DNA of 34,146 bases, from the NCBI GenBank assembly GCA_030647005.1, contig JAUSKG010000029.1, positions 1 through 34,146 of the forward strand. The letters are read 5' to 3'. The notes under the pieces are model-generated. The model searched no databases and was not told the DNA's origin. It saw only the letters and a list, made by a program, of their open reading frames with translations. The stretch's first letter is position 1. Each line of letters opens with the position of its first letter. Shown piece after piece: positions 1 through 34,146 of this stretch. Source of the DNA: a bacterium. GTDB lineage: Bacteria > Patescibacteriota > Patescibacteriia > JACPHY01. A program made the translations under genes and the position numbers.

Positions 1-1
1 T

Positions 2-1009
2 CACCTCCCGTACGAATCCTGGAAAGACACCCTGAACCCCCTCCTCCACGAATCCCTCATCCAAAACAAGAGCGAAGAGCTCAAATCCGCCTTTCCTGGT
101 ATTGAAACATCTCCTGATCCCATTGAGTTCCTCATTCAATACCAAGAAGCATTCTTCCAACAACAGTACAACGACCCCGCCTTCACCATTGATCGGAACA
201 CCCTCCATCTCTCAGAAGACCGCATTGCAGACATCGCCGCCTCCCTCGAACGCGGCGACGTGGACTTCCCCGTGATTGTTGCTCCACCCCGCAGGGAAAC
301 GCTCACCCCCGAAGAAATCTCCGACTCCGATCTCTCCCCCTCTTCTAGAGGGAGATCTTACGGGGGTGGTATTCCTCGCACCCTCACCCGCGTGCTCTTG
401 GACCGGCTCATCCGAGAGAAGAACATCAAGTTCTGGGATCGTCAAAACGTTCCACCCACCCTCGACACCCTCCTCAACCAACTCCGCGACCTCACGCTCC
501 AAGACCTCACGCGGAACGAGCTTCCCTCAACAGACACCAACTACATCCCCGTCCCCTTTGACACAGATAACTGGCTCCAATACCTCACCTCCCTCTACCC
601 CACGCTCCCACGTCCGGCAATCATCACAGGAGAAACAAACGAAACCCCTCCCCCCACTCTCCACGTCATGAAGTGGGAGAAGAACCCACCACACAGCAGA
701 ATCATCCCCAACACCACGGAGACCATCGCAAAAAAGTCCCAGATAGACGCAGTCACCCACCGCTACCCCCTCCCACCCCTCTCTGCGTACCTCACCCTGT
801 TTGCGCAGCACCATGAGAAGACGGGGGAACCACTGGATTACCTCACGCAATCAGGTGGTACCCGGTCGTGGCTCTTTGGTGTCATTGACCCGAGTACAGC
901 GTCCGGCTTGCCGTGCGTGAGTGCGAGCGGGCACTCGGCTGAGCTGAGCTTGGATCTCCATCGCCCTAGGAATGCGGATGGGACTTCGCGGCTGCGGTTC
1001 GCGTGTTGA
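2..1009 (+). CDS. Hypothetical protein, 5' truncated by window edge
   Basis: The reading frame is open from base 2 to a TGA at 1007-1009, so about 335 residues are visible and the true start lies outside the window. The ATG at 258-262 is internal and is not needed as a start, because the same frame is coding-like upstream. I do not recognise the family. The protein is polar, rich in Thr, Pro and Leu, with no clear membrane segment or signal peptide. Around residues 111-123 it carries a short Ser/Arg/Gly-rich stretch (SPSSRGRSYGGG) encoded by a palindromic repeat that also occurs in gatB. The C-terminus (SLDLHRPRN, then FAC) looks like a folded domain end. The gene is followed by a T-rich stretch and by nested palindromic repeats. 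Existence as a gene is likely; function is unknown. Confidence 0.7.
   Translation, partial: HLPYESWKDTLNPLLHESLIQNKSEELKSAFPGIETSPDPIEFLIQYQEAFFQQQYNDPAFTIDRNTLHLSEDRIADIAASLERGDVDFPVIVAPPRRETLTPEEISDSDLSPSSRGRSYGGGIPRTLTRVLLDRLIREKNIKFWDRQNVPPTLDTLLNQLRDLTLQDLTRNELPSTDTNYIPVPFDTDNWLQYLTSLYPTLPRPAIITGETNETPPPTLHVMKWEKNPPHSRIIPNTTETIAKKSQIDAVTHRYPLPPLSAYLTLFAQHHEKTGEPLDYLTQSGGTRSWLFGVIDPSTASGLPCVSASGHSAELSLDLHRPRNADGTSRLRFAC
334..368 (+). repeat. In-frame palindromic element, copy in the unknown N-terminal gene
   Basis: This 35-base stretch has a CCCCCTCTTCTAGAGGG core followed by GGGGGTG. It aligns without gaps, in reverse complement, to 4584-4618 inside gatB. It is read in frame as SPSSRG...GGG, the same frame used in GatB. 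Confidence 0.75.
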
Positions 1010-1064
1010 GCCCTCGTGTAGATTTTATTTTTGGATTTTGGTTTTGGTTTTCCGCCAGCAACCG

Positions 1065-1252
1065 TGTCATTGCGAGGGAGTCCGCGACTTTCTGTCATTG
1101 CGAGGAGTCCCCGACGCGGCAATCCCGGTCATACTAGCACAAAGGTGAAAGCCATGTACTCTCTATGACCCAGATTGCCACGCCTCCCGGATTCGGCTCG
1201 CAATGACACTCCTTCGCAGAGGTTACACATGGACTCGTGCCTCGCAATGACA
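1065..1252. repeat. Nested pair of TGTCATTGCGAG inverted-repeat elements
   Basis: Two left ends (TGTCATTGCGAGG at 1065 and 1093) are matched by two right ends (CTCGCAATGACA ending at 1208 and 1252). The inner element, 1093-1208, also carries the internal GGCAATC...GATTGCC arms seen at 9183-9315 and 23722-23790. The arrangement suggests one copy inserted into another. The stretch before it, 1021-1052, is T-rich (repeated TTTTGG) and may help end transcription of the first gene. No protein gene is seen. Confidence 0.75.
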
Positions 1253-1272
1253 TGGGGGGTGACAGTTTTCGT

Positions 1273-1437
1273 ATGGCAAACGACAGTACAAAAGCAGAGC
1301 GGCGTGCAGAAGAACGCCGAAAAAAACAGCACGGTCCCGTCGGCGGAACCGTAGCCGGACAGGCCGCGCGCATGCGTGCGGCGAAGGGGTATGCGGGGAG
1401 CGCCAAGAAGTTTGTTCGGAAACGTTCATCGTCCTGA
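1273..1437 (+). CDS. Small basic hypothetical protein (54 aa)
   Basis: The ORF starts at ATG 1273 (MANDSTKAERRAEERRKK) and ends at TGA 1435-1437. An in-frame ATG at 1237 lies inside the repeat and is a less likely start. The product is very rich in Lys and Arg, with alternating charged residues in the first 20 positions and a Gly/Ala-rich middle, so it could bind nucleic acid, but no family is recognised. The only Shine-Dalgarno-like sequence is a G-run about 12 bases upstream. A strong hairpin begins 22 bases after the stop and is shared with the converging peptide gene. The composition fits a small real protein, but a chance ORF in GC-rich DNA is not excluded. Confidence 0.4.
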   Translation: MANDSTKAERRAEERRKKQHGPVGGTVAGQAARMRAAKGYAGSAKKFVRKRSSS

Positions 1438-1459
1438 GGTGGGCGGCGTTGCAAGAGAT

Positions 1460-1488
1460 GACCCCGACCCGCAATGCGGGTCGGGGTC
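1460..1488. terminator. Bidirectional hairpin between two converging small genes
   Basis: A perfect 13-bp stem (GACCCCGACCCGC with GCGGGTCGGGGTC) with a 3-base loop. It lies after the stops of the 54-residue gene on the plus strand and the 29-residue gene on the minus strand. No strong T-run follows on either side. Confidence 0.65.
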
Positions 1489-1499
1489 GTTCGCGCCCT

Positions 1500-1589
1500 T
1501 CAGATGATGCAGGCGATGGTGCTGACGATACCGTTCTCGTCGGGAGTCGGGTACTCGCTGCTGCAACCACCCGTGATGATCTCGAGCAT
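1500..1589 (-). CDS. Tiny peptide (29 aa) with GG motif and two cysteines
   Basis: On the minus strand an ATG at 1589-1587 is preceded by AAGGAG with a 5-base gap, one of the best ribosome binding sites in the window. The frame runs 29 codons to TGA at 1502-1500 and is followed by a strong hairpin. The product starts MLEIITGG, then has Cys9 right after Gly7-Gly8, an acidic Pro-rich middle (EYPTPDEN) and a hydrophobic end with Cys27 and a terminal Ile-Ile. A short leader ending in GG followed by a Cys-bearing core resembles a secreted signal or bacteriocin-like peptide, but the leader is far shorter than classical double-glycine leaders. No processing or export gene is adjacent. A translated leader or toxin is also possible. 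No homology is claimed. Confidence 0.5.
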   Translation of the reverse strand: MLEIITGGCSSEYPTPDENGIVSTIACII

Positions 1590-1631
1590 GGTCACTCCTT
1601 CCTCATTTTTTCCAAAAGGTGCTACTCCTGC

Positions 1632-1637
1632 TACACT
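1632..1637 (+). promoter_or_regulatory. -10 element of miaA
   Basis: TACACT lies 11 bases before the miaA ATG at 1649. This predicts a 5' UTR of only about 5 bases, and there is no Shine-Dalgarno sequence, so the mRNA may be leaderless. No clear -35 was found. Confidence 0.45.
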
Positions 1638-1648
1638 ACCATCCATGT

Positions 1649-2581
1649 ATGCAGCACGTCAAACCAACGGTGGTCGTGATTGTTGGCGCAACGGGATCCG
1701 GGAAATCCGATCTCGCGGTTGCGCTCGCGCGGGAGTTTGGCGGCGAGATCATCTGCGCGGACTCGCGGACGATCTACCGTGAGATGGATATTGGGACGGC
1801 GAAGCTGACAGAGAGCAACCCACCCCCTCCAGCTCCCCCTCACCACCTCCTGGACATCCGTAACCCTGATGAGCGGTACTCGGTGGCGGAGTTCAAGGAG
1901 GACGCGGAGCGGTGCATCCGAGACATCGCGGCGCGGGGGAAGGTGCCGATCGTTGTGGGCGGGACTATGCTCTACATCCGTGCGCTCGTGGACAATTTTG
2001 ATTGCGCGCGTGTGGCGGCGGATCCAAAACGGCGCGAGGAGCTTGCGGCGATGTCGCTTGAACAGCTCCGTGAGGTGCTCCATGCGCGGGACCCCCATGC
2101 GGCCGCCGTCGTGGACGTTGTGAACAAGCGTCGGGTGATCCGCGCGATTGAGACCGTTGAGCAGACGGGCGCACCGCTCGCACAGGCGCGCGGAGTAGGG
2201 GAGCCAATGTTTGACTTCGTACAGATCGGACTCGCGGTTGATCGTACGATCCTGCGGGAGCGTATCGCACAGCGGACGCGCGCAATGTTCGAGCGGGGCG
2301 TCGTGGATGAGGTGCGCGGTCTCGTGGATCGGTACGGTGCGGATACCGAGTCGCTCCGCGGCGTCGTCTACCGACAGGTCTCGGCATGGCTGGCACAGCC
2401 CTCGGGGGAGCGCGATACCCAGGAGGCGCTCGCGCAGCGTATCAACAGCGCGCTCTACTCCTATGCGCGTCGGCAGCTCACCTGGTTTGGGAAGGACGCG
2501 CGCATCCGGTGGTGCAATGATGCCGATGCCGCGCGTGCAGTGGTCGCATCTGCAATACGCGAGAGCGCAGCGCTCCGATGA
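1649..2581 (+). CDS. miaA: tRNA dimethylallyltransferase MiaA
   Basis: This enzyme transfers a dimethylallyl group to N6 of A37 in tRNAs that read codons starting with U. The 310-residue length is normal. Near the N-terminus the P-loop GATGSGKS is complete. It is followed by the DSRTIYREMDIGTAK segment, HHLLDI and GGTMLYIRALV, all family signatures, and by the R-rich tRNA-binding region. I chose ATG 1649 (MQHVKPTVVVIVGATGSGKS) because the upstream GTG at 1619 adds non-conserved residues and overlaps the -10 element. Between GTAK and HHLLDI the usual short linker is replaced by a proline run (NPPPPAPP) encoded by part of a dispersed repeat. Function is secure. It appears to be monocistronic, ending in a strong hairpin at 2587. 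Confidence 0.95.
   Translation: MQHVKPTVVVIVGATGSGKSDLAVALAREFGGEIICADSRTIYREMDIGTAKLTESNPPPPAPPHHLLDIRNPDERYSVAEFKEDAERCIRDIAARGKVPIVVGGTMLYIRALVDNFDCARVAADPKRREELAAMSLEQLREVLHARDPHAAAVVDVVNKRRVIRAIETVEQTGAPLAQARGVGEPMFDFVQIGLAVDRTILRERIAQRTRAMFERGVVDEVRGLVDRYGADTESLRGVVYRQVSAWLAQPSGERDTQEALAQRINSALYSYARRQLTWFGKDARIRWCNDADAARAVVASAIRESAALR
1821..1841. repeat. Half-copy of the gatB palindromic element inside miaA
   Basis: Twenty of 21 bases match the plus strand at 4584-4604 within gatB (CCCCCTCCAG, then CTCCCCCTC). Here it is read in the opposite sense relative to gatB and yields a proline run between two conserved MiaA motifs. Confidence 0.6.
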
Positions 2582-2586
2582 TGAGA

Positions 2587-2617
2587 AGAACCCCCGCACG
2601 TGTGGTGCGGGGGTTCT
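2587..2617. terminator. Terminator between miaA and the converging unknown gene
   Basis: A perfect 13-bp stem (AGAACCCCCGCAC with GTGCGGGGGTTCT) with a 5-base loop. It starts 5 bases after the miaA stop and lies 20 bases from the stop of the minus-strand gene. Confidence 0.8.
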
Positions 2618-2637
2618 CGTTCTGGCGGGATGGGGCA

Positions 2638-2991
2638 CTACGCGGCACGCGTCGCGTTGCTGACGATGACGAGCTTCGGTCGCGACGCGCGATGGCGCTC
2701 GACTTGCTGGTCAATGAATCCGAGCGCGCGTGCGATTCGCGTCGCCACGAGCTGGTCGAGCGCCCCGAAATGACGGGGATGGGTTGCTCGGATACGATCG
2801 GTCCATGCATCGAAGATGCCGCGGAGATCGTCCCCGAGATACAGCGGGGCACGCACGTCATCCACGACCGCAGCGACCTTCGGCCGCAGCTGGATGAGCT
2901 CCACCTGGAACGCGAACCAGCACGTGACGTCGTGTCCAACCGCTCCTTTCGCCTGTGAGCACTTCCTACACGGTTGTGGCTCTTGAGCCAT
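2638..2991 (-). CDS. Hypothetical protein with N-terminal Cys cluster (117 aa)
   Basis: The frame is open far upstream, but the start at 2991 (MAQEPQPCRKC) is chosen because AGGAG lies 8 bases before it and a near-consensus promoter lies further upstream. C8-x2-C11 with His20 and Cys24 could bind a metal. The rest is mainly alpha-helical with many Arg and Ala residues (GIFDAWTDRIRATHPRHFGALDQLVATRIARALGF has helix-like spacing, quoted here only by its ends GIFDAW and ARALGF). I do not recognise the family. It is transcribed alone, convergent with miaA. The 5' UTR of about 55 bases contains a small GGTCC/GGACC hairpin. A real, well-expressed gene is likely. Confidence 0.7.
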   Translation of the reverse strand: MAQEPQPCRKCSQAKGAVGHDVTCWFAFQVELIQLRPKVAAVVDDVRAPLYLGDDLRGIFDAWTDRIRATHPRHFGALDQLVATRIARALGFIDQQVERHRASRPKLVIVSNATRAA

Positions 2992-3052
2992 GGTTTTTCT
3001 CCTGTGCGGTGGGTCCGTTTTTGGACCGTTCAGCATCCACGCCGAACAATAA

Positions 3053-3081
3053 ATCCTAGCAGAAAGCAGTAGTTTTGTCAA
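3053..3081 (-). promoter_or_regulatory. Sigma70-like promoter of the 117-aa gene
   Basis: On the minus strand TTGACA (3081-3076) and TAGGAT (3058-3053) are separated by 17 bp. This is one of the best promoters in the window. Confidence 0.8.
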
Positions 3082-3142
3082 TCGAATATTCATTTTTTGT
3101 CTGTGTTGAGCCAAAATGAATAGCACCGACCTCTGTCCTCCA

Positions 3143-3327
3143 TCATTTCGACCGAAGCGAGTCCGCAATCCTCCCCCTTCCGTCATTTCGACCGACTGAG
3201 TCCTCGAGGGAGTGGAGAAATCTCATCCAACAGTACAAGCAACATCCTACTGCTCAACGAGATTTCTCCACTCGCGGACTCGGTCGAAATGACGGGGTTT
3301 TTTTGGGTTCGGTCGGTCGAAATGACG
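3143..3327. repeat. Nested GTCATTTCGACC inverted-repeat elements
   Basis: The inner element has CGTCATTTCGACC at 3181-3193 and GGTCGAAATGACG at 3282-3294, with internal GAGAAATCTC...GAGATTTCTC arms. An outer pair of the same ends occurs at 3143-3153 and 3315-3327, which suggests insertion of one copy into another. No gene is seen here. Confidence 0.75.
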
Positions 3328-3375
3328 AGAGAGGGCTGTGAGGATGCAGCTGCGAGGGGGTCAACCCCAAGGATA

Positions 3376-3409
3376 GAGAACAGCACCGACTTTTGTCGGT
3401 GCTGTTCTC
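3376..3409 (-). terminator. Terminator of the thyX-tmk-tk-gatB operon
   Basis: A perfect 15-bp stem (GAGAACAGCACCGAC with GTCGGTGCTGTTCTC) with a TTTT loop (plus-strand sense) begins 14 bases beyond the gatB stop. Confidence 0.75.
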
Positions 3410-3423
3410 GACGATCGTTCGTG

Positions 3424-4959
3424 CTACCGGAGACGTTCCTCCAGGAGTTCCTTGACCACCGCTGGATCCGCGGTGCCCTTGGTGGCCTTCATGACCTGTC
3501 CGAGGAGGAACTGGATCGCGTTGATTTTGCCGGATTTGTAGTCTGCGACGGATGCGGGGTTTTCGGCGATGGCGGCATCTACTGCGGAGGCGAGTGCGTC
3601 CGTGTCGGAGACCTGTGCGGTGCCCATCTCTTCGAGGAGCGTGTGCGGTTCGCCGCCGACGACGATCATCTGTTCGAGTATCTGTGTAGCGATCGTGGAG
3701 TTCACGCGGCGCGTGAGGAAGAGCTGGAGGAGCTCTGCGAAATTCTCCGGTGTCACCTTCGCGTCGCCAAACGTGATTTGCCGCGCGTTGAGGATGCCGA
3801 TCATCTTGGATGCGATCCATCCGCTCACGGTTTTTCCGGCCTTCAGGGTGAGCACTTCACACTGCGCGTCATCCTCTGCGGTATCCGCGCACCACTGCTG
3901 GAGCTCGGAGAAGACCTGCTCGGTGAAGGTTGCGATCACGGGGTCCTCCGTGAGCTGGAGGACATCCGTGGGAGTGATTTTGAGTTGCTCGACGAAGCGC
4001 GCGCGGCGCGCTGCGGGGAGTTCCGGCAGTGTTCCCCGGAGTACCTCCGGATCAATGGGCATTCCAGGGCCTGCGTGCACGGGAGGCAGATCCGGTTCCG
4101 GGAAGTAGCGGTAGTCGCCCTCGCCTTCTTTCCAGCGCTGCTCGACGGTCACCTGCTTTGCCTCGTTCCAGCCGCGCGTCGTGCTTGCCGCTGGCGGCGT
4201 ATTCGTTTGCCAGAGCTTGGTCTGGCGTTTGATCTCGTACTCGAGGCATCGCTCGACGTGCTTGAACGAGTTGACGTTCTTCACCTCGGTCTTCGGCCAG
4301 AGTCGCTCCTCGCCCATCGGGCGCAGCGAGATGTTCGCGTCGCAGCGGAGGTGCCCCTTCTCCATGTCGGCATCCGAGACGTTGAGGTAGCGCGCGATCA
4401 TCTGGAGTTCCTGGAGGTAGCGCTTCGCCTGCTGCGGCGTGCGGAAGTCCGCCTCGGTGACGATCTCCATGAGCGGGGTGCCGGCGCGGTTGTAGTCCAC
4501 GAGCGTCCAGTGTCGATCCCGCGAGTGCGTGTTCTTCGCGGCATCTTCCTCGAGGTGGAGGCGGTTGATGCGGATCGTTGCAGCACCCCCTCCAGTTCCC
4601 CCTCGAGAAGAGGGGGAGGGCACTTCGGGAATGTCCAGCGTGCCGTGGATGCCGATGGGGAGATCGTACTGCGAGATTTGGTATCCCTTCGGGAGGTCGG
4701 GGTAGAAGTAGCTCTTGCGATCCCACTTGAGGTGCTCGTTGATCGTGCAGCCGATCGCGAGCGCCATGCGCGTTGCGGATTCCACCGCAGCGCGGTTGAT
4801 GACCGGCAGCGTGCCCGGGTGGCCAGTGCAGATGGGACAGATCGTCGTGTTCGGCGGCTCGTACTCACCGCGATTGGAACACCCGCAGAACATTTTTGTC
4901 TGCGTCTTGAGCTGGATGTGACATTCGAGGCCGATGATTGTTTCGAGCTGCATATGCAT
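3424..4959 (-). CDS. gatB: Asp-tRNA(Asn)/Glu-tRNA(Gln) amidotransferase subunit B
   Basis: GatB is the kinase and tRNA-binding subunit of GatCAB. It activates misacylated Glu-tRNA(Gln) or Asp-tRNA(Asn) for amidation. The 511-residue protein begins with the family hallmark GLECHIQLKTQTKMFC, has paired zinc cysteines (CGCSNR and CPICTGHPG), HLEEDAAK, a DYNRAGTPLMEIVTE segment and RCDANISLRP, and ends with the helical GatB/YqeY tail. ATG 4959 and ATG 4953 are both possible starts. The gene starts 2 bases after the tk stop, so it is translationally coupled. Around residues 120-135 a palindromic repeat adds SPSSRGGTGGGAA between the DI strand and the IRINRLHLEEDA strand, in a loop where homologues are shorter. 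gatA and gatC are not in the window. Confidence 0.96.
   Translation of the reverse strand: MHMQLETIIGLECHIQLKTQTKMFCGCSNRGEYEPPNTTICPICTGHPGTLPVINRAAVESATRMALAIGCTINEHLKWDRKSYFYPDLPKGYQISQYDLPIGIHGTLDIPEVPSPSSRGGTGGGAATIRINRLHLEEDAAKNTHSRDRHWTLVDYNRAGTPLMEIVTEADFRTPQQAKRYLQELQMIARYLNVSDADMEKGHLRCDANISLRPMGEERLWPKTEVKNVNSFKHVERCLEYEIKRQTKLWQTNTPPAASTTRGWNEAKQVTVEQRWKEGEGDYRYFPEPDLPPVHAGPGMPIDPEVLRGTLPELPAARRARFVEQLKITPTDVLQLTEDPVIATFTEQVFSELQQWCADTAEDDAQCEVLTLKAGKTVSGWIASKMIGILNARQITFGDAKVTPENFAELLQLFLTRRVNSTIATQILEQMIVVGGEPHTLLEEMGTAQVSDTDALASAVDAAIAENPASVADYKSGKINAIQFLLGQVMKATKGTADPAVVKELLEERLR
4584..4618 (-). repeat. In-frame palindromic element inside gatB
   Basis: The CCCTCCCCCTCTTCTCGAGGG core is followed by GGGGGTG on the coding strand. 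It encodes SPSSRGG...GGG, the same frame as the copy at 334-368. It lies in a predicted surface loop of GatB. Confidence 0.8.
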
Positions 4960-4961
4960 CC

Positions 4962-5564
4962 TTACACCGTAGCGGGCACGCTCGCGCGTTCAAGGGTGGG
5001 CATCGCGTCACGCTCCGCGCACGCGGGGCCGTAGCAGGCGTAGCAGAGTGCCTCGTACGCGTTCGCGTCGCCGATCTCCACCTGCGCCTGTGAGGTGGAC
5101 TTTCGGAACGTGCGCGTCGCTTTGGACTGGCAGCGCATGCAGATCGCACTGAGCTTCACGACGGATGCCTCGGGGATGCACAGGAGGACGTGCATGGAAC
5201 CGAACGGGTCGTTACGGTGGTCGGTATCGAGTCCGGCGACAACGATACGCTTGCCGGCTGCGTAGAGTTCCTGGACGACGGCAATGATGCCCGCGTCAAA
5301 GAATTGCGCCTCGTCAATGCCGATAACGTCGTAGTGCTCCGCCGCGCGGCTGATGTCCGTTGCCGCGTGTACACTCACCGCGTCCATGCACCGTCCGTCG
5401 CGCGAGCAGACCTGCTCCGTCGCGCCGCGGGTGTCGAGTGTTGGCTTCACGAGGAGGACGCGCAGGCGCGCGATGTCCGCACGCTTCATGCGCCGGAGGA
5501 GCTCCTCGCTCTTGCCGGAGAACATGCAGCCGACGATGACGGTGAGAGAGGGTGGGTGTTTCAT
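4962..5564 (-). CDS. tdk: Thymidine kinase (type II)
   Basis: This enzyme phosphorylates salvaged thymidine to dTMP. The 200-residue length is typical of the small tetrameric type. The P-loop GCMFSGKSEELLRR lies at residues 12-25, the metal-binding DEAQFF about residue 95, and a four-cysteine zinc site is formed by CMRC and CYAC. The C-terminal part is slightly extended. The start ATG at 5564-5562 overlaps the tmk stop (ATGA), and gatB follows 2 bases after the stop, so this is the third gene of the thyX-tmk-tk-gatB operon. The pairing with tmk and thyX fits a dTTP supply module. Confidence 0.95.
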   Translation of the reverse strand: MKHPPSLTVIVGCMFSGKSEELLRRMKRADIARLRVLLVKPTLDTRGATEQVCSRDGRCMDAVSVHAATDISRAAEHYDVIGIDEAQFFDAGIIAVVQELYAAGKRIVVAGLDTDHRNDPFGSMHVLLCIPEASVVKLSAICMRCQSKATRTFRKSTSQAQVEIGDANAYEALCYACYGPACAERDAMPTLERASVPATV

Positions 5565-6298
5565 GTGGGGATGGAGCGCGCGGTGAAGGCGGCGTCCACG
5601 CGCAGTGCCGCGCCAGCGACGGCGTCCTCCACGGCGCCGTTCGCATCCACGGACGCGATGTGCCAGCCGAAGGACGCGAGCGTGCGGGTGAACGCGGGGG
5701 AGTGGAACTGCTCGTGGAGCCGCTCGAGGGTGGATAGTTGTTCGAAGATCGCCTCGTCCTGCTTTTCGATGCGGAGCTCGAGGCGACGGAGCGCGCGCGT
5801 GGGGTCCACGCTCAGGAGGAGGAGGACATCCGGCGGGTGTTCGAGCGCGATGCGGTTGCCATCGAGCGCGCAGAGTTCCTCCACGGTGAGCGCATCGCGT
5901 GCGTCGGTGTCCTGGATCAGCTGGTAGACGAGCGACGAGGTGACGCTGCGCTCCTGGTAGATGTCCATCCCGCGCACGAGGGCCGGGAGGAGCACCCGGC
6001 GGTAGAGGATGAGCCGATCGAGCGCGAAGGCCTCCGCGGTGCAGCGCGCGCTGTACACGCGATCGTGGACGCGCACGAGCTCGTGGCGGATAGCCGCGCC
6101 GATCCAGGCGTACGTCGGTTCACCGGACACGAGGACGTTGTAGGGAGAGAGCTCCTCCGGCTCTGGCAGGCGGTGCTCCGTGCGCGCGAACTCGCGGACG
6201 TCAAGGATGCGGTCGCCGTTCTTCCGACGTCGCTCCACGAGGGCTTGGATGATCGTGCCCTTCCCCGAACCGTCAATGCCGTCGGCGATGACAAACAT
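5561..6298 (-). CDS. tmk: Thymidylate kinase (dTMP kinase)
   Basis: It converts dTMP to dTDP. The P-loop GIDGSGKGT is at residues 8-16. YQERSVTSSLVYQ corresponds to the conserved Arg/Ser-bearing dTMP-binding helix of the family. ALRRLELRIEKQDEAIF resembles the LID region with its basic residues. At 245 residues it is somewhat longer than common 205-215 residue homologues because of an insertion after the P-loop region (EHRLPEPEELSPYNVLVSGEP). The start lies 9 bases after the thyX stop and the stop overlaps the tk start. No good Shine-Dalgarno sequence is present, so coupling to thyX translation is probable. Confidence 0.9.
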   Translation of the reverse strand: MFVIADGIDGSGKGTIIQALVERRRKNGDRILDVREFARTEHRLPEPEELSPYNVLVSGEPTYAWIGAAIRHELVRVHDRVYSARCTAEAFALDRLILYRRVLLPALVRGMDIYQERSVTSSLVYQLIQDTDARDALTVEELCALDGNRIALEHPPDVLLLLSVDPTRALRRLELRIEKQDEAIFEQLSTLERLHEQFHSPAFTRTLASFGWHIASVDANGAVEDAVAGAALRVDAAFTARSIPT

Positions 6299-6307
6299 AG
6301 AGTGGTG

Positions 6308-7681
6308 CTATCCAGTAGACGGTGTGTGCTCTCTTGCAATGATATCATGCTCACCGCGCCGCACGTCGAATCGCCCCGGGTCATCGTCGAGGTGGAGGAC
6401 GAGCCCCTCGTCCGCGAAGGTGCGCGCGAGGATTCCCGCGAGCGCACCGGCGACCGATGCAAGGGTGGGGTGGACGAAGCGCGTCGCGCGGAGCTCTGCG
6501 AGGTAGACGAGCGCGGGGAGTGTTCCCGTGAGGCGATTGGGGAGCGCGTACCCCATGGCGATGTAGTACTGGGCAATTTCCTGTGGGACATCGAGTGCGG
6601 TGATGGCCTGCTCCTGGGTTGTGAGGAGGTGCGTCGCGGTGGCGCGGAGATCTATGGGGAGTGCGTCGAGGTACCACGGGTGGAATCCGTGACGCATGGT
6701 CACGAGCGGCATGCGCTGGACGACGGCGCGGTGGCGCTGAATATCTCGAAATGAACCGAAATCGAGCATGAATCCAAACTGCATGGCGCCGCACTCCGCG
6801 AGGTGTCGGGGGAGCTCGGTTTTTGGCGGGCGACGCTCGAGCACCGCACGGGAGCGCGCGAGGAGGGGACGATCGATCGTATCCTGGAGGAGGACGACAC
6901 CGTCGTACGGCTCGTGGTCAAAGAGGTACTCCTCGCGCATCCACGCAGCGTTGTACTGCTCGCTCGCGTCGTACCGTTTGGACGTGAACGAGCTCGGGAA
7001 CGCCTCGAGGAGGGCATCCTCGAGTGCGGAGGCGATGGTTTGGACTTCCGCGAGCGGGTGGTGTCGGAGCAGTGCGAGTTTGTCCGCCGCTTGTCGGAGG
7101 TTCGAGTGCCAGGCAAGGTTCGTCGTGGCGCCGGTGGGGAGGAATCCGCGGAGAATATCGAACGCGCGCGCGCTGATTGCTTTGCGGTAGATGGTTTCCT
7201 TCTCTCCTTCGTCGCGCGGGAACTGTTCCGTGAGGTGGTCGCAGAGGCGCGGGAGTGCGGTGAGGTAGAAGGCGCGCCACGCCTCGAGGATAGCGTTCCC
7301 CGATGCGGTACCGGTGGGATTTACGAACGCTTGTCGCGAGAAATCAATGTACCGCGTGGAGGACTCCTGGCCGCTGTAGAGTGGCCAGTCCTGGATGGCT
7401 TTCGCGGCGAGCATGGAGACGCCCTCGATGAACATCGTGATGCTCCCGCAATCGCCGATGGACTTGTGTCCGTAGCCAACGTAGAACTTCGCCATGAACT
7501 CCTCCGCGCCTTTCTCGCGGAGCTTCTCGAGGTGCTCGGCGACACCGCCGATCGAGCGCGAGTGGAGTGCCTGGAGCATCGCTTCTGCCTCCGGCGGGAT
7601 GTGCGCACCGGTATTGAGTACGAGCACCATGCCGCCTCCCGGGAGGGGGCGGGTGACGTGCGCGAGGGGGGAGTGCGGCAT
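6308..7681 (-). CDS. thyX: Double-length ThyX-type thymidylate synthase
   Basis: ThyX makes dTMP from dUMP using FAD and methylene-tetrahydrofolate. This 457-residue protein holds two ThyX-like halves. The N-terminal half has GHKSIGD, SGQESSTRYIDF (the SxRY end of the signature) and a full LPTGATTNLAWHSNLRQ substrate segment, but the RHR of the signature is replaced by QDWPLY. The C-terminal half has QRHRAVVQRMPLVTMRHGF, so RHR is kept and the SxRY end is altered, followed by LPNRLTGTLPALVYLAELR. Single-domain ThyX is about 220-250 residues and works as a homotetramer with active sites between subunits. Long ThyX forms are known, for example in Chlamydia. It is first in the operon and uses an extended -10 close to the ATG. 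Confidence 0.88.
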   Translation of the reverse strand: MPHSPLAHVTRPLPGGGMVLVLNTGAHIPPEAEAMLQALHSRSIGGVAEHLEKLREKGAEEFMAKFYVGYGHKSIGDCGSITMFIEGVSMLAAKAIQDWPLYSGQESSTRYIDFSRQAFVNPTGTASGNAILEAWRAFYLTALPRLCDHLTEQFPRDEGEKETIYRKAISARAFDILRGFLPTGATTNLAWHSNLRQAADKLALLRHHPLAEVQTIASALEDALLEAFPSSFTSKRYDASEQYNAAWMREEYLFDHEPYDGVVLLQDTIDRPLLARSRAVLERRPPKTELPRHLAECGAMQFGFMLDFGSFRDIQRHRAVVQRMPLVTMRHGFHPWYLDALPIDLRATATHLLTTQEQAITALDVPQEIAQYYIAMGYALPNRLTGTLPALVYLAELRATRFVHPTLASVAGALAGILARTFADEGLVLHLDDDPGRFDVRRGEHDIIAREHTPSTG

Positions 7682-7695
7682 ACGGACTGGGTCTC

Positions 7696-7701
7696 ATCGT
7701 A
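7696..7701 (-). promoter_or_regulatory. -10 element of the thyX operon
   Basis: On the minus strand TGATACGAT is an extended -10 (TGnTAnnnT) 14 bases before the thyX ATG, predicting a leader of about 7 bases. No good -35 was seen, which is usual for extended -10 promoters. Confidence 0.55.
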
Positions 7702-7731
7702 TCACTCCGGCGAGCGCGAGGCGAGTGGTAC

Positions 7732-7759
7732 TTGATGGCGCGGCGTGGGTGTGTATCGT
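7732..7759 (+). promoter_or_regulatory. Promoter of the HD-hydrolase gene
   Basis: TTGATG (7732-7737) and TATCGT (7754-7759) with a 16-bp spacer. It is divergent from the thyX promoter and gives a leader of about 55 bases. Confidence 0.6.
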
Positions 7760-7822
7760 GAGGAGGTAGCTCTTTTTCCACTGCGCTCACGCGCGCCACA
7801 ACCTCTGGAGGAGGGGAGAGTC

Positions 7823-8605
7823 ATGTCGAACAGCAGCAGTTTTGGAGTGTTCGCGAGGTACCAGGATCACCTGGATTGCATCACGGCGGGTATGAGTCGG
7901 GTGCGGCGATGGAAGGGGTACTACACGGATGGGATCGAGACCGTCTGTGAGCACACGATCCAGCAGTTGATGATCGTTCGTGACCTCTTCGATCTCGAAA
8001 TGGAGTACGGAAGCCCGCGTGGACTCGATGAGGTGCTGCTGCTCCGCTGCGCGCTCATCCATGACAACGGAGAAGGTGTGCAGGGATGGGATGCACCGGA
8101 GCCGCTCAAGCGACATTCGGTGATCGGTCCAGCACTTCAGCAGATGGAAGATGACGCAATGCGCGAGGGCATCATCAAACCGATGCCGATCCGGCTCGCG
8201 GAACGCCTTGAGCGGGATTACGCGCTGAGCGGCGATCTCGTGAGTCGCAATGGCCGGTTTTTCCGCGCGAGCGAGGTGGTGGGGTACACGATTCGTGCCG
8301 TGCAGCAGTACCGGATCGGGAAGAACGATCCCAGCTCCATCGCGCGTCGGCTCGGGTACGAGGTTTTCGTTACCCAGTACGAGAATCTTTGGGGCTGGGC
8401 GGACGAATTCGCGAGCGTGCGCATCATGTTCGACCAGTTTCGTGAGGAGGTGGAGGACGCGCTCTGCAACGACGAGGCCTGCGTCGCGTACGCGGCGAAG
8501 GTCGGGAAGAGCGACGCGATTCGCGCGCAGATCGCTGCGCGCTATGGCAGCCCGTATGTTGCGGGCACCGTGGACAAGATGGTGCGTCGCGCGACGGAGG
8601 ACTAG
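7823..8605 (+). CDS. HD-domain hydrolase, possibly a nucleotidase
   Basis: The 260-residue protein starts at ATG 7823, preceded by GGAGGAGGGG 5-6 bases away. It carries the metal-binding His and His-Asp pattern of HD phosphohydrolases: EHTIQQL near residue 41, then ALIHDNGEG about residue 80, with a later KRHS and a conserved acidic helix. The arrangement resembles YfbR/HDDC2-type 5'-deoxynucleotidases, which hydrolyse dNMPs, but I cannot exclude another phosphohydrolase. Its placement between thyX and dut/dcd supports a nucleotide role. It is a single-gene unit ending in a strong terminator at 8616. Confidence 0.75.
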   Translation: MSNSSSFGVFARYQDHLDCITAGMSRVRRWKGYYTDGIETVCEHTIQQLMIVRDLFDLEMEYGSPRGLDEVLLLRCALIHDNGEGVQGWDAPEPLKRHSVIGPALQQMEDDAMREGIIKPMPIRLAERLERDYALSGDLVSRNGRFFRASEVVGYTIRAVQQYRIGKNDPSSIARRLGYEVFVTQYENLWGWADEFASVRIMFDQFREEVEDALCNDEACVAYAAKVGKSDAIRAQIAARYGSPYVAGTVDKMVRRATED

Positions 8606-8615
8606 CGCACACGAG

Positions 8616-8642
8616 AGGCCTCCGGCATTATGCCGGAGGCCT
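8616..8642 (+). terminator. Terminator after the HD-hydrolase gene
   Basis: A perfect stem (AGGCCTCCGGCA with TGCCGGAGGCCT) with a 3-base loop, followed by TTGTT, 11 bases after the stop. Confidence 0.8.
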
Positions 8643-8682
8643 TGTTCATTTCGGAGAGTACATACCACCTCTCCCTCCCTCA

Positions 8683-8716
8683 CCCTCCCTCTCCCCGAGT
8701 ACGCGGAGAGGGAGGG
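8683..8716. repeat. Purine/pyrimidine-rich palindromic repeat downstream of dut
   Basis: CCCTCCCTCTCC (8683-8694) pairs with GGAGAGGGAGGG (8705-8716). It belongs to the same general CCCTC-rich style as the in-frame elements, but is a different sequence. It ends 10 bases from the dut stop and may act as the dut terminator. Confidence 0.6.
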
Positions 8717-8725
8717 GATAAGAAT

Positions 8726-9163
8726 TTACGCCCCCGTACTGCCCCAGCCGCCGCGGGTCTTTGCGATGACATCTTTTTGCGCGATTTCGATCCACACTGC
8801 GCGGGAGGTGGGTGTGAAGAAGCCCTGTGCAAGGCGCTGGCCGCGTTCGACCATCACCGGTTGGTCTGTAATGTTGCGCAGCGCGAGGAGGAGTTCATCG
8901 TCCGGGCCGCAGTAGTCCTCGTCCACGATGCCGAGCTGGTTCGCGAGGACGAGTCCCTTCTTGTGGAGCGACGAGCGTCCTGCAATGAGGAGCGCGTAGC
9001 CGGCGGGCACTGCGACGATGAGGTTTGCGGGGACGTACGCCACGGCACCGGGCGCGATCGTTGCATCCACGCGCGGCGCGAGATCAAACGCCACCGCGCC
9101 CTCCGTCTGGTAGGTCGGAAGGGGGAGGGACGTGTCGATGCGGGTGATCGTGACGGAGAGCAT
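8726..9163 (-). CDS. dut: dUTP diphosphatase
   Basis: dUTPase hydrolyses dUTP to dUMP, preventing uracil incorporation and supplying ThyX with substrate. The 145-residue length is standard for the trimeric family. All five motifs are visible in order: AVAFDL (I), GRSSLHKKGL (II), GIVDEDYCGPDDELLLALRN (III), ERGQRLAQGFF (IV) and RGGWGSTG (V). Motif V has Trp where Phe is most usual. A repeat element (9183-9315) separates the gene from dcd, so it may have its own promoter, but only a weak -10-like sequence is seen just upstream of the ATG. Confidence 0.93.
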   Translation of the reverse strand: MLSVTITRIDTSLPLPTYQTEGAVAFDLAPRVDATIAPGAVAYVPANLIVAVPAGYALLIAGRSSLHKKGLVLANQLGIVDEDYCGPDDELLLALRNITDQPVMVERGQRLAQGFFTPTSRAVWIEIAQKDVIAKTRGGWGSTGA

Positions 9164-9182
9164 GGGGAGATTCCTAGTATCG

Positions 9183-9315
9183 TGTCATTGCGAGGAGTCC
9201 TCGACGTGGCAATCCCGGTCATCGGCGCACGCCAATCCGACAAGAGCAGTACGCCCCTTGTCCGGTGATGACCCGGATTGCCACGTCACTCGCGGACTCG
9301 CTCCTCGCAATGACA
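9183..9315. repeat. TGTCATTGCGAG inverted-repeat element between dcd and dut
   Basis: Perfect 15-bp terminal arms (TGTCATTGCGAGGAG at 9183-9197 and its complement at 9301-9315) enclose inner arms CGTGGCAATCC / GGATTGCCACG. It has the same family ends as 1065-1252 and 23722-23790. It starts 3 bases from the dcd stop, so it could also end the ribosomal operon. Confidence 0.85.
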
Positions 9316-9317
9316 CA

Positions 9318-10481
9318 CTACGCCTCAGTGACGAGGTGCGTCATCGCGAGAGGGCCGAGGTTGAGATTGGCGGATTCGCGCGTTGCTTCCGTTTGGAAAT
9401 GTTTGGAGAGGCGGGGGCCGCGTTGGAGGGTGTAGTGGGACTGGAGTTCTCCGGTTCCATACGGGCGGTCCGCAGGTGCGGCGAGGCGCTCGAAGACCAC
9501 CTTGCAGACCGGCTGGCCGTGACGCAGGATGACATCGTTGTCCTGGAGGATCATCTCGAGGACGATGGGTGCTGCAGGGGTTTCACCGGTTTTGCCAAAC
9601 CCAAATCCCGGGTCGCCAAAGCCCGCGTAGTGCGAGCGGAACTCGCCTTTGGAGGGATCGTATGCCGCCATCTCGCAGGCGAAGGTTGGCGGGACGCGGA
9701 CGTGCTCGAGTGTTGAGAGGATGTAGAATTCGTCGCGACGCAGGATGAGCTGTCCGTTCTTGGGTTTGTGGAGTGGCTCGAAGAAGTCGTTGGGATCATG
9801 GGTGCGCGAGCGGAAGTCCAGGATGATGCCCGAGGACTGGCGGCACTTGTAGCCAATCACCGGCTGGTCGAGATCCACGGTGAGCGTCATGCCGCCGCGC
9901 GCGTCGAACTCGACGCGATCCTTGGAGATGTGGATGCCATTCGCGGTGTGGAGGAGTGTCTCCTCATCGTAGAGTGCCTCGAGCTCCGCGCGCGAGAGTG
10001 TCGTGTCGGCGTTGAAGAAACGGATCTGGTTGAGCGCGTCGCCTGCGCTGAGCTTGATGGAGAACGATCGCGGGATGAGGAGGACCCAGAGTGCGCCGTG
10101 GTACCCGCGCGGGAGCGCGTCGAACCGTGGCACGCCGTCCGCGAGGAGGCGCACCTGGAGGTTCACGCGGCCCGTGGAGGATTTGTTGTTCGCACGCGCG
10201 TAGACCGTCCCGCGGAGCGCGAGCGTCTCGTTGAGCCGCGCGAGGTAGATGCCGCCGCACTCGAGCGGTTTGCCGAGGTCCCACGGGAAGAGCGAGCCCT
10301 CGCGGAGGAGATCGTTGATGGCCTCGCCGACGCGCGGGAGGAAGACCCCCTTCATCTTGTAGATCTCGTCTGAGATCGTGAGGTCGAGCGATGATGGCTG
10401 CACGCGCGACGCGTCAGACCCCGTGACCCCGCCATCGCGGAGCATCTGTTCGATCATCTGCGAGGGGAACGCGCCGAGCAT
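9318..10481 (-). CDS. dcd: Two-domain dCTP deaminase
   Basis: The 387-residue protein matches the long dCTP deaminase type (about 360 residues, two dUTPase-like folds), which converts dCTP to dUTP. Signatures in the first half include QPSSLDLTISDEIYKMKGVFLP and ANNKSSTGRVNLQVRLL with the conserved SSTGR. In the second half FYILSTLEHVRVPP, EMAAYDPSKGEFRSHYAGFGDPGFGFG and LRHGQPVCKVVFERL follow in order. The C-terminus, after LSKHF, is extended by about 25 residues. It lies 16 bases after rplA and is the last gene of the secE-nusG-rplK-rplA-dcd unit. No Shine-Dalgarno sequence is seen. Together with dut and thyX it gives a dCTP-to-dTMP route. Confidence 0.92.
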   Translation of the reverse strand: MLGAFPSQMIEQMLRDGGVTGSDASRVQPSSLDLTISDEIYKMKGVFLPRVGEAINDLLREGSLFPWDLGKPLECGGIYLARLNETLALRGTVYARANNKSSTGRVNLQVRLLADGVPRFDALPRGYHGALWVLLIPRSFSIKLSAGDALNQIRFFNADTTLSRAELEALYDEETLLHTANGIHISKDRVEFDARGGMTLTVDLDQPVIGYKCRQSSGIILDFRSRTHDPNDFFEPLHKPKNGQLILRRDEFYILSTLEHVRVPPTFACEMAAYDPSKGEFRSHYAGFGDPGFGFGKTGETPAAPIVLEMILQDNDVILRHGQPVCKVVFERLAAPADRPYGTGELQSHYTLQRGPRLSKHFQTEATRESANLNLGPLAMTHLVTEA

Positions 10482-10497
10482 AAAAGACGGAAGTCGT

Positions 10498-11184
10498 TCA
10501 GGACGGGATACGCACGCGCACGCCAGGTCCCATCGTGGGGCAAAGTGTCACGGATTTCACGAATGTCCCTTTGGAGGACGGCGGCTTCGCGCGGCGGATG
10601 GCACCCATGAACGCATCGAAGTTCTCCTGGAGTTTCACCGCGTCCCACGAGACACGGCCGATGATTTGGTGGACGTTCGCGGTGTCGTCGTTCTTGAACG
10701 CGACCATGCCACCCTTGAGATTCTCGATCGTTTGCGCGATCGTCGTGGTGACGGTTCCGTTCTTTGGTGACGGCATGAGCCCGCGTGGGCCGAGGAGCTT
10801 CGCGATCTGCGCGAGGTCCTTCATCATGTCCGGCGTTGCAACCGCGACGTCGAAGGCGATCTTTCCCGTTGACTTAATCTCCTCGATGAGCTCCTTCCCG
10901 CCGACGAGGTCCGCGCCTGCGTCCGTGGCCTCCTGCTGCTTGTCGGGACCAACGAACACCGCGATGCGCTTCGTCTTCCCCGTGCCGTGCGGGAGGATGA
11001 CGGTCGTGCGGACCTGCTGGTCGCCCTTCTTGGGATCGATACCGAGGCGGACGTGCGCCTCCACCGCGCCGTCGAACGACGACAGGGAGGTCTTCTGGAC
11101 GAGCGCGATCGCTTCGGGCGGGAGGTATGTCTTCGTCCGGTCAACGAGCTTCGTGCGTGCCTGGTAGCGTTTGCCGTGTGCCAT
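10498..11184 (-). CDS. rplA: 50S ribosomal protein L1
   Basis: L1 binds 23S rRNA at the L1 stalk and usually represses its own operon. The 228-residue protein starts at MAHGKRYQART (ATG 11184). An in-frame ATG 15 codons upstream is less conserved. Signatures: VILPHGTGK, LGPRGLMPSPKNGTVT and NFDAFMGAIRRAKP. No clear Shine-Dalgarno sequence. It lies 66 bases after rplK. In most bacteria rplJ and rplL come next; here dcd does. Confidence 0.95.
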   Translation of the reverse strand: MAHGKRYQARTKLVDRTKTYLPPEAIALVQKTSLSSFDGAVEAHVRLGIDPKKGDQQVRTTVILPHGTGKTKRIAVFVGPDKQQEATDAGADLVGGKELIEEIKSTGKIAFDVAVATPDMMKDLAQIAKLLGPRGLMPSPKNGTVTTTIAQTIENLKGGMVAFKNDDTANVHQIIGRVSWDAVKLQENFDAFMGAIRRAKPPSSKGTFVKSVTLCPTMGPGVRVRIPS

Positions 11185-11250
11185 AGAGGTGTCGTGGTAC
11201 GAGCGGACCGATGTCATCGGACCTCCCACAAAGTTACTGATGAGTCAATG

Positions 11251-11676
11251 CTACGAGATGATGGTGACACCCATCTGCCGTGCAGTACCGGCGATGATCT
11301 TCTTCGCCTGCTCCACGTTGGTCGTGTTGAGGTCCGGGAGTTTCGTCTCGGCAATCTGCGTGAGTTGTGCGTCGGAGAGCGCGCCAACCTTCTCCTTGTG
11401 CGGCTTCCCGGAACCGCTCTTGATCTTGAGCGTCTTTTTGATGAGCTCCGCTGCGGGCGGGGTCTTCATGATGAACGAGAACGAGCGATCCTCGTACACG
11501 GTGATGATTGTCGGGATGATGTCGCCGCTCTTGTCTGCGGTCTTCGCGTTGAACGCCGCGCAGAATTCCTGGATCGCAACGCCGTGCTGACCGAGCGCCG
11601 GACCAATCGGCGGCGCGGGATTCGCCTTGCCTGCCGGAATCTGGAGCTTGATGAATGTCTTGATCTTTTTGGCCAT
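11251..11676 (-). CDS. rplK: 50S ribosomal protein L11
   Basis: The 141-residue protein has the complete N-terminal [22 protein letters not shown] segment (release-factor and thiopeptide contact region; quoted by its ends QIPAGK and ALGQHGV) and the C-terminal rRNA-binding domain with [15 protein letters not shown]. It starts 2 bases after the nusG stop, so it is translationally coupled. L11 forms the GTPase-associated centre with 23S rRNA. Confidence 0.97.
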
Positions 11677-11678
11677 AC

Positions 11679-12224
11679 CTAGATTTTCTTAATCTGGAGG
11701 AAGTCGAGTTCGACTGGTGTCTCGCGTCCGAACATGGAGACGAGCACCTTCACCTTGCCGCGCGCCTCGTCAATGTCATCCACTTTCCCCTCAAAATCCT
11801 TGAACGGGCCGTCCGTGATGCGGACCGGGGAGTTGAGTGTGACGTCAATCTTGTACTTGGGCTCCTCGACACCCATGCGCTGCTTCAGTGCGTTGATCTC
11901 CTCATCGGATACCGGTGTCGGTGTGGTTCCTGTTCCGATGAAGCCCGTGACGTTCGGCGTATTGCGAACGACGTACCAGGAGTCATCGGTGACCACCATC
12001 TCGACGAGCACGTAGCCCGGGAAGATTTTTTCCTCGAGGATACGCCGCTTGCCGTTCTTGATTTTGATCTTCTTCTCCTTGGGAATGAGGATGTTGAAGA
12101 TTTTGTCCTCCATCCCCATGGAGTCAATGCGTTGACGGAGGTTTCCTGCGACGTTCTCCTCGTATCCGGAGTACGTGTGCACCGCGTACCACCTGCGCCC
12201 GGCGGAAGTTGTTTGACGAGCCAT
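11679..12224 (-). CDS. nusG: Transcription elongation factor NusG
   Basis: The 181-residue protein has the NGN domain ([18 protein letters not shown] at the start, [22 protein letters not shown]) and a C-terminal KOW domain ([19 protein letters not shown]). NusG binds RNA polymerase and couples it to ribosomes or Rho. The order secE-nusG-rplK-rplA is the universal bacterial one, with 21 bases between secE and nusG. Confidence 0.97.
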
Positions 12225-12245
12225 AGAGAGCGTTGCGCGACCGGG

Positions 12246-12434
12246 CTAGCGCAGTCGAATGAACTGCTCAAAGAGTACAGTGAAAACGTAGTCGGCGACG
12301 CCAATGAACGCGGCAACGAACAGCGACACACCGATGACGAGGATGGAGTGCGTCGTGAGCTGCTTCTTGCTCGGCCAGATGACCTTGCCGATCTCATGCC
12401 GACATTCCTTGAGGTAGGCACTGAGTTTTGTCAT
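12246..12434 (-). CDS. secE: Preprotein translocase subunit SecE
   Basis: A 62-residue single-span SecE: an N-terminal amphipathic part (YLKECRHEIGKVIWPSKKQL, quoted at full 20 residues) with the conserved W-P-S/T-K signature, followed by one membrane helix (ILVIGVSLFVAAFIGVADYV). It stabilises SecY in the inner membrane. The start at 12434 fits the family. The frame stays open upstream for another 160 codons, but that stretch crosses a promoter and a hairpin and is not coding. A near-consensus promoter lies about 58 bases upstream. Confidence 0.93.
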   Translation of the reverse strand: MTKLSAYLKECRHEIGKVIWPSKKQLTTHSILVIGVSLFVAAFIGVADYVFTVLFEQFIRLR

Positions 12435-12491
12435 AGGCGTACCAGCGCGACCTGATTCTAAAACAGACCCCTGGCGGGGGCTGACACTCCT

Positions 12492-12520
12492 ACCGTACAT
12501 TGCGTGGGAAATGCTGTCAA
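12492..12520 (-). promoter_or_regulatory. Promoter of the secE-nusG-rplK-rplA operon
   Basis: On the minus strand TTGACA (12520-12515) and TACGGT (12497-12492) with a 17-bp spacer. The leader is about 50 bases and contains a CCCC/GGGG hairpin. Confidence 0.8.
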
Positions 12521-12536
12521 CTAGGGGAGGTGACGC

Positions 12537-12569
12537 ACCGAGCACTCCGCGGGTGGCGGAGTGCTCGGT
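12537..12569. terminator. Hairpin between gyrB and secE
   Basis: A perfect 14-bp stem (ACCGAGCACTCCGC with GCGGAGTGCTCGGT). On the plus strand it is followed by AGGTTTATTT; on the minus strand no T-run follows. It can end gyrB read-through about 240 bases beyond the stop, or end an antisense transcript. Confidence 0.65.
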
Positions 12570-12810
12570 AGGTTTATTTGAGGTCCCCACGAGGTGGGGC
12601 GCCGGGTGCTTCGCGGACTCGTCAGTCCGGAGGCGAGGTGCGGCATCGTCGCGTGTCGCGCTCGTCAGCGTTCCACCGAACGGTGCTGCGGATTGTGCAC
12701 CATCCATCCCCACGTCTGGAGTATGGCGGGTGCACGGGTGTTGCGCGTATCGAACCCCGCGCGCGGGGCCGATCTGCACTGCATACCAATGCTGGGCGAT
12801 GGTTCGACGG
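12570..12810. other. Non-coding stretch between gyrB and secE
   Basis: About 240 bases with no convincing gene. It contains several short hairpins, for example GGTCCCCACGAGGTGGGG-like at 12583-12599 and GGACT/AGTCC at 12615-12628. It could be the gyrB 3' UTR or a small RNA. Confidence 0.4.
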
Positions 12811-14922
12811 TTAAATGTCGAGGTTCTGCACCGCCTTCGCGTGCGTCTGAATGAATTTTTTTCTTGGTTCAACGCTCGCACCCATGAGTATAGCAAAGAT
12901 GTTGTCCGCGCGCTGTGCATCGTCAACGGTCACCTGTTTGAGGACGCGGCGTTCCGGGTCCATGGTGGTCTCCCAGAGCTGCTCCGGGTTCATCTCGCCC
13001 AAGCCCTTGTATCGCTGGATGGAGGCACGCGACTCTCGCGTGGTTGTGACGTCCTCCTCGGCCTCCTCCGTCTCCGCTTCGGGCTGCGCGGCACCTTTCT
13101 TGGCCTTGCCGAGTTCGCCGAGGATGCGATCGCGCTCGGCATCGGAGTACGCGTACCGCATCTCCCGTCCAACCGTCACCTTGTAGAGCGGTGGCTGGGC
13201 AATGTAGAGGTGACCGGTGGTGATGAGCTCTGGGAAGTAGCGCCAGAACAACGTGAGGAGGAGCGTGCGGATGTGCGCGCCGTCCACGTCCGCATCGGTT
13301 GCGATGATGACGCGGTTGTACCGCAGCTTCGCGAGCTCAAACTGCTCGCCGATGTTCGTCCCGAGTGCGATGATGAGCGATTTGATCTCGTTGTTCGCGA
13401 GCATCTTGTCCAGTCGCGCGCGCTCGACGTTGAGGATCTTCCCACGCAGCGGCAGGATGGCTTGCGTCTCGCGGTCGCGGCCGGACTTCGCGCTCCCGCC
13501 AGCCGAGTCGCCCTCCACGATGAAGATCTCGCTGTTCCCCGGGTCGCGTGATGAGCAATCCGCGAGCTTGCCGGGGAGCGTGAGCCCCTCGAGCGCGCCT
13601 TTCCGCAGGACGGTGTCGCGCGCGATTTTTGCGGCCTTTCGCGCCTGCGCGGTGAGTGCGCACCGCGCGAAGATCGCCTCCGCATTGCGCGGGTGCTCCT
13701 CGAGGAAGGCGGCGAACGCATCACCGAACACCGTCGCAACCGCCGGTTGCGCTTCGGGGTTCCCGAGCTTCGCCTTCGTCTGCCCCTCAAACTGCGGCTC
13801 CTCGAGCTTGACGCTCACGATTGCGGTGAGGCCCTCGCGCATGTCATCACCCGTGAGGTTCTCATCTTTCTCCTTCAGGAGCCCCTTCGCACGCGCGTAC
13901 CCGTTGAGCGTACGCGTGAGCGCGGCGCGGAATCCCGCGAGGTGCGTCCCGCCATCGTGGTTGACGATGTTGTTCGCGTACGACTGGACGTGCTCCTTCA
14001 TGTCCTTCGTGTACTGGAGTGCGACTTCCACGTTGATGCCCTCGTGCTGCTTCTCCACGGAGAAGATCATGTCGTGGCTCACCTCCTTCGGGTGGTTGAG
14101 TTGGCGAACGAACGCCGTGATGCCGCCCTCGAAGTAGAACGTGTACGTCAGGGTGCTCGGGATGCGTGCAGCGGGTTTTGGATCGAACGCCGAGCGCGTG
14201 AACGCCGCCGCGAGCTCCGGCTCTGCGCGGAGGTCTTGGATGACGATCTGGACACCCTTCGTGAGGTAGGCCTGCCGTCGCAGGTGATCCTTGATGGTCT
14301 GGAGATCAAACTGCGTGGTCTCAAAGATCGTGGCATCCGGGTGAAAGGTGATCGCGGTGCCCGTTCCGGCAACGGGCGCTTTTCCGATGGCCTTGACCTT
14401 CGCCTTCGGCTTACCGATGACGTACTCCTGTATCCAGAGCTTCTTCTCGCGGATGACCTCGGCGCGGAGGAGTGTAGAGACCGCGTTGACGACGGAGACA
14501 CCAACGCCGTGGAGGCCGCCAGAGACCTTGTAGCCGCCACCGCCGAATTTTCCGCCGGCGTGGAGCTTCGTCATGACGAGTTCAAGTGCCGATGTCTTGA
14601 ACTGGGGGTGCGGGTCCACGGGGATACCGCGGCCGTTGTCGAGTACCTGGATGGTGTCCTCCGGAAGCATGCGCACCGTCACGCGCGTGGCGTGGCCAGC
14701 CATGGCCTCGTCAATGCCGTTATCCACCACTTCGTAGACGAGGTGGTGGAGTCCGCTCGGGCCGGTGGAGCCGATGTACATGCCCGGACGCTTTCGCACG
14801 GGGTCCAGGCCTTCGAGCACGGTGATCTGCTGTGCGCTGTACCCGCTCTTCTGCGCGGAGGTGCGCTTGGGCGATGGTTTCTTTTCGGCGGTTTTCTTGG
14901 CGGTGGGCTTCTTCTGGGGCAT
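12811..14922 (-). CDS. gyrB: DNA gyrase subunit B
   Basis: GyrB supplies the ATPase of the supercoiling enzyme. The 703-residue protein has the GHKL ATPase (VYEVVDNGIDEAMAG, DNGRGIPVD, GGLHGVGVSVVNAVS), the transducer, the TOPRIM domain (IVEGDSAGGSAKSGRDR, then DADVDGAHIRTLLL) and the gyrase C-terminal box (QRYKGLGEMNPEQLWETTM). It ends in NLDI as GyrB does, which argues against ParE. The first 28 residues are an unusual Lys/Ala/Pro-rich tail (KKPTAKKTAEKKPSPKRT) before the conserved SAQQITVLEGLDPVRKRPGM, and may add DNA binding. Its promoter at 14959-14986 faces the carbonic-anhydrase-like gene. gyrA is not in the window. Confidence 0.96.
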   Translation of the reverse strand: MPQKKPTAKKTAEKKPSPKRTSAQKSGYSAQQITVLEGLDPVRKRPGMYIGSTGPSGLHHLVYEVVDNGIDEAMAGHATRVTVRMLPEDTIQVLDNGRGIPVDPHPQFKTSALELVMTKLHAGGKFGGGGYKVSGGLHGVGVSVVNAVSTLLRAEVIREKKLWIQEYVIGKPKAKVKAIGKAPVAGTGTAITFHPDATIFETTQFDLQTIKDHLRRQAYLTKGVQIVIQDLRAEPELAAAFTRSAFDPKPAARIPSTLTYTFYFEGGITAFVRQLNHPKEVSHDMIFSVEKQHEGINVEVALQYTKDMKEHVQSYANNIVNHDGGTHLAGFRAALTRTLNGYARAKGLLKEKDENLTGDDMREGLTAIVSVKLEEPQFEGQTKAKLGNPEAQPAVATVFGDAFAAFLEEHPRNAEAIFARCALTAQARKAAKIARDTVLRKGALEGLTLPGKLADCSSRDPGNSEIFIVEGDSAGGSAKSGRDRETQAILPLRGKILNVERARLDKMLANNEIKSLIIALGTNIGEQFELAKLRYNRVIIATDADVDGAHIRTLLLTLFWRYFPELITTGHLYIAQPPLYKVTVGREMRYAYSDAERDRILGELGKAKKGAAQPEAETEEAEEDVTTTRESRASIQRYKGLGEMNPEQLWETTMDPERRVLKQVTVDDAQRADNIFAILMGASVEPRKKFIQTHAKAVQNLDI

Positions 14923-14958
14923 AGGACAGCGCAGCGTATGTGGGGCTGCAATGTACTC

Positions 14959-14986
14959 ATCCTACCATTGCTTGTCGTTCCTGCAA
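14959..14986 (-). promoter_or_regulatory. Promoter of gyrB
   Basis: On the minus strand TTGCAG (14986-14981) and TAGGAT (14964-14959) with a 16-bp spacer, giving a leader of about 30 bases. The rest of 14987-15150 shows no gene and no clear plus-strand promoter. Confidence 0.55.
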
Positions 14987-15150
14987 GCGGAAAAGTGGAA
15001 TGTGGATGACGAGGTCATTGACCGATTCGAGGCAGCGTGCAATGGTAGAGAGGACACCCGCAGATGGGTCGCCACTCCGTGCGCATAGGGCGCGCGGTTT
15101 CTGTTTTGTTCCTTCCATAAACAATGCAGTGGGAGCTGAGGAGATCACGC

Positions 15151-15741
15151 ATGCCATCGGTACAACCAGGAACGTTGCAAGAGAGCAGGCACGACGATCA
15201 GGCAGTGGATGTCTACCCGAGGCGTCACCACCGGACAACGCGCGCAGAAACGCGGGTGGGGTCGCTCGTGGCACGGAGTACGAGCCCGTTTCGTCAGACG
15301 GCGCCGCAGACCATTTTCTACGCCTGTGCAGACGGGCGGTTCGACATCACGGCGGATGCCGCCGTGCTCCAAGTGCTCCGGATTACCATCGCTGATCGGC
15401 AAACACCGGAAGGTGGGCCGGGTGCGATTCACGAGTGCTCCGCGCGCTCCCCAGAGGTACGCGAGGCACTCCTCGATGACCTCACGTTCATCATTGAGGG
15501 ACACCGCATCACCCGAATCGTTCTCGTGGCGCACGAGGATTGTGTGCACTACGCGATGCGCTTCCCGGACGAAGAACCGGATCTGCGCATGGCGCGTCAG
15601 CTCCGTGATCTCGTCGAAGTCGCACGTGATCTCACGGCGCGTTTTCACTTCCGACCCGACGCGGTGGAGTGTTTCTACATCCAACCTGAGAACGGTGTGC
15701 TCGCCGTCCATGAGGTGCGCGATCGGAGTCACTCGCGTTGA
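15151..15741 (+). CDS. Beta-carbonic-anhydrase-like protein
   Basis: The 196-residue protein starts at ATG 15151, with GAGGAG 7 bases upstream. It carries the zinc and catalytic pattern of beta-carbonic anhydrases: C59-A-D61-G-R63 and H128-E-D-C131, each following a hydrophobic strand (TIFYACADGRF; IVLVAHEDCVHY). The helical region between them is longer than in classical enzymes, and the Gly-rich region after the first motif reads EGGPGAI rather than the usual RNAGG. The first 50 residues are polar and probably disordered. It could hydrate CO2, or be one of the family's non-classical members with another zinc-dependent role. It is a single gene ended by a strong T-run terminator. Confidence 0.7.
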   Translation: MPSVQPGTLQESRHDDQAVDVYPRRHHRTTRAETRVGSLVARSTSPFRQTAPQTIFYACADGRFDITADAAVLQVLRITIADRQTPEGGPGAIHECSARSPEVREALLDDLTFIIEGHRITRIVLVAHEDCVHYAMRFPDEEPDLRMARQLRDLVEVARDLTARFHFRPDAVECFYIQPENGVLAVHEVRDRSHSR

Positions 15742-15763
15742 CGACGCAGCGCAGTATCACCAG

Positions 15764-15798
15764 AGACCCATCCGATGTTTGGATGGGTCTTTTGTTTT
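15764..15798 (+). terminator. Rho-independent terminator after the CA-like gene
   Basis: AGACCCATCC pairs with GGATGGGTCT (10 bp, 7-base loop), followed by TTTTGTTTT. Confidence 0.9.
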
Positions 15799-15813
15799 GG
15801 CGGCGTAGCGCGG

Positions 15814-15819
15814 TATCCT
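15814..15819 (+). promoter_or_regulatory. -10 element separated from its gene by an insertion
   Basis: TATCCT lies directly before the AGAAGGAG copy that flanks the left end of the inserted element. Without the insertion it would sit about 14 bases before the ATG at 15969, a spacing seen at other genes here. A TTGTTT 16 bases upstream could serve as a weak -35. Confidence 0.45.
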
Positions 15820-15962
15820 AGAAGGAGACCGTAGAAAAATGCGTCATTTCGACCGAAGGGAGAAATCTCACACGCCTCAATATATTGGAACATGTGAGAT
15901 TTCTCCTCGCGGATTCGTCGAAATGACAAAGATGTACACTTTTTCTACGGTCTCAGAAGGAG
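15820..15962. mobile_element. MITE-like palindromic insertion with 8-bp direct repeats
   Basis: AGAAGGAG occurs at 15820-15827 and again at 15955-15962. Between them lie perfect 15-bp inverted ends (GAGACCGTAGAAAAA at 15825-15839 and TTTTTCTACGGTCTC at 15940-15954). Inside them are the GTCATTTCGACC...GTCGAAATGAC arms and GAGAAATCTCACA/TGTGAGATTTCTC arms of the dispersed family at 3143-3327. The left inverted end overlaps the direct repeat by three bases. It has no coding capacity. Confidence 0.75.
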
Positions 15963-15968
15963 AACCCT

Positions 15969-16856
15969 ATGGAGGAGTACCAACCTGGCGGGAACAACAT
16001 TTCGGGACGACAGCTCACGATCGGGCTGTGGTACCTCAGACATAAGGACCAGCTCCGCAAGGCGCATGTCCTTGCGCTCCTCGTGTTCTGCGTGGTGACG
16101 TGGGGCTACGTCATCTTCGGGACGATTCAGTACGGCTTTCTCGAGTACCTTTCGTTTGAGCGGCACTGGATGGAACTCACGACGCCGCAGAATCCCCGGT
16201 ACGGCCTCGTGCGCCGCGCGTGGGCGAAGCCGATTACAATCGCGGAGGTGATCCTCTTGCCGGCGGGTGAGGCGCGCTATGACGTCGCCGCGCGCGTCGT
16301 GAACTCCAACCCGCGCATCGTGGCGACCATTGCGTACGAGTTCGCCGTTGCGGGTGCTGCGCCGGAGACCGTGCGGACGGTGCTCCTCCCCGGGCGCGAG
16401 CGTTGGCTCACGCGCTCCGGCATTGAGTCGTTCGCGCACCCGCAACGCGCGACGCTCACCTTCACGGCGACGCAGTGGGATCGCATCGGGCATCGGGAGA
16501 TGCGCGATGTGACGTCGTTCATGGACGAGCGGCTGCACGTGACGACCGCGCGCGCGGAGTTCCGCTCCGGTGCAGCACTCCAACTCGGCGCTCCCGGTAC
16601 TGCGGGGACGCTCGGTCGCGCCGAGATCACCGTGGTGAACGAGAGCGCGTTCGGCCTGCGTGACCTCGAGCTCATCGTGCTCGCGCGCCGTCGCGGTGCC
16701 ATTGTTGGCGTGCGCCGCGTCCTCCTCTCGGCACTTCCCGCAGGAACCGCGCGCACCGTCGCCGCATCGTGGTTCCATGCACTGGGACTCGTGGAGACCA
16801 TTGAGGCACACCCCTTCGTGGACGTCTTTGATCCGGAATCGTTCGTGAGCTTTTAG
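15969..16856 (+). CDS. Single-pass membrane protein of unknown function
   Basis: The 295-residue protein starts at ATG 15969, with AAGGAG 6 bases upstream supplied by the right copy of the direct repeat. A basic N-terminal segment (LRHKDQLRKAH) precedes one membrane helix (VLALLVFCVVTWGYVIFGTI, residues about 34-53). The rest is an extracytoplasmic beta-rich region (EVILLPAGEARYDVAARVVNSN; AEITVVNESAFGLRDLELIVLA, quoted in part), suggesting immunoglobulin-like or FxLYD-like repeats with conserved asparagines. The gene precedes rodA by 50 bases and is probably co-transcribed, so a role in the cell envelope is plausible. No family name is claimed. Confidence 0.75.
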   Translation: MEEYQPGGNNISGRQLTIGLWYLRHKDQLRKAHVLALLVFCVVTWGYVIFGTIQYGFLEYLSFERHWMELTTPQNPRYGLVRRAWAKPITIAEVILLPAGEARYDVAARVVNSNPRIVATIAYEFAVAGAAPETVRTVLLPGRERWLTRSGIESFAHPQRATLTFTATQWDRIGHREMRDVTSFMDERLHVTTARAEFRSGAALQLGAPGTAGTLGRAEITVVNESAFGLRDLELIVLARRRGAIVGVRRVLLSALPAGTARTVAASWFHALGLVETIEAHPFVDVFDPESFVSF

Positions 16857-16906
16857 CTGCGAGCTCCTAGCTTCTCGTAGTCCCATGATTTTTTCTAGCA
16901 GCGAGT

Positions 16907-18037
16907 ATGCTCCTCTTGCGGTCATTTCGCCACGCAGACGGAATCCTCCTCACCGCCGTTGCGCTGACGGCGGTGTTTGGTCTCGTGGGACTCGCGTCAC
17001 TCGCGCTGCGGGAGACGCCCGTCGTCATGGGGACACTCACGCGGCAGGTCATTGCCCTCGCCATCGGGCTCCTGCTCTTCACGGGAGCGGCGGCGATTGA
17101 TTGGCGCGCGTGGGATCGCTGGTGGCCCATCGTTCTCGCTGCAGTCGGCGGGCTCCTCATCGGTGTTCTCGTTTTTGGTGTGCGCGTGCGTGGGACACAG
17201 GGGTGGTTCGCTATCGGCCCGTGGACCATCCAGCCGGTAGAGTTCGTGAAGATCGGACTCATCCTCCTCCAGGCCGCCTACGTCCGCCGCCGTGCGCGGT
17301 TCCTCGGTCGTGCGCGCACGGTGCTCGAGAGTACCGCGATCACCGGTGCGATCGTCGGGCTCGTGCTCCTCCAGCCCGATCTCGGTTCCGCGACGCTGCT
17401 CGTTGTCACGTGGGTGGGCATGCTCCTCGTGTTTGGGCTGCGTAGGGCGCACTTGCTCATCGCCGTGTGCGCTGCGCTCGTTGCGGTGGTGCTCGCCTGG
17501 CAGTTCGCGCTCGCGCCGTACCAGCGCGACCGCATCCTCACGGTGCTCGATCCCGCGCGCGATCCGCAGGGCGCGGGGTATAACCAGCGTCAAGCCGTCA
17601 TCGCCATGGGCGCGGGCGGTTTGTTCGGGCAGGGATTCGCGGCGGGGACACAAGCGCAGCTCGCGTTCCTCCCGGAGGCGCAGTCGGACTTCCTGCCCGC
17701 GGTCATCGGTGAGGAGTTCGGGCTGCTCGGCATCGCGCTCCTCCTCGCGGCGATCGCGGTGATCCTCTGGCGGCTCGCGGTGATCTCGCGGCGGTGCCAC
17801 GACGACTTCTCCGCATCGGTCGTCGTGGGGATGGGGTTCCTCTTTGGCTTCCAGTCGCTCTACAACCTCGCGATGAATCTCGGCGTCGCGCCGGTCATGG
17901 GCATCCCGTTCCCGTTCGTCTCCGCCGGCGGCAGCGCGGTCATGGCTTTCGCCATCGGTTTCGGCATCGTCACGTCTATCGCGATGCGCACCCCCAAGGC
18001 GTCGCGCTCGGTGTACGAACTCCACGTTATCGAGTGA
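16907..18037 (+). CDS. rodA: RodA/FtsW-type peptidoglycan glycosyltransferase
   Basis: SEDS proteins polymerise lipid II into glycan strands with a partner class B PBP. The 376-residue protein has about ten membrane helices and the family landmarks in order: GTQGWFAIGPWTIQPVEFVK, DRILTVLDPARDPQGAGYNQ, QAVIAMGAGGLFGQG, FLPEAQSDFLPAVIGEEFG with the catalytic Asp, and GIPFPFVSAGGSA. The DP...GAGYN loop and the PEAQSDF motif favour RodA (elongation) over FtsW, but this is not certain from sequence alone. No partner PBP is in the window. It shares an operon with the preceding membrane protein. Confidence 0.92.
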   Translation: MLLLRSFRHADGILLTAVALTAVFGLVGLASLALRETPVVMGTLTRQVIALAIGLLLFTGAAAIDWRAWDRWWPIVLAAVGGLLIGVLVFGVRVRGTQGWFAIGPWTIQPVEFVKIGLILLQAAYVRRRARFLGRARTVLESTAITGAIVGLVLLQPDLGSATLLVVTWVGMLLVFGLRRAHLLIAVCAALVAVVLAWQFALAPYQRDRILTVLDPARDPQGAGYNQRQAVIAMGAGGLFGQGFAAGTQAQLAFLPEAQSDFLPAVIGEEFGLLGIALLLAAIAVILWRLAVISRRCHDDFSASVVVGMGFLFGFQSLYNLAMNLGVAPVMGIPFPFVSAGGSAVMAFAIGFGIVTSIAMRTPKASRSVYELHVIE

Positions 18038-18074
18038 CGGGTGTGTATCGTTGTGGGTAGACGCGATCCTGTGT

Positions 18075-18080
18075 TATGCT
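18075..18080 (+). promoter_or_regulatory. Extended -10 of the zinc-ribbon gene
   Basis: TGTTATGCT (TG at 18072-18073, TATGCT at 18075-18080) ends 15 bases before the ATG at 18096, giving a leader of about 9 bases. Confidence 0.5.
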
Positions 18081-18095
18081 AACGAGTGATAGGTT

Positions 18096-18479
18096 ATGCA
18101 CTCCTCACGCCGCTCTCCACAATTCTTCCAAGAGTCGCTGCGGCTCATCTCGTATTGCCCCGTGTGCGATACGAGCTACAACCCCATGGAGGCGCGGGTC
18201 GTGGATGAGCGCGATGACAAGCACCTCATGCACATCCGGTGCAAGAAGTGCGCGCACTCCATCCTCGCGCTCGTCCTCACGACGGGTATGGGAGTGAGTT
18301 CGATGGGGCTCCTCACGGACCTCACGTTTGATGATGTCGTGAAGTTCCGCAACGCCGAGCCCGTGACGCTTGATGATGTCATTGCCTTCCACCATCTCCT
18401 CGAGAAGAAGGAGGGGGACGTGTTCGGTGAGAAGCAGGGCAAAAAGCCCAGAAAAATAGCACCTCGGAAGAAGGGTTGA
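18096..18479 (+). CDS. Small zinc-ribbon protein
   Basis: The 127-residue protein has C21-x2-C24 and C49-x2-C52, the four ligands of a zinc ribbon, in CPVCDTSYNP and IRCKKCAHSI. A short hydrophobic segment (ALVLTTGMGVSSMGLLTDL) follows, then FDDVVKFRNAEPVTLDDVI, a helical pair, and a Lys-rich C-terminus (KQGKKPRKIAPRKKG). It is likely a cytoplasmic adaptor or nucleic-acid-binding protein. I do not recognise a named family. The stop codon overlaps the -35 element of the rplY promoter, so this gene and rplY are read as separate but adjacent units. Confidence 0.7.
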   Translation: MHSSRRSPQFFQESLRLISYCPVCDTSYNPMEARVVDERDDKHLMHIRCKKCAHSILALVLTTGMGVSSMGLLTDLTFDDVVKFRNAEPVTLDDVIAFHHLLEKKEGDVFGEKQGKKPRKIAPRKKG

Positions 18480-18504
18480 CCGTGCAGATCACATCGGCTA
18501 TAGT
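18476..18504 (+). promoter_or_regulatory. Promoter of rplY
   Basis: TTGACC (18476-18481, overlapping the preceding stop codon) and TATAGT (18499-18504) with a 17-bp spacer. Confidence 0.75.
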
Positions 18505-18512
18505 TGTATCGT

Positions 18513-18532
18513 ACATCCCCTCGTGGGGATGT
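18513..18532 (+). promoter_or_regulatory. Hairpin at the 5' end of the rplY leader
   Basis: ACATCCCC pairs with GGGGATGT around a TCGT loop within the first bases of the predicted transcript. The 75-base leader could bind L25 or stabilise the mRNA. Confidence 0.45.
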
Positions 18533-18586
18533 TTGTGTACTTCAGCATCGGTTTAGGTTTTGAGATGACGGATCGGCACCATCGCT

Positions 18587-19243
18587 ATGGAAACGATTAC
18601 ACTCGCTGCATCACTGCGGACACCAATCGGGGATACCTCCAGGAAACTGCGTCGCGAGGGGCGTCTCCCGGGGATTGTCTACGGCCGCTCGGTGACACCA
18701 CGGCCGGTCGTGTTCTCCTACATAGATTTCCGCCGCGTGTACAAGTCCGCTGGTGCCTCCACGGTGATCCAGCTCAATGTGGATGGTGCAGAGACGGTAC
18801 CGGTACTCGTCCAGGACGTTGCCTACGACCCACTGACCGACCAGCCGACGCATGTGGATTTTCTCCATGTGAATATGGAGGAGGTGGTGCACGCACGGAT
18901 TCCGCTACGATTTGTGGGCACGGCTCCGGCAGTGAAGGCAACCGGAGGATTACTCATGCGTCAGTACGAATTCCTTGAGGTGCATGCGACGCCGGATAAG
19001 CTCGTCCATGACATCCTCGTGGACCTCACCTCGCTTGAGACGCTCGACGATGCCATCACCATCGCACACCTCCCCATTCCCGAGGGCGTGCAGGTGACGC
19101 TCGCTCCCCACACGGTCATCGCAAAGGTGGTGGAAGTGCGGCGAGCCGCGGAAGAGCAGCAGACCGAAGAGCAGGCAGCTGCCGCAGCGGCAGTGCCCGC
19201 CGTTGGTGCGGCAGCCACAGCACCGGGCAGCGCAGCAGCGTGA
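18587..19243 (+). CDS. rplY: 50S ribosomal protein L25/general stress protein Ctc
   Basis: The 218-residue protein is the long CTC form: an N-terminal L25 domain that binds 5S rRNA (LRREGRLPGIVYGR, VLVQDVAYDPLTDQPTHVDF) and a C-terminal TL5-type beta domain (IPLRFVGTAPAVKATGGLL, EVHATPDKLVHDILVDLTSL). The tail is rich in Ala, Glu and Pro and probably disordered. It is transcribed from the strong promoter at 18476 and followed after 15 bases by the DUF3048 gene. Confidence 0.93.
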   Translation: METITLAASLRTPIGDTSRKLRREGRLPGIVYGRSVTPRPVVFSYIDFRRVYKSAGASTVIQLNVDGAETVPVLVQDVAYDPLTDQPTHVDFLHVNMEEVVHARIPLRFVGTAPAVKATGGLLMRQYEFLEVHATPDKLVHDILVDLTSLETLDDAITIAHLPIPEGVQVTLAPHTVIAKVVEVRRAAEEQQTEEQAAAAAAVPAVGAAATAPGSAAA

Positions 19244-19258
19244 CACACCCAGCAGGAG

Positions 19259-20431
19259 ATGACGCTCCCTTCACGACCAGTACTCGCGCGATACTTCGCG
19301 CACGCGTGGGAGCGATGCACACGCGCCATGGAGATGCATCGTAAGGAGGCCGCACTCGTAGGCCTCTGCACCCTCGCCGTATGCGGCGGGGGTGCTTGGT
19401 TGTACGTGCGCTGGGCGCGGACGCCGCTCCCGCCGGTTTCCGTTCCTCCTCCTGTGGCGGTGGAGCAGGTGACGAAGCGTCGGTGGTTGGACGGCTTGCC
19501 GATGCCGGTTTCCGCGCCGCAGCCGCACGCGATTGGCATTATGGTGGACAACGCGCCGGAAGCGAGGCCGCAGACCGGCATCGCCGATGCACCACTCGTG
19601 CTCACGGTACCGGTGGAGGGGCAGCGGACGCGGTTCCTCGCCGTCGCGGAAGCGACCGCGGAGGATGCCTTTGGGCCCGTTCGCTCTGCACGGCCGTACT
19701 TCGTCGGGCTCGTGGATATGTTGGAAACGCCGTACGCGCACGTCGGTGGGAGCCCTGCGGCATTCGCGCTGCTCAAGACGCGGAGCCATGTGGACGAGTG
19801 GTATCGCGCGCCGTACTATCGCTCGACGACGCGGAGCGCGCCGTTCAACGCGTACGCGGAGATGGAGGACCTCGTCACGTTCTTCGTCGAGCGTGATGCG
19901 TTCGGAGACGCGAGGCCGGACGACTGGCACCTCTGGGAGTACGCGGATGCGGAGGCGGCCGCCGACGGCTCTCCGGCGACGTTCTCGATTCGACTTGGCG
20001 CCGAGCGCGCGTTCGATGTTTCGTGGACGTACGATGCAGCGCAGCGCGCCTACGTGCGTTCGCAGGGAGGTCGTGTCCATCGTGACGTCAACGGGATACC
20101 AGTGACTGCGCAGAACGTCGTCGTGCTGCGTGTGGACTCGGTCGTGCTCGATCGTATCGGTCGCCTCGCCATTCCGCAGCTCGATCCACCGGTGGTGACC
20201 CCGCTCGCCTCGCGGAAGTACGCGACGCTCCTCACGGGCGGAACGCGCACGGACGGAACCTGGGGGTGGAGCGATCCGCAGGCGGATACGGGTGGACTTT
20301 TTGGATTGCGTCGCGCATCTGGAGACGGCGCAGGTGCTTCGATGGTGCTCGCACCCGGCACCACCTGGGTGGAGTTCGTGAACGGTGATTGGGAGGCGGC
20401 GTATGTACAACACACGGCAGCACGTCCTTGA
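19259..20431 (+). CDS. Membrane-anchored DUF3048 protein
   Basis: The 390-residue protein matches DUF3048 (YerB-like) by ordered motifs: IGIMVDNAPEARPQTGIADA, VEGQRTRFLAVA, FGPVRSARPYFVGLVDM and YAHVGGSPAAFALL. The function of the family is not established. Characterised members are usually lipoproteins; this one has an N-terminal membrane anchor (ALVGLCTLAVCGGGAWLYV, near residue 33-51) with no lipobox, so the large domain should face outward. ATG 19259 has GGAG immediately next to it, and ATG 19328 is an alternative start. The gene overlaps the pilin-like gene by 29 bases. Confidence 0.85.
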   Translation: MTLPSRPVLARYFAHAWERCTRAMEMHRKEAALVGLCTLAVCGGGAWLYVRWARTPLPPVSVPPPVAVEQVTKRRWLDGLPMPVSAPQPHAIGIMVDNAPEARPQTGIADAPLVLTVPVEGQRTRFLAVAEATAEDAFGPVRSARPYFVGLVDMLETPYAHVGGSPAAFALLKTRSHVDEWYRAPYYRSTTRSAPFNAYAEMEDLVTFFVERDAFGDARPDDWHLWEYADAEAAADGSPATFSIRLGAERAFDVSWTYDAAQRAYVRSQGGRVHRDVNGIPVTAQNVVVLRVDSVVLDRIGRLAIPQLDPPVVTPLASRKYATLLTGGTRTDGTWGWSDPQADTGGLFGLRRASGDGAGASMVLAPGTTWVEFVNGDWEAAYVQHTAARP

Positions 20432-20816
20432 ACTGCTCGGGATCGTCGCCGTGGTGACGATCATTGGCACTGGCGTGGCCGGCGGTGCGCGGTCGCTCGC
20501 GCTGCGCACGCGCGACGCACAGCGCGCCGGCGATGTCGCGAGGATCCAGCAGGCGCTCGCGCTCATCGCCGCGGAAACGGGGAGCTACCCGATGGCAGAG
20601 GCATTGACCTGCATCGCCGGTGATGACGCCATTTCCCGGACGCTCCTCGACCGCGGTCACCTCAAAGCATCGGTCGCTGACCCCACGGCACCGCATGTTC
20701 CCATGGCAGACCCCTCGCCGCGGCATTGCTATACGTACCAATCGCGTGATGGGTCATCGTACACGCTGTGGTATTTCACCGAAGCTGACGGCGCGACGAA
20801 AACCGTTGATCCCTAG
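20403..20816 (+). CDS. Type IV pilin/pseudopilin-like protein with altered cleavage site
   Basis: The 137-residue protein starts at ATG 20403, with GGGAGG 6 bases upstream, inside the end of the DUF3048 gene. It has the classic pilin helix (LELLGIVAVVTIIGTGVAGG), followed by RDAQRAGDVARIQQALALIAAETGSYP, the alpha1-C segment and GSYP turn typical of pseudopilins. The GFTLIELL box is replaced by RQHVLELL: Glu at the +5 position remains but the Gly before the cleavage site is Arg. It may be uncut by prepilin peptidase and stay membrane-bound. The C-terminal domain has two cysteines (Cys62 and Cys108 approximately). Confidence 0.75.
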   Translation: MYNTRQHVLELLGIVAVVTIIGTGVAGGARSLALRTRDAQRAGDVARIQQALALIAAETGSYPMAEALTCIAGDDAISRTLLDRGHLKASVADPTAPHVPMADPSPRHCYTYQSRDGSSYTLWYFTEADGATKTVDP

Positions 20817-20819
20817 CAC

Positions 20820-20845
20820 ACACCACACCCGTCAGGGTGTGGTGT
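20820..20845. terminator. Shared terminator overlapping the prmC stop
   Basis: ACACCACACCC pairs with GGGTGTGGTGT around GTCA, placed 4 bases after the pilin-like stop. The last four prmC codons and its stop lie inside the stem. Confidence 0.7.
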
Positions 20846-21650
20846 GGAGTTCGAGGACGCGCCAGTGGCCGGCGAGGTCGCGGTGCCATGACGCTTGCCA
20901 GTGGGGGAGCGTTCGTGCGACGAGCGCTGCGAGCACATCCCTGCGACGGGGGTCTATTTCGAGGAGGGCCGTGCAGGGGGCACTGCGTCCCACCGCGAGT
21001 TCATGGAGCTGCGCGAAGAACGCGCGGTAGGGATCGAGACCGTCCGGGCCGCCATCAATCGCGATGCGCGGCTCGTAGTGTGTAATCGAGGAGGAGAGTG
21101 TGGGCCACTCGTCTGTGGTTCCGTACGGGAGGTTCGCGATGATGGTGAGCGGTGCGGTGCGGTCGAGGTCGTCGGGGGCTGCTGCGAGTGGCGCGAGGAG
21201 GTTCCCCGCGACGAACGTCATGCGCTCCGTCACGCGATGGCGCGTTGCGTTCGCTCGCGCGACGGCGAGTGCTGCCGGCGAGATGTCAATGGCGAGTACG
21301 CGCGCGTCCGCGATTTCCGCTGCGATCGTCACCGCGATTGCGCCCGATCCGGTTCCGACATCAACGAATTGATCGCTGTCCGCTCGCTCGAGTGCGAGCG
21401 TGATGAGCTGCTCGGTCTCCGGCCGCGGGATGAGCGTGTCGCGTGTCACGGTGAACGGACGGCCGTAGAACCACTGCTCGCCCAGGAGGTACGCGAGCGG
21501 CTCACCGGCATCGAGGCGCGCGATGAGCGCGTCGTAGTCCCGCTGCTGCGCGGCGGTGAGTGGCGTGTCGGGGTGCGTGAGTACCCACGTCTGGTCACGG
21601 CGCAGGACGTGTGCGAGGAGGTCTTGTCGTTTACGGATCATGTGCTCCAT
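20832..21650 (-). CDS. prmC: Peptide chain release factor methyltransferase PrmC
   Basis: PrmC methylates the Gln of the GGQ motif in release factors. The 272-residue protein has the N-terminal helical domain with PLAYLLGEQWFYGRPFTV and LIPRPETEQL, and a Rossmann-type SAM site (VDVGTGSGAIAVTIA about residue 97, VLAIDISPAALAVA). The catalytic substrate motif, normally NPPY, reads N173-L-P-Y176. The Gln-binding Asn and Tyr are kept, so activity is plausible. It is separated from prfA by about 2.1 kb on the same strand. MEHM gives two possible starts (21650 or 21641). Confidence 0.9.
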   Translation of the reverse strand: MEHMIRKRQDLLAHVLRRDQTWVLTHPDTPLTAAQQRDYDALIARLDAGEPLAYLLGEQWFYGRPFTVTRDTLIPRPETEQLITLALERADSDQFVDVGTGSGAIAVTIAAEIADARVLAIDISPAALAVARANATRHRVTERMTFVAGNLLAPLAAAPDDLDRTAPLTIIANLPYGTTDEWPTLSSSITHYEPRIAIDGGPDGLDPYRAFFAQLHELAVGRSAPCTALLEIDPRRRDVLAALVARTLPHWQASWHRDLAGHWRVLELHTTP

Positions 21651-21673
21651 ACTGTCCCATCGTCAATGAGAAC

Positions 21674-21701
21674 GCCCCACCTGTCAAGGGACAGGTGGGG
21701 C
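21674..21701 (-). terminator. Terminator of the zinc-finger/MshEN gene
   Basis: GCCCCACCTGTC pairs with GACAGGTGGGGC (12 bp, 4-base loop), just beyond the stop at 21708. It is followed on the minus strand by a weak T-rich run. Confidence 0.75.
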
Positions 21702-21707
21702 GAGGAG

Positions 21708-22310
21708 CTAGGTCAGGAGCGGCGCGATGTCGGTGTCCCAGTGCCGCAGCGCGTCGAGCGCAGCCATGACTTCCAGGAGCGGTGCGAGGATCGTGGTGAC
21801 GTCGAGCCCTGTTTGGAACTTCACTTCATCAATGTCGAACATGCGTGCGCTCGCATCCGATACCGCCAATGTCAGCGTCTCGTTGGAGCGTGCGAGCGGA
21901 ACGATGTTCTTTCCGCACCAGAACTCCAGCGGAAACGTACGAACTGCTTCCGGCATCGGGATGCTGCTGAGAAGTGCAACCACCGCCGTGGGCTCCGACG
22001 GCTGCTCGTCTTTGAGCTCGCGCAGCCGTAGGTTGAACAGCTCGCTCCAGCGGGATTGCGCGGGATGGCTCACGGGGAGCCAGGGCCATCCGCGCGGTGG
22101 CGTGGGGTGTGGTCGCTCGCGCGCGTCATCGTCCGTGCTCCGCGGCGTGTGCGATTCGAGATCCTTCCCTCGAAGCTGCAAGAAGGTGTGGATGCACTGC
22201 ATGCATATGCGCGCGGTGGTGCTGCATACGACGAGTTGCTGCGTATCGGGGCCTCGATCGCAGAAGTCACACCACTTCTGCTGGGATACACGTCGTTGTG
22301 AACGAGCCAT
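21708..22310 (-). CDS. ClpX-type zinc finger fused to an MshEN domain
   Basis: The 200-residue protein starts at ATG 22310, with AGGAGG 8 bases upstream. Residues 14-39 form a C-x2-C-x18-C-x2-C zinc finger with the spacing of the ClpX N-terminal domain (CDFC ... ICMQC). A Pro/Arg-rich linker follows. Residues about 115-190 (IPMPEAVRTFPLEFW ... LTLAVSDASARMFDIDEVKF) match the MshEN domain found at the N-terminus of GspE/PilB ATPases, some of which bind cyclic di-GMP. There is no ATPase domain. It could act as an adaptor linking pili or secretion to proteolysis, but this is inference. It has its own promoter-like sequence downstream of the large RNA terminator. Confidence 0.7.
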   Translation of the reverse strand: MARSQRRVSQQKWCDFCDRGPDTQQLVVCSTTARICMQCIHTFLQLRGKDLESHTPRSTDDDARERPHPTPPRGWPWLPVSHPAQSRWSELFNLRLRELKDEQPSEPTAVVALLSSIPMPEAVRTFPLEFWCGKNIVPLARSNETLTLAVSDASARMFDIDEVKFQTGLDVTTILAPLLEVMAALDALRHWDTDIAPLLT

Positions 22311-22368
22311 TGGTCATACCTCCTCTGAAAGACACTACCGCATATCCACAGCCCTCGCAAGTGCAAAG

Positions 22369-22436
22369 GAAAAAGGGTGTCTCGGATCGGACGCCCACCG
22401 ATCACTCGGTGTGCGTCACGTTTCCGTGACACCCTT
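22369..22436 (-). terminator. Branched 3' domain and terminator of the large RNA
   Basis: On the minus strand AAGGGTGTC (22436-22428) pairs with GACACCCTT (22381-22373), followed by TTTTTCC. It encloses a small ACG-GAAA-CGT hairpin and a GACGC/GCGTC helix capped by CACCGA-GTGA-TCGGTG, forming a three-way junction with two GNRA loops. Confidence 0.7.
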
Positions 22437-23627
22437 CTTCATGCGGCACCCGCCTCTGCCGTTCCTTCCCAACGCTTGTAATTCCTTTCGAGGGGAAGTT
22501 CTGGCACTGCGCCTCCTAGTGCGCAGGGAGTGGGTGAGGTGGTCTCCTTTCGGAGCGCACCTCTGGAATCACGCCGTGCGTAATCACTTCAACCGCACGG
22601 TCGCATCGTCAGCTGTCTCTGCAGACGATCTAGGGAGATTCCCTTACGAACGTTCGATGACGTGGGAAGCCCACGAGCATCTTCAGTTCGCGACGGCAAC
22701 CACGCAACTTCCACAGACAGTACTGCACGTCCGTGTCGTTACTCGTGGTATGCTCACCGCTCTCGCTCGACGCCATGACTCCGGGAAACCCGAAGGGGAC
22801 ATCAAGCGTGCAGCCCTGCATCAGTGAACGTTGGTGAGACGACTCTCGTCAGAGCACCCACGCACACTATCACCGTCATTAACGACATCGCACAGCGGAT
22901 TCGCTGCACGAGATTTTTGGCAGCCAGTACATCGCGGGGCAAGCGGGCAGGACGTTACCGACCAAACTCGCTGACCCGTTGAGGCACTGCTCGACCCTTC
23001 GGTTCTCGGGCTCCGCTTGTTTCCAAGACAGAACGCGATCGCCGACCTCGTCGCCACGCTTTCGGCGTTGGCGGGGTCTTCAGCAAAACCTTGCACACCT
23101 CGCGGAATGGGGATCATCGTGGACGCAAGCGTCCATGAGTTCCTCCCCGTGAGGAGCAGTGCAGCGGTTGGTGAGCGATGACGAACTCCAGCGTTCACTG
23201 GTGCGCGTCACCGTGCGTCTCTCCAACATGCTCTTGCTTGTGGCGTGTCGGTATCCTCCAGGTTCCGGTTGCTGCCGGAGGTCCTAGGAGGCGCAGAGCT
23301 ACCGAGGTAGCCCCGATACCCGATTACCACTTTGCCTTGCATGCTCACGCATGCGGGCCAACCAGTTCTCCGTCATTCCCGGTGTAGCACACCGGCATCC
23401 ATGGCTCCCGCCGGAGCGCGTAATGGATGGACGGTTGCTGACACCCCGCGGTTACCCGCAGGTGATCCGTTCGCCGTTCGTCGTCACGTTCCAGTTTCTT
23501 TTCAGAAATTTGGAGGCGCAACGATTGCAACGCGAGCTTCGGGACCCTGTCCCTCACCCGCGCCGCCGACACCGCGGACTCTGGCTGTCAATCTTTTGCA
23601 AAAGATCGAGACGCTCCGAGAGCGACA
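22369..23627 (-). ncRNA. Candidate large structured non-coding RNA (about 1.26 kb)
   Basis: No ORF here looks coding: frames on both strands are short, lack ribosome binding sites and have no recognisable motifs. Instead, local perfect hairpins follow one another, many with GNRA loops when read on the minus strand. Examples are GCATGC-GTGA-GCATGC (23354-23339), CCGGTGT/ACACCGG (23395-23379), GCTACC/GGTAGC (23311-23298), GGACGC/GCGTCC (23134-23121), an arm with a GAAA loop (23073-23052), CGTGGG/CCCACG (22675-22661), ATCGTC/GACGAT (22629-22605), CCGTGCG/CGCACGG (22600-22574), GAGGTG-CTCC-GAAA-GGAG-CACCTC (22563-22536, with an internal loop) and CTGCGC/GCGCAG (22526-22507). A promoter and a T-run terminator bound the unit. 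Conserved motifs of RNase P RNA, tmRNA, SRP RNA and rRNA were not found. The only ORF of note inside is 63 codons (22821-22630), with no support. Ends are predictions. Confidence 0.6.
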
Positions 23628-23633
23628 ATATCC

Positions 23634-23661
23634 AATGTACATGCCGTATAAACGCCGTCAA
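23634..23661 (-). promoter_or_regulatory. Promoter of the large RNA
   Basis: On the minus strand TTGACG (23661-23656) and TACATT (23639-23634) with a 16-bp spacer. A start near 23627 is predicted. Confidence 0.6.
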
Positions 23662-23721
23662 ATGCATTGGTGTGGATAACTTGAACGAGAGAACGTGCGT
23701 GTATAAAAAGTATAGAAGTAC

Positions 23722-23790
23722 TGTCATTGCGAGCCCGAGACCATGAGGGCGTGGCAATCTCTCCATTTGTATCGTGTGAGATTGCCACGT
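23722..23790. repeat. Partial TGTCATTGCGAG element after prfA
   Basis: The left end TGTCATTGCGAG (23722) and inner arms CGTGGCAATCTC (23750-23761) / GAGATTGCCACG (23778-23789) are intact, but the right terminal end is missing. The inner hairpin can serve as the prfA terminator. Confidence 0.7.
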
Positions 23791-23818
23791 CGCGAGCGGA
23801 GCGGGAGGTGGGCCGTCC

Positions 23819-24862
23819 TCACGCGGCCTTCTTCGCTGCCTCACGGATATCGCTGAGCATCTCCTCGATGTCGCCGTCGAGAATTTTTTCGATGTTGTGC
23901 CACGTCTGCTTGATGCGGTGATCGGTGATGCGATCCTGGGGAATGTTGTACGTCCGAATTTTCTCAGACCGTTCGCCGGTGCCGATTTGGCCCTTGCGCG
24001 CTTCGGAGCGTTCGCGCTGCGCGCGTTCGCGCTCGATCGCATAGAGACGCGCACGCAGTACCTCCATCGCACGGATGCGGTTCTGTTTCTGTGAGCGTTC
24101 GTCCTGGCACGTGACGACGATGCCCGTCGGGAGGTGCGTGAGGCGAATCGCGGAGTACGTCGTGTTCACGGACTGCCCGCCGGCGCCGCTCGCGGTCATG
24201 GCGTCAATCTTGAGGTCCTTGGGATCGATGGTGATGTCCACCTCCTCCGCCTTCGGGAGTACGGCGACCGTGGCGGTTGAGGTGTGGACGCGGCCGGCCT
24301 TCTCGGTTTCGGGAACACGCTGGACGCGGTGGACGCCGCTCTCGAACTTCAGCCAGCGGTAGACCCGTTCGCCTTCAACGGTGAACATGGCACTCGTCAT
24401 GCCGCCGAGGTCGTTGTGCGCCGCGTGGAGCGTGCGCATCGCCCATCCCTTGCGTTCGGCAAATCGCGCGTACATGCGGAAGAGGTCGGCGGCGAACAGC
24501 GCGGCCTCATCACCACCGACACCGGCGCGGATCTCCACGACGATGTCCCGATCATCCTCCGGATCACCCGGCTCGAGGATCTCCGCGAGTGCCGCAGCGA
24601 CGCGCTCTCGTTCCGCCGTGGCGGTCTGGAGCTCCTCCTCACCGAGCGCGCGGAGCTCCTCCTCGTCGGCACTCGCCGCCTCATGCGCCTCGGCGATGGT
24701 GCGATCGAGTCGTGTGATGGCGTCCACGAGTTCGAGTGCCTTGCGCGTGGCCGCGTGCGCACGCGACACGACGGCGAGCCGTTGGTGGTCGCCGATGATC
24801 GCGGGGTCCTGGAGCTGTCGTTCGAGGTCCTCGTGTTTCGCCTTGAGTTCCTGTGCATCCAT
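23819..24862 (-). CDS. prfA: Peptide chain release factor 1
   Basis: RF1 ends translation at UAA and UAG. The 347-residue protein starts at [17 protein letters not shown] (ATG 24862); an in-frame upstream ATG adds non-conserved residues. The GGQ catalytic motif is present ([20 protein letters not shown], 20 residues), as is the RF1-type [11 protein letters not shown] segment. Coiled N-terminal helices and the anticodon-like domain precede it. Its neighbour upstream is rpmE, as in many bacteria, but prmC is not directly downstream. A hairpin at 24906 lies between rpmE and prfA, with a possible TATGCT -10 about 35 bases before the start. Confidence 0.96.
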
Positions 24863-24905
24863 AGGGTGCTGTCTGTCGTTCTCTCCAGCATACCGCAGAA
24901 CGGAA

Positions 24906-24929
24906 GAATCGAGGCGCATGCCTCGATTC
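24906..24929 (-). terminator. Hairpin between rpmE and prfA
   Basis: GAATCGAGGC and GCCTCGATTC form a perfect 10-bp stem with a GCAT loop, 29 bases beyond the rpmE stop. It may only partly terminate, letting prfA be co-transcribed. Confidence 0.65.
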
Positions 24930-24957
24930 CTCGCCACCGTGCTCGGTGGGCATGTAC

Positions 24958-25251
24958 TTACTCCTCTGCCTTCGGGGTCTTCGCGGCGCGTCGCTGCACA
25001 TCGCGTTCCTTCTTCACACGTTTGCCGCTCCGTGCTGCGGCAGCCGTCTCCTGCTTGGCTGCACGCTGCTGGAATCGGTCAACGCGGCGTGCGGTGTCCA
25101 CGATCTTCTGCTTGCCGGTGAAGAACGGGTGGCACTTCGCGCAGAGCTCCACCTGGGTGGTCTCGCTCGTGGAACCAACCGTCATGGTGTTTCCGCATGC
25201 GCACACCATCGTCGCGGCCGCGTAGTACTCCGGGTGGATTGCTTGTTTCAT
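24958..25251 (-). CDS. rpmE: 50S ribosomal protein L31 with long basic tail
   Basis: The 97-residue protein begins [10 protein letters not shown] and keeps the zinc-binding form of L31, with C17-A-C19 and C37-x2-C40 ([20 protein letters not shown]). The usual protein ends soon after the VDRF motif near residue 60; here about 35 extra residues rich in Lys, Arg and Ala follow, and could contact rRNA. It is transcribed from the promoter at 25291-25319, whose -35 overlaps that of the divergent gene. Confidence 0.95.
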
Positions 25252-25290
25252 AGGAAGAGGGGATGCTGCTGATTTGCTGCTCCGATGACT

Positions 25291-25319
25291 ACCGTAGCAT
25301 GGCCACGATCCATTGACAA
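25291..25319 (-). promoter_or_regulatory. Promoter of rpmE-prfA
   Basis: On the minus strand TTGTCA (25319-25314) and TACGGT (25296-25291), 17-bp spacer. Confidence 0.75.
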
Positions 25320-25341
25320 GACCACTCCAGGAGGGTACGCT
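25313..25341 (+). promoter_or_regulatory. Divergent promoter of the 285-aa gene
   Basis: TTGACA (25313-25318) and TACGCT (25336-25341), 17-bp spacer. Its -35 occupies the same bases as the rpmE -35. Confidence 0.8.
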
Positions 25342-25386
25342 CGGAGCAGTACCTTCATCCGTCCAAAACGACGAGAGAGGAGCGTC

Positions 25387-26244
25387 ATGAGCGGTGGAAC
25401 GATCATTCCTGCACGGGGGTTCGAATTGATGCTGAATGACGATGAGCTGGTGTGCTGGGATGCACGGCTCGGTGTCCAGTACGAGAATCCGAGTGCCTGG
25501 GCCCGCGTGGTGTCGCAGTATCTCTTTGGTGCCATTGAGCCGCGCCGTCGCCTCCCGCACCTCGCGCACGCGTTCCGTGTGCTGCCCTACGTTCCGGAGA
25601 CCCCGGTGTCCACGTTTCCGATGGAATCCATGAGCGACGATGAGTACGCACGGCGCGTGTCCTTGCTCTGCCAATCGGACTCGTTCCTCGAACTCGTCGA
25701 ACGACTCTCCGACAGCGCGTTGTTTCCGGTGGAAGCGGCGACGATGCTCCTCACGTACCTCGGCCCGTTGTCCCTCGATAATCGGGTCGTCATCCTCGCA
25801 CTCGTGTATCGTATTCACGATTGCGGTCCGTTCGGTGTCGTGTGCATGCGCGGTGCGGATCTCCACGACCAGGATGAGCGGTGGGCGATCGTCGTGCGAC
25901 ATCGCGAGCGCGTCCTCGCGGCGAACGACGCGCTCCTCCACGCGCTGTGCGACCACGTGGATGCAGCGGTCGTAGCACGCCACATCCTCGACGCGATCGT
26001 ACCGATCGCAGACGAGCAGGAGCGCGCGATCGTCTTCGGCTACATGATCACCCGGTTCCGCGTACGTTTGAGTCGTGAAAAGGATGCGGCGCTCGAGCAT
26101 TTTTCCGATCACCTCCGGCAGGGAGGTTTCGCTCCCCGGATGATCACCGTCGCGCTCAAGCGTGCCGTTGCGTGCACGGAAACCGGCGAGGATTGCGGGA
26201 CAGCGGACAATCGAGACAGCCCCTCGGGTCGCGTGCTCCACTGA
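25387..26244 (+). CDS. Hypothetical protein (285 aa)
   Basis: The start ATG 25387 has GAGAGGAG 4 bases upstream and a near-consensus promoter. I do not recognise the family. The protein has no signal peptide or membrane segment. It appears alpha-helical with regular Leu/Ala spacing ([21 protein letters not shown], in part) and short acidic turns, and has scattered cysteines without a metal-site pattern. One possibility is a helical-repeat adaptor. The codon and base composition match the neighbours. It is divergent from rpmE and followed by a short gene pair. Confidence 0.75.
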
Positions 26245-26348
26245 GCGGCAGCGCGTCGCTACGCTCGATGCGGAGTGATGCGTGATGGTTGGCGGTTATT
26301 GAGTACCTTGCACAAACGAGAATCCCACGAGGTGGGAAGGAGGAATGC

Positions 26349-26414
26349 ATGATGGAGAAGATGCAGAGACCGACGATTCGCTCCGCAGAAGCGGCGCAGA
26401 GTCAATCGCCATGA
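26349..26414 (+). CDS. Possible 21-aa leader peptide
   Basis: AGGAGG (26338-26343) is optimally placed for ATG 26349 or 26352, not for the longer frame at 26345. The frame gives MMEKMQRPTIRSAEAAQSQSP and ends with TGA overlapping the ATG of the next gene (ATGA at 26411-26414). A CCCAC/GTGGG hairpin lies just before the ribosome binding site. It may be a coupling leader rather than a functional peptide. The alternative is that translation starts at 26345 and gives one 106-residue protein. Confidence 0.35.
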   Translation: MMEKMQRPTIRSAEAAQSQSP

Positions 26415-26665
26415 GCAGGCATCGCGCCACCACCACAGTCGCGTTCGTGCGTGATCGTGGGCGTCTGTTGCTTCGATTTTCGACCTTCCGCGAGCAGCGC
26501 ATGCTCCTCAAGCGGGGCGACGTGCTCGTCGCCATCGTGGGGCATCGCGGTGAAACGTTGCAGGTTCGGGCGGTCGTCTCGTCCTCTGCATTCACCGCAC
26601 TCAACGATCTGCACGTGCAGGCGTTCTACGCCTTTCCGGTGCGTCTCTGGACCGCGTCCTCCTGA
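26411..26665 (+). CDS. Small hypothetical protein (84 aa, or 106 aa from 26345)
   Basis: The conserved-looking part begins MSRHRATTTVAFVRDRGRLL. It reads like a small beta-rich domain (AFVRDRGRLLLRFSTF, VLVAIVGHRGETLQVRAVVS) with a helical C-terminal part. I do not recognise a family. If the leader at 26349 is used, translation is coupled through an ATGA overlap. If ATG 26345 is used, the same frame gains 22 acidic residues (MHDGEDAETDDS). The gene ends in a strong terminator at 26672. Confidence 0.55.
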   Translation: MSRHRATTTVAFVRDRGRLLLRFSTFREQRMLLKRGDVLVAIVGHRGETLQVRAVVSSSAFTALNDLHVQAFYAFPVRLWTASS

Positions 26666-26671
26666 CCGAAC

Positions 26672-26701
26672 AACCCCCTCCGACTCGTCGGAGGGGGTTT
26701 T
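26672..26701 (+). terminator. Terminator after the 84-aa gene
   Basis: AACCCCCTCCGAC pairs with GTCGGAGGGGGTT (13 bp, 2-base loop), followed by TT. Confidence 0.85.
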
Positions 26702-26706
26702 CATAC

Positions 26707-26735
26707 TTGACGGCACGGAGGATGTGCGGTACGCT
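26707..26735 (+). promoter_or_regulatory. Promoter of the His/Gly-tail membrane protein
   Basis: TTGACG (26707-26712) and TACGCT (26730-26735), 17-bp spacer, directly after the preceding terminator. Confidence 0.75.
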
Positions 26736-26784
26736 GCGAGCAGTTGAGGTACCGGTGGTGAATCCCCAGACAAAGGAGCGATGC

Positions 26785-27351
26785 GTGGGCGAAATTATTT
26801 TGTGGGCACTCTTCTTTTGTTTCGCTTGCTGGGCCCTCGTCATGGCGTTTCGAGGGCCCGTCAGCCAGTCGCCGCAGACGCTGCCGAAGCGCTCGCCGCG
26901 CGCGCAGCAGGCGTTAGACCGCGCGAGGCAGCGGTTGCGGAGGGTACAGGATCGCGCTGCGGGATCTTCCAGGCCGCTCGCGTGTACGCAGCGTTCGATC
27001 GAGCGTCTGAGCTCGCAGGATTTCGATGTCTACGATGACGACGAGCTCCTCGATTTCCTCCTGGACTACGAGCAGGCGATACGCTTCGTAGAGGCGGAGC
27101 TCAACGGGGTCGCCGTACCGATGGACATGTTACCGCGAACGATCGTGGACATGCTCGGTGGCGATGACTCGAGCAACACAACTCCGGCACACGACCACCA
27201 CCACGCGAGGAGTTTTTTCTACGACCCTCCCGTGACGCACGACGGAGGATCGCACCACGATCACGGCAGCCACGGCTCGCACGATGGCGGTGGGTACGAC
27301 GGTGGTGGAGGCGGTGACAGCGGTGGTGGCGGTGACGGAGGCGGCGACTAG
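26785..27351 (+). CDS. Membrane-anchored protein with His/Asp/Gly-rich tail
   Basis: The start is GTG 26785: AGGAG lies 6 bases upstream and the upstream frame would place coding sequence over the promoter. The 188-residue protein begins with a membrane helix (IILWALFFCFACWALVMAF), followed by a basic helical region (RAQQALDRARQRLRRVQDRA) and an acidic helix (YDDDELLDFLLDYEQAIRF). The last 50 residues are His-, Asp- and Gly-rich (HDHHHAR, then SHHDHGSHGSHDGGG and several GGGD units). The tail could bind metal ions or be a flexible surface segment. No family is recognised. Confidence 0.65.
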   Translation: MGEIILWALFFCFACWALVMAFRGPVSQSPQTLPKRSPRAQQALDRARQRLRRVQDRAAGSSRPLACTQRSIERLSSQDFDVYDDDELLDFLLDYEQAIRFVEAELNGVAVPMDMLPRTIVDMLGGDDSSNTTPAHDHHHARSFFYDPPVTHDGGSHHDHGSHGSHDGGGYDGGGGGDSGGGGDGGGD

Positions 27352-27367
27352 CGCCGTCACACAGGTG

Positions 27368-27400
27368 AAGGCCCGGTACCATGTGGTACCGGGCCTTGTT
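27368..27400 (+). terminator. Terminator before the rpsB promoter
   Basis: AAGGCCCGGTACCA pairs with TGGTACCGGGCCTT (14 bp, 2-base loop), followed by GTT. Confidence 0.85.
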
Positions 27401-27416
27401 CGTGCGTCGTGGTGAT

Positions 27417-27431
27417 GTATTGGACCAATAC
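27417..27431. promoter_or_regulatory. Perfect palindrome upstream of the rpsB promoter
   Basis: GTATTGG-A-CCAATAC, 15 bp, ends 6 bases before the -35. It is placed like an operator or activator site. Confidence 0.35.
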
Positions 27432-27437
27432 ATGATA

Positions 27438-27466
27438 TTGACGGGGCTTGCGGTGCATGGTACGGT
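27438..27466 (+). promoter_or_regulatory. Promoter of rpsB-tsf
   Basis: TTGACG (27438-27443) and TACGGT (27461-27466), 17-bp spacer. The predicted leader is about 113 bases, the longest in the window. Confidence 0.8.
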
Positions 27467-27516
27467 GAGCATGTCCAACGCATTCACTCATCTCACACCT
27501 CCCCGGGACTGCGGTG

Positions 27517-27580
27517 GCCTGCCCTCAGTGGCTCCACGGCAGGATGAACGGGCAGGGACGTCAAAAGGGCGTGTTTTTAT
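27517..27580 (+). promoter_or_regulatory. Structured rpsB leader with competing helices
   Basis: CCTGCCC (27518-27524) can pair with GGCAGG (27538-27543), extended by a GTGG/CCAC helix, or with GGGCAGG (27550-27556). The two pairings exclude each other. A T-rich run (GTGTTTTTATTTT) lies directly before the start codon, and there is no Shine-Dalgarno sequence. This fits ribosomal-protein feedback control. Confidence 0.45.
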
Positions 27581-27585
27581 TTTCT

Positions 27586-28347
27586 ATGAGTACGCCAACA
27601 CTCGAACAGATGCTCAAGGCCGGTGTCCATTTTGGTCATCGGCAATCGCGTCGTCATCCAAAGATGACGCCGTACATCTTCACGATGCGGAACAACGTCC
27701 ACATCGTGGACCTCGAACAGACCGTGGCGAGGATGGATGTTGCGTGCGCAGCGGTCCGCGCGCTCGTGGGGGAGGGGAAGACCATCCTGTTCGTCGGCAC
27801 GAAGGATGCGGCGAAGGAGATCGTACGCGAGCAGGCGGTGCGCGTGAACATGCCGTACGTCGTTGGTCGGTGGCTCGGTGGGACAATCACGAACTTCGTG
27901 GTCATCGGGAAACTCATCCAGAAGTACCGCTCGCTCCTCCGCATGCGCGATACCGGTGAGCTCGAGCAGAAGTATACGAAGCACGAACAGTCCGAGATGA
28001 GCCGCGAGATCCGGCGACTCGAGGAAGCCGTCGGCGGTATCAGCGATCTCACGAAGCTTCCTGATGCCATCTTCGTGGTGGATGTTCGCGAGGAAGCCAC
28101 TGCGGTACGCGAGGCCGTGCGGCGGAATATTACCTTGTTCGGTATCTGCGACACGAACGTTGATCCATCGGATATCACCTACCCCATTCCGGGGAACGAT
28201 GATGCCGTCGCGTCCATCCGTATCCTCGTCACCGCGTTCGCCGATGCGGTCGAGCAGGGGACCGTCGCACGCGCGAAGGCCGTCGCGGCAACGCCCGTTG
28301 CGGCAGTTGCGCCGCAAACGCACAGAGAACAACCAGAGAGCGTATGA
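27586..28347 (+). CDS. rpsB: 30S ribosomal protein S2
   Basis: The 253-residue protein starts at MSTPTLEQMLKAGVHFGHRQ (ATG 27586) and shows S2 landmarks: HFGHRQSRRHPKM, GRWLGGTITNF, LPDAIFVVDVREEATAVREA and FGICDTNVDPSDITYPIPGN. S2 binds late on the 30S head-platform junction. The last 20 residues are Ala/Pro/Thr-rich. Its stop overlaps the tsf start (ATGA, 28344-28347), so the pair is translationally coupled, as in most bacteria. Confidence 0.97.
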   Translation: MSTPTLEQMLKAGVHFGHRQSRRHPKMTPYIFTMRNNVHIVDLEQTVARMDVACAAVRALVGEGKTILFVGTKDAAKEIVREQAVRVNMPYVVGRWLGGTITNFVVIGKLIQKYRSLLRMRDTGELEQKYTKHEQSEMSREIRRLEEAVGGISDLTKLPDAIFVVDVREEATAVREAVRRNITLFGICDTNVDPSDITYPIPGNDDAVASIRILVTAFADAVEQGTVARAKAVAATPVAAVAPQTHREQPESV

Positions 28348-28922
28348 GCAACGCACAGGCGATCATGGAGCTGCGTCAGGCAACGGGTGTCGGGGTTTTG
28401 GACGCAAAGAAGGCGCTTGAGGAGTCCGGTGGCGATGTGGAAGTGGCAAAGGATGCGCTGCGGAAGCAGGGGCAGGCAAAGGCCGCGAAGAAGTCCGGTC
28501 GGGAGACCGCCGAGGGCCTCGTGGGAAGCTACATCCACCAGACGGGCAAGCTCGGCGTGCTCGTCTCCGTCGCGTGCGAGACCGATTTTGTTGCGCGGAG
28601 CGATGATTTCCGTGCGCTCGTGCAGGACCTCGCGATGCACATCGCTGCAGCGGATCCCGAGTATGTTCGGCTGGAGGATGTTCCGGAGGAGATCATCGCG
28701 AAGGAGCGTGAGATCGCTGCGGCCCAAGCAGCGGGTAAACCAGAGGCCGTCGTCGCGAAGATCGTGGACGGCAAGCTCGCGAAGTTCTATGCGGAGCGCG
28801 TGCTCCTCAATCAGGAGTTCGTCAAAGATGACTCCATGACGGTCCAGCAGCGCATGGAGCAGGCCATTCAGAAACTCGGAGAAAATGTTGTGGTGCAGGA
28901 GTTCGTGCGATTCTCGCTGTGA
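28344..28922 (+). CDS. tsf: Elongation factor Ts (short form)
   Basis: EF-Ts exchanges GDP for GTP on EF-Tu. The 192-residue protein has the N-terminal UBA-like domain (IMELRQATGVGVLDAKKALE) and the TDFVARSDDF motif of the core. At 192 residues it lacks one of the two core subdomains of the 283-residue E. coli protein, as in many reduced genomes. It ends in VVVQEFVRFSL, close to a normal C-terminus. A 10-bp hairpin at 28946 follows. Confidence 0.96.
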   Translation: MSNAQAIMELRQATGVGVLDAKKALEESGGDVEVAKDALRKQGQAKAAKKSGRETAEGLVGSYIHQTGKLGVLVSVACETDFVARSDDFRALVQDLAMHIAAADPEYVRLEDVPEEIIAKEREIAAAQAAGKPEAVVAKIVDGKLAKFYAERVLLNQEFVKDDSMTVQQRMEQAIQKLGENVVVQEFVRFSL

Positions 28923-28945
28923 TGCGTGTACTCATGCACACCCTT

Positions 28946-28969
28946 GCCCAGTCGCCAAAGCGGCTGGGC
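28946..28969 (+). terminator. Terminator of rpsB-tsf
   Basis: GCCCAGTCGC pairs with GCGGCTGGGC around CAAA, followed by ATTTGG. An extended -10 (TGGTATCCT, 28973-28981) for gap follows directly. Confidence 0.7.
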
Positions 28970-29038
28970 ATTTGGTATCCTGGAGATAGGCGGTGTGTTT
29001 TTCGTGCCGCTGCTGTTCACTCCTTTCTCCTATCTCCT

Positions 29039-30067
29039 ATGCTGCGTGTCGCCATCAACGGTTTTGGACGCATTGGTCGGAATACCTTTCGCGCGATCAA
29101 GGAGCGTGGGCTCGGAAAGAAGCTCCACGTCGTGGCGGTGAATGATCTCACCGATCCGGAGACGCTCGCGCACCTCCTGAAGTACGATACGGTGTTCGGA
29201 CGCTTCGATGGGCGCGTGAGTGCGCGGTCGCACGCGATCACCGTTGACGGGAAGGATATCCACGTCTACGCGGAGCGTGAGCCGGAGCAGCTCCCGTGGA
29301 AGAAGCTCAAGGTGGATGTCGTGCTCGAGTGCACGGGTCGGTTCACGCAGGATGGTGCCGCGCGTGCGCACCTCACGGCGGGCGCGAAGCGCGTCATCGT
29401 GTCCGCACCGACGAAGGGGTCGGGCAACGTCTCGACGTTCGTACTTGGTGTCAATGACGATCAGCTCGGCGACCACGATGCGATCAACAACGCATCGTGC
29501 ACGACGAACTGCGTCTCGCCCGTCACCCGCGTCGTGAACGATGCATTCGGGGTGGAGCGCGCCGCGCTGACGACCATCCACGCCGTCACTGCCGAGCAGA
29601 ACCTCACGGACGGTCCGCCGCCCGGGCTCAAGAAGGGCGACCTCCGTCGCGCCCGCGCGGCCTATGTGAACATGGTGCCCACAACGACCGGTGCCGCGAT
29701 CGCGGCGACCGAGACCATTCCCGATCTCGTGGGAAAGTTCGACGGGCTCTCCGTGCGCGTGCCGCTCGTGGATGTCTCGCTCTCGGATTTCGTCTTTGTC
29801 CTCAAGCAACCCGTCACCGTGGCGCAGGTGAACAATGCATTCAAGCGAGCGGCGAAGAATCCGATCTACCGCGGCGTACTCGCGGTGACGGAGGAGCCAC
29901 TCGTGTCATCGGACTTCATCAAAAATCCCTACTCTGCAGTCGTAGACCTTGGGCTCACGAAGGTCATTGATGGCACGCTCGTGAAAGTCATGGCCTGGTA
30001 CGACAACGAATGGGGCTACAGTTGCCGTCTTGCCGAGATGGCACTCGAAGTGGGAAAGCGGATCTAA
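29039..30067 (+). CDS. gap: Glyceraldehyde-3-phosphate dehydrogenase
   Basis: It oxidises G3P with phosphate to 1,3-bisphosphoglycerate, making NADH. The 342-residue protein starts at MLRVAINGFGRIGRNTFRAI (ATG 29039), the NAD-binding GxGxxG region. The catalytic cysteine motif is ASCTTNCVSPV, followed by HAVTAEQNLTDG, the RRARAAYVNMVPTTTGAA segment and WYDNEWGYSCRL near the end. No Shine-Dalgarno sequence is seen. The leader of about 50 bases is pyrimidine-rich. It opens the gap-ndh-pgk-eno cluster. Confidence 0.97.
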   Translation: MLRVAINGFGRIGRNTFRAIKERGLGKKLHVVAVNDLTDPETLAHLLKYDTVFGRFDGRVSARSHAITVDGKDIHVYAEREPEQLPWKKLKVDVVLECTGRFTQDGAARAHLTAGAKRVIVSAPTKGSGNVSTFVLGVNDDQLGDHDAINNASCTTNCVSPVTRVVNDAFGVERAALTTIHAVTAEQNLTDGPPPGLKKGDLRRARAAYVNMVPTTTGAAIAATETIPDLVGKFDGLSVRVPLVDVSLSDFVFVLKQPVTVAQVNNAFKRAAKNPIYRGVLAVTEEPLVSSDFIKNPYSAVVDLGLTKVIDGTLVKVMAWYDNEWGYSCRLAEMALEVGKRI

Positions 30068-30068
30068 T

Positions 30069-30096
30069 GGAAACCTAAAGGTTTCCGCTACGGGGG
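30069..30096. repeat. Covarying hairpin repeat with GCTACGGGGG tail, copy 1
   Basis: GGAAACCT-AA-AGGTTTCC followed by GCTACGGGGG. Two more copies with compensatory changes in the stem occur at 34005 and 34077. Confidence 0.75.
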
Positions 30097-30193
30097 AACA
30101 GATCGTCTCCGAAGCTGGTGCGGGAGCACCGAAGATCGTTTCCGCTACGGGGGAACAGATCGTCTCCGAAGCTAGTGCGGGAGCACCGAAGAT
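30081..30193. repeat. 57-bp tandem duplication before the NDH-2-like gene
   Basis: Two copies (30081-30137 and 30138-30193) differ by one base (GCTGGTG versus GCTAGTG). Each starts with GTTTCCGCTACGGGGG and contains a GGTGC/GCACC hairpin. The period is a multiple of three. The second copy ends three bases before the start codon at 30197. Confidence 0.9.
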
Positions 30194-30196
30194 GCT

Positions 30197-31504
30197 ATGG
30201 ACATACCGCGCGTCGTCATCATCGGCGGAGGCCTCGCTGGGTGGGGGGTCGTCAAGGAGCTCGAGCCGTACGCGCGGCACGAGGACATCGCGCTCACGCT
30301 CATCGAGGAACGATCGTGCCACGAGTTTCCGCCTCTCTACTACGAGGTGGCGACGGGTATCGCGCAGGGCGACACCGGAGAAGCCGTATCACTTGCGAGT
30401 AGTGTGTGCGTTGATGTCGTACACCTTGAACGTTTCACACGCAAAGCGAACGTCGCAATCGTACAGGATCGAGTCACCGCGATCCATCGTGCAGCGCGGC
30501 GCGTGGTGGTGTTGAGTGGCGCGGAGATTCCGTACGACGTGCTCGTGCTCGCCATGGGGGTGCAAACCGCGTACTATGGAATCATGGGGCTGCGTGATCA
30601 CGCGATTCCACTCAAGAGCGTGGCGGACGCCCTGCACATCCGTCGGCGCATCTGCGAGCTCATCGCGCGCGCACGCCGTGGGAGTGTCGAGCGATTTGGG
30701 ATCGTCATCGGCGGCGGCGGTGCAACGGGTGTCGAGTTTGCTGCCGAGCTCGCATCTGCGTGCCGCGAGTTTGTCCGTCGCGGCCTCCTCCGGCGCGAGG
30801 ATGTCGAGATCACCATCGTGGAGGGTGCCTCGCGTCTCCTCACCGCGTTTCCGGAACGTGCATCATACCTCGCACTCCGGCGGCTCCATCGGCTTGGCGT
30901 GCGGGTCTTCCTCGATGCGCTCGTGGGGAAGGTGACGCTCGATGGGGTGACCGTCGTTCCGCGGCCGCTGCGGGAGGGCGAGCACCGTGAGCAGCTCCTC
31001 TGCGGTTTCTCTGGCGACTCTTGCGAACTCGCGTCCGACGTCACGGTGTGGACAGGCGGGATCGTGCCAACGGCACTCCCAAAGGAGTCGGGGTTCGCCG
31101 TGAATACGCGCGGTGCCGTCGTTGTGGATCGCACTGGTCTCGTGGAAGGCGAGCGTTGCGTGTTTGCGCTCGGTGACTGCGCGGTGTTTCCGGATGCACG
31201 CGGTGGGACGATCCCGCCGCTCGCCTCGCACGCGGTGCGGTCGGCGCCAATCGTCGGGGAGAACGTCATGCGTATGCTCCGCGCGGCGCGTCTGCGTGCG
31301 TATCGGGCGCGTGAGCTTCCGGCGATTCTCCCACTCGGTGGGAAGTACGCCATGCTCACGTATCGCGGCCGCATCGTGGATGGGTGGTCTGTTTGGGTGT
31401 TGCGCTCGCTGGTAGACCTCCGGTACTTCACGCGTGCGTTTGGTCTGGTGACGGGTTTTAGTATTTGGCTCCGTGGCATTCGTGCGTATGTCAAGAACGA
31501 CTAG
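30197..31504 (+). CDS. NDH-2-like NAD(P)H dehydrogenase
   Basis: The 435-residue flavoprotein has an N-terminal FAD-binding GGGLAGWG (VVIIGGGLAGWGVVKELE, residues 6-23), a central NAD(P)H-binding GGGGATGVEFAAELA near residue 173-187, and a GDCAVFPD motif of the FAD site near residue 331. The closing residues are amphipathic and basic (SIWLRGIRAYVKND), suitable for membrane contact as in NDH-2. It would pass electrons from NADH to a quinone or other acceptor without pumping protons. Lying between gap and pgk, it is placed to recycle glycolytic NADH. No oxidase or quinone gene is in the window. Related disulfide reductases are unlikely because no redox CxxxxC motif is present. Confidence 0.8.
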   Translation: MDIPRVVIIGGGLAGWGVVKELEPYARHEDIALTLIEERSCHEFPPLYYEVATGIAQGDTGEAVSLASSVCVDVVHLERFTRKANVAIVQDRVTAIHRAARRVVVLSGAEIPYDVLVLAMGVQTAYYGIMGLRDHAIPLKSVADALHIRRRICELIARARRGSVERFGIVIGGGGATGVEFAAELASACREFVRRGLLRREDVEITIVEGASRLLTAFPERASYLALRRLHRLGVRVFLDALVGKVTLDGVTVVPRPLREGEHREQLLCGFSGDSCELASDVTVWTGGIVPTALPKESGFAVNTRGAVVVDRTGLVEGERCVFALGDCAVFPDARGGTIPPLASHAVRSAPIVGENVMRMLRAARLRAYRARELPAILPLGGKYAMLTYRGRIVDGWSVWVLRSLVDLRYFTRAFGLVTGFSIWLRGIRAYVKND

Positions 31505-31514
31505 GATTATCACC

Positions 31515-32708
31515 ATGCGCGCACTCGGACCGCTACGCGGTGCACGCGTGCTCTGCCGTATAGACGCAAACGTCCCCATGGATGGGACGCGCGTCATGGA
31601 TGATACGAAGCTCACCCTCACACTCCCGACGATTCAGTACCTCCGCCGCGAAGGCGCAGCGGTCGTCCTCCTCTCACATCTCGGGTCCGGCCGTCCGCGG
31701 GAGACCCTCGCGCCAGCAGCCGAGCGGCTCAGTACACTGCTCGGTACCACGGTACGACTGCTCCGCGGCCGCATCGGCACCACCGCGCTCATCACCGCAC
31801 TCGCGGAGCTCAAGCCCCGAGAGGTGGTCATGCTTGAGAACCTCCGGCGGTACCGCGGCGAGCAGGACAACGATCCGACATTCGCACGCGCGATCGCCGC
31901 ACTCGGGACGCACTACATTTTTGATGCATTCGGTGTCGCCCATCGCTCCCATGCCTCAGTCGTCGGGGTACCGGCGCTGCTTCCGTCTGCTGCGGGCGCA
32001 CTCGTCGAGCGCGAGATGGAGGCAATGGAGCGCTTGCGTGATGGCGCGTCGCCGTTTGTCGCGCTCCTCGGCGGCGCGAAGATCACCACGAAAGCGCCCG
32101 CGATCGCGCGGATTCTCACCGTGGCGGATCGCGTGCTCCTCGGCGGTGCACTCGCGACGCAGTTCTTCGTCGAGCGCGGGTACGAGGTGGGGGATTCGCT
32201 CGTTGAGGCGGAGGGCGTTGCCATTGCGGCGAATCTGCGGAAGAGCAAGCGGTTCCGGAACGTGATGCTCCCGCTCGATGTCGTCGTAGGGGATCCGCGC
32301 ATCGGCGCACGGTCGGCACACGTCGTGCTCGTGCAATCCCAGCCGCACCGGATCGCCACCGGCAGGGAGCAGGTACTCGACATCGGTCCGCAGACGATCC
32401 GCGCGTATGCGGAGCAGCTCAAAGCGGCAAAGACGATCCTGTGGAACGGGCCGCTCGGCATGTTCGAGGAGGAACCCTACCACCACGGCAGCATCATACT
32501 CGCACGCGTCGTCGCGAGCCGCGCATCCGGTCGCGCGTTCGGTGTCGTCGGCGGCGGCGAGACGCTCGCGGTTCTCGCGCGCACGCGCATGGAGCGTTTC
32601 ATTGATCACATCTCCTCCGGCGGCGGGGCGATGCTCGCGTACCTCGCGGCGGATGGGAAGATCCCTGGCATCCTGGCACTTCGGCAATCAGCACGCGTTC
32701 GAGCGTAG
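31515..32708 (+). CDS. pgk: Phosphoglycerate kinase
   Basis: It makes ATP and 3-phosphoglycerate from 1,3-bisphosphoglycerate. The 397-residue protein starts at [21 protein letters not shown] (ATG 31515, first residues). AGGA lies 8 bases upstream and overlaps the end of the ndh gene. Family motifs: [41 protein letters not shown] and [14 protein letters not shown]. Some positions are variants: IDANVP for the usual DFNVP, TTK for SDK, and GGGE for GGGD. None removes an expected catalytic Arg or Lys that I can identify. Confidence 0.96.
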
Positions 32709-32718
32709 GGATTATACT

Positions 32719-33990
32719 ATGGCAACGATTACCTCCATCCATGCGTGGGAGATTCTCGATTCGCGCGGCAATCCCACCGTGCGTTGTGCCGTGACGCTCG
32801 ATGACGGATCGTGCGGCGTTGCAGCCGTTCCGTCCGGTGCGTCCACGGGCGCGCACGAGGCACTCGAGCTGCGCGATGGTGGGAAGCGCTACGGCGGCAG
32901 TGGCGTGCGGAGCGCCGTGAAGCATGTGAACGGCCCGATTGCGCGAGCGGTCCTCGGAATGGATGCACATAACCAGCAGGCCATGGACCGCACGCTCATC
33001 GCGCTCGATGGTACGCCGAACAAATCCAAGCTTGGCGCGAACGCGATCCTCGCGGTCTCACTCGCGTGTGCAGTTGCCGCTGCGCGATCCCACGGGGTGC
33101 CACTCTACGAGTACCTCCGGAGCGCGTACGATCTCCCGCTACGCGGTTGGCGGATGCCGACGCCGATGATGAACGTCGTCAACGGCGGGCGCCACGCCGC
33201 ATCCGGGCTCTCCGTACAGGAGTTCATGATCGTCCCGCAGCACAAGCGGTTTTCGGAGCAGCTCCGCATCGGCGCCGAAGTGTTCCACGCGCTCCACGAC
33301 ATCCTCGCAAAGCGGAAACTCGCCACCACCGTTGGCGATGAGGGTGGCTTTGCGCCTGTCTTTCCAGAACCAAAGCCCGAACTCGTCCTCCGGCTCATCC
33401 TCCGTGCGGTGAAGCGTGCGGGATATGCACCGGGAAAGGACATCGCGCTCGCGCTCGATGTCGCCGCGAGTGAGTTCTACGATGCGGCGCATCGCACCTA
33501 CTCCTTCACTGGTCGCTTTGGAGAGGAGGGGATTCCCTGGACATCGGCGCAGATGATCGCGCGGATGGAGCAGTGGGTGAAAAAGTTTCCGCTCATCTCG
33601 ATTGAAGACCCGCTCGATGAAGATGATTGGGAGGGATGGACGGCACTCATGGAGCGCATCGGCAAGCGCGTGCACGTTGTCGGCGATGACCTCTTCGTTA
33701 CAAACCCCGCACGCCTCCGGCAGGGGATTGCGTGCAACGCGGCAAACGCGATCCTCATCAAGGTAAACCAGATAGGCACGCTCACGGAGACGATGGAAGC
33801 CATCGCGCTGGCGCGCGAGGCGAAGTACGGCGTCATCATCTCGCATCGTTCCGGAGAGACCGCCGACACGTTCATCGCGGACCTCGCGGTGGCCGTCAAT
33901 GCGGAGTATATCAAGACCGGCTCGCTCTCTCGCTCCGAGCGCGTGGAGAAGTACAATCGGTTGCTGGAGATCGAGGAGGAGGTTGCGTAA
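32719..33990 (+). CDS. eno: Enolase
   Basis: It converts 2-phosphoglycerate to phosphoenolpyruvate. The 423-residue protein starts at [20 protein letters not shown] (ATG 32719), 10 bases after the pgk stop, with AGGGA 7 bases upstream. Signatures: [16 protein letters not shown] (mobile loop), [20 protein letters not shown] (metal ligand region), [11 protein letters not shown] and [18 protein letters not shown] with the catalytic Lys and His positions kept, and [11 protein letters not shown]. Length is normal. It ends the glycolytic cluster, and a hairpin repeat follows. Confidence 0.98.
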
Positions 33991-34004
33991 TCTGGCGTGC
34001 GAGT

Positions 34005-34032
34005 CCCCCGTAGCGGAGACCTTCAGGTCTCC
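34005..34032. repeat. Covarying hairpin repeat, copy 2 (reverse)
   Basis: Read on the minus strand it is GGAGACCT-GA-AGGTCTCC followed by GCTACGGGGG. Just after eno it can act as a terminator, with ATCTTTCC following on the plus strand. Confidence 0.75.
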
Positions 34033-34076
34033 ATCTTTCCTCCCCGCCACCAACCCGCCTACCCCAACGCCCGGAT

Positions 34077-34100
34077 GGAGGTCTAAAGACCTCCGCTACA
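34077..34100. repeat. Covarying hairpin repeat, copy 3
   Basis: GGAGGTCT-AA-AGACCTCC followed by GCTACA. Beyond it, to the window end, no gene is seen. Confidence 0.75.
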
Positions 34101-34146
34101 ATCCTCGGCGCTCACGCGCCAGCTGCGGAGAGAGAAGATCCATTAT

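Follow-up and report, generated by a model that had tools for sequence, protein, structure and literature searches.

Giant structured RNAs are few among bacteria, and OLE, ROOL and GOLLD each opened a field of study. GOLLD (RF02032), many examples of which exceed 800 nt, is found in phages and prophages near tRNAs, and ROOL (RF03087) is linked to phages and prophages as well (PMC12286853); OLE (RF01071) is about 600 nt long and occurs mostly in Bacillota (PMC9723947, PMC12054373). For the Patescibacteria, our searches of the open-access literature turned up no account of giant RNAs. Existing RNA-discovery pipelines depend on similarity at BLAST level and cut down candidates longer than 1000 nt (PMC2864571), and a class of such RNAs would have been overlooked so far for these reasons.

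The window analyzed here is the whole 34,146-nt contig (C29) in a Patescibacteria genome of 1.06 Mb (G000), for which the closest named prfA relatives come from Uhrbacteria, Kerfeldbacteria and Veblenbacteria. The minus strand of 22366–23627 is non-coding, structured and bounded by a promoter and a terminator. From the missing coding signal, a folding z score of −7.9 and its position as an outlier among random windows, we predict a giant non-coding RNA of about 1.26 kb. Like GOLLD, the unit is giant, highly structured, non-coding and of unknown biochemical role, but it is longer and has no Rfam match up to an E value of 10. The phage or prophage site, often near tRNA islands, that marks GOLLD and ROOL is not what we observe: the unit lies in a housekeeping cluster (the window carries ftsW, gyrB, gap and eno besides L31, prfA and prmC), with no tRNA in the window and no phage or plasmid match. 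ROOL resembles the class proposed below as a large ornate RNA that changes fast in sequence while its helices are kept, but the unit has no Rfam match to it and differs in size and locus. OLE shares with the unit a chromosomal location, a large size and a possible role as an RNP scaffold, but here too an Rfam match is lacking. An earlier sequence-only reading of the window had judged the unit larger than these three RNAs, and it does exceed the typical lengths of GOLLD and OLE. If a class of such RNAs exists in Patescibacteria, host-dependent bacteria with genomes of about 1 Mb keep an RNA that exceeds most of their genes in length, which would point strongly to an important and as yet unknown function.

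The Rfam comparison that the earlier reading had called for matched no family. In a search of the unit with the Rfam 15 covariance models, no match reached the gathering score; those at E values up to 10 are attributable to chance, the best of them (E = 0.0056) being to a eukaryotic IRES far under its gathering score. The earlier finding of no hallmarks of RNase P RNA, tmRNA, SRP RNA or rRNA is borne out, and the RNase P RNA, two tmRNAs and the 16S, 23S and 5S rRNAs of G000 are all located outside the unit. We set aside an SRP RNA hidden in the unit as one there is no reason to expect: the small and large bacterial SRP RNAs and the Ffh M domain (PF02978) were undetectable in seven genomes of the class (G000–G006), in which controls were detected, and the SRP pathway seems to be absent from these seven.

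Boundaries and predicted fold of the unit

A consensus scan recovers the sigma-70-type promoter proposed by the sequence-only reading, TTGACG-16-TACATT, at 23661–23634 on the minus strand, and the predicted RNA start lies 7 nt past it. Two promoter-like sites occur in 2.4 kb, compared with 0.5 in shuffled sequence. Nine base pairs upstream of the −35 hexamer lies a TTATCCACA box (23679–23671), whose letters are those of a DnaA box; box and −35 hexamer together span 23679–23656 on the minus strand and form the sole exact match to TTATCCACAN{5,10}TTGACG in the genome. At the other end, the predicted T-run terminator consists of an inner hairpin and T run within 22440–22369 (p 0.96 and 0.99), with arms 22440–22423/22386–22369 followed by the T run. 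Six-frame codon log-likelihoods across 22300–23800 are near zero or negative, against +0.14 to +0.36 for real genes, and there is no coding signal whether the codon model is trained on G000 or on its congener G001. A Pfam search of the unit returned no match above the cut-off, and on these two grounds we reject a protein-coding reading, in agreement with the earlier view that the unit holds no convincing ORF.

The minus strand has a minimum free energy of −597.6 kcal/mol compared with −504.6 ± 11.8 kcal/mol in dinucleotide shuffles (z −7.9), and the plus strand reaches z −6.4 in the same kind of test. On a scaled fold score the unit stands at −7.7, against a mean of −1.4 (SD 1.6, minimum −5.9) for 50 stretches of 1259 nt drawn at random from G000; as yardsticks, coding genes score −0.2 to −1.7, 16S rRNA −2.8 and RNase P RNA −8.6. 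Many of the helices have predicted pair probabilities above 0.9, among them all three perfect hairpins singled out earlier: GCATGC-GTGA-GCATGC (23354–23339, p 0.99), CTCC-GAAA-GGAG (22555–22544, p 1.00) and CACCGA-GTGA-TCGGTG, which sits within the terminator structure (p 0.99). Their GNRA-type loops had been taken to favor the minus strand; the loops alone are insufficient to fix the strand, but folding energy, promoter and terminator agree on the minus strand.

Two long-range features escaped the sequence-only reading. Single-sequence prediction places a 5′ domain (23587–22921) inside a closing helix, 23587–23581/22927–22921 (CAGCCAG/CTGGCTG, p 1.00), which spans 666 nt and is extended by 23579–23572/22937–22931 with a probability of 0.75. 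In addition, a 13-bp perfect complementarity joins 23296–23284 to 22519–22507 (15 of 16 paired). The 3′ half overlaps a local hairpin at 22526–22507, and the match competes with local hairpins such that enforcing it costs 6.4 kcal/mol; it may represent an alternative fold or helix, or a pseudoknot. The earlier interpretation of a giant structured RNA holds insofar as the unit is protein-free, bounded, structured and outside Rfam. The specific closing of the 5′ and 3′ ends by GTCTCGATC/GATCCGAGAC is not borne out: a local hairpin is favored at the 5′ segment (p 0.83), and the 3′ segment forms an arm of the terminator (p 0.96).

The prfA–prmC junction and the search for relatives

Gene order on the minus strand, assigned by Pfam, is L31, prfA (23819–24937; release factor 1, with PCRF and RF-1 domains), the 1.26-kb unit, an MshEN-domain gene (21708–22310) and prmC (20832–21650). 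In most Patescibacteria loci that we fetched around prfA, prfA and prmC lie within about 250 bp of one another, and in the two nearest relatives (G001 and G002) they are adjacent with a gap of about 80–120 bp, so the unit and the MshEN gene are extra in the lineage of the window. The MshEN-domain protein carries two N-terminal Cys-x2-Cys pairs; it has no relatives in GTDB contigs, viral contigs or G001 (by tblastn in the last case), and we dropped it as an anchor for locus searches. A REP-like interspersed palindrome (CGTGGCAATCTC..GAGATTGCCACG) occurs in the window at 23720–23800, 848–1361 and 2956–3429, as well as at L066 in G001, and is repeated in both species.

By BLASTN and nhmmer, the unit has no alignable homologue in the whole of G001, in about 95% of G000, where repeat copies are likewise absent, or in 38 relatives. 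Searches of 381 genomes of the class, 380 of the phylum, phages and plasmids yielded only chance matches of 22–33 nt, some of them in dnaE-like and valS-like reading frames; 17-mers of the unit fall in five viral contigs by chance, with no alignment around them. The same method recovered the RNase P RNA, one tmRNA and a 400-nt RNA of G000 in G001. The unit is missing from the prfA–prmC locus of G001 and G002 and, judged by sequence search, from the rest of G001 as well. One ORF-free stretch of about 1 kb in G001 (L075:9385–10375) follows TTGACA-N17-TATGCT, with no TTATCCACA box, and is a possible counterpart of the unit at another locus; further long non-coding stretches in G001 fold well too.

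The same junction is occupied in a genus of Uhrbacteria (g184), where four loci (L191, L194, L204 and L207) have the order prfA, an NTP-transferase gene, an ORF-free unit of 0.6–0.8 kb, a terminator and prmC. These units have a conserved promoter and a GAGACTC..GGGTCTC-T(n) terminator right ahead of prmC, and they match no Rfam family. Comparable ORF-free gaps occur at L218, which belongs to a different genus within that family, and at L197. The g184 alignment of four sequences contains 152 consensus pairs with 94.9% of cells paired, in a structure derived from that same alignment. Its energy is −96 kcal/mol compared with −33 ± 5 kcal/mol for column shuffles (z −11.5). Pairs in which both partners have changed number 30, against 12.5 ± 2.5 expected, a count reached in none of 500 shuffles, and 3–5 in slid controls, a test on four sequences that is below R-scape grade and takes its structure from the alignment under test. 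The double changes are scattered across many helices, one of them of 19 bp, and make for clear covariation in this comparison of sequences. Like the window unit, the g184 RNA combines the prfA–prmC junction, the promoter box, a terminator, the lack of an ORF and strong structure. The two differ in size (0.6–0.8 kb versus 1.26 kb), in having no alignable sequence in common and in their neighbors, with the NTP-transferase gene upstream of the g184 RNA and the MshEN gene downstream of the window RNA. Another type of insert between prfA and prmC is a SAM riboswitch (RF00162) in G024 (L038:4932–5116, minus strand).

A promoter type shared by ORF-free units

The window unit and the g184 RNAs share the arrangement TTATCCACA-N8/9-TTGACG, which occurs in exact form once in G000, at the unit. 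Across 363 genomes of the class we counted 105 sites of the TTATCCACA...TTGACG type compared with 4 for a reversed control, which indicates a real promoter type. Many genomes also have this promoter in front of lexA; it is thus not specific to RNA units, and we rejected the box as an RNA marker on this ground. In the lexA promoters (L213, L216, L220 and L261–L275) the arrangement reads TTATCCACA-N8/9-TTGACGTTCGG-TTTTT-GTTCGG-TATAAT, with the DnaA-box-like element beside a repeated GTTCGG that is possibly the LexA operator of the group.

Anchoring the search on this promoter is a practical route to more such RNAs. Family f22 has the promoter in front of ORF-free, terminator-bounded units of 0.7–1.1 kb at other loci, several of which face a gene on the opposite strand. 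Within family f16, L219 (in G155) contains a unit as long as 1.2 kb that has z −10.5 on the promoter strand versus −4.0 on the other, and the same locus in G017 (L276) has a unit of 0.7 kb; both lie upstream of a gene for an FWWY-motif protein. Most units behind the promoter fold significantly better on the promoter strand. The predicted 5′ end of several lies at or near the 5′ half of a helix enclosing a large domain, a layout comparable, as far as prediction goes, to that of the window RNA.

Sequence is lost quickly among these units. One f22 member (L226) aligns to its congener over only the first 149 and the last 66 nt, the g184 RNA did not turn up in its family (f46) outside its own genus, and f22 members show no similarity to the g184 profile. 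The window unit has TTATCCACA-N7..10-TTGACG directly upstream, is at least 0.6 kb long, lacks an ORF, folds strongly on the promoter strand and ends in an intrinsic terminator, the features by which we delimit the proposed class; an nhmmer profile of the g184 RNAs shows no similarity to it. Because sequence is lost within a genus of f22 and between f46 genera, this missing match is weak evidence against kinship.

A probable trans-acting RNA and its alternatives

We consider it the best explanation, at a probability of roughly 60%, that the window encodes a giant RNA that stands alone and acts in trans, and that probably represents an undescribed, rapidly diverging class in Patescibacteria; it would have a scaffold-like role. 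A minus-strand RNA of about 1.26 kb would start at its own promoter and end at its own intrinsic terminator inside the prfA–prmC cluster, and would fold into large domains closed by long-range helices. Its own promoter and terminator, together with the changing and opposite-strand neighbors of its putative counterparts, argue for a trans-acting RNA rather than a leader. The class would comprise giant RNAs of 0.6–1.2 kb behind the TTATCCACA-N8/9-TTGACG promoter whose helices are kept even where sequence is lost within a genus, and which move from locus to locus. Loss of sequence with retention of helices implies that shape matters and not a fixed catalytic core; our best guess is therefore a scaffold that works by shape in the manner of OLE, ROOL or GOLLD, whether as an RNP or as an oligomer of RNA alone; it would be neither a leader nor a ribozyme with a conserved core. 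The identity of the promoter box with a DnaA box suggests that activation may be linked to growth or to DNA damage. Against this explanation, the window RNA is without an alignable homologue even by profiles, and the covariation support comes from g184; the window copy is placed in the class provisionally, by its promoter, position and size and not by its sequence. The lack of the unit in the nearest relatives, the use of the promoter box by lexA and the good folding of other long non-coding stretches in G001 also count against it. More tentatively, and at slightly less than even odds, the class may be a widespread and undescribed one of 0.6–1.3-kb RNAs in ultra-small Patescibacteria, with a DnaA-box-like activated promoter shared with lexA, failure of sequence search within genera, shifts of locus between families and a role as trans-acting scaffolds or RNA-only assemblies.

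The alternative that survives best is a genuine giant RNA confined to this lineage and unrelated to those of Uhrbacteria, f22 and f16, with promoter and locus shared by coincidence, for instance because promoters of this type are common and the prfA–prmC junction is a hot spot for insertions. The lack of sequence similarity, the absence of the unit from G001 and G002, the use of the same box by lexA and the different inserts found at the junction in other genomes are all consistent with it. We nevertheless regard it as unlikely, since the box is unique in G000 and located exactly at the promoter of the RNA, and since the losses of sequence within f22 and between f46 genera make missing similarity expected.

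Far less probable is a very long 5′ leader or attenuator of the MshEN gene and prmC, acting like a riboswitch through a conditional terminator. The 13-bp alternative pairing could serve as such a switch, and the downstream gene is co-oriented in the window, f46 and f16; yet the downstream gene varies between families, the f22 units that face an opposite-strand gene could not be leaders there, and no Rfam riboswitch model matches. We consider marginally less probable still a non-functional, decayed or mobile palindrome-rich (REP-like) sequence that folds well on either strand, for although good folding is seen on the plus strand too (z −6.4), REP-like palindromes adjoin the unit (23720–23800) and recur in other gaps, and the unit is an insert when compared with G001 and G002, it has no repeat copies in its genome, its high pair probabilities extend over long spans with promoter and terminator at the correct ends, and its counterparts elsewhere show covariation.

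Further non-coding genes came to light in these genomes. G000 has two tmRNA genes (L136:18154–18515 and L120:4926–5326), the lower-scoring of which is the only one matched in G001, and two group I introns (L165:4814–5043 and L145:750–1035), one next to the 16S rRNA gene and the other inside the 23S rRNA gene. An RNA-like gene of 375–425 nt is shared by G000 (L164:7610–8035) and G001 (L099:4030–4404; nhmmer E = 2.4e-12). With no Rfam match, a TTGACA..TATA(C/A)T promoter, a conserved AGAGGAGAGAGCCC and a CTCCCTCCTCG terminator, it appears to be a second unnamed structured RNA.
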